The notes under the pieces were generated by a model. It was not told the DNA's origin, searched no databases, and saw nothing but the letters and a program-made list of their open reading frames with translations. This document shows positions 1 through 64,000 of a DNA stretch of 64,000 nt, one piece after another; within the stretch, counting starts at the first letter, position 1, and every line of letters starts with the position of its first letter. A program made the translations under genes and the position numbers. Source of the DNA: Hoeflea prorocentri (GTDB lineage Bacteria > Pseudomonadota > Alphaproteobacteria > Rhizobiales > Rhizobiaceae); contig NZ_JAPJZI010000001.1 in NCBI RefSeq assembly GCF_027944115.1, positions 620,001 through 684,000 of the forward strand, read 5' to 3'.

Positions 1-1144
1 CGATCAGAACATGGAAATTTCCGTCGCCCACATGCCCGACAATCGTTCCCGGCAATCCAAGCTCGGCCAGATCGTTCTGTGCGGCCTTTATGCTTTCGGC
101 CAGGTGAGAGATCGGAACGCAGGCGTCCGTCGTGTGGCCTGATTTTCCGGGCATCGCCGCAACAGCGGCCCAATAGGCATCGTGGCGGGCTTTCCATAGT
201 CTGCCGATCTCGTCCGCATTCGAGGCAGCCTTGATATCTTTGGCTCCTGCGTCGTCCAGCAGTTCGCGAAACACCTTGAACTCGGCCTTTACGGCATCTT
301 CCATACCTGCAAACTCGAAGAACAAGGTCGGCGCTTCTGTCAGGTCCAGTTTTGAATAGCGGTTGCAGGCGCTGATCTGCGCGGTGTCGAGAAGTTCCAG
401 CCTGCCGACATTCAACCCGCACTGAACGCACGATATGACCGCATTGCAAGCGGCCTCGATGGACGGAAATGTCGCGACGCCGGCCACGATGTGTTCGGGG
501 ATGCCGTGGAGCTTTACCGTGATCTCGGTTATCGCGGCCAACGTGCCTTCGGACCCGACCAGAAGCCGGGTCAGGTCGTAGCCGGCGGAGGATTTCTTGG
601 CGCGGGTGCCGGTTCTGATGATCTCTCCATTGGCCAGAACACATTCCAGCGCCAGGACGTTTTCGGCCATTGTGCCATATCTGACGGCATTGGTTCCCGA
701 CGCCCGCGTCGACACCATTCCGCCGATGCTCGCATCCGCACCGGGATCGATCGGAAAATGCAGTCCGGTTGCCCGCAGTTCCTCGTTCAGCCGTTTGCGT
801 GTCACGCCGGGCTGCACAACCGCGATCAGGTCCTCAGGGACAATTTCGAGGATATTCGCCATCTTTGAAAAGTCCATCGACACGCCGCCCCTGGGAGCAT
901 TGACATGTCCCTCCACGGAGGTGCCCGCCCCAAAGGGGATAACGGGAACGCCATAGGCGTTGCAGGTTTTCAGCACAGAAGCGACCTCTCCCGTGTCGTG
1001 GGGAAAGACGACACAATCCGGAAGCTGTGCCTCAAGCCAGGTCGTGGAATTCACGTGGTGACGCCGCATTGCTTCCGACGCCTCGAACCGCTCCCCGAAT
1101 TGCTGTTTGAGGACCCCCAGACAGGCTTCGTAATTCTGCTGCAC
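1..1144 (-). CDS. FAD-linked D-2-hydroxyacid oxidase/dehydrogenase (GlcD/Dld type), 3' end outside window
   Basis: The product probably oxidises a D-2-hydroxy acid such as D-lactate or glycolate with FAD. Reading the minus strand gives about 381 residues. The PCMH-type FAD-binding domain is clear: VVFPHDTGEVASVL, then PFGAGTSVEGH, then the pyrophosphate-binding stretch PGADASIGGM. The C-terminal oxidase domain reaches the conserved GHVGDGNFH motif, where the window ends, so I estimate that 50 to 80 residues are missing. I chose a GTG start because AGCGGAGG lies six bases upstream and no in-frame ATG fits better. It is transcribed away from the methyltransferase gene. The exact substrate cannot be read from the sequence; D-lactate dehydrogenase (cytochrome) is the most likely name. 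Confidence 0.9.
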   Translation of the reverse strand, partial: MQQNYEACLGVLKQQFGERFEASEAMRRHHVNSTTWLEAQLPDCVVFPHDTGEVASVLKTCNAYGVPVIPFGAGTSVEGHVNAPRGGVSMDFSKMANILEIVPEDLIAVVQPGVTRKRLNEELRATGLHFPIDPGADASIGGMVSTRASGTNAVRYGTMAENVLALECVLANGEIIRTGTRAKKSSAGYDLTRLLVGSEGTLAAITEITVKLHGIPEHIVAGVATFPSIEAACNAVISCVQCGLNVGRLELLDTAQISACNRYSKLDLTEAPTLFFEFAGMEDAVKAEFKVFRELLDDAGAKDIKAASNADEIGRLWKARHDAYWAAVAAMPGKSGHTTDACVPISHLAESIKAAQNDLAELGLPGTIVGHVGDGNFHVLI

Positions 1145-1307
1145 TTTAATCCTCCGCTGTTTGCGCCGGGCGGATCATATTTGGGAAAACCGGATATATG
1201 TAGCCTAAATTCTTGCCAGTCATTATGACGAGAGCCTGCAGAAGGTGGATAGCTCTCACGGGGTCTGTCTTTATTCTGATCCGAACGCGCATGTGATTGA
1301 GGTTTCA

Positions 1308-2006
1308 ATGGCTGAGAGCGACGGCGTATTCGAAGACCCGCTTTATACCGATCCGCAATTTGCTCAGCTTTATGACGCCAATTTCGGGCCTGAGCGCGCC
1401 GACTTCGATTTCTGCAAGCGGTTGGCGGCGGATGCTGGTTCGGTCCTGGATCTGGGATGCGGCACTGGCGCGTTGCTGGCTGCTTTGTCCAAGGGGCGCA
1501 ATTTAACGGGTGTCGATCCGGCCAGCGCCATGCTTGAGATCGCGCGCCAGCGGCCGGGCGGGGAGCGTGTTCAATGGGTTGAAGCCGATGCCCGCACAGT
1601 CCGGCTGGAGCGCCGCTTTGATCTCGTTCTGCTGACGGGACATGCTTTCCAGGTTTTCCTCACCCGCGAAGATCAGCTGTCTGCGCTTGAAACCATCGCA
1701 CACCACTTGTCGCCCGATGGCCGCTTCATATTCGACACGAGGAACCCGTCGCTAAAATCCTGGAAACGCTGGACACCTGAAGATCGGCAGCAGATCGAAC
1801 ACCCGGAACATGGGAACGTGGAAACCTGGAACAACGTATCCGAGGATCCTGCTACCGGGATCGTGAGTTACGAGACATATTACCGGATTCTTCGAACCGG
1901 CAGGACGCTGAGCACCGTGTCGCAGATCGTGTTTCCGCAAAAGGACGTGCTGGACGAACTGCTCGATGCGGCGGGTCTTGCTGTCGAGCAATGGTATGGG
2001 GACTGA
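1308..2006 (+). CDS. class I SAM-dependent methyltransferase
   Basis: This 232-residue protein carries the SAM-binding motif I (VLDLGCGTGALLAAL) about 45 residues from the start, an acidic loop after the second strand (GVDPASAMLEIAR) and a motif-III-like strand (FDLVLLTGHAFQVF). This is the usual Rossmann layout of small-molecule methyltransferases of the UbiE/Tam kind. An in-frame ATG exists 63 bases further upstream, but the chosen ATG has TGAGG five bases before it and begins just before the conserved region. It stands alone between divergent and convergent neighbours, so the substrate cannot be inferred. Confidence 0.85.
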   Translation: MAESDGVFEDPLYTDPQFAQLYDANFGPERADFDFCKRLAADAGSVLDLGCGTGALLAALSKGRNLTGVDPASAMLEIARQRPGGERVQWVEADARTVRLERRFDLVLLTGHAFQVFLTREDQLSALETIAHHLSPDGRFIFDTRNPSLKSWKRWTPEDRQQIEHPEHGNVETWNNVSEDPATGIVSYETYYRILRTGRTLSTVSQIVFPQKDVLDELLDAAGLAVEQWYGD

Positions 2007-2078
2007 GCGGGCAATCGGCTCGATCCGAAAAGACCGGAGATCATCCCTTTTGGCCGGTTGCGCTAGGCCCGCTCCGCC

Positions 2079-3224
2079 TTACCATTGCCGCTCGTTTGTC
2101 AGCACGACGGTCGCGGCGGCTGAGAACATGCCGCCGACGCCGTGAACGAGCGACAGTTTTGCGCCGTCAATCTGCGCAGGCGAGACACCGCGCATCTGGC
2201 GCACGCTTTCCTGAAGGGCGTACATGCCGTACATGCCGGAATGCATATAGCTCAGTCCGCCGCCATTCGTGTTGAGCGGCAGCTTGCCGCCGGGTCTTGT
2301 GTGCCCTTCCGCAATAAAGGCTCCTGCTTCGCCGGGCGCGACGAAACCAAGGTCTTCCAAACCATAGATCGGAAGGTGCGCAAAGGCGTCATAGATCATC
2401 AGATGGTCGACATCCGCATGGGTGAGGCCGGCGCTTTCAAAAGCCAACCTGCCGGACATGCGAAACGCCCTGGATGAGGTGAAACTCTCCATCTGGCTGA
2501 TCATCGGGCCTTCGGCGCTCTCGCCGCCCATGCCGCGCAGATAAACCGGTTTTGTCGGGAAATCTTCGGCCCGCTCGGCGCCCGTCAGCACGAGGGCGCC
2601 GCCACCATCGCTGACAAGGCAGCACATGAGCTTGCGAAACGGATAGGCAATCATGCGCGAGGTCAAAACATCATCCACCGTGATGGGATCCCGCGCTGTT
2701 GCCCGGGGATGCATTGCCGCCCATTCGCGCTGGACCACCGCGACCATGGCCAGTTGTTCTTCCGTCAGCCCATGATCCTTCATCTTGCGCATCACCGGCA
2801 GTGTGAATTTTGTCGGCGGTAATGCCGCGCCATAGGTGTTCTCGAATTCCTGTTGCTGCATTGATGGGAAAAGGGGCCTGTGCGAACGATTGTTTGAACG
2901 ACCGCTTTCGCCATGGGTGATCAGAACTGTTTTGCACAGCCCTGTTTTGATGGCTGCCGCAGCATGGCGCACCAGGGTAATAAATGAACATCCACCCACT
3001 GATGTTCCGTCGGCCCAGGTGGGCGTGATGCCAAGATACTGGGCGATCTCGGCTACGTCGTGGCCTGCCGTTGCGATCCCGTCTATATCGGACGGCTTCA
3101 GCCCGCATTCTTCCAGAGCATTGAGGGCGGCATCGGCGTGAAGCCCTGTCTGGCTGAGTTCCGGCACCTTGCCGAGGCGCGTTGTTTCGGCCGCACCGAC
3201 AATGGCGATCTCTGCACGGCTCAT
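2079..3224 (-). CDS. thiolase-like acyl-CoA acetyltransferase / lipid-transfer (SCP-x type)
   Basis: This 381-residue protein has the fold and landmarks of the SCP-x/non-specific lipid-transfer thiolases. Cys79 (TSVGGCSF) is the candidate nucleophile, LNTNGGGLSYMHSGMYG supplies the conserved Asn/His loop, and HGVGGMFSAAATVVL closes the protein. It would perform thiolytic or retro-Claisen cleavage of a 3-oxoacyl-CoA at the end of a beta-oxidation round. Its ATG overlaps the stop of the DUF35 gene by four bases, so the two are translationally coupled. The same pairing makes the aldolase of steroid side-chain degradation (Ltp2–DUF35), so a retro-aldol role is a real alternative, although a Cys is retained here. 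Confidence 0.88.
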   Translation of the reverse strand: MSRAEIAIVGAAETTRLGKVPELSQTGLHADAALNALEECGLKPSDIDGIATAGHDVAEIAQYLGITPTWADGTSVGGCSFITLVRHAAAAIKTGLCKTVLITHGESGRSNNRSHRPLFPSMQQQEFENTYGAALPPTKFTLPVMRKMKDHGLTEEQLAMVAVVQREWAAMHPRATARDPITVDDVLTSRMIAYPFRKLMCCLVSDGGGALVLTGAERAEDFPTKPVYLRGMGGESAEGPMISQMESFTSSRAFRMSGRLAFESAGLTHADVDHLMIYDAFAHLPIYGLEDLGFVAPGEAGAFIAEGHTRPGGKLPLNTNGGGLSYMHSGMYGMYALQESVRQMRGVSPAQIDGAKLSLVHGVGGMFSAAATVVLTNERQW

Positions 3225-3628
3225 GAGGGGCCTCCCGCGGGACGGAATTGCGGAACGGTGACCTCGCCGCGCGTCTCGAATGTCACTTCCAGCGCCATGT
3301 CGAGATCAAGCGCATCCGGGTCTGCCGGCGTATCCAGCAGGTTGGAGACCATGCGCACGCCTTCCTCCAGTTCGACAACCGCGACGACATATGGCGGTTC
3401 ATAGCCCGGTGCCGGCAGGTGGCTGATGACATAGGAATAAAGGCGCCCTTTGCCGGAGGCCGCAATCACGTCGACATCGCGGCTGCCGCAGGCCGGACAG
3501 AACGGGCGCGGCGGGAAAAAGGGTGCATCGCATGGAATGCAGCGATTGATGAGCAGTTTGCCTTCCTTTGCCCCATCCCAATAGAACTGTGTCTCAGGGT
3601 AGATGGTCGGTACCGGTTTGTCGGTCAT
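3221..3628 (-). CDS. Zn-ribbon/OB-fold DUF35 acyl-CoA-associated protein
   Basis: This 135-residue protein has an N-terminal rubredoxin-like zinc ribbon (Cys30, Cys33, Cys44 and Cys47 in CIPC…CPAC) followed by an OB-fold that runs to about residue 120 (GRLYSYVISH, VAVVELEEGVRMVSNL). DUF35 proteins bind the CoA part of thioesters and form complexes with thiolases, aldolases and MaoC hydratases. AAGGA lies seven bases before the ATG. The four-base overlap with the thiolase gene downstream and the ten-base gap from the MaoC gene upstream support a complex of these three products. Confidence 0.9.
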   Translation of the reverse strand: MTDKPVPTIYPETQFYWDGAKEGKLLINRCIPCDAPFFPPRPFCPACGSRDVDVIAASGKGRLYSYVISHLPAPGYEPPYVVAVVELEEGVRMVSNLLDTPADPDALDLDMALEVTFETRGEVTVPQFRPAGGPS

Positions 3629-3638
3629 GTCCAGTTCC

Positions 3639-4499
3639 TTAACTCAAACGGGCCAGGCCGTTGTTCAGCACAACGACGTCGCGTTCCAACACGCTGGCAC
3701 GGAAACTCACGTCATCGCCATCGACCCAGATCTCCGTGCGGATCGTCTCGCCCGGATAGACGGGGGCCGAGAAGCGCTGTTGCATATGGGAAAGCGCCGT
3801 GAAGTCACCGTCGCGCAGGGCCATGGGGATGGACCATGAGACCACGGCCATTGTGCAAAGCCCGTGCAGAATAGGCCGCTCAAAGCCGGCGCCTTTTGCA
3901 ACCTGCGGGTCGGCGTGCAGCGGGTTGAAATCTCCGCTCAAGCGGTAGATCAACGCATTTCTGGGTGACGTGCTGAAATCGTGATGGGTATCGGGTGCAC
4001 GCTCGGGCAGGCGATGCACCGGTTTTAACGGGCCGCTGGCGCCGCCAAAACCGCCATCAGCGCGCGCAAAGACCGTACTGGCTACCGTTGCAAGGTCCAT
4101 TCCCGTCGCCTTGTCCGAAATCATCCGTTCCGAGTAGATGAGCGCACCCTTGTCTGCGCCCTTGTCGACAATGTCGACAATGTGCGTCTTGCCAAGGACC
4201 GTTCCCTCTTTCGGAAGAGGGGCATGCAAGGTCAGGCTTTGCTCACCATGAAGGATTTTCTGCCAGGTCAGTCCCGTGTCAGGCTCCATCGCCCAGAAGC
4301 CCGGATAGGCCAACACATTGACCATCGCAGGCAGGGGGGCAAATCCCTCCGACCTTTCATACACGGCCTTAAGGTCGGCCGGCGCCAAAGGGTCGGCTCC
4401 AAGCCCGACGCCAAGCGCAAAGAGGGTGCAGTCCTTTGCGGTGTAGCTGTGCTCAACCACCGGAAACTCTCGCGCCATCAAGGCGTCCCTGTCGATCAT
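3639..4499 (-). CDS. MaoC-type enoyl-CoA hydratase 2
   Basis: The 286-residue protein is a double hot-dog hydratase. The C-terminal half holds the hydratase-2 signature YRLSGDFNPLH with Asp190 and His195 as catalytic residues, followed by GFERPILHGL. It hydrates a trans-2-enoyl-CoA to the (R)-3-hydroxyacyl-CoA, which fits the (R)-specific MFE2-type SDR encoded at 9748. The open frame extends further upstream, but the part before this ATG is arginine-rich and antisense-like, and GGAAGG lies nine bases before the chosen ATG. It sits in the operon between a CoA ligase and the DUF35 gene. Confidence 0.9.
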   Translation of the reverse strand: MIDRDALMAREFPVVEHSYTAKDCTLFALGVGLGADPLAPADLKAVYERSEGFAPLPAMVNVLAYPGFWAMEPDTGLTWQKILHGEQSLTLHAPLPKEGTVLGKTHIVDIVDKGADKGALIYSERMISDKATGMDLATVASTVFARADGGFGGASGPLKPVHRLPERAPDTHHDFSTSPRNALIYRLSGDFNPLHADPQVAKGAGFERPILHGLCTMAVVSWSIPMALRDGDFTALSHMQQRFSAPVYPGETIRTEIWVDGDDVSFRASVLERDVVVLNNGLARLS

Positions 4500-4530
4500 T
4501 CGGCAGAACCTTCCACGTTTTTCACCAAGC

Positions 4531-6099
4531 TCATCCCGAGGAGTACTGCTTGCGCAACACCCGCCGCAGGATCTTGCCCGACGCGGCCTTCGGAATGGCC
4601 TCAACGACCTCCAGCGCCTGCACGATCTTGTATCGGGCAAGCCGCCCGGCGAGGTGTTCCTGCACGGTCGTCAAATCCAACGCAGCGCCTTTTGGGGTCA
4701 CAATCAGCGCCATCGGCACTTCGCCCTTTTCCTGATCCGGAATGCCGAAGACAGCGGCTTCAAGGATATCGGGATGTGCGATCAGGGCCGCTTCCACTTC
4801 AGCCGGCGCGACGGGAAATCCCTTGACCTTGATCATCTCTTTCAGCCGGTCGACGATCCGCAGATGCCCGTCAGCATCGACGGTCGCTATATCGCCAGTG
4901 CGAAGCCAGCCGCCTTCGGCGATCGTCTCAGCCGTGGCCCCCGGATCGTTCAGATAACCCTTCATCACTGATGGGCCTTTGATCCACAATTCGCCGGGCT
5001 GATCAGGACCAAGATCATCCTGCGTGTCCGGATCGACGATCCTGCACGATGTATTGGCAACCGGCGTGCCGAGTGTGTCCGGTTTGGCTCCGCCTTTCAG
5101 GTGAGAATGGCTGACACCGCTGACCTCGGTCATGCCAAAGCCCTGAAGGAACGAGCAGCCGAGCCTATTGCGAATGCTGTCGCCGATCTCGTGTGACAGT
5201 GGCGCTGCGCCGCAGCCAATTTCCTTCACGGCAGACAAATCGAAACGATCGACGAGCGGGTTCTTTGCAAGCGCGATGGCAATCGGCGGAACCACCCAGA
5301 GGCGCTGTGCGCCGCTGTCTTGCGCGACCTGCAGATATTTTTCCAGGTCAAATCGCTGCATCAGATGCTGATGCGCGCCGGAAGCAGGATAGACCATCTG
5401 GCATAGCACCAATCCGAAGATATGGAAGAAAGGAAGGAAGCAAGGGGCTGTATCGTCGGGTCCGATACCGCGCGCCTGACACCATTGGGCGGCGTTGGCG
5501 ACAATATTGCGGTGTGTCAGCATCACGCCCTTCGGCAACCCGGTGGTGCCGGACGAAAACGCAATGACCGCGATATCCTCACGCAGATCAACCGGAACCT
5601 GATGGTCAAGGGGCGGTCCGATTACCTCGGTCATAGCCAAGACACCCGTTTCGGCGGCTCCGATCGCCACGATCTGTTGAACGTCGGTGCCTTGTACTGC
5701 CTGTTGCGCGTTTTCCATGAAAGCGTCGTCGACAAAAATCATGCGCGCGCAGGATTGTTTGAGCTGATAGGCCAGTTCCTCCGGGGTGTAGGAAGGATTG
5801 GCCATGGTCAGCGTTCCGCCTGCCATCGCCACCGCGTGGAAAAGCACGAAAAAGTCTATGGAATTGGGCGCCATAACGGCGACGACATCACCCTTTTTCA
5901 GGCCAAGCGCGACCAGCCCGCCGGCAAGAGCGCGTATGTCGCGCATGGCCTCGCAGCCAGTGATCTCCCGCCCGGTGTTGACTTCTGTGAAGACCGGTCT
6001 GTCCTCACGCAGCGCAAGGCCCTGGAAGACCCATTCGGTTATGGACATCTCAGGGATATCAAGCGTGGACGGACTGCTGAAAACTCTGTGTTTTTCCAT
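4531..6099 (-). CDS. AMP-dependent acyl/aryl-CoA ligase (4-coumarate-CoA ligase-like)
   Basis: This 522-residue adenylate-forming enzyme activates a carboxylic acid with ATP and CoA. The P-loop-like A3 motif is SSGTTGLPKGVMLTH, the A5 motif QGFGMTEVSG, the A8 hinge GWLRTGDIATVDADG and the A10 lysine sits in PKAASGKILRR. Overall organisation and the motif FLPFFHIFGL resemble plant-like 4-coumarate:CoA ligases rather than long-chain enzymes, so an aryl or branched substrate is possible. It starts nine bases after the enoyl-CoA hydratase stop. It is one of two ligases in this operon; two CoA activation steps or two alternative substrates would explain that. Confidence 0.9.
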   Translation of the reverse strand: MEKHRVFSSPSTLDIPEMSITEWVFQGLALREDRPVFTEVNTGREITGCEAMRDIRALAGGLVALGLKKGDVVAVMAPNSIDFFVLFHAVAMAGGTLTMANPSYTPEELAYQLKQSCARMIFVDDAFMENAQQAVQGTDVQQIVAIGAAETGVLAMTEVIGPPLDHQVPVDLREDIAVIAFSSGTTGLPKGVMLTHRNIVANAAQWCQARGIGPDDTAPCFLPFFHIFGLVLCQMVYPASGAHQHLMQRFDLEKYLQVAQDSGAQRLWVVPPIAIALAKNPLVDRFDLSAVKEIGCGAAPLSHEIGDSIRNRLGCSFLQGFGMTEVSGVSHSHLKGGAKPDTLGTPVANTSCRIVDPDTQDDLGPDQPGELWIKGPSVMKGYLNDPGATAETIAEGGWLRTGDIATVDADGHLRIVDRLKEMIKVKGFPVAPAEVEAALIAHPDILEAAVFGIPDQEKGEVPMALIVTPKGAALDLTTVQEHLAGRLARYKIVQALEVVEAIPKAASGKILRRVLRKQYSSG

Positions 6100-6108
6100 C
6101 TTTAGCGC

Positions 6109-6906
6109 TTACTTGAAGTTGAAAGCCGGCGGCGTCTTTGATGCAAACCGGCCGATCGCATCCAAATGGTATTCGCTGGTCAGGCATTTGGCCTGGGCAT
6201 CAGCCTCCATTTTGAGAATGGTGTCGCTGTCGGCCTGCATCGCATGGGCCATGATTTCCTTGGTCAAGGCATAGGCAGTCGGCGAGACATTCTCCATCAT
6301 CGCGGCAATTTCCTTGGCCCGAGGCAGGAGCTTTTCTGCAGGCAGGACCTCCATGCACAAGCCGAGCCGCAGGGCCTCCTGGGCATCGACCGTCCGCGCC
6401 GTGAAAAACATCTCGCGCGCCCGTTGCTGTCCGACGACCCGGGGCAGGGACCACATCAGGTTGCAATCCGGCACCGCGCCGACTTTTGTAAAAGAGGCTG
6501 AGAACAGCGCGCGATCGGACGCCAGAACGATGTCGCCGCAAAGGGCAAGGCCGAGCCCGGCACCGAAGGCCGGGCCATCTACGGCTACGATCACCGGAAC
6601 GGGCAGGTCGCGCAGTTTCTTGAACCAGACATGCAGTTCCAGCATGCGGTTCCGCATGTCCTCGGCTGTGTTTTTGTGGCCAGAACGGTGCCGCTCAAGC
6701 ATTGCCTTCAGATCGCCGCCGGCACAAAAGACACCGTCCGATCCGGTAAAAATCAATGCGCGCAGGTCAGTGGCCTCTGTCAAGGTCTGCAGAGCGTCGC
6801 TCAGGCCCGATTTGATCTCGTCCGAAAAGGCGTTGCGGGTATCGGGCCTTGCCATTTCCAAAAGCGCAATGCCGTCGCTGCGCGTCAGGCGAACCGGATC
6901 ACTCAT
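6109..6906 (-). CDS. enoyl-CoA hydratase/isomerase (crotonase family)
   Basis: This 265-residue crotonase has the first oxyanion-hole strand at FCAGGDLKAM and the second at GPAFGAGLGLAL. It would hydrate or isomerise an enoyl-CoA. The usual first catalytic Glu position reads SFTKVGAVPDC, so the second acid is Asp rather than Glu; such substitutions are found in crotonases with isomerase or other activities, and the reaction is therefore uncertain. The ATG at 6906 overlaps the preceding ligase stop by eight bases. The frame remains open for 45 more codons upstream, but that segment lies inside the ligase gene in another frame and was not used. Confidence 0.88.
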   Translation of the reverse strand: MSDPVRLTRSDGIALLEMARPDTRNAFSDEIKSGLSDALQTLTEATDLRALIFTGSDGVFCAGGDLKAMLERHRSGHKNTAEDMRNRMLELHVWFKKLRDLPVPVIVAVDGPAFGAGLGLALCGDIVLASDRALFSASFTKVGAVPDCNLMWSLPRVVGQQRAREMFFTARTVDAQEALRLGLCMEVLPAEKLLPRAKEIAAMMENVSPTAYALTKEIMAHAMQADSDTILKMEADAQAKCLTSEYHLDAIGRFASKTPPAFNFK

Positions 6907-8479
6907 CTGTTGTCTCCGAAATCTTTGCCCGAATTTTCTGTTTGTCGATCTTGTTTGTGTGGCTGAGTGGAAGGGGGCCATCCCATATGCGGATTGATTT
7001 GGGCACCTTGTATCCGGCGATTTTGCCGCGACAATAGGCAATCAGATCGTCCCCGGTGACCCGTGCGCCGTCATGCAGGGCCACGACGGCAACCACCATT
7101 TCTCCCCATTTGTCGTGAGGCAGGCCAAGAACTGCCGCAGAGGCCACGTCGGGATGTTTTGACAGGCAGTTCTCGGTCTCGATCGGATAAACGTTCTCAC
7201 CGCCGGTGATGATCATCTCCTTGGTGCGGCCAACCAGATAGATATACCCGTCTTCGTCCTCATAGCCTGCGTCGCCGGTATGATAGAAACCGCCGCGCAT
7301 CGCTTCGCCGGTCTCTTCGGGCTTGTTCCAGTAACCGTTCATGATCTGCGGGCCCCGCACGGTCAGTTCGCCCGTCTCTCCCTGTTTCACCGGCTTATCG
7401 TTTTCGTCGACGATCCTCAGATCGGTTGTGTGGATCGGACGGCCGACCGAGGCGAGTTTCGGGATTACGCCATCAATGGGTTCATGATCCTCCGGGCGCA
7501 GGACGCACAGGTTCGGTGCCGCCTCCGTCATGCCGTAACCCTGGCAAAAGGTAACATCCGGGATTTGTTCCAGGCATTGGCTGATAACGCCGATGGGCAT
7601 TGGCGCCGCGCCATAGGTCAGGCAGCGAAGCGACGAGAAATCAAATGTGGGAAAGGTCGGATGATCGAGGATCATGCGCAACATTGTCGGCACCATGGTC
7701 ATTGTGGTGACCTTTTGGTCCTGGATCAGGCGCATGGTCTCCTCGACCTCGAATTTCGCCTGAATGATCTTGGTCGTGCCGTAGACGATCGATGTGAAGA
7801 CACGGCTGCCGGTGCCCAGATGAAACATCGGCCCCGACAGCAGGAGCACATCGTCCGAACGGTACTTGTAGAGCGGCCCGGTGCCGGTGGCGTTCGCCTG
7901 CATATTGGAATGGGACAGCATGACGCCTTTCGGCTGACCCGTCGTGCCGGATGTATAAAACAGGATCATCGTATCGTCGGAGGCTGACGCCAGATCGTCG
8001 AAAGCATCCGCAGCGACGTTTCCGGCCTGTGCGATGAGATCATCATAGTTCAGTGTGTCCGGCGGCAGAACCGGGGCAGGGGCATCCCAATCGGCAAAGA
8101 TAAGCGTCTCCAGTGACGGGCAACGTTCCATCAATGCAGCCGCCTGCTCCTGAAAATGCCGGTCAACAATCAGGATTTGCGGCGTGCAATCATCGATCGT
8201 TTCAGCCATCTCGTCCTCAGAAAGCCGGTAATTGATCGGAACACAGAGCGCCCCGATCATGCTGGGCACCAGATACATCTCGACGAGCCAGTGCGAATTC
8301 ATGCCCAGAAATGCGACCCGGTCGCCGGGGCCGACGCCAAGATCCTGCAGCGCCTTGGCCGCGCCGTGCATGCGAGCGCTGAACTGCGCCCAGCTATGGG
8401 CACGTCCCTCGAAATAGGTCGCCATCTTGTCCGGTGTGTGAAAGGCGTATTTCCGCACCAGGTCCGGAAGACGTATCAT
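6899..8479 (-). CDS. AMP-dependent fatty-acyl-CoA ligase
   Basis: This 526-residue adenylate-forming ligase belongs to the medium/long-chain acyl-CoA synthetase group. Visible motifs are FYTSGTTGQPKGVMLSH (ATP loop), GYGMTEAAP, YHTGDAGYEDEDG, and GRTKEMIITGGENVYP (hinge and fatty-acid signature). It makes an acyl-CoA from acid, ATP and CoA in the cytoplasm. Its ATG overlaps the stop of the acyl-CoA dehydrogenase gene by four bases, and its own stop overlaps the hydratase start. It probably performs the entry step for the substrate of this operon. Confidence 0.92.
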   Translation of the reverse strand: MIRLPDLVRKYAFHTPDKMATYFEGRAHSWAQFSARMHGAAKALQDLGVGPGDRVAFLGMNSHWLVEMYLVPSMIGALCVPINYRLSEDEMAETIDDCTPQILIVDRHFQEQAAALMERCPSLETLIFADWDAPAPVLPPDTLNYDDLIAQAGNVAADAFDDLASASDDTMILFYTSGTTGQPKGVMLSHSNMQANATGTGPLYKYRSDDVLLLSGPMFHLGTGSRVFTSIVYGTTKIIQAKFEVEETMRLIQDQKVTTMTMVPTMLRMILDHPTFPTFDFSSLRCLTYGAAPMPIGVISQCLEQIPDVTFCQGYGMTEAAPNLCVLRPEDHEPIDGVIPKLASVGRPIHTTDLRIVDENDKPVKQGETGELTVRGPQIMNGYWNKPEETGEAMRGGFYHTGDAGYEDEDGYIYLVGRTKEMIITGGENVYPIETENCLSKHPDVASAAVLGLPHDKWGEMVVAVVALHDGARVTGDDLIAYCRGKIAGYKVPKSIRIWDGPLPLSHTNKIDKQKIRAKISETTDE

Positions 8480-9630
8480 CGGCTGCCTCCAAGGATCGAA
8501 CGCCCTATGATTTCACGCATGATTTCGCCGGTGCCCCCTGCGATTCGGCCCACGCGCGCATCGGCCCATGCTCGCGCTATGGGATATTCCCACATATATC
8601 CATAGCCGCCATGCAATTGCAGCAGGTCGTCCAACCGCTGGCACAACATCTCGGAGGTCAGCATCTTGCCCATGGCTGCATCGACCGAATCGAGTTCTCC
8701 GGCAAGATGCATCTCCAGGCATTTGTCGACAAAGACGCGCAGCATCACGGCTTCCGCCTTGACCTCTGCCAGTTTGAAGCGCGTATTCTGGAAGTCGGCG
8801 ATCGTCCTGCCAAATGCCTTTCGCTCCCTGACATGCTCGATTGTCCATTCAAGCGCGGCCTCAAGGTTGGCAACCGCCCGCACGCACTGCAGCAGGCGTT
8901 CCTGCGGCAGTTGCTCCATCATCTGGTAAAAGCCGCGGCCGTCCTGCCCAAGCAGATTTGTGATCGGCACACGAACGTTGTCAAAAAACAACTCGGCGGT
9001 ATCCTGCGCCTTCCAGCCGACTTTTTCGAGCAGCTTATTGCCCTTGCGGAAGCCGGGCGTGTCGGACGGGACAAGGATCAAGGATGTGCCCTTTGCACCT
9101 TCAGCCGGGTCGGTCTTGCATGCCAGAACGATCAGATCGCAGTTGCCGCCATTGGTGATGAAGACCTTCTGGCCATTGATTACGAAGTCGTCCCCATCGC
9201 GAATGGCGGTCGTCTTGATGCCTTGTACGTCCGAGCCTGCGCCCGGCTCCGTCATGCCCAGAGCTCCGATCGCCTCCCCGCGTGCCATCTTTGGCAGCCA
9301 TTCCTTTTTGAGCTCCTCCGTACCGTAATAAAGAAGGTAGGGCGCCACGATATCGGAATGCAGACTGAAACCCGGCCCCATGGCCCCGGCGCGGGCGAGT
9401 TCCTCCATGACAACCATGGAAAACAGGAAATCGGCTCCCGCGCCGCCATACTCTTCGGGCATGGCCGCGCACAGCAGTCCGTTCTCACCCGCCTTGAGCC
9501 AGGCCTGTCGGCTAACGCGACCGTCCTTTTCCCATTGATCGTGGTAGGGTCTGATTTCTTCTTCAACAAAACGGCGAACCTGGTCGCGGAACATCTCATG
9601 CTCGTCGCTGAATACGGTGCGTTTGAACAT
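8476..9630 (-). CDS. acyl-CoA dehydrogenase
   Basis: This 384-residue flavoprotein has all three acyl-CoA dehydrogenase domains: the helical N-terminus, the beta domain with the FAD signature GALGMTEPGAGSD, and the C-terminal helices ending in GGTGEIMREIIGRSIL. It introduces the alpha–beta double bond and passes electrons to ETF. It is the first gene of the leftward operon. GGGAGG lies eight bases before the ATG. The catalytic base region in the C-terminal domain reads YEYPIARAWADARV rather than a typical YEREYP Glu site, so it may belong to a branched- or aryl-substrate group. Confidence 0.93.
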   Translation of the reverse strand: MFKRTVFSDEHEMFRDQVRRFVEEEIRPYHDQWEKDGRVSRQAWLKAGENGLLCAAMPEEYGGAGADFLFSMVVMEELARAGAMGPGFSLHSDIVAPYLLYYGTEELKKEWLPKMARGEAIGALGMTEPGAGSDVQGIKTTAIRDGDDFVINGQKVFITNGGNCDLIVLACKTDPAEGAKGTSLILVPSDTPGFRKGNKLLEKVGWKAQDTAELFFDNVRVPITNLLGQDGRGFYQMMEQLPQERLLQCVRAVANLEAALEWTIEHVRERKAFGRTIADFQNTRFKLAEVKAEAVMLRVFVDKCLEMHLAGELDSVDAAMGKMLTSEMLCQRLDDLLQLHGGYGYMWEYPIARAWADARVGRIAGGTGEIMREIIGRSILGGSR

Positions 9631-9747
9631 TCCGCCATCCTCCCTGGGGTCCTGTGCGTTGATCCCTCTTTACATTTTTCTATTTAGCTTGCAAATAATA
9701 ATCAAGCTAATTAAAATTCAGCACGAGATCTTTTGGAGGAATTGCAT
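9631..9747. promoter_or_regulatory. divergent promoter region of the acyl-CoA operons
   Basis: This 117-bp AT-rich gap separates the acyl-CoA dehydrogenase (leftward) and the SDR (rightward), so it must hold both promoters. It contains the strong dyad at 9684–9710. Its base composition is clearly lower in GC than the genes on either side. Confidence 0.7.
9684..9710. promoter_or_regulatory. probable operator (dyad TTAGCTTG–N11–CAAGCTAA), MarR candidate
   Basis: Two perfect 8-bp arms, TTAGCTTG and CAAGCTAA, flank an 11-base AT-rich spacer. The 25-bp core at 9685–9709 matches the minus strand of 13406–13430 at 19 of 25 positions with no gaps. The co-located MarR gene at 10680 is the obvious candidate binder, which is inference. 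Confidence 0.6.
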
Positions 9748-10650
9748 ATGCTTGATGGCAAGGTCGTGATTGTAACCGGTGCCGGACGCGGCATTGGACG
9801 CGATATCGCGCTGATGATGGCATCTCATGGCGGCCGTGTCATCGTGAATGATCTCGGTGGCAGCGCGGAGGGCGATGGCGCCGATGCCGTGCCGGCAGAG
9901 GACGTCGTGTCTGAAATCAAGGCCAACGGCGGCGTGGCTATCGCGAATTTCGGAAATGTGGCGAGCCCGGCTGATGCACGGGGAATGTATGAACAGGCGA
10001 TGGATGTTTTCGGCGCCATAGATGTGGTGGTGAACAATGCCGGTATCCTGCGCGACGCCATCTTTCACAAGATGAGCGAAGTGCAGTGGGACGCGGTGAT
10101 CGACGTTCACCTGAAGGGCAGTTTCAACGTCGCCAAGGCCGTCGCGCCGCAGTTCCGGTCGCAGGAATCGGGCTGTTTCGTCAACTTTACTTCGACGTCC
10201 GGTCTTATCGGAAATTACGGGCAGGCGAATTACTCGGCAGCCAAGATGGGGATTGTCGGCCTTTCCAAGTCGATTGCCCTGGATATGTCCCGGTTCAATG
10301 TGCGTTCGAATTGCATTGCACCCTTTGCATGGTCGCGCCTGATCGGAACAATTCCTGCCAGTACAGAAGCCGAGAAAGCACGGGTCGAGCGTATCAAGGA
10401 AATGACGCCGGCCAAGATCGCTCCCCTTTGCGTGGCGCTCGCGGCGCCGGATTGTGATGTAACGGGACAGATTTTCTGCATTCGCAACAACGAGATTTTC
10501 CTGATGAGTCAGCCGCGTCCCATCCGTTCTGTGCATCGCGGCGAAGGCTGGACGCCTGAAAGTGTACGAGACCATGCGATCCCGGCATTAAAGCAGGATT
10601 TTTATGATCTTGACCGGTCCGGTGACATCTTTACCTGGGATCCGATTTGA
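9748..10650 (+). CDS. SDR-family 3-hydroxyacyl-CoA dehydrogenase (MFE2-like)
   Basis: The 300-residue protein has the SDR cofactor motif GAGRGIGRDIA near residue 12, NNAG near residue 93 and the catalytic YSAAK with an upstream Ser. Its long insertion around residues 40 to 60 (NDLGGSAEGDGADAVPAEDVV) matches the dehydrogenase part of peroxisomal multifunctional enzyme type 2, which oxidises (R)-3-hydroxyacyl-CoA. That pairs it with the MaoC hydratase. I started it at ATG 9748 because GGAGG lies eight bases before. It leads the rightward operon, and its stop overlaps a possible TTG start of the MarR gene. Confidence 0.9.
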   Translation: MLDGKVVIVTGAGRGIGRDIALMMASHGGRVIVNDLGGSAEGDGADAVPAEDVVSEIKANGGVAIANFGNVASPADARGMYEQAMDVFGAIDVVVNNAGILRDAIFHKMSEVQWDAVIDVHLKGSFNVAKAVAPQFRSQESGCFVNFTSTSGLIGNYGQANYSAAKMGIVGLSKSIALDMSRFNVRSNCIAPFAWSRLIGTIPASTEAEKARVERIKEMTPAKIAPLCVALAAPDCDVTGQIFCIRNNEIFLMSQPRPIRSVHRGEGWTPESVRDHAIPALKQDFYDLDRSGDIFTWDPI

Positions 10651-10679
10651 GCGCGCCGGCACAACACCAACTTGCCATC

Positions 10680-11189
10680 ATGCAGGATAATTCCGTAAAC
10701 CGTTCCAAGTCTTCCGACGTACAAACGGATTCATCCAGCATGGCAAAACAATCTTCGCTAACCGACGACCAGAAGCCGGTATTCCAGGAAATAGCGCGGT
10801 TTCGCGGGATTATATTTGACGCAAAACTGAAACCCTACGATATCACGATGAGCCAAGGCTGGGTGCTTGTGCATCTTTGGTACAAGGACGGGCAGCGGCA
10901 GTCCGAACTCGCCGACTGCATGGATGTTGCGACGGTCACAGTCTCAAAATTGATCGATCGGCTTGAAGCCCATGGTTTTGTCGAGCGTCGCGCGGACAAG
11001 GGGGACCGCCGCTCGAACCGGGTTTTCGCCACAAAACGTGGACGGGAAATCGTGAAGATCATGACGCGAATCGTCTTTGAGGTCGATGACATTGCCAATC
11101 AGGGCATTACGGAAGAGGAGTTGGCGAGTACGTTGAAAGTGCTGAGTCGAATGCGGGACAATCTGAAATACAAAATCGCATCCGGCTAG
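10680..11189 (+). CDS. MarR-family transcriptional regulator
   Basis: This is a winged-helix regulator of about 169 residues. The MarR DNA-binding core is present: SELADCMDVATVTVSKLIDRLE (helix-turn-helix, quoted in part), then GFVERRADKGDRRSNRVFAT as the wing. The start is uncertain. TTG 10647 overlaps the SDR stop and may be coupled, ATG 10680 is used here, and ATG 10740 would give the shortest protein; none has a convincing ribosome site. MarR proteins near CoA ligases often sense the acyl-CoA or the free acid. It probably represses its own operon and the divergent one through the 9684 dyad. Confidence 0.82.
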   Translation: MQDNSVNRSKSSDVQTDSSSMAKQSSLTDDQKPVFQEIARFRGIIFDAKLKPYDITMSQGWVLVHLWYKDGQRQSELADCMDVATVTVSKLIDRLEAHGFVERRADKGDRRSNRVFATKRGREIVKIMTRIVFEVDDIANQGITEEELASTLKVLSRMRDNLKYKIASG

Positions 11190-11218
11190 TTTTTGACGCT
11201 GCTTGGCCGTACGGGTAT

Positions 11219-12394
11219 TTGGCCAAAGACATTCAACACGGTGAAGGGCCGCTGAGCGGTCTGAGGATAATCGAGTTTGCCGGTATCGGTCCCGGTCCGT
11301 TCGCGGCCATGATGCTATCGGACATGGGGGCCGACGTCATTCGCATCGACCGTTTAAACGCCGGCGAAACGCATCCAAACGACTTCACACTGCGGGGCCG
11401 GCAATCGGTTGCGATGAACCTTAAAATGCCGGCAGCAGTGGAAAGCGCCTTGAAGCTGATCGAAACCGCGGACGGGTTGATCGAAGGCTTTCGCCCGGGT
11501 GTGATGGAGCGTCTGGGGCTGGGACCCGAGATCTGTCATGCCATCAACCCACGTCTCGTTTATGGCCGCATGACGGGCTGGGGACAGGCCGGGCCTCTGG
11601 CGCAAGCTGCCGGACATGATCTCAACTACATTTCGTTGACGGGCGGGCTTTGGGCGACCGGCGAGGCGGATCGTTCACCGACCTTTGCAATGAACCTTCT
11701 GGGCGATTATGGCGGTGGCGGAATGTACCTGGCTTTCGGCATGGTCTCCGGCCTCCTGCAAGCACAACGCACCGGGCAGGGCGACATTGTCGATGCAGCG
11801 ATCTGCGACGGCGTCAACAGTCTCATGACTTTCATTCATTCGCGCCGCGCCATGGGCATGTGGCGGGACGAGCGTGCTGCAAATCCTCTTGATGGCGGCA
11901 GACCCTGGTACGGTGTCTATGAATGCGCCGACGGCAATTGGATCAGCATTGGGGCGATTGAACCCCAGTTCTGGGCATGTCTGTTACAGAAGCTCGGCCT
12001 TGATTCCAGCGCGATCGGGGATCGTCAGGACCCGAACAACTGGCCGAGTATCCGGAAAACCCTGGAGGAGAGGTTCCTCAGTCAGCCACGCGATCACTGG
12101 GATGCGCTTCTTTCGGGCACCGATGCCTGTTTTGCGCCGGTTCTGAGCCCGGCGGAGGCACGCGAATACCCGCATCTTGCCGCAAGGACAGCATTTGCGG
12201 AGAAGGGTGCTGCGCAACCGATGCCGGCACCACGTTTTTCCCGCGCCGGAGCAAAATCGCCGCAATCACCACGCGATGCGGGAGCCGACACTTTGGCCGT
12301 CTTGACTGAAGCCGGCTTTACCGACACGCAAATCGCCAATCTCATCGACCAAGGGGCTATCGCCCAAGCAAACACCAAGGAAAACACCAAGTGA
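11219..12394 (+). CDS. CaiB/BaiF family CoA-transferase
   Basis: The 391-residue class III CoA-transferase or racemase has the typical start LRIIEFAGIGPGPFAAMML, with GADVIRIDR after it, GFRPGVMERLGLG, and a conserved Asp in GHDLNYISLTG. That Asp forms the acyl-aspartyl anhydride in the family. SLTGGLWATGEADRSP and the GDYGGGGMYLAFG loop are also seen. It may be an alpha-methylacyl-CoA racemase, which would fit a methyl-branched substrate, or may transfer CoA between acids. The TTG start is the only sensible one. The stop overlaps the next gene by four bases. Confidence 0.88.
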   Translation: MAKDIQHGEGPLSGLRIIEFAGIGPGPFAAMMLSDMGADVIRIDRLNAGETHPNDFTLRGRQSVAMNLKMPAAVESALKLIETADGLIEGFRPGVMERLGLGPEICHAINPRLVYGRMTGWGQAGPLAQAAGHDLNYISLTGGLWATGEADRSPTFAMNLLGDYGGGGMYLAFGMVSGLLQAQRTGQGDIVDAAICDGVNSLMTFIHSRRAMGMWRDERAANPLDGGRPWYGVYECADGNWISIGAIEPQFWACLLQKLGLDSSAIGDRQDPNNWPSIRKTLEERFLSQPRDHWDALLSGTDACFAPVLSPAEAREYPHLAARTAFAEKGAAQPMPAPRFSRAGAKSPQSPRDAGADTLAVLTEAGFTDTQIANLIDQGAIAQANTKENTK

Positions 12395-13368
12395 CCCTTC
12401 CGAAAGCTCTACAAGGTCTGCGCCTGCCATTGATCGGCGCTCCTCTCTTCATCATTTCGCGTCCTGAGCTGGTGATCGCACAATGCAAGGCCGGGATCGT
12501 TGGATGCTTTCCCGCGCTCAACGCGCGTGAAAAGGACGGCCAGAGCCTCGACGAGTGGCTGACCAGGATCAGGGAGGAACTTGACCGCCATAACCAGGCC
12601 AATCCAGATCGGCCGGCTGCGCCCTTTGCGGTGAACCAGATCGTTCATCGCTCCAATGCACGGCTCGAGAGCGACGTGGAGATATGTGCAAGGCATGAAG
12701 TTCCGATTTGGGTCACTTCGCTTGGCGCACGGCCGGAGGTCTATGATGCGGCCCATTCGGGCGGCGGCGTTGTCCTTCATGATGTGATCAACAACAAGTT
12801 TGCCAAGAAGGCCATCGAGAAGGGCGCAGACGGCCTTGTGGCGGTCGCGGCAGGGGCGGGTGGGCACGCCGGTGCACAGTCGCCCCTGGCGCTGATCCAG
12901 GAAATCAGAAGCTGGTTTGACGGCCCGCTATATCTGTCGGGTGCCATCGCCAGGGGCGAATCGATTCTTGCGGCGCTGGCGATGGGGGCTGATGGCGGCT
13001 ATGCGGGCACAGCATTTATCGCCACTGAGGAGGCCCATGCGGTCGAGGGCTACAAGCGCATGATTGCCGAACACAGTGCAGAGGACATCGTCTATACGAA
13101 CCTGTTTACCGGCGTGCATGGGAATTATCTCAAGCCCTCCATTGCCGCTGCCGGAATGGATCCGGAAAATCTCGAATTCTCCGATCCATCCAAAATGAAC
13201 TTCGCCGAGGACCGCAAAAAGCCGAAAAGCTGGAAGGAGATATGGGGCTCGGGACAGGGGATCGGTGCGATCGACAAGGTGGTTTCGACCGCAGAGCTGG
13301 TCGACCGGTTTGAGCGCGAATTCAATGAGGCGCGGGCGCGATTGAACAGGAAGCTTGAAGCCTATTGA
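12391..13368 (+). CDS. nitronate monooxygenase-like FMN oxidoreductase
   Basis: This 325-residue TIM-barrel flavoprotein belongs to the 2-nitropropane dioxygenase/FabK/NpdA group. The N-terminal LIGAPLFIISRPELV matches the conserved APM/L strand, GADGLVAVAAGAGGHAG is the flavin-phosphate loop with the conserved His, and GADGGYAGTAF completes the FMN site. Members reduce or oxygenate small substrates, and some act as enoyl reductases, so its role in acyl-CoA breakdown is not settled. The GTG start overlaps the CoA-transferase stop by four bases, so the two are co-transcribed. Confidence 0.85.
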   Translation: MTLPKALQGLRLPLIGAPLFIISRPELVIAQCKAGIVGCFPALNAREKDGQSLDEWLTRIREELDRHNQANPDRPAAPFAVNQIVHRSNARLESDVEICARHEVPIWVTSLGARPEVYDAAHSGGGVVLHDVINNKFAKKAIEKGADGLVAVAAGAGGHAGAQSPLALIQEIRSWFDGPLYLSGAIARGESILAALAMGADGGYAGTAFIATEEAHAVEGYKRMIAEHSAEDIVYTNLFTGVHGNYLKPSIAAAGMDPENLEFSDPSKMNFAEDRKKPKSWKEIWGSGQGIGAIDKVVSTAELVDRFEREFNEARARLNRKLEAY

Positions 13369-13405
13369 GGTTGCGACAGAGAGCGACACATTTCAGCGAA
13401 ATAGA

Positions 13406-13430
13406 TTGCTAGATAATTATTATCATGCTA
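13406..13430. promoter_or_regulatory. probable operator upstream of the TRAP genes
   Basis: The segment holds a perfect 13-bp palindrome GATAAT-T-ATTATC at 13412–13424 with GCTA flanks. Read on the minus strand it aligns without gaps to 9685–9709 at 19 of 25 positions. It lies 58 to 83 bases before the TRAP solute-binding gene. This ties the TRAP genes to the acyl-CoA block by inference. Confidence 0.55.
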
Positions 13431-13488
13431 CCTAATATGACTTAAGATGTGACCGTCACAACGACGAACCGCATTGGGAGGAGCGAAT

Positions 13489-14547
13489 ATGAAACGCATA
13501 CTGAAAGTGGCGGCGCTTGCCGCATCCATGTCGGCAATCGGCCTCGCGGCTTCAGCCGAAACAGTTTTGATCGCCAATGACCCCGGCCCGAACCGCGGCG
13601 TCCGGTCTGTCGCGGTGAATTACCTGTCGGATGAGATTGCGAAGCGTTCAGGCGACACCGTCAAGATTCAGAACAACTGGGGCGGTGCCCTGTTCAAAAC
13701 GACCGCCGCGCTGGAATCCCTCGGAACCGGTGTTGCCGACTTGGGCGTTGTCGTCGGTGCCTACGCCCAGTCCGAATTGCCGGAACTGAATATCGGTGCC
13801 TTGGTCATGCCGCAAGCAGGACCCTGGGTAATGATGAAGTCGCTGCACGAACTCTTCACGACAAATGAGACGATCAAGCAGCGTTTGGCCGACAAGAACA
13901 TTGTTTACATTAACCACTACGCCCTGCCTCCCGCACTGGTGGGTTGTCAGGGAAAAGGTATTGCCAGCGCGAAAGATGCTGATGGTGTCAAGATGAGTGA
14001 CACAGGCGGGATGAGTGGCCTCTTCAAGGATCTGGGCGGCAATATGGTTCGCATGCCGGTCTATGAAGTCTATCAGGCAATGGAAACCGGATTGATCGAT
14101 TGTACCGTCACCTACTCATATTTTGCGGTGGCAACCAAGCTGGATGAGCTTCTGACCTCCGTCACACCGATGGACTTTGCGGCCGTGACGGTCGTGATCA
14201 CAGTAATGAACAAGGACTCCTTCGACAGCCTGAGCGCAGAGCAGCAGGCCGCCATTCTTGAAACGGGCGAGCATATGGCGGACTACTACGGAGAAGCGCT
14301 TGCGGCCGCCGACAAGTCTGCAATGGACAAGATGACAACCCGGGAAACCCCGGTCGTCATCAATGCCTTTAGCGAAGAGGACTATGACGCCTTTCGTGAA
14401 GCAAGCAAAACGGTGACGGGCAAGTGGCTGGCCGATGCCGAAGCGACCGGACTTGACGGTCAGGCCACGCTCGATGAGTTTCTTGGCCTGCAGGCAAAGT
14501 GGAAAGCGGTTGCTGAAACCGAAGGATTGCCCTGGGAGCGCAACTGA
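13489..14547 (+). CDS. TRAP transporter solute-binding protein (DctP family)
   Basis: The 352-residue protein begins with a Sec signal peptide (Lys/Arg, then LKVAALAASMSAIGLAASA, cut near residue 24) and is thus periplasmic. The DctP fold is shown by TGVADLGVVVGAYAQSE, the specificity-helix region VYEVYQAMETGLID with the conserved EAL/TGL pattern, and a C-terminal FLGLQAKWKAVAE. It delivers a carboxylate to the DctQM channel, driven by the sodium or proton gradient. GGGAGG precedes the ATG. The ligand may be the acid degraded by the acyl-CoA block. Confidence 0.93.
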   Translation: MKRILKVAALAASMSAIGLAASAETVLIANDPGPNRGVRSVAVNYLSDEIAKRSGDTVKIQNNWGGALFKTTAALESLGTGVADLGVVVGAYAQSELPELNIGALVMPQAGPWVMMKSLHELFTTNETIKQRLADKNIVYINHYALPPALVGCQGKGIASAKDADGVKMSDTGGMSGLFKDLGGNMVRMPVYEVYQAMETGLIDCTVTYSYFAVATKLDELLTSVTPMDFAAVTVVITVMNKDSFDSLSAEQQAAILETGEHMADYYGEALAAADKSAMDKMTTRETPVVINAFSEEDYDAFREASKTVTGKWLADAEATGLDGQATLDEFLGLQAKWKAVAETEGLPWERN

Positions 14548-14559
14548 GTGATACCGGTT

Positions 14560-14585
14560 CGGCCGCACAGGTGAATGTGCGGCCG
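14560..14585 (+). terminator. intercistronic hairpin between TRAP dctP and dctQ
   Basis: Ten-base arms CGGCCGCACA and TGTGCGGCCG enclose a six-base loop. No U-run follows, so it is more likely to stabilise the upstream message or to lower expression of the membrane subunits than to act as a full terminator. Confidence 0.6.
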
Positions 14586-14608
14586 GATGTTTCCTGGGAT
14601 TTGTGATC

Positions 14609-15103
14609 ATGATCAAACGCATAGAGCATGTGCTCGACACGCTCGGAGCCCTGGCAATCATTGCTCTGTGCCTCCTGATCGTATTTTCCGTTGTTGGCCG
14701 TGAGCTTATCGGCTCCGGTGTTCCTGACAGTATTATCCTGGTGCGCGAGTTAATGGTTCCAGCTATTTTATTCCCGTTGAGTACGGCGACGGCGAGACGC
14801 GCCCACATATCGATTGAAGTCATCGCAAATCACTTTCCCGCCAGTCTGAACAGATGGGTTGCGGTACTGGCTGCAATCGTCGGAATGGTGATTGTGGGAA
14901 CCCTGATAGCGGCATCCTGGGTCCAGCTTGCCAAAACTTTCTCGGAGGCCTCCCACTATGGAGGTGATTTCGCGATCCCCAAATGGCCTTCGCGTGCCGC
15001 TTATTTTGTGGCGTTCCTGTTTGTCGGGCTGCGTTTGATTCAGATCTTCTGGGTTGATTTGCGCGCAGCCATCCGCGGCCAAGACGCGCCGGCGACGTTG
15101 TAG
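14609..15103 (+). CDS. TRAP transporter small permease (DctQ family)
   Basis: The 164-residue membrane protein shows four hydrophobic helices, starting at residues 14 to 35 (LGALAIIALCLLIVFSVVG) and ending near FVAFLFVGLRLIQIFW. The DctQ signature VVGRELIGSG and the SWVQLAKTFSEAS region are present. It pairs with the DctM-type channel encoded 14 bases downstream. The ATG was preferred to a GTG six bases earlier because it has better spacing from GGGAT. Confidence 0.9.
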   Translation: MIKRIEHVLDTLGALAIIALCLLIVFSVVGRELIGSGVPDSIILVRELMVPAILFPLSTATARRAHISIEVIANHFPASLNRWVAVLAAIVGMVIVGTLIAASWVQLAKTFSEASHYGGDFAIPKWPSRAAYFVAFLFVGLRLIQIFWVDLRAAIRGQDAPATL

Positions 15104-15117
15104 CGGGAGAACGGGCA

Positions 15118-16455
15118 ATGGATGTCACGCTAATCGGCTACCTCGCCTGCGTTGCGGTCATACTCCTGTTGGCCGTTCGCGTTCCAATTGCATTTGCGAT
15201 TGGCGGCGTTGCGGTGACCGCACTTTTTCTGGTCTTCTCGATGCGCACCGGCACGTTCATGCCCGAAAGAGCGTTTTTTCGCACGCTCTCGATCGCGTTT
15301 TCCAGCAGCTTCGAACTGATTCACTCATACAACCTGTCAATGATTCCGCTTTTCATAGCGCTTGGTCACGTTGCGTCCATTACCGGGATCACGACCGGAA
15401 TATATGAAGCCGCAAGGGTGTGGCTGGTGCGGTTGCCTGGTGGAATTGCCATTGCATCAATCGCCGGTTGTGGCGGGTTTTCCGCCATTTCCGGCTCGTC
15501 TCTGGCCTGTGCCTCAACAATGGGGAAGATATGCACGCCTGAGATGCTGAAGATGAAATATGACGAACGGCTTGCGACGGCCAGTGTTGCGGCCGGCGGA
15601 ACCCTCGGTTCTCTCATACCGCCTTCGATCCTTTTCATCGTCTATGGCATCTTCACGGAAACCTCAATCGGACAGCTCTTTCTGGCCGGTTTCCTGCCTG
15701 GGCTTTTGTCCCTGATCGGGTATGCGCTCGTGGTCTGGATTTGGGTGAAGAGATCGCCTGAAATCGCGCCGGCCTCAACGGATACTTTTACAAGACAAGA
15801 TCGCCTGAACGTCATGTGGGGCGTGTGGCCGGCGTTTGTGCTCTTCCTCATCGTCATCGGCGGTATCTATGGCGGAGTGTTCACGGCAACCGAAGCTGCC
15901 GCGATCTCCCTGTTTTTTGCTGTTGTTCTCGGCATCTGGCGTGGCAGTATCAAATTCAGCCAGATCGTTCCCCTTATCCGTGATGTGACAGTAACGACCG
16001 GGGCAATTTTCTTCATTGCGGCCTGTGCGAAGATTTTTGTCACGCTCATTGCATTGACCGGTCTGTCCAACAGCATGCTGACCGGCCTTGAGGCAGCCAA
16101 TATCGAGGGATGGCAGTTCATCGTGATGGTGTGCCTGATCTACCTCGTACTCGGCATGTTCCTGGATCCGGTCGGCATCATGATATTGACGCTGCCGCTG
16201 ATGATCCCGATGGTTGAAAGCTACGGCTACAATCTCATCTGGTTCGGCGTTATCATCGTGAAACTCCTTGAGATCGGTCTGATTACGCCACCGGTCGGGC
16301 TGAACGTCTTTGTTTTGGCGGCAGCGATCGAGGGCAAAGTTCAGATCGGCAGGATTTTTGCCGGAATCTGGCGCTTTTTGGTTAGCGATATCATCGTTCT
16401 GGCCCTGCTGGTTGCCTTCCCGATCATTTCTTTGATTATTCCGCTATCGATGTAG
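15118..16455 (+). CDS. TRAP transporter large permease (DctM family)
   Basis: The 445-residue protein has about twelve membrane helices in the DctM arrangement. The conserved GCGGFSAISGSSLACASTMG segment (residues about 119 to 138) and the later LGMFLDPVGIMILTLPLMIP stretch (quoted in full family position, near residue 345) are diagnostic of the ion- and substrate-binding loops. It forms the transport channel with DctQ. The C-terminus VAFPIISLIIPLSM ends in a helix, as is usual. It is convergent with the LacI gene at 16478. Confidence 0.93.
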   Translation: MDVTLIGYLACVAVILLLAVRVPIAFAIGGVAVTALFLVFSMRTGTFMPERAFFRTLSIAFSSSFELIHSYNLSMIPLFIALGHVASITGITTGIYEAARVWLVRLPGGIAIASIAGCGGFSAISGSSLACASTMGKICTPEMLKMKYDERLATASVAAGGTLGSLIPPSILFIVYGIFTETSIGQLFLAGFLPGLLSLIGYALVVWIWVKRSPEIAPASTDTFTRQDRLNVMWGVWPAFVLFLIVIGGIYGGVFTATEAAAISLFFAVVLGIWRGSIKFSQIVPLIRDVTVTTGAIFFIAACAKIFVTLIALTGLSNSMLTGLEAANIEGWQFIVMVCLIYLVLGMFLDPVGIMILTLPLMIPMVESYGYNLIWFGVIIVKLLEIGLITPPVGLNVFVLAAAIEGKVQIGRIFAGIWRFLVSDIIVLALLVAFPIISLIIPLSM

Positions 16456-16477
16456 CGCGGCCGGCCCGCCCTGAGAT

Positions 16478-17497
16478 CTATGTGGAATGCCTGACAACCA
16501 ATGACGGTTCGATGGATACATGGCTGCCGCTGCCGGAACCTGCCGTTCCTGCCAGTAGTGCGGCAATCAACCGGCCTGCGCCTTCGCCGATAGCGTAGCC
16601 TTTTGGATCTATTGTCGTAATGTCGGGAAGGGAGAACGCGCCGACATCAAAGGCTCCAAAGCCGGCGACCGCGATATCATCAGGAATACGCATGCCGCTG
16701 CGCTGGAACTCCGTCATTGCACCAAAAGCAGCTGAATCGGCCACGCACATAATAGCGTCCGTATCTGGAAACCGTTCCAGCAAAAGCTGGGCGCCCCTCG
16801 CGCCCTGGGCCATGCCGACCGGTGGCGGGCCAACCGATATGATGCGGTCGTGCGGCAGGCCGTGTTCTCGCAGGCGCTCTGTGAACCCGCGCTGGCGATC
16901 CGTTCCCCTTGTGTCGGTTTGTGTATGCCCGCCGATAAACCCGATCCTCTTGTAGCCGCGTTCGACAAGGTGGTCCGCCACCATCGAACCTGCTGCTGCC
17001 CCTGAATATCCGACCGAGTATCCAACAGGATTATGCGGCTCATCCCAGCATTCGACGACCGGTATGCCGGACCTCTTCAGACGTGAACGCGTTTTATCGG
17101 TGTGGGTGCTGCCGGTAACGACCATCGCTTCGGGCTTTCGGCGCAGCAACTGCTTGATGATCTGCTCTTCCTGATCGATGTGGTAGTTCGTGTAGCCGAG
17201 CAGGGCCTCAAGGCCGCTTTCCGCCAGGCTGTCGGTCAGGCCGCGGACCGTGTCGGCAAAGTTCGAGTTGTTGATGGAGGGAACCGTGACAGCGACAAAG
17301 CCGGTGCGCTTGGTACGCAGTTCGGATGCGCTTTTGTCGAAAATATAACCCATCTCATCGGCGATCCTCAAAATCTCCGAACGGCGCTTTTCATTGACCG
17401 AGGCGTCCTGCTTGAACGCACGCGAAACCGTCATCGTCGAAACGCCGGCCGCTTTCGCCACATCGGACATGCGCGGTTGGGTTGGTTTGCTTCTCAT
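16478..17497 (-). CDS. LacI-family regulator (GntR-type subgroup)
   Basis: The 339-residue repressor starts with a LacI helix-turn-helix (MSDVAKAAGVSTMTVSRAF) followed by the hinge-helix zone ASELRTKRTG. The periplasmic-binding-like effector domain begins at VAVTVPSINNSNFADTVRGL, a wording close to E. coli GntR (gluconate repressor). It is the second gene of a two-repressor operon, 12 bases after the LacI gene at 17510. Candidate operators are the TGTTATCGATAACA sites in this block; which of the three local LacI proteins binds them cannot be decided by eye. Confidence 0.92.
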   Translation of the reverse strand: MRSKPTQPRMSDVAKAAGVSTMTVSRAFKQDASVNEKRRSEILRIADEMGYIFDKSASELRTKRTGFVAVTVPSINNSNFADTVRGLTDSLAESGLEALLGYTNYHIDQEEQIIKQLLRRKPEAMVVTGSTHTDKTRSRLKRSGIPVVECWDEPHNPVGYSVGYSGAAAGSMVADHLVERGYKRIGFIGGHTQTDTRGTDRQRGFTERLREHGLPHDRIISVGPPPVGMAQGARGAQLLLERFPDTDAIMCVADSAAFGAMTEFQRSGMRIPDDIAVAGFGAFDVGAFSLPDITTIDPKGYAIGEGAGRLIAALLAGTAGSGSGSHVSIEPSLVVRHST

Positions 17498-17509
17498 TCT
17501 CTGGCTCGC

Positions 17510-18550
17510 TTAATCCGCTTTCAAAGGACGTCTGGTTGTATCGCCAAACACGATTTTGGCCGGCAGGCGAAGAGACAGGTCGGTCTTGATCCCGTTGATA
17601 CGGGCGATCAGGTTTCTGGCGCCGCGTGCGCCCATCTCGCGCCTGGGTGTGATCACTGTGGTGAGCTTTTTGGACAGAACGCCGTTGATGGACAGGTTGT
17701 TGAAGCCGACAATGCCGATGTCCTCGGGAACGCTCAGGCCCAGTTCCTCGCAGGCGACAAGGCCTGCGAAGGCGAAGTGGTCGGAAAGAAAGAACACGAT
17801 GTCCGGCCGATCTTGCGTGTCTCGGGCGACGGACATCAGGCCATCGTAACCGCTGCGGTACCCGTCACCGGTCCCATGTCGGGCAGTGCGCACTTCACCG
17901 AACCCTGCATCTGAAAATGCAGTACGGATGCCGAGCAGCCGTTTTTCGGCCCGCAGGTCGTGACCGGGCTCAAATCCGACATATGCGGGCTTGCGATATC
18001 CAAGCGCGATCATTTCCTTTGCAACCTGCCGCCCTGCTTCGACATGATCGATGCCGACGCTGATATCAATCGGGTCGTCATTGTACTCCCAGGTCTCAAG
18101 GGTCGGGATGAGATCGCGCCTCAGGATGCGGCGGACCTTGTCGTCATGATCGGTACCGGTCAGCACGAGAGCGGCCGGTCGCCAAGGCCGCACAGTGTTG
18201 ACCCAGTTCAATTCGCGCTCCCGGTCGTATTCGGTGGTCGTGACGATTGTGGTCAAGCCCGCGCTTTCCAGAGCCGGGCGCATGCCGTCCAGCATCTCTG
18301 CGAAAACATCGTTGAACAGTGTTGGAAACGAAATTCCGACAAGGCTTGATTGGACCCCGACAAGCGATCTTGCATTCAGATTGGGTTGATACCGGAGCCG
18401 CTCGGCGATGTCGAATATTTCAGCCCGCTTTCCCTCCGATACACCTTCCACACCACGCAGTGCCCGGGAGACTGTCATGATGGAAACGTTTGCCTCGCGG
18501 GCGACGTCGTCAATTTTCACCGTCTTTCCAGTGCGTTGTCGTCGTTTCAT
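17510..18550 (-). CDS. LacI-family regulator (divergent from the ABC importer)
   Basis: This 346-residue repressor has the helix-turn-helix KIDDVAREANVSIMTVSRAL, a hinge zone LNARSLVGVQ and an effector domain starting VGISFPTLFNDVFAEML, which also resembles GntR/IdnR regulators. Its start lies 118 bases from the divergent importer ATPase gene, with two different palindromes between them (18566–18583 and 18629–18642). Autoregulation through the nearer TACGTTAGCGCTAACGTA palindrome is a reasonable guess. Confidence 0.92.
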   Translation of the reverse strand: MKRRQRTGKTVKIDDVAREANVSIMTVSRALRGVEGVSEGKRAEIFDIAERLRYQPNLNARSLVGVQSSLVGISFPTLFNDVFAEMLDGMRPALESAGLTTIVTTTEYDRERELNWVNTVRPWRPAALVLTGTDHDDKVRRILRRDLIPTLETWEYNDDPIDISVGIDHVEAGRQVAKEMIALGYRKPAYVGFEPGHDLRAEKRLLGIRTAFSDAGFGEVRTARHGTGDGYRSGYDGLMSVARDTQDRPDIVFFLSDHFAFAGLVACEELGLSVPEDIGIVGFNNLSINGVLSKKLTTVITPRREMGARGARNLIARINGIKTDLSLRLPAKIVFGDTTRRPLKAD

Positions 18551-18565
18551 TCGAGGTTTCCGGCT

Positions 18566-18583
18566 TACGTTAGCGCTAACGTA
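18566..18583. promoter_or_regulatory. LacI-type operator TACGTTAGCGCTAACGTA
   Basis: This is a perfect 18-bp palindrome 16 bases upstream of the lacI start at 18550. The central GCGC with TTA/TAA arms is the standard layout of a LacI-family site, and I saw no second copy in the window. Confidence 0.75.
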
Positions 18584-18628
18584 GTTTCCCTTTTCATCGC
18601 CTTTTCAGTCACCGCACTCCTATGGCAG

Positions 18629-18642
18629 TGTTATCGATAACA
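18629..18642. promoter_or_regulatory. LacI/GntR-type operator TGTTATCGATAACA
   Basis: This perfect 14-bp palindrome lies 27 bases before the importer ATPase start. Identical 14-mers occur at 26287 and 28823, with variants at 30860 and 30911. The pattern resembles what I recall of enterobacterial GntR/IdnR sites. Confidence 0.8.
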
Positions 18643-18668
18643 TGATGCTGCCGCGTTTGGGAGGGGGT

Positions 18669-19751
18669 ATGCCTCAGATAGTCTTCGACAAAGTCGAGAA
18701 GCACTTCGGGACCCTGCAGGTTCTGCCGCCGCTTGATTTGTCCCTTGATGACGGCGAGTTCACAGTGCTTGTCGGCCCGTCCGGATGCGGCAAATCCACG
18801 ACGCTGAGAATTCTTGCAGGGCTGGAAACCCTTTCGGCTGGGGAGATCTATTTTGACGGCAGCCCCATAAGCAATCTTGAGCCCAAGGATCGCGATATCG
18901 CGATGGTGTTTCAGGATTATGCACTCTACCCGCACATGAATATCGCCAGGAACATGTCCTTTGCCCTGCGGCTGCAGCGCGTGGCGAAAGCGGAAATTGA
19001 CACAAAGGTGCAGAAGGTGGCGGAGATGCTCAACATCGCCCATCTCCTGCACCGCAAGCCGGCTGAGCTTTCGGGCGGGCAGCGCCAGCGCGTGGCCATG
19101 GGGCGGGCTCTTGTACGGGACGCCGGGACGTTCCTTTTCGACGAACCGTTGTCCAATCTTGATGCCAAGCTGCGCGCGAAGATGCGCACGGAGCTGGCGG
19201 AAATGCGCGATTCGATCGACAAGAACATGGTCTATGTCACCCATGATCAAGTCGAGGCGATGACGCTCGGTGACCGTATTGTGGTGATGAACAACGGCGT
19301 TATCCAGCAACAGGGCACGCCGGAGGAACTGTTCAAACAGCCCGTCAACAAGTTCGTCGCCGGCTTTATCGGCAGCCCCACAATGAATTTTCTGAATGGA
19401 GAACTGGCGTCGGAGGATGGACGCCTGGCCGTCAGGGGAGATGGGTTCAACCTGCCGCTTGGCGATGCCCTTGCCAGCCGTGCCGAAAAACATGGCGACA
19501 AACCGGTGATCGTCGGTGTCAGGCCGTCCTCTTTCGAGGTCGGATTGAACGGAGAGGCGCCCATGCAATTGCACGTCGCGGTGTCGGAATATCTCGGCTC
19601 CACCTCTGTTCTGGTGACCCATTGCGGTGACGCCGAACTGCTTGTGGAAACACCCAGCGACTCGCCCATCAAGGCAGGCATAAAAGCCGATTTCCACGTG
19701 AAGACAGACGAGATCATGCTCTTCGACCGGCACAGTGAAGAGCGCATCTGA
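18669..19751 (+). CDS. CUT1-type sugar ABC importer ATPase (UgpC/MalK-like)
   Basis: The 360-residue ATPase has Walker A GPSGCGKST, the Q-loop FQDYALYPHM, signature LSGGQRQRVAMGRAL, Walker B FLFDEPLSNLDAKLR and H-loop VTHDQVEA. The C-terminal 120 residues form the TOBE/OB domain of the MalK group (VIVGVRPSSFEV). It powers the permeases encoded at 21186 and 22101. I started at ATG 18669, just after GGGAGGGGG; an earlier ATG at 18642 overlaps the operator and lacks a ribosome site. It is the first gene of the operon. Confidence 0.93.
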   Translation: MPQIVFDKVEKHFGTLQVLPPLDLSLDDGEFTVLVGPSGCGKSTTLRILAGLETLSAGEIYFDGSPISNLEPKDRDIAMVFQDYALYPHMNIARNMSFALRLQRVAKAEIDTKVQKVAEMLNIAHLLHRKPAELSGGQRQRVAMGRALVRDAGTFLFDEPLSNLDAKLRAKMRTELAEMRDSIDKNMVYVTHDQVEAMTLGDRIVVMNNGVIQQQGTPEELFKQPVNKFVAGFIGSPTMNFLNGELASEDGRLAVRGDGFNLPLGDALASRAEKHGDKPVIVGVRPSSFEVGLNGEAPMQLHVAVSEYLGSTSVLVTHCGDAELLVETPSDSPIKAGIKADFHVKTDEIMLFDRHSEERI

Positions 19752-19778
19752 AGACCACAGCTAAAGGGAGGAACAGAC

Positions 19779-21107
19779 ATGTTGTCTAAGCTGAAAACCA
19801 TTGCAGGGGCCGCATTGGGCTCTGCGCTTTTGGTGAGCACCGCGCTTGCCAATCCGTACAAGGACTATGAAGGCACCACGCTTATCGTGAATTTCCCGGC
19901 GCATCCCCACTACGATGCGGTGATGCGGATCCTGCCGGAATTCACAAAGGAAACGGGCATTGAGGTCGAGGTGGATCAACTGCCCTATCTGAAAATGCGC
20001 GAACGTCAGACGCTGGAACTTGCACAGGATGAGGGTGACTACGACCTGATCGCCTATGTGGTCTTCTCCAAGGCGGATTACGTGTTCGCGGATCAGTTGG
20101 AGAACCTTGCCAGATACTTCATGAACCCGAAGCTGGCCGACCCGGGCTATGACTCCAACGATCTCATCGACGGCTATGTCTACAATATCGGATTTGCCGG
20201 CGGCGATAAGGGTTATCTGGAAGGCAAGACCGGATCGCTTTTCGGAATCCCTTACGGTTCGGAAACATCGATCTTGGGATACCGGAAAGACATCTTCGAA
20301 AAACACGGTCTCAAAGTGCCGGAAACCTATGACGAGATGCTGGAACTTGCCTGCAAGATCCCGGAACTCGAGCCCGGCATGGGCGGTGTTGCATCCCGCG
20401 CCGCGTCCGGTCACCATGCCGCGCATGCCTTCCTGCTGCATCTTGCGCCGCTCGGTGGGCGTGTTTTCGACGACCAGTGGAAACCGATCGTCAACAATGA
20501 AGCCGGAGTCCAGGCTGCCGAAGCGCTGAAAAAGATCGTCGATTGCGGTCCCGAAGGTGCATCTTCCTTCGGTTTCGGCGAAGCGCTTGGCGCATTCCTC
20601 AATGGCGATACGGCAATGTTCCTCGACACCACAGTTGTTGCGGGTCAGATCGACGATCCCAACAAATCGCAGGTTGTCGGCAAGGTCGACTGGGCGCTGC
20701 ATCCGATGGGCGTTCGCCGTGGCTCGCAGACAGGCGGATTCGGCATTGGCATTCCGAAGAATGCCGAGAACAAGGAAGCCGCCTTCCTGCTGATGCAGTG
20801 GCTGACCTCCAAGAAGGGCGACAAGCTGGTTGCGCTTGCCGGCGGCAACCCTTCGCGCTTTTCCACGCATGCCGACGCGGACGTGAACGCCAAATTCCCG
20901 CATATGGCGACCTTCGGCGAGGCGCTGAAACACGCCGATCCTGATTGGCGCCCGATCATTCCGGTCTGGGGCAAGATCAACGCCGACCTCGGCACCACCC
21001 TGTCGAAGGTTCTGACCGAGGATCTGGATGTTCAGGAAGCGCTGAACGGCGTGGCTGAGCGGACTGAGGCCGTGATGGATGAGGCCGGTTACTACACCTG
21101 GCAGTAA
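19779..21107 (+). CDS. CUT1 sugar ABC importer solute-binding protein
   Basis: The 442-residue protein has a signal peptide (MLSKLKTIAGAALGSALLVS, cleaved after STALA near residue 25). The mature part is a type I extracellular solute-binding protein with PYGSETSILGYRKDIFEKHGLKVP-like elements (short part quoted: ILGYRKDIFEKHG), FLNGDTAMFLDTT and FGIGIPKNAENKEAA. It binds the substrate in the periplasm, probably a sugar, sugar acid or polyol. GGGAGG precedes the ATG. A strong hairpin follows the stop and would favour excess of this subunit over the permeases. Confidence 0.92.
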   Translation: MLSKLKTIAGAALGSALLVSTALANPYKDYEGTTLIVNFPAHPHYDAVMRILPEFTKETGIEVEVDQLPYLKMRERQTLELAQDEGDYDLIAYVVFSKADYVFADQLENLARYFMNPKLADPGYDSNDLIDGYVYNIGFAGGDKGYLEGKTGSLFGIPYGSETSILGYRKDIFEKHGLKVPETYDEMLELACKIPELEPGMGGVASRAASGHHAAHAFLLHLAPLGGRVFDDQWKPIVNNEAGVQAAEALKKIVDCGPEGASSFGFGEALGAFLNGDTAMFLDTTVVAGQIDDPNKSQVVGKVDWALHPMGVRRGSQTGGFGIGIPKNAENKEAAFLLMQWLTSKKGDKLVALAGGNPSRFSTHADADVNAKFPHMATFGEALKHADPDWRPIIPVWGKINADLGTTLSKVLTEDLDVQEALNGVAERTEAVMDEAGYYTWQ

Positions 21108-21118
21108 CCCTCCCAAGC

Positions 21119-21147
21119 CGGTGCGGGCGTTTTTGACGCCCGCACCG
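21119..21147 (+). terminator. intercistronic hairpin after the solute-binding gene
   Basis: The 12-base arms CGGTGCGGGCGT and ACGCCCGCACCG enclose the loop TTTTG. No U-run follows. It sits between the binding-protein and permease genes, the usual position of a message-stabilising or attenuating hairpin. Confidence 0.7.
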
Positions 21148-21185
21148 ACACAAACCAAGGCACCAAACAAGGAAACCCGGCAGCC

Positions 21186-22097
21186 ATGAAGACGGCGGCG
21201 ATCAACAGACTGGCACCTTATGTGTTCATTGCTCCTGCTGCAGTGACCATGCTGATCGCGCTGGTCTATCCGCTCGGATACATGATTTACGGCAGTTTCC
21301 GGTCCTGGGACCCCAGCCAGAAGCTCGGGGAAACCGAGTTCATAGGCCTCGGCAATTACATTCAGTTGGCGAACGATCCGGCCTTTCTGGAGAGCCTCGG
21401 CGTGACGTTGAAATTTGCCCTGGTGGTGGTTTCCATCGAGATGCTGCTTGGTGTCGGCCTGGCTTTGTTACTCGACCGCAGCATTCGGGGCATGTCCGTC
21501 CTGCGGACCCTTTTTATCCTACCGATGATGATTGCGCCCGTCGTGGTCGGACTGATGTGGCGGTACATGTACCATCCGACCGTCGGCACATTTAACCGGT
21601 CGCTCAAGGCCGTTGGTCTGGACGGTGTCGACTGGCTTGGCGAATATGCGCTCATGTCGGTGATCATTGCCGATATCTGGCAGTGGACACCGTTCATCTT
21701 CATCCTGAGCCTTGCTGCGCTTCAATCCCTGCCGCAATCGGCGCTTGAAGCCTCGCGTATCGATGGCGCATCGCCCTGGCAGCAGATCATCCACATCAAG
21801 CTGCCGCTGATGATGCCTGTTCTCATCGTGACCTGCCTGCTGCGACTGATCGATGCCTTCAAGGTGCTTGAAGTTATTCTGGTGATGACTGAGGGCGGCC
21901 CGGGGCTTTCGACCGAAATCATGGCGCTGCGGATCTCGCGTACGGCGACGGAGTTCCGTGAGCTGGGCGTTGCGGCGGCCATGTCGAATTATCTTTTAAT
22001 GATGCTGATGCTTTTGACGGTCGGCATGTTTGCCTTCACCCGCTGGCAGGAACTGCGCGCCGCGCGCCAGCGCAAGATGATCGAAGAGGAGGCGTAG
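21186..22097 (+). CDS. CUT1 sugar ABC importer permease (MalF/UgpA type)
   Basis: The 303-residue inner-membrane protein has six predicted helices. The first follows a short cytoplasmic tail (YVFIAPAAVTMLIALVYPLG). The EAA loop that docks the ATPase reads EASRIDGASPWQQIIHIKLP near residue 197. It works with the second permease encoded four bases downstream. AAGGAAA precedes the ATG. Confidence 0.92.
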   Translation: MKTAAINRLAPYVFIAPAAVTMLIALVYPLGYMIYGSFRSWDPSQKLGETEFIGLGNYIQLANDPAFLESLGVTLKFALVVVSIEMLLGVGLALLLDRSIRGMSVLRTLFILPMMIAPVVVGLMWRYMYHPTVGTFNRSLKAVGLDGVDWLGEYALMSVIIADIWQWTPFIFILSLAALQSLPQSALEASRIDGASPWQQIIHIKLPLMMPVLIVTCLLRLIDAFKVLEVILVMTEGGPGLSTEIMALRISRTATEFRELGVAAAMSNYLLMMLMLLTVGMFAFTRWQELRAARQRKMIEEEA

Positions 22098-22100
22098 CCC

Positions 22101-23039
22101 ATGTCTTCCGCGACCCATCAAAAACAGAACCCGGCCTTCTACGCGCTGCTTGTTCTGCTGGTTTTCATGGCGATCGGGCCGGTCCTGCTGATGCTGGCGA
22201 ACTCATTCAAGCTTGATGTGGATATCATCTCCGGCGCGACCGGGCTGATCTTTCTGCCCACTATCCAGAATTACGAGACGGCTTTGTGCGACATCATCTG
22301 GTATGAGCCCGATCACCTTGATTTCTGCGCTCTGAAATTCGGCGGTTCATTCATCAACTCGATCATTATCGCGCTGTTTTCCACGGCGCTCACGCTGGTG
22401 ATCGGATGCATGGCCGCCTATGCGCTGGTTCGTTTCCGTTTCATGGGGCGCGATACGGTATCGATCTCCACCCTGTTGGTGCGCATGGCCCCGCCGGCCG
22501 TTCTGCTGGTGCCGGTCTTCGGTCTTTGGAACAACGAGTTCTGCATCGACAAGAACACGATGGTCGGCGAATGGATCCGCGACACTTTCGGTGGCCGGGG
22601 CGATGTGTGCCTGGCGGGAACCCATTCCGGCATTATCATTATCTACGTCGCCATGAACCTGCCCTTCGTGATCTGGATTTTGCAGAGCTTTATCGTCCAG
22701 GTGCCGCGGCCGCTCGAAGAGGCGGCAAGGGTTGATGGCGCCGGACCGTTTCAGGTTTTTTTCCTGGTTGTTTTGCCGCTTATCAAACCAGGTCTGGCAG
22801 CGGCGGCCATCTTCACATTCCGGGTTGCGTGGAACGAATATCTGCTTGCCAGCGCGCTTTCAGACCGTGACACCAAAACGGTGCCGATCCTGATCGTCAA
22901 CAACATGTCGGAATTCAATGTCGAGTGGGGTGTTATCATGGCCACTGGCATGTTGCTGGCGGTTCCGCCGATCATATTCACGCTGCTTGCATCACGACAG
23001 ATCATCACCGGCATGACAGCCGGGGCGGTCAAGGGATAG
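22101..23039 (+). CDS. CUT1 sugar ABC importer permease (MalG/UgpE type)
   Basis: This 312-residue protein has six helices and the EAA loop EEAARVDGAGPFQVFFLVVL near residue 215. A loop around residues 150 to 180 (CIDKNTMVGEWIRDTFGGRG) is longer than in typical MalG proteins, and an earlier periplasmic loop contains two Cys (CDIIWYEPDHLDFC). Both loops face the periplasm and might contact the binding protein. GAGGAGG lies just upstream of the ATG. Confidence 0.92.
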   Translation: MSSATHQKQNPAFYALLVLLVFMAIGPVLLMLANSFKLDVDIISGATGLIFLPTIQNYETALCDIIWYEPDHLDFCALKFGGSFINSIIIALFSTALTLVIGCMAAYALVRFRFMGRDTVSISTLLVRMAPPAVLLVPVFGLWNNEFCIDKNTMVGEWIRDTFGGRGDVCLAGTHSGIIIIYVAMNLPFVIWILQSFIVQVPRPLEEAARVDGAGPFQVFFLVVLPLIKPGLAAAAIFTFRVAWNEYLLASALSDRDTKTVPILIVNNMSEFNVEWGVIMATGMLLAVPPIIFTLLASRQIITGMTAGAVKG

Positions 23040-23043
23040 CAGC

Positions 23044-23781
23044 ATGTTTGAGTGGCTTGCCGCACCTCTTGACGCCACACGTGTGCACGATGTCGGCTTT
23101 CATCTGTCCTGGCATGCACGCCTGATGGTGATCGCCTGGGGCGTTCTGGTGCCTGTCGGCGTCCTTGCGGCCCGCTATTTCAAGATCCTGCCAGGCCAGC
23201 CCTGGCCGCAGGAAATGGATAACCGGACCTGGTGGAATGCCCATCGATTTTGTCAGTATTCAGCGGTCGGTCTGACAGCCGCAGCAATCGCGCTCATCAA
23301 GCTATCCCCTGATGTGAGCTGGGCATCGGGCATCCATTATCTGGCCGGCTGGGCCGTTGCCGCACTTGCCGCCGTTCAGGTCGGGGGAGGTATTTTTCGC
23401 GGCACCAAGGGTGGGCCGACAGAGCCTGCACCTGATGGATCCTGGCGGGGCGATCACTATGACATGACCAAGCGCCGGATCATCTTCGAATATACACACA
23501 AGACGCTCGGCTACGTGGCCATGCTTGTAGCCGCCGTCGCAATGATTTCCGGGTTGTGGCAGGCCAATGCGCCAAGATGGATGCCGCTGGCGATCGGTGC
23601 CTGGTGGGTATTTCTATTGGTTCTGGCTGTCCATTTGCAGCGATTGGGAATGTGTGTCGATACCTATCAGGCGCATTGGGGGACCGACAACATCCATCCG
23701 GGTAACAACCGGGAAAGGCCGATCGGGTTCCGTATCAGGCGCATGGAACATCCCCAGCCCGGGGATGAGGTTTCAAACTGA
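23044..23781 (+). CDS. cytochrome b561-domain membrane protein
   Basis: The 245-residue protein has about five membrane helices with four well-placed histidines: His24 (WHARLM), His67 (WNAHRF), His98 (IHYLAGW) and His152 (YTHKTLGY). This is the b561/ferric-reductase pattern for two haem groups. It would move electrons across the inner membrane. The gene starts five bases after the second permease stop, so it belongs to the importer operon, an unusual partner for a sugar transporter. A link to a periplasmic dehydrogenase for the imported sugar acid is possible but none is seen here. Its 3' end overlaps the convergent gene by nine bases. Confidence 0.75.
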   Translation: MFEWLAAPLDATRVHDVGFHLSWHARLMVIAWGVLVPVGVLAARYFKILPGQPWPQEMDNRTWWNAHRFCQYSAVGLTAAAIALIKLSPDVSWASGIHYLAGWAVAALAAVQVGGGIFRGTKGGPTEPAPDGSWRGDHYDMTKRRIIFEYTHKTLGYVAMLVAAVAMISGLWQANAPRWMPLAIGAWWVFLLVLAVHLQRLGMCVDTYQAHWGTDNIHPGNNRERPIGFRIRRMEHPQPGDEVSN

Positions 23782-24105
23782 GAATAGGTTCGCTTCGGTG
23801 ACGTGGTGATGAATGCGGCCGTCGAAGAACTCGGCCACGATTTCGCCCGTCACGTCGCGCGATTGGGATCGGGCCGGTGAGGAGAGGGCGCTGTCCATGG
23901 CTGCGCGGTCGGCATAGCTGATTGCCAGAATAAGCGGGAATTCGGGCGCGCCCTCATCACGCTCTTCGGAGAACATGACGCGGACTTCCAGCGCACCGGG
24001 AAACTGTTTCCACAGGGGAACCAACCGCTCCAGCACAGCGTCGCGAAAGGCCTGTGTCTGTCCGTCGTGAACCTGCCCTTCGAACAGGGCGTAGCGGGTT
24101 ATCAT
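23773..24105 (-). CDS. small Dabb/EthD-like dimeric alpha-beta barrel protein
   Basis: This 110-residue protein looks like a stress-responsive A/B barrel (ferredoxin-like) protein: MITRYALFEGQVHDGQTQAF, a helix VLERLVPLWKQFPG, strand EVRVMFSEE and a second half LILAISYADRAAMDSAL. Such proteins include small monooxygenases and isomerases acting on reactive metabolites. Its ATG overlaps the stop of the beta-hydroxyacid dehydrogenase gene by four bases, so it is the last gene of the gluconate operon. No specific function can be named. Confidence 0.75.
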   Translation of the reverse strand: MITRYALFEGQVHDGQTQAFRDAVLERLVPLWKQFPGALEVRVMFSEERDEGAPEFPLILAISYADRAAMDSALSSPARSQSRDVTGEIVAEFFDGRIHHHVTEANLFSV

Positions 24106-24989
24106 GAGAATTGATCCTTGGTTGGGCCCTTGAAATATTCCATCACGGCGGCCTGATCCTCGCCGCCAAGGCCCGCTGCGGTCAGCATCTTGTGTATTTC
24201 CATACACAGCGCGGTCATGGGCATGGATGTCCCGGTCTGCATCGAGAGTTCTTGCGCAAAGGTGAGATCCTTGACCATGTTGTCGATGCGCCCGGTCCGG
24301 CGATAATCCCGTGTCGCGAAGCGGGGCATGTATTCCTGCAGCAGGGCGCTGTCGGCCCGTCCGCCCTTCAAGGCAACCGGAATTTTCTCAGCATCCACGC
24401 CGGCGTCGAGCGCCAGTTGCGTTGCTTCAGCCACCGCGAGGAAGCCGAGGCCGCACAGAACCTGATTGATGATCTTGGTGGTCTGGCCGGCACCGCTCGG
24501 GCCCATATGGGTGTAGTTCCTGGCGACGTGCTTCAGGCACTCATGCGCTTTTTCGACATCGGCTTCATCACCGCCGGCCATTAAAGTCAGTTCGCCGATC
24601 AATGCCTTTGGCGCGCCTCCGGACAGGGGAGAGTCGACCCAGGCGAGCCCTTTGGCTTTCGCCTGTTCAGAAAACCCGCGTGTACTTTCAGGGTCGATCG
24701 ACGACATATCGATAAAAACCGTGCCGGGCTTTGAACCTTCCGCCGCGCCGCTTTCTCCGAAAGCTGCAAGCCCTACGATTTTGGCTGAGTTGAGGGAGAA
24801 GATCACAAAATCCGATCGGCTCGCCGCCTCGGCGGCCGTGGCGGATGCGTTGGCTCCCTTTTCGACAAGTTCGTCGACACGTGCCTGGTCCAGATCGAAC
24901 ACGTGAACCGTATTGCCGGTTTGCAGGAGGCGTGTCCCGATGGCGCCGCCCATTGCGCCGGCGCCTATCAATGCAACTGTGTTGGTCAT
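24102..24989 (-). CDS. beta-hydroxyacid dehydrogenase (3-hydroxyisobutyrate/tartronate-semialdehyde type)
   Basis: The 295-residue protein has the N-terminal Rossmann motif LIGAGAMGGAIGTRLL, the substrate loop DSPLSGGAPKA near residue 120 and the catalytic lysine in GAGQTTKIINQ near residue 172. It would reduce a semialdehyde or oxidise a 3-hydroxy acid with NAD(P). In this operon of gluconokinase and gluconate dehydrogenase it may handle a sugar-acid breakdown product. It overlaps the gluconokinase stop by four bases. Confidence 0.88.
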   Translation of the reverse strand: MTNTVALIGAGAMGGAIGTRLLQTGNTVHVFDLDQARVDELVEKGANASATAAEAASRSDFVIFSLNSAKIVGLAAFGESGAAEGSKPGTVFIDMSSIDPESTRGFSEQAKAKGLAWVDSPLSGGAPKALIGELTLMAGGDEADVEKAHECLKHVARNYTHMGPSGAGQTTKIINQVLCGLGFLAVAEATQLALDAGVDAEKIPVALKGGRADSALLQEYMPRFATRDYRRTGRIDNMVKDLTFAQELSMQTGTSMPMTALCMEIHKMLTAAGLGGEDQAAVMEYFKGPTKDQFS

Positions 24990-25489
24990 GTTTTGTGTGC
25001 CTCCAGTTTTTTGCGGATATCGGAGACGATCGAATCCAGATCGCCACTGATATCGATGTCGACAAAGAGCTCGTCATGTGTTGGTGGTTCAAGCGCGTCG
25101 AATTGGCTGTCGAGTAACGACAGCGGCATGAAATGACCGGTGCGGGCTGCCATGCGCGTTTCAATCAGCTCTCGCGAGCCGTTGAGGAAAATGAAGCAGA
25201 CATCGCCGCCGGCAGTCATTCTGATGATATCGCGATAGCCGCGTTTAAGCGCCGAGCAGCCGATGGCGACCGGCTCGGCATGATCCCTCATGGTTTCGCC
25301 GATTTGCATGAGCCATGGCAGGCGGTCTTCGTCGGTCAGCGGCTCACCTGCCGCCATCTTGTCAATGTTGCGTTGCGGGTGCAGTGCATCTCCGTCGATA
25401 AACGCCCATCCATATTGGGTGATGAGCGCCTCGCCAACACTTGTCTTGCCACATCCGGCAACACCCATAATGATGAATTTTCCGCTCAC
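24986..25489 (-). CDS. gntK: gluconokinase
   Basis: This 167-residue kinase has the P-loop MGVAGCGKTSVGEAL at residue 8, then GWAFIDGDALHPQRNIDKM and PLTDEDRLPWL. Those are the gluconate-binding and DxD-type segments of GntK/IdnK. CSALKRGYRDIIR and GHFMPLSLLDSQFDALE complete the family pattern. It phosphorylates D-gluconate to 6-phosphogluconate, which enters the Entner–Doudoroff or pentose phosphate route. The GTG start overlaps the upstream SDR stop by four bases. Confidence 0.93.
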   Translation of the reverse strand: MSGKFIIMGVAGCGKTSVGEALITQYGWAFIDGDALHPQRNIDKMAAGEPLTDEDRLPWLMQIGETMRDHAEPVAIGCSALKRGYRDIIRMTAGGDVCFIFLNGSRELIETRMAARTGHFMPLSLLDSQFDALEPPTHDELFVDIDISGDLDSIVSDIRKKLEAHKT

Positions 25490-26238
25490 AGGGATGCCGT
25501 GATGCCGCCGTCAACGTAAATGGTCTGGCCGTTGACGAAGCTTGAGGCATCCGAGGCGAGGAAGATGCAGGCGCCCCGCAATTCTTCGACATCTCCCCAG
25601 CGTCCGGCCGGTGTGCGCTTTTCGAGCCAGGCGGAAAATTCGGCGTCTGCGACAAGGGCCGCATTGAGCGGGGTGTCGAAATAACCGGGTGCAATCGCAT
25701 TGCATTGCAGTCCGTACTTTGCCCAGTCCGTCGCCATGCCCTTTGTCAGGTTTGCGACGGCACCCTTGGTGGCCGTGTACGGCGCAATAGACGGTCTTGC
25801 CAGGCTCGATTGCACCGACGCAATGTTGATGATCTTGCCTGCCTTGCGGTCAATCATATGACGGGCGGCCGCCTGGCCGACATGAAACACTGAGGCAATG
25901 TTGGTCTGCAGCAGTTTTTCGAATGCCGAAGCCTCAAACTCTTCCAGCGGTGCGCGGTGCTGCATGCCGGCATTGTTGACCAGGATGTCGATCGCACCGG
26001 ATGATTTCTCATAGGTGTCGATAGCGGCGCGGACAGCATCATGATCCGTCACATCAAAGGCTAAGACGCTGCAATCATTGTCGAATTTTGATGTCGCATC
26101 TTTCAACTTTGTTTCGTCACGGCCATTCAGGATGACATGCGCCCCTGCTTCGGCAAGGCCTTTTGCCAGTGCGAAACCAATCCCCTGAGAAGAGCCGGTG
26201 ATCAAGGCGGTGCGGCCCGACAGGTCAAACATTTTCAT
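25486..26238 (-). CDS. idnO: SDR, probable gluconate 5-dehydrogenase
   Basis: The 250-residue SDR has GSSQGIGFALAKGLAEAGA, the NNAG motif, the catalytic YTATK and the C-terminal NGQTIYVDGG. Sequence style and neighbours point to reduction of 5-keto-D-gluconate to D-gluconate, the step between idonate 5-dehydrogenase (27283) and gluconokinase (24986). AAGGA lies upstream of the ATG. The gene heads the leftward operon and shares the operator at 26287 with the divergent hydroxyacid dehydrogenase gene. 2-deoxygluconate 3-dehydrogenase (KduD-like) is an alternative. Confidence 0.85.
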   Translation of the reverse strand: MKMFDLSGRTALITGSSQGIGFALAKGLAEAGAHVILNGRDETKLKDATSKFDNDCSVLAFDVTDHDAVRAAIDTYEKSSGAIDILVNNAGMQHRAPLEEFEASAFEKLLQTNIASVFHVGQAAARHMIDRKAGKIINIASVQSSLARPSIAPYTATKGAVANLTKGMATDWAKYGLQCNAIAPGYFDTPLNAALVADAEFSAWLEKRTPAGRWGDVEELRGACIFLASDASSFVNGQTIYVDGGITASL

Positions 26239-26286
26239 AAGAAGCTAATCCTTATTTTGCCCTCGACATTCAAAATTATGCGTATA

Positions 26287-26300
26287 TGTTATCGATAACA
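26287..26300. promoter_or_regulatory. LacI/GntR-type operator TGTTATCGATAACA
   Basis: This is a perfect palindrome identical to the one at 18629, extended by one A–T pair on each side. It lies in the 87-bp gap between the divergent gluconate-dehydrogenase and hydroxyacid-dehydrogenase genes and can control both. Confidence 0.85.
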
Positions 26301-26325
26301 TTTTCAAGCCGTGGAGTGTGATTTC

Positions 26326-27273
26326 GTGTCCAAACCCGAAATTTTGCAGATGGGTCCATACCCGTCCTGGGACGAGGCCCCCCTGTCGGAGGCCTTTGTG
26401 TTGCATCGTTATTTTGAAGCTGAGGACAAGCCGGCGCTGCTGCGCGACCACGCCGCCGGTATTCGCGGCATCGCGACGCGCGGCGAGATCGGCGCCGATC
26501 GTGCAACGATTGAAGCACTCCCCAACCTTGAGGTGATTTCCGTCTACGGTGTCGGCTACGACGCAGTGGACCTTGATGCCTGCGCTGAGCGCGGGATCAA
26601 GGTCACCAACACACCCGATGTGCTGACACAGGATGTTGCCGATCTTGGCGTGGCGATGATGCTCTGCCACTCGCGCGGGATGATCGGGGCGGAACAGTGG
26701 GTGCGTGACGGCAGCTGGGTGCGTGAGGGGCTCTATCCGCTGAAGCGCCGCGTCTTCGGCAAAAAGGCCGGCGTATTGGGATTGGGCCGTATCGGATACG
26801 AGGTCGCCAAGCGGCTGGCGGGCTTCGACATGGATATCGCCTATAGCGATGTGGGGAAGAAAGACTATGCGCCGGACTGGACATATTTTGATGATCCCGT
26901 GGCGCTGGCGCAGCACGCCGATTTCCTTTTTGTCACGCTCGCAGCTTCGGCTGAGACACGGCATATTGTCGGCACCGACGTGATCAATGCCGTCGGTCCG
27001 CAAGGCATGATCGTCAATATCTCCCGAGCATCCAATATCGATGAGGAAGCACTGCTGGCCGCGCTGGCGAGCGGGGCGCTCGGGTCGGCCGCACTTGATG
27101 TGTTCGAGGGTGAACCGGCCCTTGATCCACGCTTCCTGGAACTGGACAATGTGCTGTTGCAGCCTCACCACGCATCCGGAACATTTGAAACCCGCAAAGC
27201 AATGGGCAAGCTCGTGCGCGACAATCTTATCGCGCATTTTGACGGCAAGCCCTTGCTGACACCGGTCAATTGA
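26326..27273 (+). CDS. D-isomer-specific 2-hydroxyacid dehydrogenase (glyoxylate/hydroxypyruvate/2-ketogluconate reductase type)
   Basis: The 315-residue protein has the NAD-binding loop GVLGLGRIGYEVAKRL near residue 152. The three catalytic residues of the family are visible: Arg in NISRASNIDE, Glu in VFEGEPALD and His in LQPHHASG. GhrB-like reductases act on hydroxypyruvate, glyoxylate or 2-keto-D-gluconate, and the last fits this sugar-acid block. I chose GTG 26326 because GGAG lies nine bases upstream; a GTG at 26311 has no ribosome site. Confidence 0.9.
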   Translation: MSKPEILQMGPYPSWDEAPLSEAFVLHRYFEAEDKPALLRDHAAGIRGIATRGEIGADRATIEALPNLEVISVYGVGYDAVDLDACAERGIKVTNTPDVLTQDVADLGVAMMLCHSRGMIGAEQWVRDGSWVREGLYPLKRRVFGKKAGVLGLGRIGYEVAKRLAGFDMDIAYSDVGKKDYAPDWTYFDDPVALAQHADFLFVTLAASAETRHIVGTDVINAVGPQGMIVNISRASNIDEEALLAALASGALGSAALDVFEGEPALDPRFLELDNVLLQPHHASGTFETRKAMGKLVRDNLIAHFDGKPLLTPVN

Positions 27274-27282
27274 GGATCAGAT

Positions 27283-28311
27283 ATGAAGGCGATAGTGATC
27301 CATGCGGCAAAGGACCTGCGCGTCGAAGACCGCGCAATCGAACAGCCGGGCGAGGGGCAGGTGCGTGTCAAGCTGGCGGCTGGCGGGATCTGCGGATCGG
27401 ACCTGCATTACTTCAATCATGGCGGTTTCGGCACGGTGCGGCTGAAGGAGCCGATGATCCTTGGTCATGAAGTCGCCGGCCGTATCGATGCGCTGGGTAA
27501 AGGTGTGGCCGGACTTCAGATTGGTGATCTTGTCGCCGTTTCGCCGTCACGTCCCTGCCATGCGTGCGAATACTGCGACAAGGGTCTCTACAATCACTGT
27601 CTTAATATGCGGTTTTACGGGTCCGCGATGCCGTTTCCCCATATCCAGGGTGCTTTCCGGGAGGTGCTGGTCGCCGATGCGAACCAGTGTGTTCTCGCCA
27701 ACGGCATAACGCCGGGTGAAGCAGCCATGGCGGAGCCGCTGTCGGTTTGCCTGCACGCCGCGCGCCGGGCAGGCTCGCTTGCCGGCAAGAAGGTGCTTAT
27801 CACCGGCTCCGGCCCCATTGGCACATTATGTGTGCTTGCCGCAAAGGACGCGGGCGCTGCCGAAATCATCGTAACCGATCTATCGGATGAGCCGCTTGAA
27901 TATGCATCAACGGTCGGCGCGACACAGGTGATCAATGTGGCAAAGGATGCCAACGCGCTTGGGGCTCATGCTGGGGTCAAGGGTACGTTCGATGTTCTGT
28001 TCGAGTGCTCGGGCGCCGCCCCGGCATTGCGTTCCGCCATACCCTTGTTGAGGCCGCGCGGGATCATCATGCAGCTTGGCCTTGGCGGCGATATGGAGCT
28101 GCCTGTGATGCAGATTACGGCCAAGGAGCTGGAGCTTCGCGGTTCGTTTCGTTTCCACGGGGAATTTGCGATTGCGGTCGAGAAAATGCAGTCGGGTGCG
28201 ATTGACGTGAAGCCGCTGATCTCGCACAGCTTCCGCCTCGAAGAAGCGGAAACGGCCTTTCAGACCGCTTCCGACCGGCTGCAATCGATGAAGGCGCAGA
28301 TTGTTTTCTGA
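27283..28311 (+). CDS. idnD: L-idonate 5-dehydrogenase (zinc alcohol dehydrogenase family)
   Basis: This 342-residue medium-chain dehydrogenase keeps the catalytic zinc ligands (Cys in GGICGSDLHY, His-Glu in LGHEVAG) and a complete structural zinc loop (CHACEYCDKGLYNHC). The cofactor motif is GSGPIGTLCVLAA. The FNHGGFGTVRLKEPMILGHE stretch is typical of idonate dehydrogenases. It oxidises L-idonate to 5-keto-D-gluconate, which the SDR at 25486 and gluconokinase at 24986 then convert. It follows the hydroxyacid dehydrogenase gene by nine bases. Confidence 0.9.
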   Translation: MKAIVIHAAKDLRVEDRAIEQPGEGQVRVKLAAGGICGSDLHYFNHGGFGTVRLKEPMILGHEVAGRIDALGKGVAGLQIGDLVAVSPSRPCHACEYCDKGLYNHCLNMRFYGSAMPFPHIQGAFREVLVADANQCVLANGITPGEAAMAEPLSVCLHAARRAGSLAGKKVLITGSGPIGTLCVLAAKDAGAAEIIVTDLSDEPLEYASTVGATQVINVAKDANALGAHAGVKGTFDVLFECSGAAPALRSAIPLLRPRGIIMQLGLGGDMELPVMQITAKELELRGSFRFHGEFAIAVEKMQSGAIDVKPLISHSFRLEEAETAFQTASDRLQSMKAQIVF

Positions 28312-28369
28312 CCTGCAGGCTGCCCGGCGGACGAAGCATTCTTCCTGGTCCGCAATGGCTTTCCGTTGG

Positions 28370-28792
28370 TTACTCGAACGTGTCCGCGCCAATTGCCGAT
28401 AACATGGCGTTTGCGACTTCGATGTCCTGCTCTCCTGATCCAGAGCCGACACCGACACCGCCCACGCAGGTTCCGTCCAGCATGATCGGAAGACCCCCGG
28501 GGAGACCCGTAACGCTGCCGCCCGTGGCTGCGGCGATCAGCGGCCGGAACCCTTCGGGGATATTGGCTGAGGGCGCCCTGTTGGAAGCCGCCGTCACGGC
28601 TTTCGCCAGAGCGCTTTTGCGGCTGAGGAACTTGGCTCCGCTCATGCGCAATTCGCCCGATACTTCTCCGCTGGCGTCGACAATGACCAGGCACTGCGGC
28701 TGGCCGGTCTGCTCGGCACGTTCGATGCCCGCCTGCAGCATGCGCATCGTGCCTTCATGTGTCAGTGTCTTGGTGGATGTAAAAAAATTCAT
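28370..28792 (-). CDS. GlcG/HbpS family protein
   Basis: The 140-residue protein has the GlcG/HbpS (DUF336) fold signatures CLVIVDASGEVSGELRMSGA, then SRKSALAKAVTAA and GGLPIMLDGTCVGGVGVGSG. The family binds haem or corrinoid-like cofactors in some members and often accompanies 2-hydroxyacid or diol catabolism; its enzymatic role is not settled. AAAGGG precedes the ATG. It is divergent from the SMP-30 gene, with an operator in between, and convergent with the idonate dehydrogenase gene. Confidence 0.85.
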   Translation of the reverse strand: MNFFTSTKTLTHEGTMRMLQAGIERAEQTGQPQCLVIVDASGEVSGELRMSGAKFLSRKSALAKAVTAASNRAPSANIPEGFRPLIAAATGGSVTGLPGGLPIMLDGTCVGGVGVGSGSGEQDIEVANAMLSAIGADTFE

Positions 28793-28822
28793 GTGTCGCC
28801 CTTTCGCTAGCATCAAGGTCGG

Positions 28823-28836
28823 TGTTATCGATAACA
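28823..28836. promoter_or_regulatory. LacI/GntR-type operator TGTTATCGATAACA
   Basis: This third identical 14-bp palindrome lies in the 65-bp gap between the divergent GlcG-like and SMP-30 genes, 22 bases before the latter's start. Confidence 0.85.
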
Positions 28837-28857
28837 CACCAGTGGTTGAGGAACGTT

Positions 28858-29757
28858 ATGTCATTTTATGAAGTCAATGATCCGGTGTTTGAAACCTATG
28901 TTTTGGGCAATGCTCCGGTCAAGCAGATAGCGACCGGTTTCGACTGGGTGGAAGGTCCGGTGTGGTTCGGCGATGCCAATTGTCTGTTGTTCTCCGACAT
29001 ACCCAACAACCGCATCATGCGCTGGTCCCCGGTTGATGGTGTCAGTGTCTATCGGGAGCCTTCGAATTTTGCCAACGGTCACACGCGCGACCGGGCAGGC
29101 CGGCTGATCTCCTGTGAACATGGTGGGCGGCGGGTCACGCGTACCGAACATGACGGCACAATCACGACCATCGCAGACCGGTTCGACGGAAAACCTCTCA
29201 ATTCCCCCAATGATGTTGTGGTCAAGTCGGATGGGACAATCTGGTTTTCAGATCCCCATTACGGCATCATGACCAATTATGAGGGGCACCGGTCGGAGCA
29301 GGAAAATGCCTGTGTCGTTTACCGTGCCGATCCTGAGAGCGGTTCCCTGGACCAGGTGGTCACCGACCTGCATTGCCCCAACGGGCTCGCCTTTTCGCCC
29401 GACGAAAGCACCCTTTACGTCGCCGATACGGGCCGCATGTTCGGGTCGGACCCTCAGCAGATTTACGCCTACACAATGGGGCAGGACGGCAGGCCCCAGG
29501 ACGGACGGGCCTTCCACAAGATCAAACCTGGCGTTTCCGACGGATTCCGGGTCGATACGGACGGCAATATCTGGTCATCGGCCGGTGACGGAGTTCACTG
29601 CATTGCCCCGGGCGGGCGGCTGCTTGGCAAGGTTCTTGTGCCGGAGCTTGTGTCGAATGTCTGTTTCGGCGGACGCGCGAAGCATCAACTGTTCATTACA
29701 GCCACGACAAGCGTCTACACCATTCATCTGAACCGGCAGGGTATTCAGCACCCCTGA
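28858..29757 (+). CDS. SMP-30/gluconolactonase family lactonase
   Basis: This 299-residue six-bladed beta-propeller has EGPVWFGDANCLLFSDIPNN near residue 32 with the metal-binding Glu, LNSPNDVVVKSDGTIWFSDP in mid-protein (Asn–Asp metal ligands), CPNGLAFSPDESTLYVADT, and a late DGFRVDTDGNIW. It would hydrolyse an aldonolactone such as glucono- or gulonolactone to the aldonic acid, supplying the gluconate/idonate pathway. GAGGA precedes the ATG. No signal peptide is visible, so it is cytoplasmic. Confidence 0.9.
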   Translation: MSFYEVNDPVFETYVLGNAPVKQIATGFDWVEGPVWFGDANCLLFSDIPNNRIMRWSPVDGVSVYREPSNFANGHTRDRAGRLISCEHGGRRVTRTEHDGTITTIADRFDGKPLNSPNDVVVKSDGTIWFSDPHYGIMTNYEGHRSEQENACVVYRADPESGSLDQVVTDLHCPNGLAFSPDESTLYVADTGRMFGSDPQQIYAYTMGQDGRPQDGRAFHKIKPGVSDGFRVDTDGNIWSSAGDGVHCIAPGGRLLGKVLVPELVSNVCFGGRAKHQLFITATTSVYTIHLNRQGIQHP

Positions 29758-29779
29758 CTGCCGAACGGCGAGATCGAGG

Positions 29780-29798
29780 CGGCGCGCCAGGCGCGCCG
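29780..29798. terminator. bidirectional hairpin between convergent genes
   Basis: Nine-base arms CGGCGCGCC and GGCGCGCCG are separated by one base. It lies between the ends of the SMP-30 and LacI genes. A one-base loop cannot form as such, so the effective stem is shorter, and no U-run follows. Confidence 0.4.
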
Positions 29799-29823
29799 TC
29801 AGGACGATTACGTCGTCACACCG

Positions 29824-30837
29824 TCACACCGTCGCGCCGGGCGCAAGCCGGGTGCCGGAGATGACAACATCATCAACCGGTTCGCCGCGTATACGTGCAA
29901 CAAGGGACTGAGCCGCCGCCTTGCCAAGCGCCTGTGTGCTGACGACGGTGGTTGTCAGCCTCTGCGGCAGGACGGAGGCTATCTCCATCGAACCCCAGCC
30001 GGCGATGGCGATGTCCTGCGGAACACGCAGGTCTTTGGACTTGCAGTAGAAATATCCGCCGATTGCCATGGCGTCATCCTGAAAATAGATGCAGTCGAGA
30101 TTTCGGTTCCGGTTCAAAATTGTCTCGGTGCCGTAGAATCCGGCATAGAAGCTGGAACGGTCGCTCAGGATTTCCTCGCTTGCGAAGGTCATGTTCGATG
30201 CTTCAAGCGCGGCGATAAATCCCTTTCGGCGAAGTGCGCCGAGGCCGGGGGCAAGGGCATCGGCGCCCACATATCCTATGCGCCTGTATCCTTTCGACAG
30301 AATGTAAAGCGCCATTTCATGGCCGCAGTCATAGTGGTTGAAGCCCACCGACAGGTCGATCGGACTGGTGTTGAGATTCCAGATCTCGGCAACGGGGATG
30401 CCGTGATTGCGCAGCAGATCGCGCGTTGCCTTCGAATGTCTGGGTGCGCTCAGGATGAGGCCGGCGGGCCGCCAAGAGAGGATGTTCTTCACCCATGTTT
30501 CTTCGGTCTCGGAGCTGTTTTCATGGGCCCCGATCATGGTCTGATAACCGAACTTCGCCAGCGCGCCGTTGGTTGAGTCCAACACGGCGCCAAACAGGCT
30601 GCTTGAAAGGAAGGGGACGCTGACACCGATAATCGTCGAGGTCTGTTCGGAGCCGAAAGCGGCGGCAATCCGGTTCGGAACGTAGCCAAGCCGCTCGACC
30701 TCGCGCAACACACGCTGGCGGGTCTCTTCGGAAAAGCCGCTGGCGTTCCGCAGCACGCGCGATGCGGTCATTTTTGAAACGCCGGCTGCCTTTGCGACCT
30801 CGGAAAGGTTGACCTTTGCCTTGTTTTCCCTCGCCAA
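29824..30837 (-). CDS. LacI-family regulator of the adjacent CUT2 importer
   Basis: The 337-residue repressor has a LacI helix-turn-helix (LSEVAKAAGVSKMTASRVL) and an effector domain beginning IIGVSVPFLSSSLFGAVLD. The TTG start is supported by GGAG eight bases upstream. It is divergent from the importer ATPase at 30962. Two sites with GTTAYCGRTAAC cores lie between them, so it probably controls the importer and itself. Confidence 0.92.
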   Translation of the reverse strand: MARENKAKVNLSEVAKAAGVSKMTASRVLRNASGFSEETRQRVLREVERLGYVPNRIAAAFGSEQTSTIIGVSVPFLSSSLFGAVLDSTNGALAKFGYQTMIGAHENSSETEETWVKNILSWRPAGLILSAPRHSKATRDLLRNHGIPVAEIWNLNTSPIDLSVGFNHYDCGHEMALYILSKGYRRIGYVGADALAPGLGALRRKGFIAALEASNMTFASEEILSDRSSFYAGFYGTETILNRNRNLDCIYFQDDAMAIGGYFYCKSKDLRVPQDIAIAGWGSMEIASVLPQRLTTTVVSTQALGKAAAQSLVARIRGEPVDDVVISGTRLAPGATV

Positions 30838-30859
30838 ATCCAGAACTCCAGACGGTTTA

Positions 30860-30873
30860 TGTTACCGATAACA
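30860..30873. promoter_or_regulatory. LacI/GntR-type operator TGTTACCGATAACA
   Basis: This is a near-perfect palindrome with intact TGTTA and TAACA half-sites, 23 bases upstream of the LacI gene start. It differs by one central base from the 14-mer at 18629, 26287 and 28823. Confidence 0.75.
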
Positions 30874-30910
30874 TTTTTCTTGACTCCTTGCAAAAGTCGA
30901 TGTCTATTAC

Positions 30911-30922
30911 GTTACCGGTAAC
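30911..30922. promoter_or_regulatory. LacI/GntR-type operator GTTACCGGTAAC
   Basis: This is a perfect 12-bp palindrome 39 bases upstream of the importer ATPase start, and 38 bases after the preceding site. Two sites spaced in this way could allow looping or separate control of the two directions. Confidence 0.75.
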
Positions 30923-30961
30923 TCAGTTCATAAACCGTTCCGATCTTGGGAGGAAGAGGAA

Positions 30962-32494
30962 ATGGCGGCTGTGGGAGACGGCCTTTTCTTCGACAAAATC
31001 GTCAAGAGTTTTGGCGGGACACATGCCTTGCGTGGCGTGTCACTCCACGTCAGCCGTGGCGAAATTGTCGCCTTGCTCGGCGAGAACGGTGCCGGAAAGT
31101 CGACCTTGATCAAGGTTCTTGGCGGTATTCACACGGCCGACTCCGGCGAGGTGCGTATTGATGGCCAGCCCTATGCCCACAAGCCGGGCAGCGTGAACCA
31201 CAAACAGGCGGTTGCATTCATCCACCAGGACCTCGGACTGATCGAATGGATGAGCGTTGCCGAAAACATGGCTCTGGCTCAGGGCTTTGCGCGCAAGGGC
31301 GGTTTGATCGACTGGGGTTCGGCTGCCAGGACTGCGGAACACGCTCTGGCCAAGGTCGGTTGCGATTTTGACCCGACGATGCGTATTTCCGATTTGAGCC
31401 GCACGGAAAAATCCCTGGTTGCGATTGCGCGCGCCCTTGCCGTGGAGTGCGATTTTCTCGTGCTTGACGAGCCGACGGCCAGTCTGCCCGCCGATGAGGT
31501 CGAGCGTTTGTTTGAGGCCCTGCGGCCGCTGCGGGACAAGGGTGTCGGCATGATTTATGTCAGTCACCGCCTCGACGAGATATTCAAGATCGCCGATCGC
31601 GTGTCGGTGCTGCGGGACGGCCAGATGGTCGGGCTGCGCGACGTCGAACACACGACGCCCGAAGAGCTGGTGAACCTTATTGTCGGTCGTAAAACCCGCG
31701 ATATCGAAAGGCCGGACGTCGGTTCCGGACGCACTTTGCTGTCCGTCAGCAATATGCATACCGGTGGTGTCGGGCCGGTCGATTTTGAGATGTCGCAGGG
31801 CGAGGTCGTCGGAATTGTCGGATTGCGCGGGGCAGGTCATGAAGCCGTTGGCCGCGCCTTGTTCGGCGAAGGCGGATATGAAGGCACCATTCTCCTGGAG
31901 GACAGCGAACCGGATCTGTCCTCACCGCGCGCGGCGATGAAGTCCGGCATCGGACTTGTGGCGCGCGACAGGGTTGTCGAATCGATCGCGCCGACATTGT
32001 CGATTTGCGAAAACGCTTATCTCAATCCCGAGGCAACGGGCCGGGCGCCACTCTCCTTCAAGACCACTGCGTCGGAGGAAGAGGCTGCCCAGAAAATGGG
32101 CGCGGAGCTGGGCCTTTCGCCGAACGATCCGACGCTGGCCATCGAAGCTCTTTCCGGCGGCAATCAGCAAAAAGTGATTGTAGGCCGCTGGCTGGCGACC
32201 AAGCGGAAACTGCTGATTGCAGAAGATCCGACCGCCGGCGTCGACGTTGGCGCCAAGGCGGAAATCTACGCGCTTCTATTTGAAGCCCTGTCGCGCGGGA
32301 TGGGTGTCCTCGTTGTATCGACGGATTTCGAGGAAGTGGCCAATATCTGCCATCGCGCGATCGTATTCAGCCGTGGCAGCGTGGTCGATGAGCTCGAAGG
32401 CGTGGGCCTGTCGACCGAAACGCTGATCCAGGCTGCCTCTGCGGGCGAAGCACAAGTCATCAAGCACAAAGAAGACAGTCATGCAGTCCATTGA
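30962..32494 (+). CDS. CUT2-type sugar ABC importer ATPase, two nucleotide-binding domains
   Basis: This 510-residue RbsA/XylG-like protein has two ATPase domains. The first has Walker A GENGAGKST, Walker B FLVLDEPTASL and SHRLDEI, with a degenerate signature LSRTEKSLVAIARAL. The second has the usual altered Walker A region (GLRGAGHEAVGRALFG), a good signature LSGGNQQKVIVGRWL and LIAEDPTAGVD. It powers import through the permease at 32481. GGAGGAAGAGG precedes the ATG. Confidence 0.93.
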   Translation: MAAVGDGLFFDKIVKSFGGTHALRGVSLHVSRGEIVALLGENGAGKSTLIKVLGGIHTADSGEVRIDGQPYAHKPGSVNHKQAVAFIHQDLGLIEWMSVAENMALAQGFARKGGLIDWGSAARTAEHALAKVGCDFDPTMRISDLSRTEKSLVAIARALAVECDFLVLDEPTASLPADEVERLFEALRPLRDKGVGMIYVSHRLDEIFKIADRVSVLRDGQMVGLRDVEHTTPEELVNLIVGRKTRDIERPDVGSGRTLLSVSNMHTGGVGPVDFEMSQGEVVGIVGLRGAGHEAVGRALFGEGGYEGTILLEDSEPDLSSPRAAMKSGIGLVARDRVVESIAPTLSICENAYLNPEATGRAPLSFKTTASEEEAAQKMGAELGLSPNDPTLAIEALSGGNQQKVIVGRWLATKRKLLIAEDPTAGVDVGAKAEIYALLFEALSRGMGVLVVSTDFEEVANICHRAIVFSRGSVVDELEGVGLSTETLIQAASAGEAQVIKHKEDSHAVH

Positions 32495-33503
32495 ATCCAA
32501 TGCTCTTGAGCCGACAAAAGCAGAGCTCCGCGACCTGACGCTGGCTCAGAAGCTTATTCGTCTTGCCCCGACCTATGGTCTGGTGATCCTGACTGTCTTT
32601 CTCCTTGTACTCTTCTCGATCCTGCTTCCGAATACGTTCCCGACCCTGCTCAACCTGCGTGCGATTATCTCTGACAAGGCGATCATCGCGATCCTGAGCC
32701 TTGCCGCGATGATACCCATGGCGGCCGGACGCATCGATCTGACGGTCGGCTACGGCATCGTGCTTTGGCACATACTCGCCATATCGCTGCAGACGCTTTA
32801 CGGCATTCCCTGGCCCGTCGCGGTGGTGATTGTCCTCCTGCTCGGTTGTTTTGTCGGATTTTTGAACGGTTTGCTGGTCGAGATCGCCAAGATCGATGCG
32901 TTCATTGCAACGCTCGGAACCGGTACCGTGCTTTACGCCCTGGCTCTTGCCCATACCGGAGGGCGCCAGATGGTGGGCGTTTTACCGGACGGGTTTTACG
33001 CGATCAACGGAACCTTTGTTTTCGGTCTGCCGATAACCGGGTTTTACGTCATGGCCATCGTCGTGGCGCTGTGGCTGGTGCTCGAGTACACGCCGATCGG
33101 CAGATATCTTTATGCCATCGGAGCCAATCCGCGCGCCGCCGAACTCAACGGCATTCCGACACGTAAATATGTCATCGGCGCCTTTGTCACATCGGGTGTG
33201 ATGACCGCGCTTGCCGGTGTTCTGCTGGCGTCAAAACTGCGTATCGGCCAGGCCAGCGTCGGCCTTGAATTCTTGCTGCCGGCGCTTGTCGGTGCCTTTC
33301 TCGGTTCGACGACCATCAAACCGGGCCGTGTGAATGTCTGGGGCACCATGGTCGGGGTTGCGATTCTGGCCATCGGAATTTCCGGCATCCAGCAATTTGG
33401 CGGCTCGTTCTGGGTCGAACCCATGTTCAACGGCGTTACGCTGCTCGTTGCAATCGGCATTGCCGGCTATGCGCAACGTCGCAAAGGCGCCGCGAAGAAA
33501 TGA
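32481..33503 (+). CDS. CUT2-type sugar ABC importer permease
   Basis: The 340-residue membrane protein of the RbsC/AraH family has eight to ten helices. AAMIPMAAGRIDLTVGYGIV is the conserved 'GGIDLSVG' region in modified form, and GANPRAAELNGIPTRKYVIG is the cytoplasmic coupling loop. It overlaps the ATPase gene by 14 bases. The change of the usual GGIDLSVG to GRIDLTVG is within family variation. Confidence 0.92.
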   Translation: MQSIESNALEPTKAELRDLTLAQKLIRLAPTYGLVILTVFLLVLFSILLPNTFPTLLNLRAIISDKAIIAILSLAAMIPMAAGRIDLTVGYGIVLWHILAISLQTLYGIPWPVAVVIVLLLGCFVGFLNGLLVEIAKIDAFIATLGTGTVLYALALAHTGGRQMVGVLPDGFYAINGTFVFGLPITGFYVMAIVVALWLVLEYTPIGRYLYAIGANPRAAELNGIPTRKYVIGAFVTSGVMTALAGVLLASKLRIGQASVGLEFLLPALVGAFLGSTTIKPGRVNVWGTMVGVAILAIGISGIQQFGGSFWVEPMFNGVTLLVAIGIAGYAQRRKGAAKK

Positions 33504-33531
33504 ATGCTTATCAGCACTTAGGGAGGAATTC

Positions 33532-34584
33532 ATGCTGAAAAGAACCTTTTTGAAAGCCGCTTTTGCGGGAACAATGCTGACCGGGCTTGGCCTGACAATC
33601 GCCTTTGCTGAAATGGCATTCGACGGCCCAAGCGCCGGACCAAAGGCGGCGGAGGGTAAAACCATTGTGGTGCTTGCGGCCGACCTGAAAAACGGCGGCA
33701 TCCTTGGCGTGACCAATGGTGTCGAGGAAGCGGCCGAGAAGATCGGCTGGACCGTTCGCGTGCTTGATGGCGGCGGGTCTGTTCAGGGCCGCACGGCCGC
33801 TTTCGGTCAGGCCATCGCTCTTCAGCCGGACGGCATCGTTATCAATGGTTTTGACGCTGTCGAACAGCAGGCGGCTCTTGATCAGGTGGCCGCCGCAAAA
33901 ATCCCGATGGTGTCCTGGCATTCCGGTCCGAAGATCGGCTGTGACGCCCCTGGCGGTATTTTTGCAAATGTCTCCACCGATGCGATGACGGTTTCGGAAG
34001 AGGCGGCCAAGTGGGCCGTTGGCGATGCGGGCGGCAAGCCGGGTGTCGTCATCTTTACCGACTCCACCTACCAGATCGCCATCGACAAGGCCGACCGCAT
34101 CAAGGAAACCATCGAGGAGATGGGCGGCACGGTGCTTGAATATGTCGATACGCCGATCGCCGACACGTCGAACCGTATGGGCCCGCTGACGACCAACCTG
34201 CTGCAGAAATATGGTGACCAGTGGACGCACGCCCTTGCGATCAATGATATCTATTTCGATTTCATGGGCCCGGCTCTTGCCGCCGCCGGCATCAAGGGTG
34301 ACGGCTCGCCAAAGGCAGTCGCCGCCGGCGATGGATCGGAATCAGCCTTTCAGCGCATCGCGACCGGGCAATATCAGTCCATCACCGTTGCCGAGCCGCT
34401 GAACCTGCAGGGATGGCAACTGGTTGATGAGCTGAACCGCGCTGTTCAGGGCGAGGCCTGTTCGGGCTATGTCACGGCGCCGGCGGTGGTGAATATGGAA
34501 GGGGCGAAGGCGATGGGCGACAGCCCCATCTTCGATCCGGACAATGGCTACCGTGCAGCCTACGGAAAAATCTGGGGCAAGTAA
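33532..34584 (+). CDS. CUT2-type sugar ABC importer solute-binding protein
   Basis: The 350-residue protein has a signal peptide (MLKRTFLKAAFAGTMLTGLG, cut near AFA around residue 26). The mature protein is a type I periplasmic sugar-binding fold: IVVLAADLKNGGILGVTNG, LQPDGIVINGFD, and IPMVSWHSGP. GGGAGG lies seven bases before the ATG. It ends before a strong hairpin and is followed by a second CUT2 set. The ligand is unknown; a sugar acid or sugar is likely given the regulator and operators. Confidence 0.9.
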   Translation: MLKRTFLKAAFAGTMLTGLGLTIAFAEMAFDGPSAGPKAAEGKTIVVLAADLKNGGILGVTNGVEEAAEKIGWTVRVLDGGGSVQGRTAAFGQAIALQPDGIVINGFDAVEQQAALDQVAAAKIPMVSWHSGPKIGCDAPGGIFANVSTDAMTVSEEAAKWAVGDAGGKPGVVIFTDSTYQIAIDKADRIKETIEEMGGTVLEYVDTPIADTSNRMGPLTTNLLQKYGDQWTHALAINDIYFDFMGPALAAAGIKGDGSPKAVAAGDGSESAFQRIATGQYQSITVAEPLNLQGWQLVDELNRAVQGEACSGYVTAPAVVNMEGAKAMGDSPIFDPDNGYRAAYGKIWGK

Positions 34585-34592
34585 CACTCCCC

Positions 34593-34624
34593 ATGGCGTC
34601 ACGCCCTCGGGGGCGTGACGCCAT
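34593..34624 (+). terminator. strong hairpin between the two CUT2 importers
   Basis: Fourteen-base perfect arms starting ATGGCGTCACGCCC enclose the loop TCGG. No U-run follows, so it may attenuate rather than fully stop transcription into the second importer. Confidence 0.7.
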
Positions 34625-34726
34625 AGGTGCCCAAAAGGCTATTGTATTTGAAGTTTTGCACTCTGCCCGACCCGGTGACGGTCGGGCCGGACGGGCGGAT
34701 ATTTGTTGATGAAAGGGAGGCCTGCA

Positions 34727-35482
34727 ATGCAAAGACCTCTTGTTGAAATGCGAGGCATAACCAAGCGGTTCGGCGGCGTGACGGCCTTGTCGAATGTCGA
34801 TCTTGATGCCTATGCCGGCGAGGTTCTGGCTATTGTCGGCGACAATGGTGCAGGCAAATCCACACTGATCAAGATCCTGACCGGTGTTTATCAGCCGAGT
34901 TCGGGAACGATCAGCCTTGACGGCAAGCAGATGGTTTTCTCGAGCCATGCCGAGGCGATCGAGCAGGGGATTGATGCGGTTTACCAGACCTTGGCGCTGG
35001 CGGACCATCTGAGCCCGCCCGCCAACATGTTTCTCGGCAATGAGCTGACGACCCAGTTTCTCGGGCTGACGGTTCTGGATAACAAGCGGATGAAATCGGA
35101 AACTGAACGTGTGCTGATGGAGCGGCTCGGTGTGCGGCTGAAATCGCTGAGTGTTCCGACCGAAAGCCTCTCGGGCGGTCAGCGTCAGGCGCTCGCCATC
35201 GCCCGTGCGGTTTATCACGAAGGCCTGCGTGTCCTTGTCATGGATGAGCCGACGGCCGCGCTTGGTCCGCAGGAAACCGCCAGAACGCTGAAGCTGATCG
35301 AAACGCTGAAGGCCCAGGGCCTTGCCGTCATTTTGATCAGCCACTCGCTTGACGATGTATTCCAGGTATCCGACCGCATCCATGTTCAGCGGCGCGGGCA
35401 ATGCGTGGGTGTCGTCAAGACCGCGGAAAGCAGCAATCAGGATGTGCTTGGCCTGATTGTGGGCGCAGAGGAGGCGGCCTGA
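34727..35482 (+). CDS. CUT2-type sugar ABC importer ATPase, single domain (FrcA-like)
   Basis: This 251-residue ATPase has only one nucleotide-binding domain: Walker A GDNGAGKST, signature LSGGQRQALAIARAV, Walker B VLVMDEPTAAL and ISHSLDDVF. Single-domain CUT2 ATPases such as FrcA exist, so it is not truncated. GGGAGG precedes ATG 34727. It starts the second importer set, 142 bases after the first, and may be transcribed by read-through or from its own promoter. Confidence 0.92.
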   Translation: MQRPLVEMRGITKRFGGVTALSNVDLDAYAGEVLAIVGDNGAGKSTLIKILTGVYQPSSGTISLDGKQMVFSSHAEAIEQGIDAVYQTLALADHLSPPANMFLGNELTTQFLGLTVLDNKRMKSETERVLMERLGVRLKSLSVPTESLSGGQRQALAIARAVYHEGLRVLVMDEPTAALGPQETARTLKLIETLKAQGLAVILISHSLDDVFQVSDRIHVQRRGQCVGVVKTAESSNQDVLGLIVGAEEAA

Positions 35483-36600
35483 TGCCTACGATCGAAGCTC
35501 AAAAATCATTCGGCGACCGGCTGGAGCCCTATGTCGCGATCATCGGCCCCATGGTGATGATCCTTGCCATTTTGCTCTTCATGGGCGTTGCCGAGCCGGC
35601 GCGTTATTTCCGCTTCAGTAATCTCAATCTGATCCTTCTGGATGCGGCGCTCTATATGCCCATGGCGATGGCAATGACATTTGTCATCACCCAAAGGGGC
35701 ATTGATCTTTCGATTGGCTCGATTGCTGCGCTGTCGGCCATCATTATGGCCTTTCTGATCAAGCAGTTCGGCTTTTCCGTCTACATTGCGGTTCCGATCG
35801 CGATTGCGCTGGGTGCGTTGATGGGGCTGATCAACGGTCTTGTGATCACCCGCTTTAATGTGCCTGATCTTATCGGTACTTTGGCGATGGATCTTGTTTA
35901 TCGCGGGTTTGCGCTGGTGCTTGCAAAGGGCCTTGTTCTGGCGCGGTTCCCGGAATTCCTGACGGAGATCGGCCGGGGGCAGATCCCGGGTTTTGTGCCG
36001 ATACCGGTGCTGATCGGCATTGCCACCATGATCGGCGGATATCTCTTGCTGACAAGAACCTATTTCGGCCGCTACACCATTGCCATCGGCTCCAATCCGG
36101 AAGCCGCGCAACTGACCGGCATCTCTGTCAACCGCCACAAGGTCTATGCCTATGTGCTTTGCGGCGCCAGTGCGGCACTGGCCGGTGTGATGCTGACAGG
36201 CAAGCTGAATGCCATCCAGGCGACTTCGGCGCCGTATTTCAATCTTCACGTTATTGCGGCTGTTGTTGTCGGCGGCACGTCGTTGTTTGGCGGCCGTGCG
36301 TCGATGCTCGGCTCCTTTGCGGGCGTGCTGCTCCTTTCGATGATGATCAACGCGCTTGTCACCTTGAGGATCGAGTTCTTCTGGCAGTCCGTGGCATCCG
36401 GTGTCGTCATTGTCAGTTCCGTCGCGCTCTATGCGTGGATGCAAAAGAAAGATCGCGATGGAACAGGCGGCTGGCTGGCGGGCCTTTTCACACCTGACGG
36501 AAAGAAAATGTTTCGCTTCAGTGCCGCAATTATCGGCGTGCTTCTCGTCCTGTTGGCGTTTGGTGCGTTCACCGCGGGTGATCCCAGACCAAGTGGGTAA
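35482..36600 (+). CDS. CUT2-type sugar ABC importer permease (FrcC-like)
   Basis: The 372-residue membrane protein has ITQRGIDLSIGSIAALSAI, the RbsC-family substrate region, and a coupling loop SNPEAAQLTGISVNRHKV. It is longer at the C-terminus than usual: an extra hydrophilic loop (WMQKKDRDGTGG) and a last helix ending GAFTAGDPRPSG. Its ATG shares one base with the ATPase stop (TGATG), so the two are coupled. Confidence 0.92.
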   Translation: MPTIEAQKSFGDRLEPYVAIIGPMVMILAILLFMGVAEPARYFRFSNLNLILLDAALYMPMAMAMTFVITQRGIDLSIGSIAALSAIIMAFLIKQFGFSVYIAVPIAIALGALMGLINGLVITRFNVPDLIGTLAMDLVYRGFALVLAKGLVLARFPEFLTEIGRGQIPGFVPIPVLIGIATMIGGYLLLTRTYFGRYTIAIGSNPEAAQLTGISVNRHKVYAYVLCGASAALAGVMLTGKLNAIQATSAPYFNLHVIAAVVVGGTSLFGGRASMLGSFAGVLLLSMMINALVTLRIEFFWQSVASGVVIVSSVALYAWMQKKDRDGTGGWLAGLFTPDGKKMFRFSAAIIGVLLVLLAFGAFTAGDPRPSG

Positions 36601-36682
36601 CCCGAAAACCGCGGGGTGGCCGGGCGGGGGTGCAGCCCCGACACCGGCCGTGGCTCCGCTCTCATGCAAGGGAGGAACCAAG

Positions 36683-37822
36683 ATGAGACTATTGTTAACC
36701 TCAAGCCTTATGGCAACAGCTGTTCTGACAGGTGCCGCGCTGGCGGATGGACATCTGCCATTGAAAGAACTGCCCGATATCGCCGACCGGGACTACTGGG
36801 TTCCCGAGGAGGTGAATGCGGAAGGCAAACTGCCGGCGCTGCAAAAGGTTGTCGGCTCGGATGCGGTGGCGTTTTCCGGTACTTTGGAAAAGCCGGTCCA
36901 GATCGCTCTGATCTATCCCTCGGCCGACACATCCGACTTCTGGGCCCGCAATTTTCTCGCCCTGACCAAGCGTCTCGACGAGCTGGGCATCAAATATGAG
37001 ACGACCGAATTTGCCTCACGGCAGATCGAGCACTCGTTGCAATCGACCTATGCCAACCAGGTGGAGCAGGATTCCGATCTCTACGACTACGTGATCTTCG
37101 GTCCATCCGAACTGGCGATCCAGGCCGACAATATCGACAAGCTTGCCGGCAATGATGGCTTCACGACCTATGTCTGGGCCTTTCACACGCCGCTGAAGGA
37201 TCTGAAAAACCAGCCCGATGTGTGGTTTGATTTCTCATCGGCAGCCGGTGCGCTGGTCATGTGCGACTATATGCTCGATCGGTTGGGCAAGGATGTCACG
37301 ATGGCCATGAACAGGGGCATTCCCGGTATCACCGACAATCAACGGTCCGGTGACTTCAAGGCCTGCGTTGAGGAAAAGGGCGGATGGAAAACCGCCTATG
37401 AGCACTATGGCGAATATCAGCGGGAAGGCGGCTTCGAGGGCACCACGCTGATCATGCAGTCCTATCCGGAAGCGACCGTCATCCATAACGCCAATACGGC
37501 GATGGCCATGGGGTCTGTTGAAGCCCAGGTCGCGCTCGACAAGTCCAAGGAGATTTTCTCCACCGGATGGGGCGGTACCGGCCTGGAACTCGATGCCATC
37601 CGCCGCGGCGAGCTCGATGCGACGCCGATGCGCATGGGCGACGATGTGGGGGCTGCGACCGCCGAAGCCATCAAGGCAGATCTTGAAGGCAGAGCCGAAG
37701 AGCTTCCGCTGGTATTCCTCGGACGTATCACCGTCGCGCATGACCAGATGAAGCCCGAGGAGCTTGATGCCCTGCAAAACGAGGCCTTCCGCTTCTCAGG
37801 TGTCGGTGCGCTCAGCCGTTGA
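36683..37822 (+). CDS. solute-binding protein of the second CUT2 importer
   Basis: The 379-residue protein has a signal peptide (MRLLLTSSLMATAVLTGAALA, cut near residue 21). A segment of about 50 residues (LPLKELPDIADRDYWVPEEV) precedes the core, which begins VQIALIYPSADTSDFWARNF. The core resembles TorT/LuxP-like periplasmic binding proteins rather than RbsB, and several acidic and aromatic positions suggest a distinct ligand. GGGAGG lies ten bases before the ATG. It is the last gene of the importer set before a terminator. Confidence 0.88.
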   Translation: MRLLLTSSLMATAVLTGAALADGHLPLKELPDIADRDYWVPEEVNAEGKLPALQKVVGSDAVAFSGTLEKPVQIALIYPSADTSDFWARNFLALTKRLDELGIKYETTEFASRQIEHSLQSTYANQVEQDSDLYDYVIFGPSELAIQADNIDKLAGNDGFTTYVWAFHTPLKDLKNQPDVWFDFSSAAGALVMCDYMLDRLGKDVTMAMNRGIPGITDNQRSGDFKACVEEKGGWKTAYEHYGEYQREGGFEGTTLIMQSYPEATVIHNANTAMAMGSVEAQVALDKSKEIFSTGWGGTGLELDAIRRGELDATPMRMGDDVGAATAEAIKADLEGRAEELPLVFLGRITVAHDQMKPEELDALQNEAFRFSGVGALSR

Positions 37823-37857
37823 TTGCTGCCGGCTCGTTTGACGAGCGTTGAACGTGA

Positions 37858-37892
37858 ACGCCCGCAATATCCACGAAGGTTATTGCGGGCGT
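37858..37892 (+). terminator. rho-independent-type terminator after the CUT2 operon
   Basis: Twelve-base arms ACGCCCGCAATA and TATTGCGGGCGT enclose an 11-base loop, followed by the pyrimidine-rich CTCTTTGCTTTC. It separates the importer genes from the convergent iolB gene and may work in both directions. Confidence 0.75.
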
Positions 37893-37932
37893 CTCTTTGC
37901 TTTCATCCGGCCTGACACCTGTTGGTGGAGTG

Positions 37933-38742
37933 TCAGGTGCTCAGCCAGAGAAAGTCCGGGTGCACCGTGGTTTTCCAGACCCTTTTCGGTCCTGCCATGG
38001 CGTTGAGATAATAGAGTTCGCAGCCGTGAGGGGCGCAGACGGGGTGATACCCTTCGGGCACGATGATCAGATCCCCGTCTCCGGGTGTCATGGCCACGTC
38101 GAGGTCGCCCGAAGCATTGTAGACCCGTTGAAAGGCGAAGCCACTATCGGGCTCGATATGGTAGTAATAGGTTTCTTCCAGCCGGCTTTCTTCAGGCAGG
38201 TTGTCCTTATCGTGCTTGTGGGGCGGATAGCTTGAGGAGTTTCCCTCCGGCGTTATGGCCTCCAGAACGAGAAGACGATCGGCGATATCCTTTTCGGCAG
38301 GCATGAGATCGATCACATGGCGCACATTGCTGCCCGTGCCGCGCGTTTCAACGGCGACATCATCAGGTTTGACCATAAAAGGTTTGCGTTGATTTTGCGC
38401 GGGAGCAGAACAGACGGCTATCTCTGAATCTGCTTCCGCGGTCACACGCCAGCTCGATTTACAGGAAGCGTAGAAGGCCCAGGGTCTGCGATCAAACGGC
38501 GACGCCCGATAGTCGGTTTGTCCGACCGGCACACCGTCGCAGGCAAAGCCTATCTTCCCGGAAATCAGAACGATACACGTTTCCGTTGTATCGTTTGTGC
38601 TGTGCAGTTCCTCACCTTGCTTGAGCAGGTGAACGTCAAAGCCGAGATACTCCAACATACCTTCGGCGGGTGCGATACTTATAAGCTTTCCGGAGGATTT
38701 ACCGGGGTCCGGGCATATATGCAGGGACTCTTTTGTCCACAT
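37933..38742 (-). CDS. iolB: 5-deoxy-glucuronate isomerase
   Basis: The 269-residue bicupin converts 5-deoxy-D-glucuronate to 5-dehydro-2-deoxy-D-gluconate, the fourth step of myo-inositol degradation. The metal site is clear: SSYPPHKHD, then RLEETYYYH, then PEGYHPV with YYLNAMAG after it. Length matches IolB proteins. It is transcribed alone toward the terminator at 37858 from a promoter that contains the inositol operator at 38848. Confidence 0.96.
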   Translation of the reverse strand: MWTKESLHICPDPGKSSGKLISIAPAEGMLEYLGFDVHLLKQGEELHSTNDTTETCIVLISGKIGFACDGVPVGQTDYRASPFDRRPWAFYASCKSSWRVTAEADSEIAVCSAPAQNQRKPFMVKPDDVAVETRGTGSNVRHVIDLMPAEKDIADRLLVLEAITPEGNSSSYPPHKHDKDNLPEESRLEETYYYHIEPDSGFAFQRVYNASGDLDVAMTPGDGDLIIVPEGYHPVCAPHGCELYYLNAMAGPKRVWKTTVHPDFLWLST

Positions 38743-38847
38743 GAAGCACCTTCAGGCTGTCGACGAAATGCGGAGACTAGGAACAGACGGCGCATTCGGT
38801 CATTTGCAAGCTAATCGGGTATAAACTGTATGTGCGCGCCTGAAATT

Positions 38848-38863
38848 TTGCAAGGCCTTGCAA
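38848..38863. promoter_or_regulatory. inositol operator TTGCAAGGCCTTGCAA (iolB)
   Basis: This is a perfect 16-bp palindrome, 18 bp when extended by T/A pairs, 105 bases upstream of iolB. It is one of nine related sites in the block and has the length and symmetry of a LacI-family operator. Confidence 0.85.
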
Positions 38864-38912
38864 ATGTGTTTGTGATGACCCTTCCGCCACTTCAGGTGTT
38901 TTTCCGAGGCAA

Positions 38913-40025
38913 TCACACCGGCGTCCATGCGCCGCCCTGCTTTGCCGATCTGGCGGCGGTGTCGATTACGCGAACCATGGCCGCACCGTCTTCGACGGTC
39001 GGGAAGTCGCCCGTTGCCGGACCAGGGCCCGCGATGGTCTCATGAAGCGAACGGTAGATGTTGCCGAATGCGCCGAACATGCCTTCAGCGTGTCCAATGG
39101 CGATACGACTTGCGGCCCTGGCCTTCGGGTAGAGTGCTTCGGACCCTCTTTCCAGGATCCGGGTAGGGCCATTGAGCGGCGTAAAATGAAGCTGATTTGG
39201 AAACTCCTGATGCCAGCTCAGTCCGCCTTTCGAGCCGAATACCCGGATACCGAAGCCGTGTACCTGGCCAATGGCTATGGCACTGGTCCACAGCCGCCCG
39301 ACGGATCCGTTCCCGAAACGCAGGGCCAGTAGAGCGTCATCCTCCAGGGCCCGCCCGTCAACGCAATGATCAAATTGCGCCGACACTTCAGTAATCCTCT
39401 GGCAGGTGATGAACTCGGCCATGTGCAAGGCGTGAACCCCACAATCCGCGGTGATCGATGAAACGCCGGTCTGCTCGGGATCGTATCGCCACCGAATCCT
39501 CGGATTGTCGTTGTCGCTCTCGTCGGCATGAAACCCGTGTGCAAATTCCGAGAAAACAACCCGTATGTCCCCCAAATCGCCATTGCGGACCATTTCCCGG
39601 GCCTGGATGGCCATCGGATATCCGGAATAACCGAAATTTGTTGCGCAGATTTTGCCGGATTTCTCGGCGACGCGAACGAGGTCTTCGGCATCCCTGACCG
39701 TCATGGTCAACGGCTTTTCGCACAGTACGTTGAAGCCGGCGGAGAGAAACGCGCTGGCGATCTCGAAATGGGTGTGATTGGGCGTTGCAATGGTGACAAG
39801 ATCGATCCGATCCTCGCGCCCGCTTTCGCTCTTCAGCATGTCTTGCCAGGTTCCATAGGCGCGGCTTTCGTCAATGCCGAGTTCCGTGCCATACGCCCGG
39901 CCCTTTTCCGGATCGATGTCGAGTGCGCCGGCGGCAAGTCGCCAGTGTCCATCCAATTGCGCGGCAATCCGGTGCGCGCCACCGATCTGACTTGCCTTAC
40001 CTCCGCCGACGAGACCCCAGTTCAT
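38913..40025 (-). CDS. Gfo/Idh/MocA-family oxidoreductase
   Basis: The 370-residue protein has an N-terminal Rossmann motif LVGGGKASQIGGAHR, the catalytic CEKPLTMTV lysine, the ATPNHTHFEIA segment and a C-terminal domain with GYSGYPMAIQAREMV and TADCGVHALHMAEF (His of the active site). It should oxidise an inositol isomer or a related cyclitol or sugar with NAD(P). It is distinct from the classical inositol dehydrogenase at 45233 and lies divergent from the TIM-barrel gene with a shared operator at 40065. IolW/IolX-like scyllo- or chiro-inositol use is a guess. Confidence 0.9.
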   Translation of the reverse strand: MNWGLVGGGKASQIGGAHRIAAQLDGHWRLAAGALDIDPEKGRAYGTELGIDESRAYGTWQDMLKSESGREDRIDLVTIATPNHTHFEIASAFLSAGFNVLCEKPLTMTVRDAEDLVRVAEKSGKICATNFGYSGYPMAIQAREMVRNGDLGDIRVVFSEFAHGFHADESDNDNPRIRWRYDPEQTGVSSITADCGVHALHMAEFITCQRITEVSAQFDHCVDGRALEDDALLALRFGNGSVGRLWTSAIAIGQVHGFGIRVFGSKGGLSWHQEFPNQLHFTPLNGPTRILERGSEALYPKARAASRIAIGHAEGMFGAFGNIYRSLHETIAGPGPATGDFPTVEDGAAMVRVIDTAARSAKQGGAWTPV

Positions 40026-40064
40026 ATCAATCTTCCTTTATCTGTGTCGTCAGGGTAGCCTTGC

Positions 40065-40080
40065 TTGCAAGGCCTTGCAA
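40065..40080. promoter_or_regulatory. inositol operator TTGCAAGGCCTTGCAA (divergent)
   Basis: This perfect copy lies in the 114-bp gap between the divergent Gfo/Idh and TIM-barrel genes. Confidence 0.85.
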
Positions 40081-40139
40081 ATCAAAAAACGGACATATAT
40101 CAATTGATTGCAGCCCGTTACCGGAAAGGGGAGAGCGAG

Positions 40140-41102
40140 ATGAAGTTGAGTCTGGTGTCTGACAGTCTGTCAGACCTTTCCCTTCACGGTCTGCTGGAAA
40201 CCGCGACGCAATGCGGGCTTCAGGGCATCGAGTTTACCACCGGCAATTGGTCAACGGCCCCTCACTTTGATCTTGAAAAGCTTCTTGAATCGGCTGCGGC
40301 GCGGGACGCACTTGTGGCCAGCCTGTCCGATCGCGGTCTGGAGATTTCGGCGCTGAACTGCAACGGCAATCAGCTGCACCCGATTTCGGGGGATGCACAT
40401 GACCGGGTGGTGAAGGACACAATCCGCCTGTCCGGCCTTTTGGGACTGGATACGGTTGTTTTGATGTCAGGCCTGCCGGCCGCCCATCCCGATGACAAAG
40501 TTCCCAACTGGATCACCTCGTCATGGCCGCCGGAAAATCAGAGCATGCTGGCTTGGCAATGGACCGAGAAACTCCTGCCCTATTGGCGCGGCCTGGTGCG
40601 GTTTGCAGAAGATCATGGCGTCAAATGTCTTGCCGTTGAAATGCATGGTGCTCAGCTTGTCTATTCACCTGCGACGCTGATGCAGCTCAGGCAGGAGATT
40701 GGTGATACCGTATGTGCCAATCTGGACCCCAGCCATCTGATGTGGATGGGCGCTGATGCGATCGCCGCGGCGGACTATCTGGGTTCCGCCATCGCTCATG
40801 TCCATGGCAAGGATACCTTCATCAACAAACCGCAGGCTGCCATTCGTTCACTTATGGAGAATGGGCCATTGGATTCTGCGGCGGGCAGAAGCTGGACGCA
40901 CGCGACAATCGGTGTCGGCCATGACCAGAAATGGTGGACCGACTTCTTTTATCGCCTTGCGCTGAACGGCTATGACGGATGGATCAGCATCGAGCACGAG
41001 GATGCGACGATGTCGCGCAAGGAGGGGCTGCGGCGCGCTGTTGCCATGCTCAATGAAACGGCGCTGTTTGAAGCGCCAGACTATGTGGTTCAGTCGATCT
41101 GA
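40140..41102 (+). CDS. sugar phosphate isomerase/epimerase-family TIM barrel (IolE/MocC-like)
   Basis: The 320-residue protein belongs to the AP-endonuclease-2-like isomerase family, which includes inosose dehydratase IolE, IolI and MocC of rhizopine catabolism. Metal-binding residues are seen in CLAVEMHGAQLVY (Glu), CANLDPSHLMWMG (Asp, His), AHVHGKDT (His) and GWISIEHED (Glu). It lacks the familiar IolE N-terminal wording, so I do not assign the dehydratase. It may fill that missing step or act on a branch substrate. GGGGAG lies six bases before the ATG. Confidence 0.88.
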   Translation: MKLSLVSDSLSDLSLHGLLETATQCGLQGIEFTTGNWSTAPHFDLEKLLESAAARDALVASLSDRGLEISALNCNGNQLHPISGDAHDRVVKDTIRLSGLLGLDTVVLMSGLPAAHPDDKVPNWITSSWPPENQSMLAWQWTEKLLPYWRGLVRFAEDHGVKCLAVEMHGAQLVYSPATLMQLRQEIGDTVCANLDPSHLMWMGADAIAAADYLGSAIAHVHGKDTFINKPQAAIRSLMENGPLDSAAGRSWTHATIGVGHDQKWWTDFFYRLALNGYDGWISIEHEDATMSRKEGLRRAVAMLNETALFEAPDYVVQSI

Positions 41103-41123
41103 GGCAGCGATTGGCGCTGCCTC
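41101..41123. terminator. hairpin between convergent genes
   Basis: Nine-base arms GAGGCAGCG and CGCTGCCTC with a five-base loop overlap the stop of the TIM-barrel gene; a T-rich stretch follows ten bases later. It probably terminates the rightward gene. Confidence 0.55.
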
Positions 41124-41143
41124 AGGCGGCTTGATTTTGTAGC

Positions 41144-43033
41144 CTATTCGTCGCTTTCCGCAGGAAGCATAAGATATCGCTGGCGCGGCTTGTTGGCGAG
41201 ATACTCTTCCCGCGCCTCATCGGTGCCGGGCGTCTCGGCCACCTGTGCGGTCGCCATATCCCACCATGAGCTTGAATATCCGGGAATACGCTCATGCCAG
41301 TCCGTGCGGACGTAGATCAGCGTTGATGTTGCGCTCTGCCGCGCGTCTGCGAGCGCTGCCCGCAGTTCGTCGCGTGTTTCGGCAACACGTGTGTCCATGC
41401 CCACGCCTTCTGCGATCTTGTAGAGATCCATGGTGATCGGCTGCCCGTCATATTGTCCCGATTGCGTGCGATAGCGATAATGACAACCGAAACCTTCCGA
41501 GCCGACTTGCTCGGAAACCCTGCCAACGGAAGAAAATCCCTGGTTGTCGATCAGGATGAAGATGACCTTGAGGCGTTCCTGGGTGGCAACGGATAGATCG
41601 GCCGGGTTCATCAGGAACGTGCCGTCTCCGACCATGCAGTAGACCTCGCGATCCGGGGCGGCCATCTTGGCGCCAATGGCGCCCGGTATCTCGTAACCCA
41701 TGACCGAATAGCCGTACTCCACCTGGTAAGACAGGGTATCGCGGCAGCGCCAGACCTTCTGCAGATCGCCGGGCAGGGATCCGGCGGAGGTGACAACGAT
41801 GTCCTTGTCGTCGGTCGATGCTTCGACTTCGCCGATGACGGCCGATTGTGCGATCGGCTCCATTTCCATTGCATAAAGGCGGGAGACTTCCTTGTCCCAC
41901 CATGTGTTGTGATCGGCGATTTCCTTCCTGTAGTCCGACCCCGTGTCGAAACCTCTGAGCAATGGGAGGAGTTCTTCGAGCGTTGCCTTTGCGTCGCCAA
42001 CCAGGGGTACAGCGGCGTGTTTGTAGGCATCCATCTCGAAGGTGTTGATGTTGACAAACCTGACGGAGGGATTTGCGAAGATCGACTTCGAGCCGGTGGA
42101 AAAGTCGGTCAGTCTGGTTCCGATACATATGACCAGATCCGCATCCGTCGCGACTTCGTTTGCGCCCTTTGTGCCGGCCACCCCGGCTGCGCCGAGGCTG
42201 AGCGGATCGTCATACAAAAGCGATCCCTTGCCGGCATGGGTTTCCGCCACGGGGATGCCTGTCTCTGCGGCAAAATCCCTCAATACGCCTTCCGCGCCGG
42301 AATACCGCACGCCTCCACCGGCAAGGATCAACGGCCGTTTAGAGTCCTTGATCCAGGACGCTGCTTTCTCAAGCAGGCCGACATCGGGACGGTTGCGCGG
42401 AATGCGCCAGATCCGTTTGTGGAACAACTCCACCGGATAATCATAGGCATAGGTTCCGACATCCTGCGGAATGCCAAGGAAGGCAGCACCCGTATCAGCG
42501 GGGGAAGTCAAAATGCGCATCACCTCAGGGAGCGCGGTGATGGCCTGTTCCGGACGTGTGAGCCTGTCGAAATAGCGCACAACCGGACGAAATGTGTCAT
42601 TCGCGGTCACTTCCTGGGAGTGTTCTGTCTCAAGTTGCTGCAGCACCGGCGCCTGTACGCGTTCGGCGAATGTATCGCCGGCCAGCAACAGAACCGGGAC
42701 GCGGTTGATCGTTGCGGTCGCGGCGCCGGTTACCATGTTGGTCGCGCCGGGTCCGATTGAAGACAGGACGGCCATGCATCGCCGCCGGTTTTTCAGCTTC
42801 GCATAACCAACGGCGGAGTGAACCATGCTCTGTTCATTGCGCCCGAGATAATAGGGCAGGTCGTCGGAATATTGCTGAAGCGCCTGGGCGACGCCACCGA
42901 TATTTCCATGCCCGAAAATGCCCCACATGCCGGCGAAAAACTGCTCCTTTACGCCGTCGACTTCGACATACTGGTTGATCATGAATTTGACGATGGCCTG
43001 CCCCAGGGTCAGACGGATCGTTTCGCCAGGCAT
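41144..43033 (-). CDS. iolD: 3D-(3,5/4)-trihydroxycyclohexane-1,2-dione hydrolase
   Basis: This 629-residue ThDP enzyme opens the cyclitol ring to 5-deoxy-D-glucuronate. IolD landmarks are the N-terminal IRLTLGQAIVKFMINQYVEV, GIFGHGNIGGVAQAL and the catalytic Glu region with RNEQSMVHSAVGYAK. The ThDP-Mg loop reads MVGDGTFLMNPADL and is followed by IDNQGFSS. Length fits the family. Promoter region 43034–43259 is shared with iolC and contains two operators. Confidence 0.96.
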   Translation of the reverse strand: MPGETIRLTLGQAIVKFMINQYVEVDGVKEQFFAGMWGIFGHGNIGGVAQALQQYSDDLPYYLGRNEQSMVHSAVGYAKLKNRRRCMAVLSSIGPGATNMVTGAATATINRVPVLLLAGDTFAERVQAPVLQQLETEHSQEVTANDTFRPVVRYFDRLTRPEQAITALPEVMRILTSPADTGAAFLGIPQDVGTYAYDYPVELFHKRIWRIPRNRPDVGLLEKAASWIKDSKRPLILAGGGVRYSGAEGVLRDFAAETGIPVAETHAGKGSLLYDDPLSLGAAGVAGTKGANEVATDADLVICIGTRLTDFSTGSKSIFANPSVRFVNINTFEMDAYKHAAVPLVGDAKATLEELLPLLRGFDTGSDYRKEIADHNTWWDKEVSRLYAMEMEPIAQSAVIGEVEASTDDKDIVVTSAGSLPGDLQKVWRCRDTLSYQVEYGYSVMGYEIPGAIGAKMAAPDREVYCMVGDGTFLMNPADLSVATQERLKVIFILIDNQGFSSVGRVSEQVGSEGFGCHYRYRTQSGQYDGQPITMDLYKIAEGVGMDTRVAETRDELRAALADARQSATSTLIYVRTDWHERIPGYSSSWWDMATAQVAETPGTDEAREEYLANKPRQRYLMLPAESDE

Positions 43034-43106
43034 ATGTGTCCTCCCATGTATGGAACAATCTGAAAACTGCTCTGTTCGGCGAGAGCTTATGCGCGTGAAA
43101 GATCAA

Positions 43107-43122
43107 TTGCAATGCCTTGCAT
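43107..43122. promoter_or_regulatory. degenerate inositol operator (iolD)
   Basis: TTGCAATGCCTTGCAT differs from the consensus at two positions. It lies 74 bases upstream of iolD and is flanked by a wider GATCAA/TTGATC dyad, which extends the symmetry. Confidence 0.65.
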
Positions 43123-43217
43123 TTGATCGGGCGTATTTTCTGGTATGGTCATCAAGCTTTCGGTGAGTTTTCCGGCTTTACAGTCACTTGCATGGTCGAA
43201 TTTGGCCTGATACATCT

Positions 43218-43233
43218 TTGCAAGGCCTTGCAA
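43218..43233. promoter_or_regulatory. inositol operator TTGCAAGGCCTTGCAA (iolC)
   Basis: This is a perfect copy, 18 bp when extended, 26 bases upstream of the iolC start, close enough to block the promoter. Confidence 0.85.
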
Positions 43234-43259
43234 AATAATGTTTACCGAGGGTGATGTTT

Positions 43260-45152
43260 ATGCGTGACTTGGATGTCGTAACGATTGGGCGGTCATCGAT
43301 CGATCTGTATGGTGCCGAGCTTGGGGTCGAGCTGGCGGACGTTTCCAATTTTGTCAAATCCGTCGGCGGCAGCCCGACGAACATCGCTGTCGGCGCCTCC
43401 CGCCTGGGATTGAGGAGCGCGCTTGTGACCCGTGTTGGTGACGAGCAAATGGGCGCGTCGGTCCTGGAAACGCTGGAGCAGGAAGGGGTTTATACCGGCG
43501 CCATCAAACGTGATCCGGACAATCTGACAGCATTGGTGCTTCTTGCCGTAAAGGATCGCGCTCACGCGCCGCATATCTTCTATCGGCGCGAATGCGCGGA
43601 CATGAACCTGTCGGCCGATGATATCGATCCCGAGCTGATCAAGCGGACCAAGGCAATTGTTGTGACCGGCACGCATTTTTCGACCGATCGCGTCGCTGGT
43701 GCAAGCTGGCGGGCAATGCGGCTTGCGCGTGAGGCGGGTGCAAAAATCGTCCTCGATATCGATTTCCGCCCGTCGCTTTGGGGGCTCGTCAAGGATGCGA
43801 AGGGGGCCGAACGCCTGGGATTTGAGCCACGTATCGCGCAGATCTACGAAGAAGTTATCGCGATGTGCGATGTTGTAGTCGGGACCGAAGAGGAGTTCTG
43901 CTCGGCGCTTAATGTCCCTGATATCGACGACGCGCTCGTCAAAGCTCACGCTCTGACCCGAGGCGTTCTGGTGTGCAAGCGCGGGCAAGCCGGCTGTGAT
44001 GTTTATGAAGGCGTCGATGAATGGAGGCTCGGCACTCCGGTATCGGGCATGACGTTTAATGTCGATGTCGTCAACACGATCGGGGCGGGGGATGCCTTTA
44101 TGGCCGGCTTTCTGTCCGGGTATTTGCGCGGCGAAAGCATGGAATTGTGTGCAACGCGGGCAAATGCCTGCGGTGCAATTGCCGTTTCGCGTCTCCTGTG
44201 TTCGCAGGATTATGCAACAGCCTCGGAACTGGAGCAGTTCTTGAGCCTTGCGCGCAAAAGCAAGGGGGCGGTACTGAGGCCAAGTGTGCCTCGGCGGATT
44301 CAGGCTCGCAAAAAGCTGGACGGCAATCTGTTCCTGCTTGCCTGCGACCACCGAACTCAGTTTCGAGACATCGCCGCTCAGCTGGGCAAGGATGAAAGCC
44401 GCTTTTCCCAATTCAAACGGCTGGCGGTATCCGCGGCTGCCGCGGAAGCGTCGGCCAAGTGGAATGCTGGTGTTATCATTGATGCAGAATATGGCACGGA
44501 TGCGCTTTATGATGCCGGCAATGCGGGTCTTTGGACCGCCCGGCCGATCGAAGTGGCCGGCTCGCGCCCGGTAGAGTTCAACACCGGGCCCGACATCGGA
44601 TCGAAGCTTTTGATGTGGCCGCGCAGCCAGACCATCAAATGTCTTATCCACTATGATGTGCACGATCCGGACACTGTACGTGTGCATCAGGAAGAAAGTC
44701 TTGTGCGCCTTGCCGATGCCTGTAACGCCTTGGGGCGGGAACTGCTACTGGAAATCATCCCGCCAAAGCAGCGTGAAGACCGGGGTGCCGCCGTCGCGGA
44801 GGCCGTTGAACGGGTCTACGAAATGGGCGTAAAGCCGGACTGGTGGAAGCTTGAGCCGCTGACCGATGCTGATGATTGGAAACGGGTTGCCGGACTTGTC
44901 GATGTCCATGACGACGATTGCCACGGTATCGTGATGCTTGGGCAGACCGCATCGGTCTCGGCACTTCAAGAGGCCATGTCGGCAGCGTCGGGCATAGACC
45001 GGATCAGGGGCTTTGCAATCGGACGCGGCATCGTGGCCAAGCCGTTTGAGGCATGGCTGAAAGAAGAAATCGGAGATGATGAAGCCGTGTCAATGATGCG
45101 TCAGTCTTATCGCCTGTTCATTGATTCCTGGATGCCCGCGCAGACCGTGTAG
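43260..45152 (+). CDS. iolC: bifunctional 5-dehydro-2-deoxygluconokinase / DUF2090 aldolase-like fusion
   Basis: The 630-residue protein joins two domains. Residues 1 to about 335 form a PfkB kinase: GRSSIDLYGAELG, GGSPTNIAVGASRLG, and the catalytic GAGDAF. It phosphorylates 5-dehydro-2-deoxy-D-gluconate. Residues from about 345 (GNLFLLACDHRTQF) to the end are DUF2090, which is taken to be the 2-deoxy-5-keto-gluconate-6-phosphate aldolase (IolJ role), giving DHAP and malonate semialdehyde. The fusion is common in alphaproteobacteria. Three starts are close together; ATG 43260 has GAGG nine bases upstream. Confidence 0.94.
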   Translation: MRDLDVVTIGRSSIDLYGAELGVELADVSNFVKSVGGSPTNIAVGASRLGLRSALVTRVGDEQMGASVLETLEQEGVYTGAIKRDPDNLTALVLLAVKDRAHAPHIFYRRECADMNLSADDIDPELIKRTKAIVVTGTHFSTDRVAGASWRAMRLAREAGAKIVLDIDFRPSLWGLVKDAKGAERLGFEPRIAQIYEEVIAMCDVVVGTEEEFCSALNVPDIDDALVKAHALTRGVLVCKRGQAGCDVYEGVDEWRLGTPVSGMTFNVDVVNTIGAGDAFMAGFLSGYLRGESMELCATRANACGAIAVSRLLCSQDYATASELEQFLSLARKSKGAVLRPSVPRRIQARKKLDGNLFLLACDHRTQFRDIAAQLGKDESRFSQFKRLAVSAAAAEASAKWNAGVIIDAEYGTDALYDAGNAGLWTARPIEVAGSRPVEFNTGPDIGSKLLMWPRSQTIKCLIHYDVHDPDTVRVHQEESLVRLADACNALGRELLLEIIPPKQREDRGAAVAEAVERVYEMGVKPDWWKLEPLTDADDWKRVAGLVDVHDDDCHGIVMLGQTASVSALQEAMSAASGIDRIRGFAIGRGIVAKPFEAWLKEEIGDDEAVSMMRQSYRLFIDSWMPAQTV

Positions 45153-45190
45153 TCCGCGAGGGCCAGTTCCGATTGGAATGGACGCTTGAC

Positions 45191-45214
45191 GTAACCCGCG
45201 GGTGATGCGGTTAC
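45191..45214. terminator. hairpin between convergent iolC and inositol dehydrogenase
   Basis: GTAA-C-CCGC pairs with GCGG-TTAC around a seven-base loop, giving an eight-pair stem with one bulged base. No U-run is obvious, so a terminator role is uncertain. Confidence 0.4.
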
Positions 45215-45232
45215 GGCAGATATACAGGTCGG

Positions 45233-46219
45233 TCAGAGCTTCACGATCTCGCCGGTACGGATTGATCGGTTTGCTGCCTCGGCGATGCGCAGGGCCTGCA
45301 GTCCGTCGTCAAAGGTGACGCCTGGCTCATCGCCCGCATCAAGGCGAGCGAAGAAGTCGACCCAGGCTTCGTCGTAACTCTCGCCGTACCGTTCCAAAAA
45401 AAAGTCCATCGGCCGAGCGCGCGCCGCAGAGCGTTCCGGCGTGTATTTAACTGTCGCGTCCAGCAGTATATTGTCGACCTGCATCATGCCGTTTGAGCAG
45501 ACCGCTTCAATTCGCTGGTCAAAGCCGTAAGCGGCGCGCCGGGAGTTTAAGATCTGAACCAGTTGGCCGGATGCGCTGCGCATTACCACCGTCGTGGTGT
45601 CCATGTCACCGATTTCCCCGATCTCGGGATCGATCAGAACGGAACCGGTGGCAAAGATCTCGGCCGGGTTTCCGCCGAGAATAAAGCGGGCGATGTCGAA
45701 ATCATGGATTGTCATGTCCCTGAAGATGCCGCCTGACACCTTGAAATATTCAATGGGCGCAGGAGCCGGATCGCGGCTGATGATCGTCAGGTTCTCCAGT
45801 TTGCCGAGTTCGCCGGACTTCACCGCCTCGGCCAATCCGCGAATATGCCTGTCGTAGCGCCGGTTGAAGCCGATATGGATGAACGGGTTGGAAGACTTGA
45901 TTGTCTCCCAGCAATTTTCAGCGACCTCAACAGATAGATCGATCGGTTTTTCACAGAAAATCCGTTTTCCGGCCCTGGCGCAGGCAATGATGTAATCCGA
46001 ATGGGTGTTGGTTGATGTTCCAATCACCACGGCTTCGATCGACGGGTCGCCGAGCGCGTCCTCCGGTGAAGCAAATGCAGCGCAACCGTATTGGGTCGCA
46101 AGGGCATTGGCCGGCTCAGGGCGAATGTCATAAATACCCGCAACTTCGTGCCCGGCACGAATGATGCCTTTGACATGAACTTCAGCAATCCGTCCGGCTC
46201 CAAATACGGCAACTTTCAA
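45233..46219 (-). CDS. iolG: inositol 2-dehydrogenase (Gfo/Idh/MocA family)
   Basis: The 328-residue enzyme has the Rossmann motif VAVFGAGRIAEVH, then GTSTNTHSDYI, FCEKPIDLSVE (catalytic Lys), and FIHIGFNRRYDRH and the active-site His in MTIHDFDIARFILGG. These match classical IolG/Idh proteins that oxidise myo-inositol to scyllo-inosose (2-keto-myo-inositol). The start is TTG 46219, eight bases after GGGAGG; a GTG at 46228 overlaps that site. The degenerate operator at 46249 lies just upstream. Confidence 0.93.
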   Translation of the reverse strand: MKVAVFGAGRIAEVHVKGIIRAGHEVAGIYDIRPEPANALATQYGCAAFASPEDALGDPSIEAVVIGTSTNTHSDYIIACARAGKRIFCEKPIDLSVEVAENCWETIKSSNPFIHIGFNRRYDRHIRGLAEAVKSGELGKLENLTIISRDPAPAPIEYFKVSGGIFRDMTIHDFDIARFILGGNPAEIFATGSVLIDPEIGEIGDMDTTTVVMRSASGQLVQILNSRRAAYGFDQRIEAVCSNGMMQVDNILLDATVKYTPERSAARARPMDFFLERYGESYDEAWVDFFARLDAGDEPGVTFDDGLQALRIAEAANRSIRTGEIVKL

Positions 46220-46248
46220 CGCATTCACCTCCCATCGTTGAGCAGCAA

Positions 46249-46264
46249 TTGCAAAGCCTTGCAT
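46249..46264. promoter_or_regulatory. degenerate inositol operator (iolG)
   Basis: TTGCAAAGCCTTGCAT differs from the consensus at two positions and lies 29 bases upstream of the iolG start. Confidence 0.7.
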
Positions 46265-46393
46265 TTATTTTGAAAAATCTGCTGCAAATGTGTCCTCTTC
46301 AAAGTATAGGCCACTTGCCGTTTTTGTCCATCAATGACCAGTTTTATTGATCAAGCGGCTAGTGAAATTGTAGAATGAGTGATAGAGTTTTTG

Positions 46394-46409
46394 TCGCAAG
46401 GCCTTGCAA
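46394..46409. promoter_or_regulatory. inositol operator, one mismatch (SDR)
   Basis: TCGCAAGGCCTTGCAA differs from the consensus at one position and lies 22 bases upstream of the SDR start at 46432. Confidence 0.8.
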
Positions 46410-46431
46410 AATCAAGAGAGAAATCTGAAAG

Positions 46432-47238
46432 ATGACCCAGCAATCCTCTACCCGCCATTCCGATACTTTTGCAGTGGTTACCGGAGGCACACAGGGCCTT
46501 GGAATGGCAATTGCAAAACGGCTTGCTCAAGACGGCGCAGCCGGCATTGTCGTGAGCGGCCGAGACCCTGAAAAGGGCAGGGCGGCCGCAAAGGACATAT
46601 CGTCCCTGGGAACCGATTGCCGTTTCATCAAGGCGGATGTCAGTCGTGTCGACGAGTGCGAACTGCTTATTCAAAAGTCCATCGATGCCTTCGGAAGGGT
46701 CAACGCGCTGGTGAATTCAGCGGCCCTTCCCAGCAGGGGCACTCTGCTGGAAACAACGCCAGAGCTTTGGGAGGCGCACATGAACACCAATGCGCGCGGC
46801 CCGATGCTGACGATGAAAGCGCTGGTGTCGCATCTGAAGGAAACAGGCAGGCCCGGATCGATCGTCAATATCATTTCAATGGCTGCCCATTGCGGCCAGC
46901 CCTTTCTGACCGCCTATTCTACTTCCAAGGGCGCGCTGGTGACGCTGAGCAGGAACGTTGCAAATGCATATGCAGCCGACCATATCCGCTGCAACGGAAT
47001 CATGACAGGCTGGATGGACACGCCCGGAGAGAACCAGACCCAACAGGACTTTCATGATGCGCCTGACGATTGGCTTGTCGAGGCAGAGAAGGGGCAGCCG
47101 ATGGGGCAACTCGTAAAGCCCGATGAGGTTGCCGGGCTGGCTTCGTTCCTCTTAAGTCCCGAATCCGGCGTCATTACTGGATCCATCATTGACTTTGACC
47201 AGGTTGTTCGCGGGGCCTACCCGACGTCGGGACGCTGA
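46432..47238 (+). CDS. SDR-family oxidoreductase in the inositol regulon
   Basis: The 268-residue SDR has VTGGTQGLGMAIAKRL, NSAA in place of NNAG, the catalytic YSTSK, and a long C-terminal segment (ENQTQQDFHDAPDDWL) that probably shapes the substrate pocket. It would oxidise or reduce an inositol-derived ketone or alcohol. The operator immediately upstream places it in the inositol regulon. The exact substrate is not known. It is convergent with the LacI gene, ten bases away. Confidence 0.9.
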   Translation: MTQQSSTRHSDTFAVVTGGTQGLGMAIAKRLAQDGAAGIVVSGRDPEKGRAAAKDISSLGTDCRFIKADVSRVDECELLIQKSIDAFGRVNALVNSAALPSRGTLLETTPELWEAHMNTNARGPMLTMKALVSHLKETGRPGSIVNIISMAAHCGQPFLTAYSTSKGALVTLSRNVANAYAADHIRCNGIMTGWMDTPGENQTQQDFHDAPDDWLVEAEKGQPMGQLVKPDEVAGLASFLLSPESGVITGSIIDFDQVVRGAYPTSGR

Positions 47239-47248
47239 AGGCATCGGT

Positions 47249-48283
47249 TCAGTTTTTGCGAGGTCTCAAGGAGTCCCGCTCAATAAATTTGCAGCTTACG
47301 ATACGCTGTTCGCCGGGCCGTTCCTTGTCGACAATACGCGTCTCAAGCATGTCGATCGCGTTCAGGACGACCTGCCCGGTGTGGGCGCGGAATGTGGATA
47401 GCGAATGGCTTGGCCATCCTGCCGCATCGATATCGTTAAAGCCGATGACCCCGATTTCTCCGGCATCTTTGCCCAGATCAAAGTGCAGCGCATCGAGAGC
47501 TCCCAGGGCGAGCAAGTCGTCTGCGCAAAACAGTGAATCGAGATCGGGATTGTCCGCCATGAGTTTTTGCGCGGCCTCTCGTCCGAATTGGTGAGAGTAT
47601 CCGTCGGTCCTGATAATCTGAGGCCTGATATCAGCTTCCAGCAGCACCTGTTGAAATCCGCTCAGCCGGTCACGGGTGGTCGAGACGCTGTCGGCGGCTC
47701 CGATAAAGCCCGGTCTCTTATAGTCTCGGGCCAGCAGTTCCGCCGCTGCGGATTTTCCGCCCTCGATATTGTTGACGAAGACCGAATCCATAAGCCGGTC
47801 CCCATAGTAGCGGCCAAAGGCCTGAACCGTGGGGAATTGTGCGTCCACGACGCGATCGATAAATGCCTGATCGAGCGTTGAGGAAGCAATCACAACGCCG
47901 TCGATCTGGTACTGAAGCATCAGGTTGATGGTGTCTTTCCAATCGAAGTCGCCCTTCAGATTGAAGGCAAGCGGGCGCAGATTGCGTGATTGCAGTTCCG
48001 TCGTGAAAACGTCGACGACGCGATTGATAAACGGATTTGCGAATGCATTTGTCACCAGGGCGATCAGTGCCGTTCGCCCGGTCATCAGACTTCTTGCCAG
48101 CGCATTGGGCTGGAACCCGATTTCGGCCGCTGCCTTCAGGACACGCTGTCTGGTTTTTTTTGATACGGAACCGCCGCTTGTAAAGGTCCGCGATACGGCA
48201 GATGGGGACACCTTGGCCAGCCGGGCAACATCTGCAAGCGTTGCACGTCGCCTGCTGGGTCCATCACGGTCTGCCGGCACCAC
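47249..48283 (-). CDS. LacI-family regulator, probable inositol-regulon repressor
   Basis: The 344-residue protein begins with the helix-turn-helix ATLADVARLAKVSPSAVSRTF, whose recognition helix differs from the GntR-like LacI proteins of block 2. The hinge NALARSLMTGRT and an effector domain from LIALVTNAFANPFINRVVDV follow. It lies in the middle of the inositol genes and has its own degenerate operator at 48345, so it is the best candidate for the protein that binds TTGCAAGGCCTTGCAA. AAGGA precedes the GTG start. It is not related to Bacillus IolR (DeoR family). Confidence 0.92.
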   Translation of the reverse strand: MVPADRDGPSRRRATLADVARLAKVSPSAVSRTFTSGGSVSKKTRQRVLKAAAEIGFQPNALARSLMTGRTALIALVTNAFANPFINRVVDVFTTELQSRNLRPLAFNLKGDFDWKDTINLMLQYQIDGVVIASSTLDQAFIDRVVDAQFPTVQAFGRYYGDRLMDSVFVNNIEGGKSAAAELLARDYKRPGFIGAADSVSTTRDRLSGFQQVLLEADIRPQIIRTDGYSHQFGREAAQKLMADNPDLDSLFCADDLLALGALDALHFDLGKDAGEIGVIGFNDIDAAGWPSHSLSTFRAHTGQVVLNAIDMLETRIVDKERPGEQRIVSCKFIERDSLRPRKN

Positions 48284-48344
48284 AAATCCTTCTCTTTCGG
48301 TCTCGCTTAAAAATGAGATTCTTTATCTCAACCGGGCGCAGTTT

Positions 48345-48360
48345 TTGCAAGGTGCGCAAA
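48345..48360. promoter_or_regulatory. degenerate inositol operator (LacI gene, autoregulation)
   Basis: TTGCAAGGTGCGCAAA keeps one perfect half (TTGCAAGG) and a weaker second half. It lies 61 bases upstream of the regulator's GTG start. Confidence 0.6.
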
Positions 48361-48584
48361 TGTTCTGAAGCTGCCGGGTTTCGCGGTCATTGGACATAAG
48401 CAGCGCCTCTGGCCATGTTGTCGTTCGACACCGACCAATCAGGAGATGTCGGAACGGTCCCGGTCTTCATGCGGCGTGAACGGTTTAGAGCGATGCCGCA
48501 ATCCCGTGAAACCGGCGGCCACATGTTCGGGATGCCCGTGCTGCCGGCAAACAAAAGCGTCTGGTCCGGTTTTTGACCAGCGGT

Positions 48585-48610
48585 GGACACGGCGCATCAG
48601 CGCCGTGTCC
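48585..48610 (-). terminator. terminator of the inositol importer operon
   Basis: Eleven-base perfect arms GGACACGGCGC and GCGCCGTGTCC enclose the loop ATCA, 11 bases after the importer stop in the minus direction. A second small hairpin (CTGGTC/GACCAG, 48561–48580) followed by CTTTTG lies beyond it. Confidence 0.7.
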
Positions 48611-48621
48611 TGCCGTGCGGG

Positions 48622-49539
48622 TTACTTGAACTCCTCGGCATTTTCCGTGGTCACAAGAATTGCCCCGGTATCGTACTCGGGATCAAGTGATCCGCCTTTG
48701 GAGAGTTCAAGTGTCAGCTCGACACCCATCTGGCCCATCGTGTACGGGCGCTGGGCGACCGAAGCATCCAGATCGCCGGCCAGGATCGCTTCGGCGGCAT
48801 TCGGGTTGCCATCGAAGCCGACGATGAACAGGTCATCGAGCTTGCCGGCATTGCGCGCGGCTTCCACAACACCGAGCGCCATGTTGTCATTGGAAGCAAA
48901 GATCGCTTTCAGGTTCGGGTTACCGGCCAGGATGTTTTCGGTCACCGACAACGCCTTGGCTGTATCCCAGTCCGCAGGCTGTTCGGCAACGATGTTGAGG
49001 CCGCATGCGGAAAGCCCTTCATTGGCGCCTTGCGCACGATGTTGGCCGGTCGAACCGGTGATGATGCCCTGGATGATGGCGACGTCACTGCCTTCAGGGA
49101 CATTGTCGCAGACATGCTTTGCCCCGACCTTGGCCGCAGGAACGTTGTTTGTGCCGATATAGGTGCCGGGCATATCTGCCCGCTTGTCGACAAAGACAAC
49201 GGCGATGCCGCGCTGACGCGCCTGTTCCAGAACCGGCACCAGCGCCGCTGTGTCAGCCGGCGAGATCGCGATGCCTGTCACGCCGCGTGCGATCTGGTCC
49301 TCCACCAGCGCGATTTGACCGGCCACATCTGTCTCTCCTCCGGGCGGGCCGACGGTGACCACCTCGATGCCAAGCTCTTTACCCTTGTCCTTGGCGCCTT
49401 GTTCTACCGCGCCCCAAAACGGATTGGCCGAACCGAGGCTCGACATAATGAGTGCGATCTTGTCCTCCGCGCTTGCCACGGACGCCGAGGCAAGGAGCGC
49501 AGTGAGTGCCACGGCACCGGTTAGTTTTTTCAGAAGCAT
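48622..49539 (-). CDS. CUT2 ABC importer solute-binding protein, probable inositol
   Basis: The 305-residue protein has a signal peptide (MLLKKLTGAVALTALLASAS, cut near VASA around residue 24). The type I sugar-binding fold shows IALIMSSLGSANPFWGAV, ISPADTAALVPVLEQA, VVFVDKR and NDNMALGVVEAA. This style matches inositol- and ribose-binding proteins (IbpA/RbsB). It binds ligand in the periplasm. It is the last of three importer genes read leftward under the operator at 51506. Confidence 0.92.
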   Translation of the reverse strand: MLLKKLTGAVALTALLASASVASAEDKIALIMSSLGSANPFWGAVEQGAKDKGKELGIEVVTVGPPGGETDVAGQIALVEDQIARGVTGIAISPADTAALVPVLEQARQRGIAVVFVDKRADMPGTYIGTNNVPAAKVGAKHVCDNVPEGSDVAIIQGIITGSTGQHRAQGANEGLSACGLNIVAEQPADWDTAKALSVTENILAGNPNLKAIFASNDNMALGVVEAARNAGKLDDLFIVGFDGNPNAAEAILAGDLDASVAQRPYTMGQMGVELTLELSKGGSLDPEYDTGAILVTTENAEEFK

Positions 49540-49584
49540 TGTCTTCCTCCCTGGTTTTGGACTTTCTGAAATTCGGATGTTCTA

Positions 49585-50607
49585 TCACTGGTCCGAGCCA
49601 GCTCTCCTTCGCAGAACATCCACGTAAACAGCGCCGACAACGATCATTCCTATGAGCGTTTGCTGCCAGAACGCGCTGACATTCATGATATTGAGGCCAT
49701 TCCTGAGAAGGCCCATGACAAGGACGCCGGCGAACACACCCAACACGGTGCCGCGCCCGCCGAAGAAACTCGCGCCACCGATGATGACAGCGGCAATGGC
49801 ATCGAGTTCGGCGCCAATGCCGGCATTGGGAAAGCCGGAGCCGGTTCTTCCCGCCATGAGAAGAGCTGCGAGGCCGGCAAAAAAGCCGGATATGCCGTAA
49901 ACGACCAGAAGCACACGGTTGACATTGATGCCGCTGACGCGTGCCGCCTGTGGATTGCCGCCGACCGCAACGATGTGCCGGCCGAGTGAAACCTTGTTCA
50001 GGAAAAAAGCCACGCCGACATAGCTGGCAAGAACAACGAAGGCGCTCACCGGCAAGGAGCCGTATTCACCCAGAAAGGGCATGGGTATTTCACCGGAGCC
50101 GAGAAAGCGCACTTCCGGCGATACACCCGAAATCGGACGGCCGGAGGAGACCAGATTTGTCAGGCCACGAAGCGTATATAGCGTTCCAAGCGTCATGATG
50201 AACGGGTGAGGCAGGCGCAGAACTGTCAGGCCCATTCCGTTTACAAGCCCGCAGGCGACACCGACCAAGGGGCCGACCAGAATTGCCAACGGCCACGGGA
50301 AAAATCCGGACGTGTCGGCCATTGCCAGAAGCATCGTGGCAAAAGCCATGATCGAGCCCACCGAAAGGTCGATGCCGGCAGTCAGGATCACCACGTACAA
50401 ACCCAGGGCCAAAAGCGCGTTCATAGCGATTTGGCGAAGAATATTGGTCAGGTTCTGGGTGGTCGGGAAGACGTCCGGCTGCAGGATGGTCAGGACCACC
50501 ATCATGACGACCACCATGGCGAAGACGCCGTAACGCTCCAGAAATTGCATCCTGCGCGCTGCGGCTGACCCCAATTCGTCCTGGATACGTTCTTCAGATG
50601 CGGTCAT
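49585..50607 (-). CDS. CUT2 ABC importer permease, probable inositol
   Basis: The 340-residue membrane protein of the RbsC family has VILTAGIDLSVGSIMAFATM, the substrate region, and VGGNPQAARVSGINVNRVLL, the coupling loop. It has eight to ten hydrophobic segments. I used ATG 50607, with GGAAGA nine bases before; a TTG two codons earlier is possible. It overlaps the ATPase gene by 14 bases. Confidence 0.92.
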   Translation of the reverse strand: MTASEERIQDELGSAAARRMQFLERYGVFAMVVVMMVVLTILQPDVFPTTQNLTNILRQIAMNALLALGLYVVILTAGIDLSVGSIMAFATMLLAMADTSGFFPWPLAILVGPLVGVACGLVNGMGLTVLRLPHPFIMTLGTLYTLRGLTNLVSSGRPISGVSPEVRFLGSGEIPMPFLGEYGSLPVSAFVVLASYVGVAFFLNKVSLGRHIVAVGGNPQAARVSGINVNRVLLVVYGISGFFAGLAALLMAGRTGSGFPNAGIGAELDAIAAVIIGGASFFGGRGTVLGVFAGVLVMGLLRNGLNIMNVSAFWQQTLIGMIVVGAVYVDVLRRRAGSDQ

Positions 50608-51376
50608 GAGCAAGATCTTCCGTGTGGCCTTTTGTGCCCATAATCCAACCGATTACTTCGTTGCGGTTGGTATTGCCAATCGTGGCTTCGTCAAAATTGC
50701 GGCCATGGAACAGCGCCATGACGCGATCGCAGACGAAAAAAACGTCGTCCATGCGGTGGCTGATGAGGATGACGCTTGTTCCGTGATCCTTGAGACGCTT
50801 GATGAGATCGAGAACCTTGCCAACTTCCTTGATGGCCAGCGCAGCCGTGGGTTCGTCCATGATCACAATACGGGCGTCGAATGCCGTTGCCCTGGCAATG
50901 GCGACGGCCTGCGCCTGTCCGCCAGACAATTGTTCGACTTTCTGATCAACCGATTTCAAGCTGATGTGGAGCCGCTCAAGATGGGCTTTTGCCATATCGC
51001 GGGACTTCTTCTGGTCCACGATGGTGAATCCGAGCCTCTCGCGGCCCGGCTCGCGTCCAAGATAAATATTCTCGTGAACCGGCAGGTTCCCGGCGAGTGC
51101 GAGGTCCTGGTAGACCATTTCGATCCCCACATCCCGGGCATCCTTGGGAGAGTGCATGGTGATCGGTTGGCCCGCTAGAAGGATTTCGCCTTCGGTCGGA
51201 TGATAAAGACCTGAAAGGACCTTCATCAGGGTCGACTTGCCGGCTCCATTGTCGCCGACAACACCCAACACCTCGCCCGGAGATAATGTCAGGTCCACGT
51301 GGTCCAGCGCAGTGATGGCACCGAACTTCTTGGTGATCGCCTTCATTTCCAGAAGATGCGGTGACGATGACGTCAT
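50594..51376 (-). CDS. CUT2 ABC importer ATPase, single domain, probable inositol
   Basis: This 260-residue ATPase has Walker A GDNGAGKST, the Q-loop EMVYQDLALAG, signature LSGGQAQAVAIARAT, Walker B IVIMDEPTAAL and LISHRMDDVF. It is a single-domain FrcA-like protein, closely similar in plan to the one at 34727. GGGAGGGAAGG precedes ATG 51376; the frame extends 26 codons upstream but lacks a better start. It is the first gene of the importer operon, 129 bases from the operator. Confidence 0.93.
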   Translation of the reverse strand: MTSSSPHLLEMKAITKKFGAITALDHVDLTLSPGEVLGVVGDNGAGKSTLMKVLSGLYHPTEGEILLAGQPITMHSPKDARDVGIEMVYQDLALAGNLPVHENIYLGREPGRERLGFTIVDQKKSRDMAKAHLERLHISLKSVDQKVEQLSGGQAQAVAIARATAFDARIVIMDEPTAALAIKEVGKVLDLIKRLKDHGTSVILISHRMDDVFFVCDRVMALFHGRNFDEATIGNTNRNEVIGWIMGTKGHTEDLAHDRI

Positions 51377-51505
51377 TCGGAACCTTCCCTCCCAGGCCTT
51401 GTACCTCTCCTGTGATGGTCCGCTCCGGCAATCAGTGCGAAGACAGAACGTCACGCAGGTTCGTCAAGTCTGTTTTCTTGGAGCCTATAACAACAGCTCT
51501 GTGCA

Positions 51506-51521
51506 TTGCAAGGCCTTGCAA
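51506..51521. promoter_or_regulatory. inositol operator TTGCAAGGCCTTGCAA (importer)
   Basis: This is a perfect copy, extended to an 18-bp palindrome by an A/T pair. It lies upstream of the importer operon, in the 245-bp gap before the end of the next gene. Confidence 0.85.
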
Positions 51522-51621
51522 TTTTTTGCCCAATTCCGGGCATGTAACCGGTGACTATTGCATGATGTTGAACGCTGGTCCATCAACCAGCGATCGTGCG
51601 TGGCAGGACCTGAGCGCGCGG

Positions 51622-52836
51622 TCAGTCCTCAGGAAGGTCGACCCAGCTGCCGCTCTGTGCGGATTCAAGGCAGGCCGACACCATCTTGGTGATTTCGAGG
51701 CCATCACGGAAATTCGGCCAGCTTGATCTGCCCGTTGCTGCCGATTCAAGCACTTGGGCGATCTCGATCGTCTTGAATTCGTTAAAGCCCAGTCCGAAAT
51801 TCGGCACGGGCAGGAAAGCGCCGTAATTTGCCCGATCGGGGCCGCAATCGATATCGCGCCATTGGGCGGCGCCATCAGGTGCTTCCGACATGAGGGCGAC
51901 CCTCAACCGGTTCACATTGTCATAGTCGAAGGCAATTGCGCCGCGATTGCCGTATATTTCATAGGTCTGGTGAAAGCGTCGGCCATGGGCCACGCGGCTG
52001 ACGTCTATCAGCCCCTTGCCGCCATTGGGAAACTTGCAAAGCAGGGTGACCATGTCCGAATTCGTCACCTTGCGGCGCGGTGCGTCCGCATCCATGACGG
52101 GAGCGCTCACATAGCCTGACCCTTCAACCACGGGCCGCTCAGCGGTGGTTGTCGCGACCTCGGCGACAAGGCTATCGACCTTGCCAAGCAGGTAATTCAC
52201 GTAGCTGAAGATGTGGGAGGCAATATCGCCTACCGTGCCTGTTGGCGACAGCTCGCCATCGCACCGCCACATGAAGGGCGCTTCAGGCGCGGCAAGCGCG
52301 TCGACATGCATGGATGCCTTGAACAGGACAAGATCGCCGATCGCGCCGTTCTCAATGAGCTCGCGGGTAATCTCATGTACAGGATTGATCGGGAAATTGT
52401 GACCCACCCGGCAGGCGAGATTTCTTTCCTCGGCCAATTGAGCAAGCTCCCTGGCCTGGTCGACTGTTTCGGTGAACGGTTTTTCGCAATAGACGTGTTT
52501 ACCGGCAAGCAACGCCGCCTTTGCGACCTCATAGTGTAGATTGTCCGGCAGGCAGATATCGACCAGATCCACGGCGGGGTCGTCCAGGGCTTCCTGCCAG
52601 GTGGGCGAGAAGCGGGCGCCGTCATAGTGTGGCCGAAGCGCGCTTAGAACATCGGGCGAGGCGTCGACGACCCAGATGATATCCGGGGCGACATCCTTTT
52701 CAGGGAAGAGTTGCGGAACGTTTCTGTATCCCAGCGTGTGGCACTTGCCCATCCAGCCACCCGCACCAAGCAATGCTACACGAACTTTTCTTGTCACAGT
52801 CTGTTGCTCCCGATTCCGCATCAAGTCGAGCGACAT
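51622..52836 (-). CDS. Gfo/Idh/MocA-family oxidoreductase
   Basis: The 404-residue protein has LLGAGGWMGKCHTLGYRN (Rossmann), LPDNLHYEVA, YCEKPFTETV (catalytic Lys) and GHNFPINPVHEITR. A longer C-terminal domain than in IolG includes GDIASHIFSYVNYLLG with the active-site His. It would oxidise a cyclitol or glycoside. It faces away from the dioxygenase gene with the operator at 52889 between them, so it is probably induced by inositol or its derivatives. Confidence 0.9.
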   Translation of the reverse strand: MSLDLMRNREQQTVTRKVRVALLGAGGWMGKCHTLGYRNVPQLFPEKDVAPDIIWVVDASPDVLSALRPHYDGARFSPTWQEALDDPAVDLVDICLPDNLHYEVAKAALLAGKHVYCEKPFTETVDQARELAQLAEERNLACRVGHNFPINPVHEITRELIENGAIGDLVLFKASMHVDALAAPEAPFMWRCDGELSPTGTVGDIASHIFSYVNYLLGKVDSLVAEVATTTAERPVVEGSGYVSAPVMDADAPRRKVTNSDMVTLLCKFPNGGKGLIDVSRVAHGRRFHQTYEIYGNRGAIAFDYDNVNRLRVALMSEAPDGAAQWRDIDCGPDRANYGAFLPVPNFGLGFNEFKTIEIAQVLESAATGRSSWPNFRDGLEITKMVSACLESAQSGSWVDLPED

Positions 52837-52888
52837 GATAGCACATGGGCAATCTTGGCTATCGACTCATAATGAGAGCGCTGCTATT

Positions 52889-52904
52889 TTGCAAGGCCTT
52901 GCAA
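52889..52904. promoter_or_regulatory. inositol operator TTGCAAGGCCTTGCAA (divergent)
   Basis: This perfect copy lies in the 91-bp gap between the divergent Gfo/Idh and dioxygenase genes, 23 bases upstream of the latter. Confidence 0.85.
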
Positions 52905-52927
52905 CATCGGTTTCGTCGGAGGAATGT

Positions 52928-54115
52928 ATGAACCGCATTGACAGCGACCAGTATCCTGTGTGGCTGAACGCAGACATGTTCGGGATTGAGGAATTCAAGG
53001 CGCAGCAACAGCGACAAACGACGAAAGATGATTGTCCGTTGGCGACTGATATTCATGCCAATGTGCCGATCTATGACGGGGCGGCTTTGTCCGATCCGCA
53101 ATTGCCGGAAGCAACATGGCGTTCCATCATGGCGGAATGGAACCGCGTGATGCGAAGCGGCGCGGGTATCATTGCGATCAAGGGTGCGATCGGCGATATC
53201 GAGATGCTCGACAAGGTCACGGATGTCCTGAACCGGATCATTCGCCAGGAAGAGGCGGCCGGGGACGGGCCGAGTGACCATTTTGCCGAGCTTGGCGCCA
53301 ATAGCCGGCTTTGGAATTCGCACGAAAAACTCTGTCAGGAGGCAACGGAACTTTTCATCCGCTACAACGCGAATGAAGTTCTTCATCGGGCCAGTGAAGC
53401 CTGGCTGGGGTACGGGTATCAGATCACCGCCCAGACCAACATCGTAAGGCCGGGCGGCAAGGCGCAGACCGCGCATCGCGACTTTCATATGGGTATTCAG
53501 CCTGAGGAGATCCTGGAGCGATATCCTGCGGATCAGCATCAGGTTGCGGCTCATTTGACGCTTCAGGGCGCGGTTGCCCATACGGATATGCCGATCGAAT
53601 CCGGGCCGACAAAGTTACTGCCCTTTTCCCAGACTTTTGTACCCGGCTATATCTCAATCCTGCATTCCGAGTTTCGCGACTATTTCGAGGAAAACTATAT
53701 CCAGATGCCGCTTCAAAAGGGTGACATGCTGTTTTTCAATCCAAGCGTTTTCCACGCGGCGGGTGACAATGTGACGACGGACATGCAGCGCTTTGCAAAT
53801 CTCATTCAGGTCAATTCGGCCTACGGGCGCCCGATGGAAATCGTCGATCGCGCCAGGATTTGCAAAAAGGTCTTTCCGCTTTTGCTCGGCATGAAAGGTG
53901 ACGGCTTGCTGACCGACCGGGAGATCGAGAATGTCCTGGCCGCATCCGCTGACGCATATCCGTTCCCGATCAATCTGGACCTCGATTCCCCGAAGGGTGA
54001 ACTTGCACCTCCAAGTCAACGGGCCGTCATGCGGCGGGCACTGGATGAACATTGGAGCCCGGCAGAATTTGCCGCAGATCTTGACGGCCAGGTATCAAGA
54101 CGCCGGTCGCATTGA
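52928..54115 (+). CDS. phytanoyl-CoA dioxygenase (PhyH)-family Fe(II)/2-oxoglutarate dioxygenase
   Basis: This 395-residue protein has a double-stranded beta-helix core with the iron ligands HRDFH (His-x-Asp) near residue 181 and the distal His in FHAAGDN near residue 278, followed by an Arg about ten residues later that may hold 2-oxoglutarate. An N-terminal segment of about 90 residues precedes the core. GGAGG lies five bases before the ATG. Its position directly behind an inositol operator is unusual. Oxidative removal of an O-methyl group, or hydroxylation of a cyclitol derivative, is an inference from context only. Confidence 0.85.
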   Translation: MNRIDSDQYPVWLNADMFGIEEFKAQQQRQTTKDDCPLATDIHANVPIYDGAALSDPQLPEATWRSIMAEWNRVMRSGAGIIAIKGAIGDIEMLDKVTDVLNRIIRQEEAAGDGPSDHFAELGANSRLWNSHEKLCQEATELFIRYNANEVLHRASEAWLGYGYQITAQTNIVRPGGKAQTAHRDFHMGIQPEEILERYPADQHQVAAHLTLQGAVAHTDMPIESGPTKLLPFSQTFVPGYISILHSEFRDYFEENYIQMPLQKGDMLFFNPSVFHAAGDNVTTDMQRFANLIQVNSAYGRPMEIVDRARICKKVFPLLLGMKGDGLLTDREIENVLAASADAYPFPINLDLDSPKGELAPPSQRAVMRRALDEHWSPAEFAADLDGQVSRRRSH

Positions 54116-54180
54116 TCCAATGACGGATCAATAGCGGTTCAGGCGAATTTTATGCGGTTTCAGACAGTGGGAGCTTCATC

Positions 54181-55143
54181 ATGGGAATAGCCATATTGGG
54201 TACAGGGCGTGTGGCGGAAATCCACGCGGAGGCCTTAACGGAAATGTATCCGGATGCTCTGGTTGGCGGCTGGAACCGGACGTTTGAGCGGGCAGAAATG
54301 TTTTGCCGGCGCTTTGGCGGGTCGGCTTTTCGCGATCTCAACGACGCTTTGAACAACAGTGACGTTGAGGCCGTGATTGTCACGACAAAGACCGAAACCC
54401 ACTTTGAGATAGCGAAACAGGCACTCGAATGCGGAAAGCACGTGTTGCTTGAAAAACCACTTTGCACGACAGCCGAAGAGATCGGAGCGCTGGCGGATAT
54501 TGCCCGCAAGAACGCGCTGATCTGCATGCCGTCTCACAATTACATCTACGCGCCGATCATGCGCCGTATGCGTGCGAGGGTGGAGCGGGGAGACCTCGGA
54601 AAAATCGGCAGCTACTGGGCTTTGTTCAACAATGTTCATCCGGCCGATGTGGGCCAGCCGGACCTCGTGATGCGTGAGTTGATGATCCATCACGTCTACA
54701 GCATGCTTTTTTTCCTGGGGCGGCCTTCAACCGTGACCGCAACCGCGACGAACACGCATTTTGAAAACAGGAATGCTGATGATCAGATCATGATCACGGC
54801 ACAATATCCAGGCGGAACGATTGCAAATCTTTGGGGAAGTTTCTCCACCGATGATGCGACGCGGGAGCCATGGTCCGTCTATTTCAAGCTTTTGGGCACG
54901 AAGGGCGGCGCAATGTCCGCCTGGGACCAGATCAAGTTCGGGCCGGAGCCCGAACCGCTTTGGGACGATGCATCTTACCGCGACAGTTTCCTGCACGCCC
55001 ATGAGTTTTTCCTGGAGCATTGCCTGGCTAAAGGCACCCCTCCGCTTTCAAGTCTTGAAGATGCGCAGGACTGCCTGCGCATTCTTGATGCTGCGCGCAT
55101 GTCCGTCAAAAGCGGTGAAAAGACTGCCATAGATTACAGCTGA
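54181..55143 (+). CDS. Gfo/Idh/MocA-family oxidoreductase
   Basis: The 320-residue protein has ILGTGRVAEIHAEAL at the N-terminus, TTKTETHFEIAKQAL, LLEKPLCTTAEE (catalytic Lys) and PSHNYIYAPIMRR. MIHHVYSMLFFLG carries the likely active-site His pair. It follows the dioxygenase gene by 65 bases in the same direction, so the two may be co-transcribed and act in sequence, for example oxidising the product of the dioxygenase. GGGAG precedes the ATG. Confidence 0.9.
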   Translation: MGIAILGTGRVAEIHAEALTEMYPDALVGGWNRTFERAEMFCRRFGGSAFRDLNDALNNSDVEAVIVTTKTETHFEIAKQALECGKHVLLEKPLCTTAEEIGALADIARKNALICMPSHNYIYAPIMRRMRARVERGDLGKIGSYWALFNNVHPADVGQPDLVMRELMIHHVYSMLFFLGRPSTVTATATNTHFENRNADDQIMITAQYPGGTIANLWGSFSTDDATREPWSVYFKLLGTKGGAMSAWDQIKFGPEPEPLWDDASYRDSFLHAHEFFLEHCLAKGTPPLSSLEDAQDCLRILDAARMSVKSGEKTAIDYS

Positions 55144-55209
55144 TCGGGCAATCCGGCGCTTCGGGCCAAACCACTCCGCCGTCCGCGACTTTTGAATCGC
55201 CCGGTCGCG

Positions 55210-56172
55210 CTATCCTGGCGTATAGTCCCGGTTTGCCTCTGGATCTTCAGTGGAATAGGGCAGCCCAGCCAGTTCCTGGCGGGCCGCGTCCGGTATTGTT
55301 TGCGTTGCCCACTCAATGGTCTGAGCAACCCGTTCGGGTTTTGAAACACCTACGATCGTTGAGGTGATGCGGGGATCGCTCATCGAGAAGTCCAACGCGG
55401 CAACCCCCGGAGCAAGGCCGTGCCTGGCACAGGCGGCCTCGACCAGACGCACCGGCTCAAGGGCTTCATGGCTTGCATCCTGGTATGTCAGTTTGGGCAT
55501 TTGGACACTGCCCTTCGCCAGTACGCCGCCTGCATAAGGCGCGGCGTTCAAAATCGCGATGCCGGCCTCATGGGCATAGTCGTACATCTCGTCGGCCTGA
55601 CGGTTCAAAAGTGTAAAGCGGTTGTGATTGATGAGCACGTCGAACGGGCGGTCGCGCAGAAGCGGGAACATGATGTCGATGCGACCCATTGCGAGGCCGA
55701 CCGCGTCTGCCAGACCCTCTTCCTTGATCTTGAAGAGTTCATCCAGTGCGCCGCCCGGTCCGGTAATCTCCTCCAGGCTCGCGGAGTGCTCCGGATCGTG
55801 AAGGTGCAGGACCTGAACCCGGTCGAGCGACAGTGCCTCAAGACTTTCTTCAAATGACTGCCGTGCACAGGACGCATCGAAACGGTTGGTTTCCATGTTT
55901 CTGTCAAGCTTGGTCGACAGCACAAAACCGTCCGGCAATCCGCCTCGTTCGCGAATGACCGCACCAATGCGTTCTTCGGCGCGGCCAAAGCCATAATTTC
56001 GCGATGTATCGAGGAAATTCACCGGGCTATCAAAAATGGCACGCACTGTGGCCCGGGCCCGTTCTTCGTCGACGCCGTAGCCATAGGTATCGGGCATGTC
56101 CGCAAGGGGCGATGTTCCAAAACACAGTTCGGTGACTTCCAGACCCGTGTTGCCTATGGCGCGGCGTTTCAT
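55210..56172 (-). CDS. aldo/keto reductase
   Basis: The 320-residue TIM-barrel oxidoreductase has the family tetrad: Asp in NFLDTSRNYG, Tyr in the same segment, Lys in LSTKLD and His in VLHLHDPEH. The N-terminal GNTGLEVTELCFGTSPLADM matches the L-fucose/D-threo-aldose 1-dehydrogenase group that oxidises aldoses to lactones. It would reduce or oxidise a sugar with NADP(H). It lies outside the visible operators, is convergent with the Gfo/Idh gene, and may be independent of the inositol genes. Confidence 0.9.
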   Translation of the reverse strand: MKRRAIGNTGLEVTELCFGTSPLADMPDTYGYGVDEERARATVRAIFDSPVNFLDTSRNYGFGRAEERIGAVIRERGGLPDGFVLSTKLDRNMETNRFDASCARQSFEESLEALSLDRVQVLHLHDPEHSASLEEITGPGGALDELFKIKEEGLADAVGLAMGRIDIMFPLLRDRPFDVLINHNRFTLLNRQADEMYDYAHEAGIAILNAAPYAGGVLAKGSVQMPKLTYQDASHEALEPVRLVEAACARHGLAPGVAALDFSMSDPRITSTIVGVSKPERVAQTIEWATQTIPDAARQELAGLPYSTEDPEANRDYTPG

Positions 56173-56653
56173 GTTTGCATCCTTATCATTTCTTTAGTCG
56201 GCTGATCTCACCCGTTATCTCAGCACACATGGGCGCGTGCTGCAAACCTTCCGGAAAGATCCTTTTTTCAGAACTCATTCAGGTTTGCGCAGAGCCCTGA
56301 CAGCTAAGCAAGACCATCCAAAACCTGCCGTCCTGGCGTGCGGCGGCAAAAGATCCGAGGGCGGCACGGCCGCTGATAACGCCATGGCGCGAGCACTTTT
56401 CATCAGCGGACAGGACGAGAGGATCAAGCTGACCATATCCTGTCCGATCACCACCGGGCTGTTTTCATGCCGCGCGTGTGTTCTGGCTGCTCGAAACTCT
56501 CGGACACCGCGATCGGGAATCTGACAACAGTTTCTACGGCAACTGGTCATGCCGCCGGCCTTGCAACACCTGCAGCCATATGAAATCAATGCTGTGCACG
56601 GTCCGCAACCGGCAGATGATCATCCCCACACCAGCGCAGCAGGTATATCCGCT
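56173..56653. other. 481-bp gap with a probable decayed rhodanese-like remnant
   Basis: No intact gene is seen. On the plus strand, GLFS (56456–56467) in one frame is followed one frame over by AARVFWLLETLGHRD (56469–56513). Together they resemble the core of rhodanese/3-mercaptopyruvate sulfurtransferase. The frame change and stops argue for a pseudogene. A single half-operator CCTTGCAA (56559–56566) is also present. The rest, including the promoter of the aminotransferase gene, is not resolved. Confidence 0.4.
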
Positions 56654-57781
56654 ATGAGCCAGCTCCCTTCATCCGTTGATCCCGGTGGCCTTCTCGAATA
56701 TTCGGTCGTTTTCACCGATCGCTCTCTGAACCATATGTCGAAACGCTTCCAGGGCGTGATGCGCGATATCTCCTCTTTGCTGGGGGAGGTCTACAACGCG
56801 GATGGAGTCGTGGTCGTGCCCGGCGGCGGAACCTATGCAATGGAGGCGGTCGCGCGCCAGTTCGCGACCGGCAAAAACTGCCTCGTCATTCGTGATGGCT
56901 GGTTTTCCTTCCGCTGGTCGCAGATTTTCGAGGCCGGTGATATTCCGGCCTCCACGACGGTCCTCAAGGCACAGCGCGTGTCGGATGATCTGCAAGCGCC
57001 CTTTGCGCCTCCGCCCGTTGAAGACGTGGTGGCCGCCATTGCCCGGGAAAAGCCCGATCTGGTCTTCGCGCCCCATGTCGAGACGTCCGCCGGCATCATG
57101 CTTCCCGACGCCTATATCCGGTCCGTTGCCGAGGCGGTGCGCGAGGTTGGCGGCCTGTTCGTGCTCGACTGCATCGCCTCCGGGGCGATGTGGGTCGATA
57201 TGCGCGAAAGCGGTGTTGATGTCCTGATCAGCGCCCCGCAAAAGGGCTGGAGTTCTTCACCTTCGAGCGGCCTTGTGATGCTGGGCGAGCGGGCTCTTGA
57301 GCGGCTCCCCGACACGGCCAGCACCAGTTTCGCCTGCGATCTGAAGAAATGGCATCAGATCATGCAGGCCTATGAAAATGGCGGACACGCCTATCATGCC
57401 ACGATGCCGACCGATGCACTGGCCGGCTTTCGCGATTCAATGGCCGAGACGAAGGCCCTGGGCTTCGATGAGCTTCGCGCCGGGCAACTGGAGCTGGGCT
57501 CCAGGGTCAGGACCCTGCTGGCGGAACGGGGCTTCAAGAGTGTTGCGGCGCCCGGTTTCGAGGCGCCCGGCGTTGTGGTCGTTTACACCGACGATGCCGA
57601 CAAGCACAATGGCAGCAAATTCGCCGCCCAAGGCATGCAGATCGCCGCCGGCGTTCCGCTGCAATGCGACGAACCGGAGGGGTTTCAAACCTTCCGGCTG
57701 GGCCTGTTCGGGCTCGACAAGCTGCATGATATCGACCGCACGGTGGATCGGCTGAAGACGGTTCTAGACCGTATCAACTAA
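56654..57781 (+). CDS. class V PLP-dependent aminotransferase (alanine–glyoxylate type)
   Basis: This 375-residue aminotransferase has the nucleotide-like glycine loop VVPGGGTYAMEAVARQF near residue 55, Asp172 (VLDCIASGAMW) and Lys197 (SAPQKGWSS) as the PLP ligand and Schiff-base residues. The wording fits the alanine–glyoxylate/serine–pyruvate aminotransferase group. Donor and acceptor are not known. The ATG at 56654 begins just before the conserved region; the ribosome site (AGG) is weak. The 3' end overlaps the remnant on the opposite strand. Confidence 0.9.
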   Translation: MSQLPSSVDPGGLLEYSVVFTDRSLNHMSKRFQGVMRDISSLLGEVYNADGVVVVPGGGTYAMEAVARQFATGKNCLVIRDGWFSFRWSQIFEAGDIPASTTVLKAQRVSDDLQAPFAPPPVEDVVAAIAREKPDLVFAPHVETSAGIMLPDAYIRSVAEAVREVGGLFVLDCIASGAMWVDMRESGVDVLISAPQKGWSSSPSSGLVMLGERALERLPDTASTSFACDLKKWHQIMQAYENGGHAYHATMPTDALAGFRDSMAETKALGFDELRAGQLELGSRVRTLLAERGFKSVAAPGFEAPGVVVVYTDDADKHNGSKFAAQGMQIAAGVPLQCDEPEGFQTFRLGLFGLDKLHDIDRTVDRLKTVLDRIN

Positions 57782-58042
57782 CGAACACGCCGATCCTTTC
57801 GAATTTCATCAGGTCGAACGGCCCGCTGTTGGAAACTCTGATTTCCGGGATCACTGACAGTGCAAGCAGCGCGTTGTGCATATCGGCATTGTTGAGTGTG
57901 TCGTCGCATGGCCGCATGGTCTCAACCATGCTGGCCGCTTTCGTGCCGACAATTTCGAGCGTCGCCGATTGAAGCCGGTAGCTGAATTGCCAAGATCAGC
58001 TGCCGCTTTGATCGCATCGGCAATGTGGATTTTGGCGTTCGT
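57774..58042 (-). pseudogene. remnant of an unidentified gene with frameshift
   Basis: On the minus strand, a good protein-like segment (NAKIHIADAIKAAADLG) is followed, in another frame near 57988, by FSYRLQSATLEIVGTKAAS and then about 50 coherent residues ending in FDLMKFERIGVFVS and a stop. An in-frame TAG closes the first part at its upstream end. This suggests the 3' end of a decayed gene. I do not recognise the family. It partly fills the gap between the aminotransferase and hydrolase genes. Confidence 0.5.
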
Positions 58043-58203
58043 CTAGTCATCCGACCGGATCTGCTTGACTTGTTGTTCCCATAGGACCATTCTTTGTATT
58101 GTGAACACTAAGTTCACATTTGAACGATTTGCAAAGGACAGGTGTGATAAAGGTTCGGGAACCAGTCGAATAATGCGCATAGTGCAGAAAAGGCGCCAGC
58201 AAG
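58043..58203. other. probable promoter region of the block 5 operon
   Basis: This AT-richer stretch between the gene remnant and the hydrolase should hold the promoter of the operon. No palindrome or terminator is evident. Confidence 0.4.
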
Positions 58204-59073
58204 ATGCCTGAAATGGTCGAGCGCCGGGAAAACGGCATAGCCTATATCGAACGACCGGGGCCGGGGCCGGTGGTCGTGCTTCTGCACGGCATCGGCTCCA
58301 ACGCTTCGTCTTTCATGCCGCTGATTGAATGCCTGCCGGATCACCTGCACCTCATCTTGTGGAATGCTCCCGGTTACATGGGATCAAAACCGCTTGCCGA
58401 AGCCTGGCCCCTGCCAAGCGATTATGCGAGGGCGCTCGCCGGCCTGCTTGACGATATCGGCATATCCACCGTCCATTTGTTCGGACATTCGCTTGGCACG
58501 TTGATCGCGGCCGAGTTTGCCAGACAACACCCTAACCGGGTCGACCGGCTTGTTCTGGCGTCGGCGGCAAATGGCTACGGTATCTCACAAGGCGATCCTC
58601 TGCCTGAAAAAGCCGCCGGCCGAATTGAAGAACTTGAACGTCTTGGCCCGGAGGTATTTGCCCGCTCAAGGGCGGCTAATCTCGTGCATGAACCGGCCGG
58701 GCATCCGGATGTTGTCGCGCATGTCGAAGAGGCGATGGCACAGGTGCGCCTGCCAGGATACGGGCAAGCAGTGCATATGCTGGCGTCCGGAGACCTTGCC
58801 GCGATGATCGGAACCGTTCCGGTCTGTCCGGGCTTTATCATCGGTGCACAGGACCGGATTACACCGATGGACCAGACGCAAAAAGCCGCCGGAGCCTGGG
58901 CCGCTGTGCACGGGCATGCTCCGGCTCTTATTGCAATCGAGGAGGCTGGACACGCGGCCTATGTCCAAAGGCCGCAGCGCTTTGCCTCCGCTTTACTGGA
59001 ACTTCTCGGGGAACCAGCGACGAGGAGCGCTTACTGCATGGCGCGAAAATCAAACGGAGAAAACCATGTCTGA
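58204..59073 (+). CDS. alpha/beta-fold hydrolase
   Basis: The 289-residue hydrolase has the oxyanion loop LLHGIGSNASSF, nucleophile Ser96 in GHSLG, acid Asp217 (AQDRIT) and base His250 (EEAGHAAY), so the triad is complete. This is the MhpC/PcaD-like group that hydrolyses esters, enol-lactones or C–C bonds of ring-cleavage products. With an extradiol-type dioxygenase gene overlapping it by eight bases, cleavage of a ring-fission product is a reasonable guess. The ribosome site is weak (AAGGCG). Confidence 0.9.
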   Translation: MPEMVERRENGIAYIERPGPGPVVVLLHGIGSNASSFMPLIECLPDHLHLILWNAPGYMGSKPLAEAWPLPSDYARALAGLLDDIGISTVHLFGHSLGTLIAAEFARQHPNRVDRLVLASAANGYGISQGDPLPEKAAGRIEELERLGPEVFARSRAANLVHEPAGHPDVVAHVEEAMAQVRLPGYGQAVHMLASGDLAAMIGTVPVCPGFIIGAQDRITPMDQTQKAAGAWAAVHGHAPALIAIEEAGHAAYVQRPQRFASALLELLGEPATRSAYCMARKSNGENHV

Positions 59074-59974
59074 TGATCCAAGGGTCGGCCATTTGCGGGG
59101 CATCGTTATGCGGGCTCCGGGTATAACGGCGACGACCAATTTCTATACGGAAAACTGGGGTTTGCACGTTTCTCATGAAGAAGACGGCATGACCTATCTT
59201 CGCGGTTCGGGCAGCGAACCTTTCATATACGGCCTGAAAGATGATGATGTTTATGGCATCGAATATGTCCATTTCGGCATGCCCGACCGCAGCTCAGTCG
59301 ACGCCATTCATGCCCGGTTGGTTGAGATGGGAGCGAAGTTGCTCAGCGCCCCCGCCGAGCTTGATGGGCCTTTCGGCGGTTACGGTTTTGAACTTCTGGA
59401 CCCGGATGGCAGACGATTGCGGATTACATCGGACCTGCAGATGCGCGCGCCGGAGAAGGTGCACGCCTTTCCCCACAAGGTCAGCCATGTTGTTTTGAAC
59501 ACGCCGGATCTGGAGGCGACCCAGAAATGGTACGAGGATATGCTCGGCTTCCGGACCAGCGACTATTCGGCCGACCAGATGATTTTCCTGCGCTGTGGAA
59601 GCGATCATCACGCCATCGCACTTGTGCGTGCGCAGTACCCTTCAGTTAATCATGTGGCTTTTGAAATGCCGGGCATCGATAGTTTCATGCGTGGCATCGG
59701 CCGTATGAAACAAAAAGGACAAGCGCCGAGCTGGGGGCCGGGACGACACGGTCCGGGTAACAATCCCTTTGCCTATTTCGTCTCGCCTTCGGGCTATGTC
59801 ATCGAGTTTACCGCGGACGTTCAGCAGATCGACGAGGCGACGCACGAACCGAAAGTCTGGTCACGCACAGATCCCGAGGCGATGGATCAGTGGATGACGG
59901 CAGGTCCGCCAACGCCGGCGCAACGCGCTGTGATGGCCGGTCGCCCGGACCCAGGTTTCTCGGCGGGCGGTTAG
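59066..59974 (+). CDS. two-domain VOC extradiol-type ring-cleavage dioxygenase
   Basis: This 302-residue protein has two vicinal-oxygen-chelate modules, residues 7 to 125 and 137 to 255. The second holds His141 (VSHVVLNTPDLE), His196 (SVNHVAFE) and Glu247 (YVIEFTAD), the standard Fe(II)/Mn(II) triad of catechol 2,3-dioxygenases. It should cleave a catechol-like or hydroxylated ring next to the diol. A tail of about 45 residues rich in Pro and Gly follows. GGAGA precedes the ATG, which overlaps the hydrolase stop. A substrate other than a simple catechol is likely given the neighbours. Confidence 0.88.
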   Translation: MSDDPRVGHLRGIVMRAPGITATTNFYTENWGLHVSHEEDGMTYLRGSGSEPFIYGLKDDDVYGIEYVHFGMPDRSSVDAIHARLVEMGAKLLSAPAELDGPFGGYGFELLDPDGRRLRITSDLQMRAPEKVHAFPHKVSHVVLNTPDLEATQKWYEDMLGFRTSDYSADQMIFLRCGSDHHAIALVRAQYPSVNHVAFEMPGIDSFMRGIGRMKQKGQAPSWGPGRHGPGNNPFAYFVSPSGYVIEFTADVQQIDEATHEPKVWSRTDPEAMDQWMTAGPPTPAQRAVMAGRPDPGFSAGG

Positions 59975-59978
59975 GCTT

Positions 59979-60770
59979 ATGGATATTGGACTTAAGGGCA
60001 AGACCGTCGTCGTTACAGGCGGTTCTTCAGGGATCGGACTTGCCGCCGTGCGGGTGTTCCTCGAGGAGGGCGCGCGTGTTGCTTTGTGCGCGCGTGGTGC
60101 CGACCGTCTGGCAGATGCGGAAGCGGAGCTTGCAGGAACTTTTGGAGCGGACAATGTCTTTGCCCGGGCTCTTTCAGTGCTGGACAAGGACGCCGTTGCC
60201 AGCTTTGCTCAGGATGTCGGCTCCCGGTTCGGTGATTGCCAGGTCTTGGTAACCAATGCCGGCCAGGGCAGGGTTTCGACCTTTGCCGATACCGGTGATG
60301 AGGATTGGCGTGATGAATTGGAGTTGAAATTCTTCAGCCAGCTTCACCCGATCCGGGCCTTCGAGACGATGCTTCGCACGTCCGGTGCCGGTTCGATCGT
60401 TGCGGTCAACTCGCTTCTCGCCTATCAGCCGGAGCCGCATATGGTCTGTACGTCGGCCGCGCGGGCGGGGGTGCAGAACCTGCTGAAGTCGCTGGCGACG
60501 GAATTTGCACCCGATATCCGTGTGAACTCCATCTTGCTGGGTCTCGTCGACAGCCAGCAATGGCAGCGCCGTTTCGATGCGCGTGAGGATCAGAGCCAGT
60601 CGCGTGACGACTGGTATGATGCGCTCGCGCGACAAAAGAAGATCCCCCTTGGCCGTCTCGGGGACCCGCATGAGGCCGCGCGGGCCATCGCCTTTCTTGC
60701 ATCACCGGCAGCCAGTTACATCACCGGAGCAAGACTTGAAGTCTCCGGTGGTGTCTCGCGTTTTGTCTAA
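59979..60770 (+). CDS. SDR-family protein without the usual YxxxK
   Basis: The 263-residue protein has an intact cofactor motif VVTGGSSGIGLAAVRVF and TNAGQG. The normal catalytic Tyr-x-x-x-Lys position reads CTSAARAGVQNL, so Tyr and Lys appear replaced (T…R), while the Ser before it (NSLLAYQPEP) is kept. The end GARLEVSGGVSRFV is typical. Either chemistry differs or it binds cofactor without the usual reaction. It begins four bases after the dioxygenase stop. Confidence 0.85.
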   Translation: MDIGLKGKTVVVTGGSSGIGLAAVRVFLEEGARVALCARGADRLADAEAELAGTFGADNVFARALSVLDKDAVASFAQDVGSRFGDCQVLVTNAGQGRVSTFADTGDEDWRDELELKFFSQLHPIRAFETMLRTSGAGSIVAVNSLLAYQPEPHMVCTSAARAGVQNLLKSLATEFAPDIRVNSILLGLVDSQQWQRRFDAREDQSQSRDDWYDALARQKKIPLGRLGDPHEAARAIAFLASPAASYITGARLEVSGGVSRFV

Positions 60771-60794
60771 CAATAATAAAGGGAGCCAAACCTT

Positions 60795-62447
60795 ATGGCA
60801 CAGACTGTCGGGTACAGAATCGCCGAAGCACTTGCAGATGCAGGCGTGACGACGATGTTCGGCGTCATTTCAATTCACAATATGCCGATCCTTGACGCTG
60901 TTGCCGAACAGGGGCGGATCCGGTTTATCCCGGCGCGCGGCGAAGCCGGAGCCATGAACATGGCCGACGCCTTCAGCAGGGTTTCCGGTGAGCTGGGCGT
61001 TGCCCTGACCTCGACCGGCACGGCGGCCGGCAACGCGGCGGGTGCACAGGCCGAAGCCCTGACCGCCGGCAGCCGTGTCCTGCACATTACATCGACGGTC
61101 GATCGGGCGCTGATGGACCGCGATCGCGCTGCCATTCATGATGTGCCGAAACAGCCGGAGATGTTGCGGGGGATTTCCAAGGCCCTGTTTCGCATTTGGG
61201 ATGAGAAAGGGGTGCAGGGGACGATTTCAGCGGCAATCCGCGCCGCGCTCACGCCGCCGACCGGTCCCGTCAGTCTTGAAGTCCCGATCGATGTGCAGCG
61301 TGCGCAAGCTGTTGCGGGCGAAAAACTGCGGGTGCCCGTGCCAGCCCTTCCTCAGCACGATACCGCGGCGCTGGATGCGCTGGCGGCGCGCATTTTGGCT
61401 GCCCGGCGCCCCATGCTCTGGCTCGGCGGCGGCGCAAGGGGTGCGGCACAGGAAGCCACGGAGCTGGTGAAGCGTGGCTTTGGTGCGGTGAGTTCGACAC
61501 AAGGGCGTGGTGTTGTGCCGGAAAGTCACAGTGCAAGCCTTGGTGCATTTAACATGACCCCAGAGGCGGAAGAGATTTACGCCTCATGCGATCTGATGAT
61601 CGTTGTCGGCTCGCGCCTTCGCGGCAACGAGACCCGCAACAACAAGATGGCTCTGCCGTCCCCGCTCTTCCAGATCGATGCTGAGCCGACGCAGTGGGGC
61701 CGGAACTATCCGGTCGACGGTTTCATCTGCGGTGATGCGGCGCTGACATTGAGAGCGTTGCTCGACCGGCTGCCCGAAAGCCTCGAGACCGATCCACAGT
61801 TTCATTATGACATTGCCGTGGCCAGGGCGAAGTCCGAGGGCGCATTGCGTACCCGGCTCGGTCCCTATCAGGTCGTCGCCGATCATCTGCTGTCGACGGT
61901 TTCCTCCGGGCCTCATCCCTGGGTCAGGGACGTAACGATCTCCAATTCCACATTCGGCAATCGCTATGTGCAGGTAGCCGCCCCGAACCTTGGTGTCCAC
62001 GCGCTGGGCGGCGGCATCGGGCAGGGCATTGCGATGGCCGTTGGCGCTGCCGTTGCCGCGCCGGGTGTGCGGACATACACTCTGCTTGGCGACGGGGGTG
62101 CACAGCTTGGGCTTGCCGAATTGATCACCGCTGTTGATCAAGAACTGCCGATCACCTTTGTCCTCATGAATGATGCGGCCTACGGCGTGATCGAAAACAT
62201 ACAGGATGCGCAATATGGCGGGCGCAGGCACTATTCCAAGCTCAAAACGCCGGATTTCGGCCTGCTTTGTTCTGCAATCGATATGCCCCATACCCGTGTG
62301 GAAAGGATCGAGGACTTTGTTGCGGCGGTGGATGGCGCGGCGGACCGCTCCGGTCCGGTGATGGTCGAGGTCGACATGATTTCCATCGGGCCCTTCGCGG
62401 AAGCCTTTGCAGGTCCGCCGGCAGGGGCCGCCGGGAGCCAGGTATGA
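60795..62447 (+). CDS. thiamine diphosphate-dependent enzyme (acetolactate synthase/decarboxylase-like)
   Basis: The 550-residue protein has the three domains of the POX/ALS group. Glu50 (ARGEAGAMNMADAF) would activate the cofactor, the middle domain starts near residue 190, and the ThDP-Mg loop reads LLGDGGAQLG near residue 432 with NDAAYG as its far end. It would decarboxylate or ligate a 2-oxo acid. Its natural substrate is unknown. GGGAG lies ten bases before the ATG. The stop overlaps the next gene by four bases. Confidence 0.9.
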   Translation: MAQTVGYRIAEALADAGVTTMFGVISIHNMPILDAVAEQGRIRFIPARGEAGAMNMADAFSRVSGELGVALTSTGTAAGNAAGAQAEALTAGSRVLHITSTVDRALMDRDRAAIHDVPKQPEMLRGISKALFRIWDEKGVQGTISAAIRAALTPPTGPVSLEVPIDVQRAQAVAGEKLRVPVPALPQHDTAALDALAARILAARRPMLWLGGGARGAAQEATELVKRGFGAVSSTQGRGVVPESHSASLGAFNMTPEAEEIYASCDLMIVVGSRLRGNETRNNKMALPSPLFQIDAEPTQWGRNYPVDGFICGDAALTLRALLDRLPESLETDPQFHYDIAVARAKSEGALRTRLGPYQVVADHLLSTVSSGPHPWVRDVTISNSTFGNRYVQVAAPNLGVHALGGGIGQGIAMAVGAAVAAPGVRTYTLLGDGGAQLGLAELITAVDQELPITFVLMNDAAYGVIENIQDAQYGGRRHYSKLKTPDFGLLCSAIDMPHTRVERIEDFVAAVDGAADRSGPVMVEVDMISIGPFAEAFAGPPAGAAGSQV

Positions 62448-63274
62448 GCCTGGGCCATGTTGCAATCATCGGCTATGGCGCGATTGCTCAGGATCTTGTC
62501 GGCATTTTGAGCGGTGCAGGCGAAGGGGCGCCGACGTGTATCTCCCTGCTGGTGCGGCAGGAGCGCGTCAGTCAGACCCACGAGGCTGTCCGCTCGCTTT
62601 ATGCGTCCGCGAGCGTTCTGCAGATAACATCTGACGTCGACGACATTTTGGGGGCTGCGCCGGATGTGGTCGCGGAATGCGCCGGGCACGAGGCTGTCGG
62701 CAAGCTGGCTCCGGCAGTTCTTGCCGGTGGGGTCGATCTCGTCGTGTCTTCAGTAGGCGCTCTTGCCGATGAGGCAGTGATGTTTGAAATACAGTCAGCC
62801 GCACGGGGCTCCGGTGCCCAGTGCCTTGTTCCGGCGGGTGCCATTGGCGGTATCGACGCGCTTGCCGCTGCCCGGCTGTCAGGGTTGCAATCGGTCAGCT
62901 ATACGGGCCGCAAACCACCATCGGCCTGGGCGGGGACGCCTGCGGAGACGCTGATAGATCTTTCCGCACTCACCGAAGAAAGCGTGTTCTTTGCCGGCTC
63001 GGCGCGTGATGCTGCGCAATCCTATCCAAAAAACGCCAATGTCGCAGCGACCGTCGCACTGGCCGGAACCGGTATGGATGAGACGCAAGTCCGTCTCATT
63101 GCCGACCCCTCGATAAACGAGAATGTGCACGAAATCACGGTGGCGTCCGATGCCAGCGATTTTTCCATGCGTTTCGTGGCGAAGCCGTCGAAACGAAATC
63201 CGAAGACCTCACGCTCAACCGTCTACAGCATCGCTCGTGCGGTTTTGAACCGTGGCGCGGCACTTGTGATTTGA
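62444..63274 (+). CDS. nadX: L-aspartate dehydrogenase-like protein
   Basis: The 276-residue protein has a Rossmann motif VAIIGYGAIAQDLVGIL, the CAGHEAVGKLAPAVLAGGVD stretch and VVSSVGALAD, and the catalytic-region His in NENVHEIT. PAGAIGGIDAL and NANVAATVALAGTGMD are family signatures. Such enzymes interconvert oxaloacetate and L-aspartate with NAD(P) and ammonia, or supply iminoaspartate for NAD synthesis. Here it sits inside a catabolic operon, so it may instead process an amino or imino acid from the pathway. Its ATG overlaps the ThDP-enzyme stop. Confidence 0.88.
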   Translation: MSLGHVAIIGYGAIAQDLVGILSGAGEGAPTCISLLVRQERVSQTHEAVRSLYASASVLQITSDVDDILGAAPDVVAECAGHEAVGKLAPAVLAGGVDLVVSSVGALADEAVMFEIQSAARGSGAQCLVPAGAIGGIDALAAARLSGLQSVSYTGRKPPSAWAGTPAETLIDLSALTEESVFFAGSARDAAQSYPKNANVAATVALAGTGMDETQVRLIADPSINENVHEITVASDASDFSMRFVAKPSKRNPKTSRSTVYSIARAVLNRGAALVI

Positions 63275-63282
63275 GACAGCCG

Positions 63283-64000
63283 ATGACAGAGACGTTTCGT
63301 GAAGATCTGATTTTCATCGGCGGTCAATGGCGGCAGGGGCGCGGGGCGCCCATTACATCGCTTTTTGCCGCAGAAGGTGTCGACAACACCACGATTTCGG
63401 GCGCCTCTTCAGAGGATGTTGAAGAGGCGATCGCCGTTGCGTGCCGCGCGCAGTCGGATCCGGCGTGGCAAAATCTCAAGGCTCATGAACGCGCATCGTT
63501 CCTTTACAGGATTTCTCAAGGCATCTCCGAGAACATCGAGCGCATTGCCTGGGTGCAAAGCCGCGATACGTCCAAGACGCTAACCGAGACAAGGGCCCTG
63601 GCTGCATCGGCGGCAGGCACGTTCCGCTATTTTGCAGCGGTGCTTGAAACTGCAGACGACCTTCTGACCGTGCCTCGCGGTGATTACCTGACGGCGTCTG
63701 TTCACGAATCCATGGGGCCGGTTGCGGCGATTACGCCCTGGAACTCGCCGATTGCCTCCGATGCGCAGAAGGTTGCGCCGGCGCTTGCGGCCGGAAACGC
63801 GGTTTTGCTGAAGCCGTCGAGCTGGTCGCCGCTCGTCAGTCTAGAACTTGCCCGTATTATCGAAGAGGCGGGTCTGCCGGCCGGTCTTTTTTCGGTCCTG
63901 CCGGGATCGGGGCGCGAGGTCGGCAATCTTCTGGTTGAACATCCCGACATACAAAAGGTTTCCTTCACCGGTGGAACGGTAACCGGCAAGCGGATTGCCC
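63283..64000 (+). CDS. NAD(P)-dependent aldehyde dehydrogenase, 3' end outside window
   Basis: About 239 residues of the N-terminal part are seen: FIGGQWRQGRG, the catalytic-site Asn in AITPWNSP, the cofactor Lys in LLKPSSWSPL, GLFSVLPGSG and FTGGTVTGKRIA. The catalytic Cys and Glu lie beyond the window. It would oxidise a semialdehyde or aldehyde formed earlier in the operon to the acid. It follows the aspartate-dehydrogenase-like gene by eight bases. Confidence 0.93.
   Translation, partial: MTETFREDLIFIGGQWRQGRGAPITSLFAAEGVDNTTISGASSEDVEEAIAVACRAQSDPAWQNLKAHERASFLYRISQGISENIERIAWVQSRDTSKTLTETRALAASAAGTFRYFAAVLETADDLLTVPRGDYLTASVHESMGPVAAITPWNSPIASDAQKVAPALAAGNAVLLKPSSWSPLVSLELARIIEEAGLPAGLFSVLPGSGREVGNLLVEHPDIQKVSFTGGTVTGKRIA

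Follow-up and report, generated by a model that had tools for sequence, protein, structure and literature searches.

Six genes on the forward strand occupy the end of the window, the 64,000-nucleotide stretch of Hoeflea prorocentri DNA analysed here. An alpha/beta hydrolase gene (ABH; 58204..59073) is followed by genes for a predicted type I extradiol ring-cleavage dioxygenase of the glyoxalase fold (EDO; 59066..59974), an SDR of the PRK07062 family (59979..60770), a ThDP enzyme of the PRK07064 family (60795..62447), a putative L-aspartate-dehydrogenase-family protein (AspDH; 62444..63274) and an aldehyde dehydrogenase (ALDH; 63283..64000), the last being cut by the window end and reaching its stop at 64776 in the genome. 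With the starts used, the gaps between successive ORFs are −8, +4, +24, −4 and +8 bases, in line with the original prediction that all six overlap or lie fewer than 25 bases apart. Judged from this spacing and from their conserved order, they probably form a single operon.

The catalytic residues that had been named for the hydrolase (Ser96, Asp217 and His250) and the dioxygenase (His141, His196 and Glu247) proved invariant in aligned relatives, in 80/80 sequences for the former and in 59/59 sequences of its own type for the latter, which has the metal ligands of a type I extradiol enzyme, two histidines and a glutamate. Equally invariant are Glu50, the activating Glu of the ThDP enzyme (95/95), His229 of AspDH (78/78) and Cys286/Glu252 of ALDH (75/75). 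The SDR is divergent: all 89 sequences have Ser145-Thr158-Arg162 instead of Ser-Tyr-Lys, which places the protein outside the classical SDR dehydrogenases and within the SDR fold family. Sequences below a length cut were excluded from these counts, and a few genomes were counted twice. The fold model of the hydrolase (pLDDT 95.1) lies nearest to esterases and C–C hydrolases, two groups that the fold comparison did not separate.

Against curated family models, the SDR scored 401.8 bits with PRK07062 (cut-off 266), the ThDP enzyme 755.4 bits with PRK07064 (cut-off 495) and AspDH 262.2 bits with NF009827 (cut-off 226). The best PDB match of the SDR is ‘Short Chain Oxidoreductase Q9HYA2’ (E 4.5e-87), with which it has a TSAARAG motif in common. 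The ThDP enzyme is one 550-residue chain with all three TPP domains and the activating Glu; it belongs to the acetolactate synthase/decarboxylase-type superfamily, and it is predicted to decarboxylate, probably a 2-oxo acid. One related locus (L116) carries two ThDP genes. The score above cut-off and the conserved His place AspDH in the L-aspartate dehydrogenase family, and comparison with 2dc1 shows that the catalytic His and the NPKN-like and NxHE motifs are kept.

A conserved cluster beyond the window

The operon is part of a larger cluster that extends to about 77.06 kb, beyond the window, with its further parts at 64773–77058. These add an IclR regulator, an FAD hydroxylase, a TRAP transporter, a sulfatase-like gene, a canonical SDR, a Rieske oxygenase and a cupin, together with an HTH_62 protein; the Rieske gene lies ∼9 kb beyond the ALDH stop and adjoins the canonical SDR. 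The set had been described as complete, which does not hold within the window: transporter, regulators and entry oxygenases are all encoded further on, at 64773–77058. The two-domain cupin gave a fold model (pLDDT 78.1) whose matches, oxalate-decarboxylase-like and seed-storage cupins, are too general to be informative.

Comparison of gene order, for which the original prediction had called, showed that the set is conserved together in relatives. All six core genes were present in 51/67 related loci, taken with 6 kb on both sides; the identity thresholds were chosen by us, and the 67 include three genomes twice (L005/L108, L018/L110 and L051/L107) as well as L076, which is not a cluster. Singly, ABH was found in 64 of these loci, an EDO in 63, SDR in 65, AspDH in 59 and ALDH in 60, while a Rieske or FAD entry gene was found in 65. 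A Rieske oxygenase and a canonical SDR, usually with an FAD hydroxylase, appear to accompany the core set. Gene families were derived with our own gene caller and clustering, which missed some small genes. Carriers occur among Rhodobacteraceae, Thioglobus-type gammaproteobacteria, Rhizobiales, Roseomonas and Burkholderia relatives; cultured examples are Sedimentitalea nanhaiensis DSM 24252, Limimaricola cinnabarinus and Pararhodobacter marinus.

Extradiol dioxygenases, C–C-hydrolase-like ABH proteins and ALDHs occur in meta pathways, and the cluster might encode a meta-cleavage pathway of the ordinary catechol type, with AspDH only making aspartate for nitrogen assimilation or, as a NadX, for NAD synthesis; the NadX model TIGR03855 does match AspDH, below its cut-off. 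We regard this as improbable. The genes read between 58204 and 77058 include no hydratase, aldolase, acylating aldehyde dehydrogenase, or oxalocrotonate tautomerase or decarboxylase, whereas the opa cluster is reported to have all of them (PMC6362003). Because the hydratase–aldolase branch was not seen in the H. prorocentri cluster and AspDH is conserved (59/67 loci), we set this pathway aside, which bears out the earlier view that the set matches no standard meta pathway.

A proposed kynurenate route

The kynurenate pathway of Pseudomonas (EC 1.14.99.2, 1.3.1.18 and 1.13.11.10) starts with an entry step that dioxygenates positions 7 and 8 and requires a dihydrodiol dehydrogenase and extradiol cleavage of the ring, followed by reduction of the side chain, decarboxylation of a 2-oxo acid and oxidation of an aldehyde. 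To our knowledge, it is the sole route in which ring cleavage is followed by these last three reactions, and we know of no link between its enzymes, or those for xanthurenate and quinaldate, and genes, although the enzymes were described decades ago. Our literature search, judged on titles and the opening lines of abstracts, likewise found no gene assignment for a kynurenate-type pathway; most subscription papers lay beyond its reach, and an assignment may therefore exist. We put at roughly one half the probability that the operon encodes the ring-cleavage and lower part of quinoline-2-carboxylate catabolism, the putative substrates being kynurenate, xanthurenate and, in some hosts, quinaldate.

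In the proposed route, a TRAP or ABC transporter would import the acid. The Rieske oxygenase and the canonical SDR would convert kynurenate to 7,8-dihydroxykynurenate, the same catechol that the FAD hydroxylase would form from xanthurenate. Quinaldate, in some hosts, would first be turned into kynurenate by a molybdenum hydroxylase. The extradiol dioxygenase would then cut the 8,8a bond, giving 5-(3-carboxy-3-oxopropenyl)-4,6-dihydroxypicolinate, after which the divergent SDR would reduce the double bond of the side chain, the ThDP enzyme would decarboxylate the 2-oxo acid, and the aldehyde so formed would be oxidized by ALDH to 5-(2-carboxyethyl)-4,6-dihydroxypicolinate. Finally, the alpha/beta hydrolase, assisted perhaps by the cupin, may open the lactam and split a C–C bond to yield glutarate and iminosuccinate, the latter to be reduced to L-aspartate by AspDH or hydrolysed by RidA to oxaloacetate. 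The substrate and every step are predicted assignments, most tentatively the last hydrolytic ones; every equation as far as iminosuccinate balances when computed, the formulae C10H9NO7, C9H9NO5 and C9H9NO6 being obtained for intermediates of the dioxygenase, SDR, ThDP enzyme and ALDH steps.

A pathway ending in iminosuccinate would explain why AspDH belongs to the cluster, and an amino dicarboxylate, which had been suggested as a substrate, would more likely be a product. The wider proposal, that this cluster supplies the genes by which kynurenate, xanthurenate and quinaldate are degraded aerobically, that the route ends in iminosuccinate and that it employs a new type of SDR reducing a C=C bond via Ser-Thr-Arg, we hold at a little short of an even chance. 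The kynurenate scheme does not account for the cupin, the sulfatase or the HTH_62 protein, which counts against it.

Evidence bearing on the substrate

A nitrogen-containing ring, the substrate class favoured in the original prediction, is likely, as judged from a molybdenum hydroxylase, RidA and the similarity of the FAD hydroxylase. Among the loci listed, a molybdenum hydroxylase lies beside the cluster in L027, L116, L127 and L128. It occurs at 63–65% identity in 5/300 genomes of the order of G324, the next match being at 43%; four of the five carry the cluster, itself present in 13/300 (Fisher 1.1e-5). Three loci that gave no gene calls (L132, L134 and L135) were excluded from one locus set behind this evidence. 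The best curated models of the hydroxylase, 4-hydroxybenzoyl-CoA reductase and xanthine dehydrogenase, both scored below cut-off, and molybdenum hydroxylases of such kind need not act on quinolines, which counts against the kynurenate reading. A RidA-family gene was found in 4/8 loci without AspDH as compared with 6/59 loci with it (p 0.014), a signal that comes from two lineages, with four of the eight AspDH-less loci having no RidA and one of the eight (L076) not being a cluster; these figures replace an earlier hand count of 4/7 versus 6/62 (p 0.0067).

The FAD hydroxylase is nearest to 6-hydroxynicotinate 3-monooxygenase (E 3.3e-85). This similarity would also suit a pathway for a monocyclic hydroxypyridine carboxylate of the nicotinate type, in which the FAD hydroxylase acts as in NicC and the dioxygenase opens a dihydroxypyridine. 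Nevertheless, such a hydroxylase has no match in 10/41 cluster genomes and a weak one in an eleventh (G413, at ≤42% identity, among the 31/41 counted at E 1e-60), whereas a Rieske homologue, present in 37/41, is missing in four; moreover the nicotinate route is not known to involve a ThDP enzyme or a Rieske oxygenase. We consider a nicotinate-type pathway highly improbable. For the kynurenate reading, too, the NicC likeness is a difficulty: NicC-type hydroxylases often decarboxylate during hydroxylation, which is not needed for 7-hydroxylation of xanthurenate. None of the 41 genomes lacks both entry genes, which is no test because about one would be expected to do so under independence. These 41 are the 43 genomes searched for kynureninase (15 G genomes and 29/80 loci, without L019) minus the duplicates G398 and G407.

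Linkage of the cluster to kynurenine genes is weak and present in few loci. Kynureninase is near the cluster in 2/67 loci, L068 and L077, where 5–6 kb separate the two, while TDO, sought with one query sequence, was near it in 0/67; in G208, kynureninase and a tryptophan-dioxygenase-like gene (named by eye) lie ∼9 kb away. Kynureninase is present in 11/15 complete cluster genomes versus 99/383 others, uncorrected for phylogeny, and missing from 4/15. Among two further Thioglobus-type genomes, G425 has kynureninase and the Rieske gene on different contigs, and a genome search of G423 found no kynureninase. In H. prorocentri itself, kynureninase lies apart from the cluster, on contig C2.

The scarcity of kynurenine genes near the cluster, together with molybdenum hydroxylase, RidA and AspDH evidence that indicates a nitrogen compound but not a particular one, would also fit the same logic applied to another substrate. 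An amino-aromatic acid, or a bicyclic nitrogen heteroaromatic acid other than those above, would then enter via Rieske/SDR or the FAD hydroxylase, to be cleaved, decarboxylated and oxidized to an imino dicarboxylate. This we judge unlikely, if clearly less so than the nicotinate-type and meta-cleavage pathways, with two points set against it: we know of no route but that for kynurenate with all three post-cleavage reactions, and three genomes have kynureninase close to the cluster. Homarine was also considered as a substrate and dropped; a literature search, judged on titles and abstract openings, gave no degradation genes for it. P. aeruginosa is presumably itself a carrier of the cluster. 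In rich medium this species is reported to release kynurenic acid to micromolar concentrations (PMC4938989), which counts against the kynurenate reading.

Overall, the original prediction is partly supported: the operon is tight and conserved and the nitrogen-ring class is likely right, while its completeness and the role of the amino dicarboxylate have changed. Bacteria probably eat nitrogen-ring compounds such as kynurenic acid, a tryptophan breakdown product, via this widely shared gene set. If the kynurenate reading is true, orphan enzymes of tryptophan breakdown would gain genes and the cluster a function across all the lineages named above, and a physiological role may follow for the P. 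aeruginosa and Ralstonia aspartate dehydrogenases. Animals and plants use kynurenate and xanthurenate as signalling metabolites, so knowing their degradation genes would help research on the gut, soils and the ocean. Even with another substrate, a direct test is possible with few proteins and cheap candidate substrates.

Comparison with known systems

The original prediction had pointed to a P. aeruginosa set around an aspartate dehydrogenase gene, and the parallel fits: Q9HYA2, the best PDB match of the SDR, is presumably PA3507, a near neighbour of PA3505, the aspartate dehydrogenase gene of that species. The set is presumably PA3503–PA3511, whose presumed order resembles that of locus L104.

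The L-aspartate dehydrogenases of Ralstonia, P. aeruginosa and Delftia belong, by family models, to the same protein family as AspDH; in the accessible text they are characterized as single enzymes with no pathway named, that of Delftia having strong specificity for oxaloacetate/aspartate (PMC5554190). The lum cluster of Nocardioides likewise brings together a molybdenum (xanthine-oxidase-type) hydroxylase, a Rieske oxygenase, an extradiol dioxygenase and ThDP-dependent decarboxylation in a nitrogen-heterocycle pathway. Its ThDP enzyme, however, consists of two small subunits, LumK and LumL (20 and 23 kDa), acting on the heterocycle itself, in contrast to the single 550-residue chain here, and the pathway finishes by a hydratase and a retro-aldolase, the main text making no mention of aspartate dehydrogenase (PMC12746152, accessible part). 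The riboflavin/lumichrome pathway was set aside after this comparison, the ThDP enzyme here not being a two-subunit heterocycle decarboxylase. The opa pathway for o-phthalate and 2,3-dihydroxybenzoate, a meta pathway, likewise has a Rieske oxygenase, a dihydrodiol dehydrogenase, an extradiol dioxygenase, a semialdehyde dehydrogenase and an alpha/beta hydrolase; it differs in its classical hydratase–aldolase lower pathway, and its main text mentions neither thiamine nor aspartate dehydrogenase (PMC6362003).

In the cluster described here, the Rieske-type entry gene and the dihydrodiol-dehydrogenase-like gene, both functions being predicted, are linked to the ring-cleavage genes, and the candidate reductase, decarboxylase and ALDH genes for the 3-carboxy-3-oxopropenyl side chain are present and conserved. 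Set against the biochemistry of the Pseudomonas kynurenate (quinoline) pathway, the cluster has one candidate gene for each step that the scheme requires, and the steps proposed for the hydrolase, the cupin and AspDH lie outside the scheme as known.

The core operon and its conservation

The original prediction of a tightly packed six-gene set was borne out: the genes, beginning at 58204, are separated by spacings of -8, +4, +24, -4 and +8 bases. Pfam and NCBIfam families identify them as an alpha/beta hydrolase (ABH), a glyoxalase-fold extradiol dioxygenase (EDO), a divergent SDR (PRK07062), a ThDP enzyme (PRK07064), an L-aspartate dehydrogenase family protein (ADH) and an ALDH, whose stop at 64776 lies beyond the window end. 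The residues named at the outset are unchanged across relatives, with Ser96/Asp217/His250 present in 80/80 ABH sequences and His141/His196/Glu247 in 59/59 EDO sequences of the window's dioxygenase type. Aligned relatives likewise keep Glu50 of the ThDP enzyme (95/95), His229 of ADH (78/78), and Cys286 and Glu252 of ALDH (75/75); short sequences are excluded from these counts. In the divergent SDR, Ser145 is retained while the catalytic Tyr is replaced by Thr158 and the Lys by Arg162 in 89/89 sequences, and its best PDB match, Q9HYA2, has the same Ser-Thr-Arg-type motif. These residues set it apart from the standard carbonyl SDRs, and would be in keeping with an enzyme that reduces a conjugated double bond.

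The best solved relative of EDO is 3b59 (deposited as a glyoxalase/bleomycin resistance protein/dioxygenase; E 3.6e-59), with homoprotocatechuate dioxygenases far behind. For ADH the nearest match is L-aspartate dehydrogenase 2dc1, whose motifs it retains. The closest sequence match of ABH, the C-C hydrolase HsaD, is a distant one (E 7.9e-14), and a fold model gave no separation between C-C hydrolases and esterases. The ThDP enzyme matches BbmA, acetolactate synthases, pyruvate oxidase and benzoylformate decarboxylase.

With the ThDP protein as query, 131 relatives were found; the best 80 loci, which were retained, come from Rhodobacteraceae, Rhizobiales, Roseomonas and relatives, Thioglobus-type gammaproteobacteria and others. 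Gene content was counted in the 67 loci that extend 6 kb or more to either side of the ThDP gene: ABH is present in 64, EDO in 63, SDR in 65, ADH in 59 and ALDH in 60, all six core genes in 51, and an entry gene, Rieske or FAD, in 65. The gene set is conserved and is no chance neighbourhood. EDO is of the window type in 45 of the 67 loci, and in 18 a second, distantly related family (EDO.21) takes its place; among all loci compared, this family is found in L050, L055-L058, L061, L063, L064, L067, L079, L080, L083, L099-L106, L113, L116 and L117.

Upstream of the operon (52676-57781) lie genes recognized by eye as oxygenase-like, Gfo/Idh-like dehydrogenase, aldo/keto-reductase-like and class V-like aminotransferase; the last has no match at E 1e-8 across the 80 loci.

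Entry genes, plasmids and distribution

The operon had been described as a complete degradation set; this is not the case, because the entry genes lie beyond the window (620001-684000 of contig C1), whose numbering is continued here. The ALDH gene is followed by a convergent IclR regulator (64773-65597, minus strand; start from the gene caller, the longest ORF beginning at 65684) and then, on the plus strand, by an FAD aromatic hydroxylase (65788-66924), three TRAP transporter genes (66937-69800; DctP by Pfam, permeases by eye), a sulfatase-like protein (69800-71371; the scan covered its first 67 residues only) and a second FAD hydroxylase (71383-72585). An SDR with a YVASK motif (73119-73847), a Rieske oxygenase (73844-74896), a small HTH_62 protein (74909-75256) and a two-domain cupin (75266-76237) follow on the minus strand, and an IclR-like regulator, named by eye, on the plus strand (76285-77058). 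A sulfatase-like gene (family f25) follows the transporter in many TRAP-bearing loci, L004 and L077 among them, suggesting that the aromatic may be imported as sulfate esters and these then cleaved. The HTH_62 ('recombinase-like') protein (family f9) is usually in one gene string with the Rieske gene and could be a partner of the oxygenase instead of a DNA-binding protein; the two families occur in 50 and 57 of 95 loci. The cupin, in one- or two-domain form, is present in 45 of the 67 loci.

Searching with the Rieske homologue of locus L047 placed the window genome's copy ~9 kb past the ALDH stop and found homologues in 37 of 41 cluster genomes, including all 15 well-completed ones. For the L077 Rieske protein the closest matches are carbazole dioxygenase oxygenases. 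The FAD hydroxylase, nearest to 6-hydroxynicotinate 3-monooxygenase (E 3.3e-85), is present in 31/41, with a match of at most 42% identity in genome G413. None of the 41 lacks both, which is no test of complementarity because chance would give only ~1. Within the 67 loci, 28 have Rieske alone, 17 FAD hydroxylase alone and 20 both, where 'alone' refers to these short stretches and the other gene may be elsewhere in the genome.

The ThDP enzyme scores above its family cut-off in 15/398 genomes of the window's phylum, its own included, and occurs in 13/300 of a second, partly overlapping sample from the order of genome G324, which we take to be Burkholderiales, judging by the identity of its proteins to those in Burkholderia and Caballeronia records. 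None of the other genomes listed for the window's family (16) has the gene, and the closest proteins (79-82%) are mostly in Rhodobacteraceae; this patchy distribution makes horizontal transfer likely. Nevertheless, the small difference in base composition (0.595 in the cluster, 0.578 in the rest of the window) and the lack of any tRNA within the 64-kb window give no compositional sign of recent transfer. At E 1e-100 the gene is on 14 plasmid records, and the cluster surrounds it in Vibrio nigripulchritudo, Paracoccus sp. MA, Nitratireductor sp. OM-1 and Caballeronia sp. NK8. The Vibrio cluster (L114:14750-28088) is on a plasmid typed as conjugative, whose record annotates no gene there; its FAD hydroxylase was called in two pieces. 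The Caballeronia stretch (L116:256-20699) carries two ThDP genes separated by ~18 kb and each accompanied by an EDO gene of its own; the second ThDP gene lies between a Rieske gene and a molybdenum hydroxylase, and the first set is cut by the stretch end.

Signs of a nitrogen-containing substrate

The original guess of a nitrogen-containing substrate is supported by molybdenum hydroxylase, RidA, ADH and kynureninase signs. A molybdenum hydroxylase adjoins the cluster in L027 (Roseomonas), L116, L127 and L128, where the large subunits of the others share 65-67% identity with the L116 one (L127 over part only). Loci L058 and L063 hold pieces of another such enzyme, by eye, and L130 has one at 32% identity. 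Matches at 63-65% occur in 5/300 genomes, four of them among the 13 with the cluster (Fisher 1.1e-5), and the next match is at 43%; the fifth, in which the cluster was not found, is 84% complete, and in G196 enzyme and cluster are on different contigs. The best curated models, 4-hydroxybenzoyl-CoA reductase and xanthine dehydrogenase, are below cut-off, so that a quinoline would be a candidate substrate only.

A gene of the RidA family (Pfam Ribonuc_L-PSP; RidA is a hydrolase of imines and enamines) is present in 4/8 loci without ADH as compared with 6/59 with it (p 0.014); the signal comes from two lineages only, and L076, one of the eight, is not a cluster. In a Delftia enzyme of the ADH family, oxaloacetate gives 100% activity and either pyruvate or 2-oxoglutarate 2 to 3% (PMC5554190), and by analogy a C4 amino or imino acid would be the expected ADH substrate.

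In L068 and L077, only two of the 67 loci, the cluster has kynureninase at a distance of 5-6 kb, and tryptophan dioxygenase (TDO) is near the cluster in none of the 67. In G208, kynureninase and a TDO-like gene (by eye) are ~9 kb upstream of the cluster; in G425, kynureninase is on a contig other than that of the Rieske gene, and a genome search did not find it in G423. Kynureninase occurs in 11/15 cluster genomes and 99/383 others, counts that ignore phylogeny; the association is a hint, not proof.

A proposed kynurenate route

Kynurenate degradation by Pseudomonas, demonstrated long ago, proceeds by 7,8-dihydroxylation, dehydrogenation and extradiol cleavage to 5-(3-carboxy-3-oxopropenyl)-4,6-dihydroxypicolinate. 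After side-chain reduction, a decarboxylation yields an aldehyde, which is oxidised to 5-(2-carboxyethyl)-4,6-dihydroxypicolinate. The Rieske oxygenase and canonical SDR would carry out the first two steps, EDO the cleavage, the divergent SDR the side-chain reduction, the ThDP enzyme the decarboxylation and ALDH the oxidation. Xanthurenate would reach the same catechol through the FAD hydroxylase, and quinaldate would be converted to kynurenate by the molybdenum hydroxylase; several substrates converging on one core would explain why entry modules vary while the core is constant. The picolinate product plus two waters could then yield glutarate and iminosuccinate, both hydrolytic steps falling by elimination to ABH, perhaps with the cupin, and ADH would reduce the iminosuccinate, the compound on which aspartate dehydrogenases act. 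All eleven equations of this route balance, and the route is the one reading found that gives ADH a place.

We give kynurenate-type quinoline carboxylates a probability of about 0.5 as the substrate. Taken jointly with two alternatives, another bicyclic N-heteroaromatic or amino-aromatic acid and a monocyclic hydroxypyridine carboxylate of the nicotinate type, a nitrogen-heteroaromatic or amino-aromatic acid of some kind is very probable.

The openly licensed literature searched yielded no gene assignment for this gene set or for 7,8-dihydroxykynurenate. The Pseudomonas aeruginosa parallel drawn in the original prediction is presumably PA3503-PA3511, to which the match of the divergent SDR to Q9HYA2 is the only link computed here. 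In rich medium P. aeruginosa releases kynurenic acid at the micromolar level (PMC4938989), which does not speak for active kynurenate degradation by this species under such conditions.
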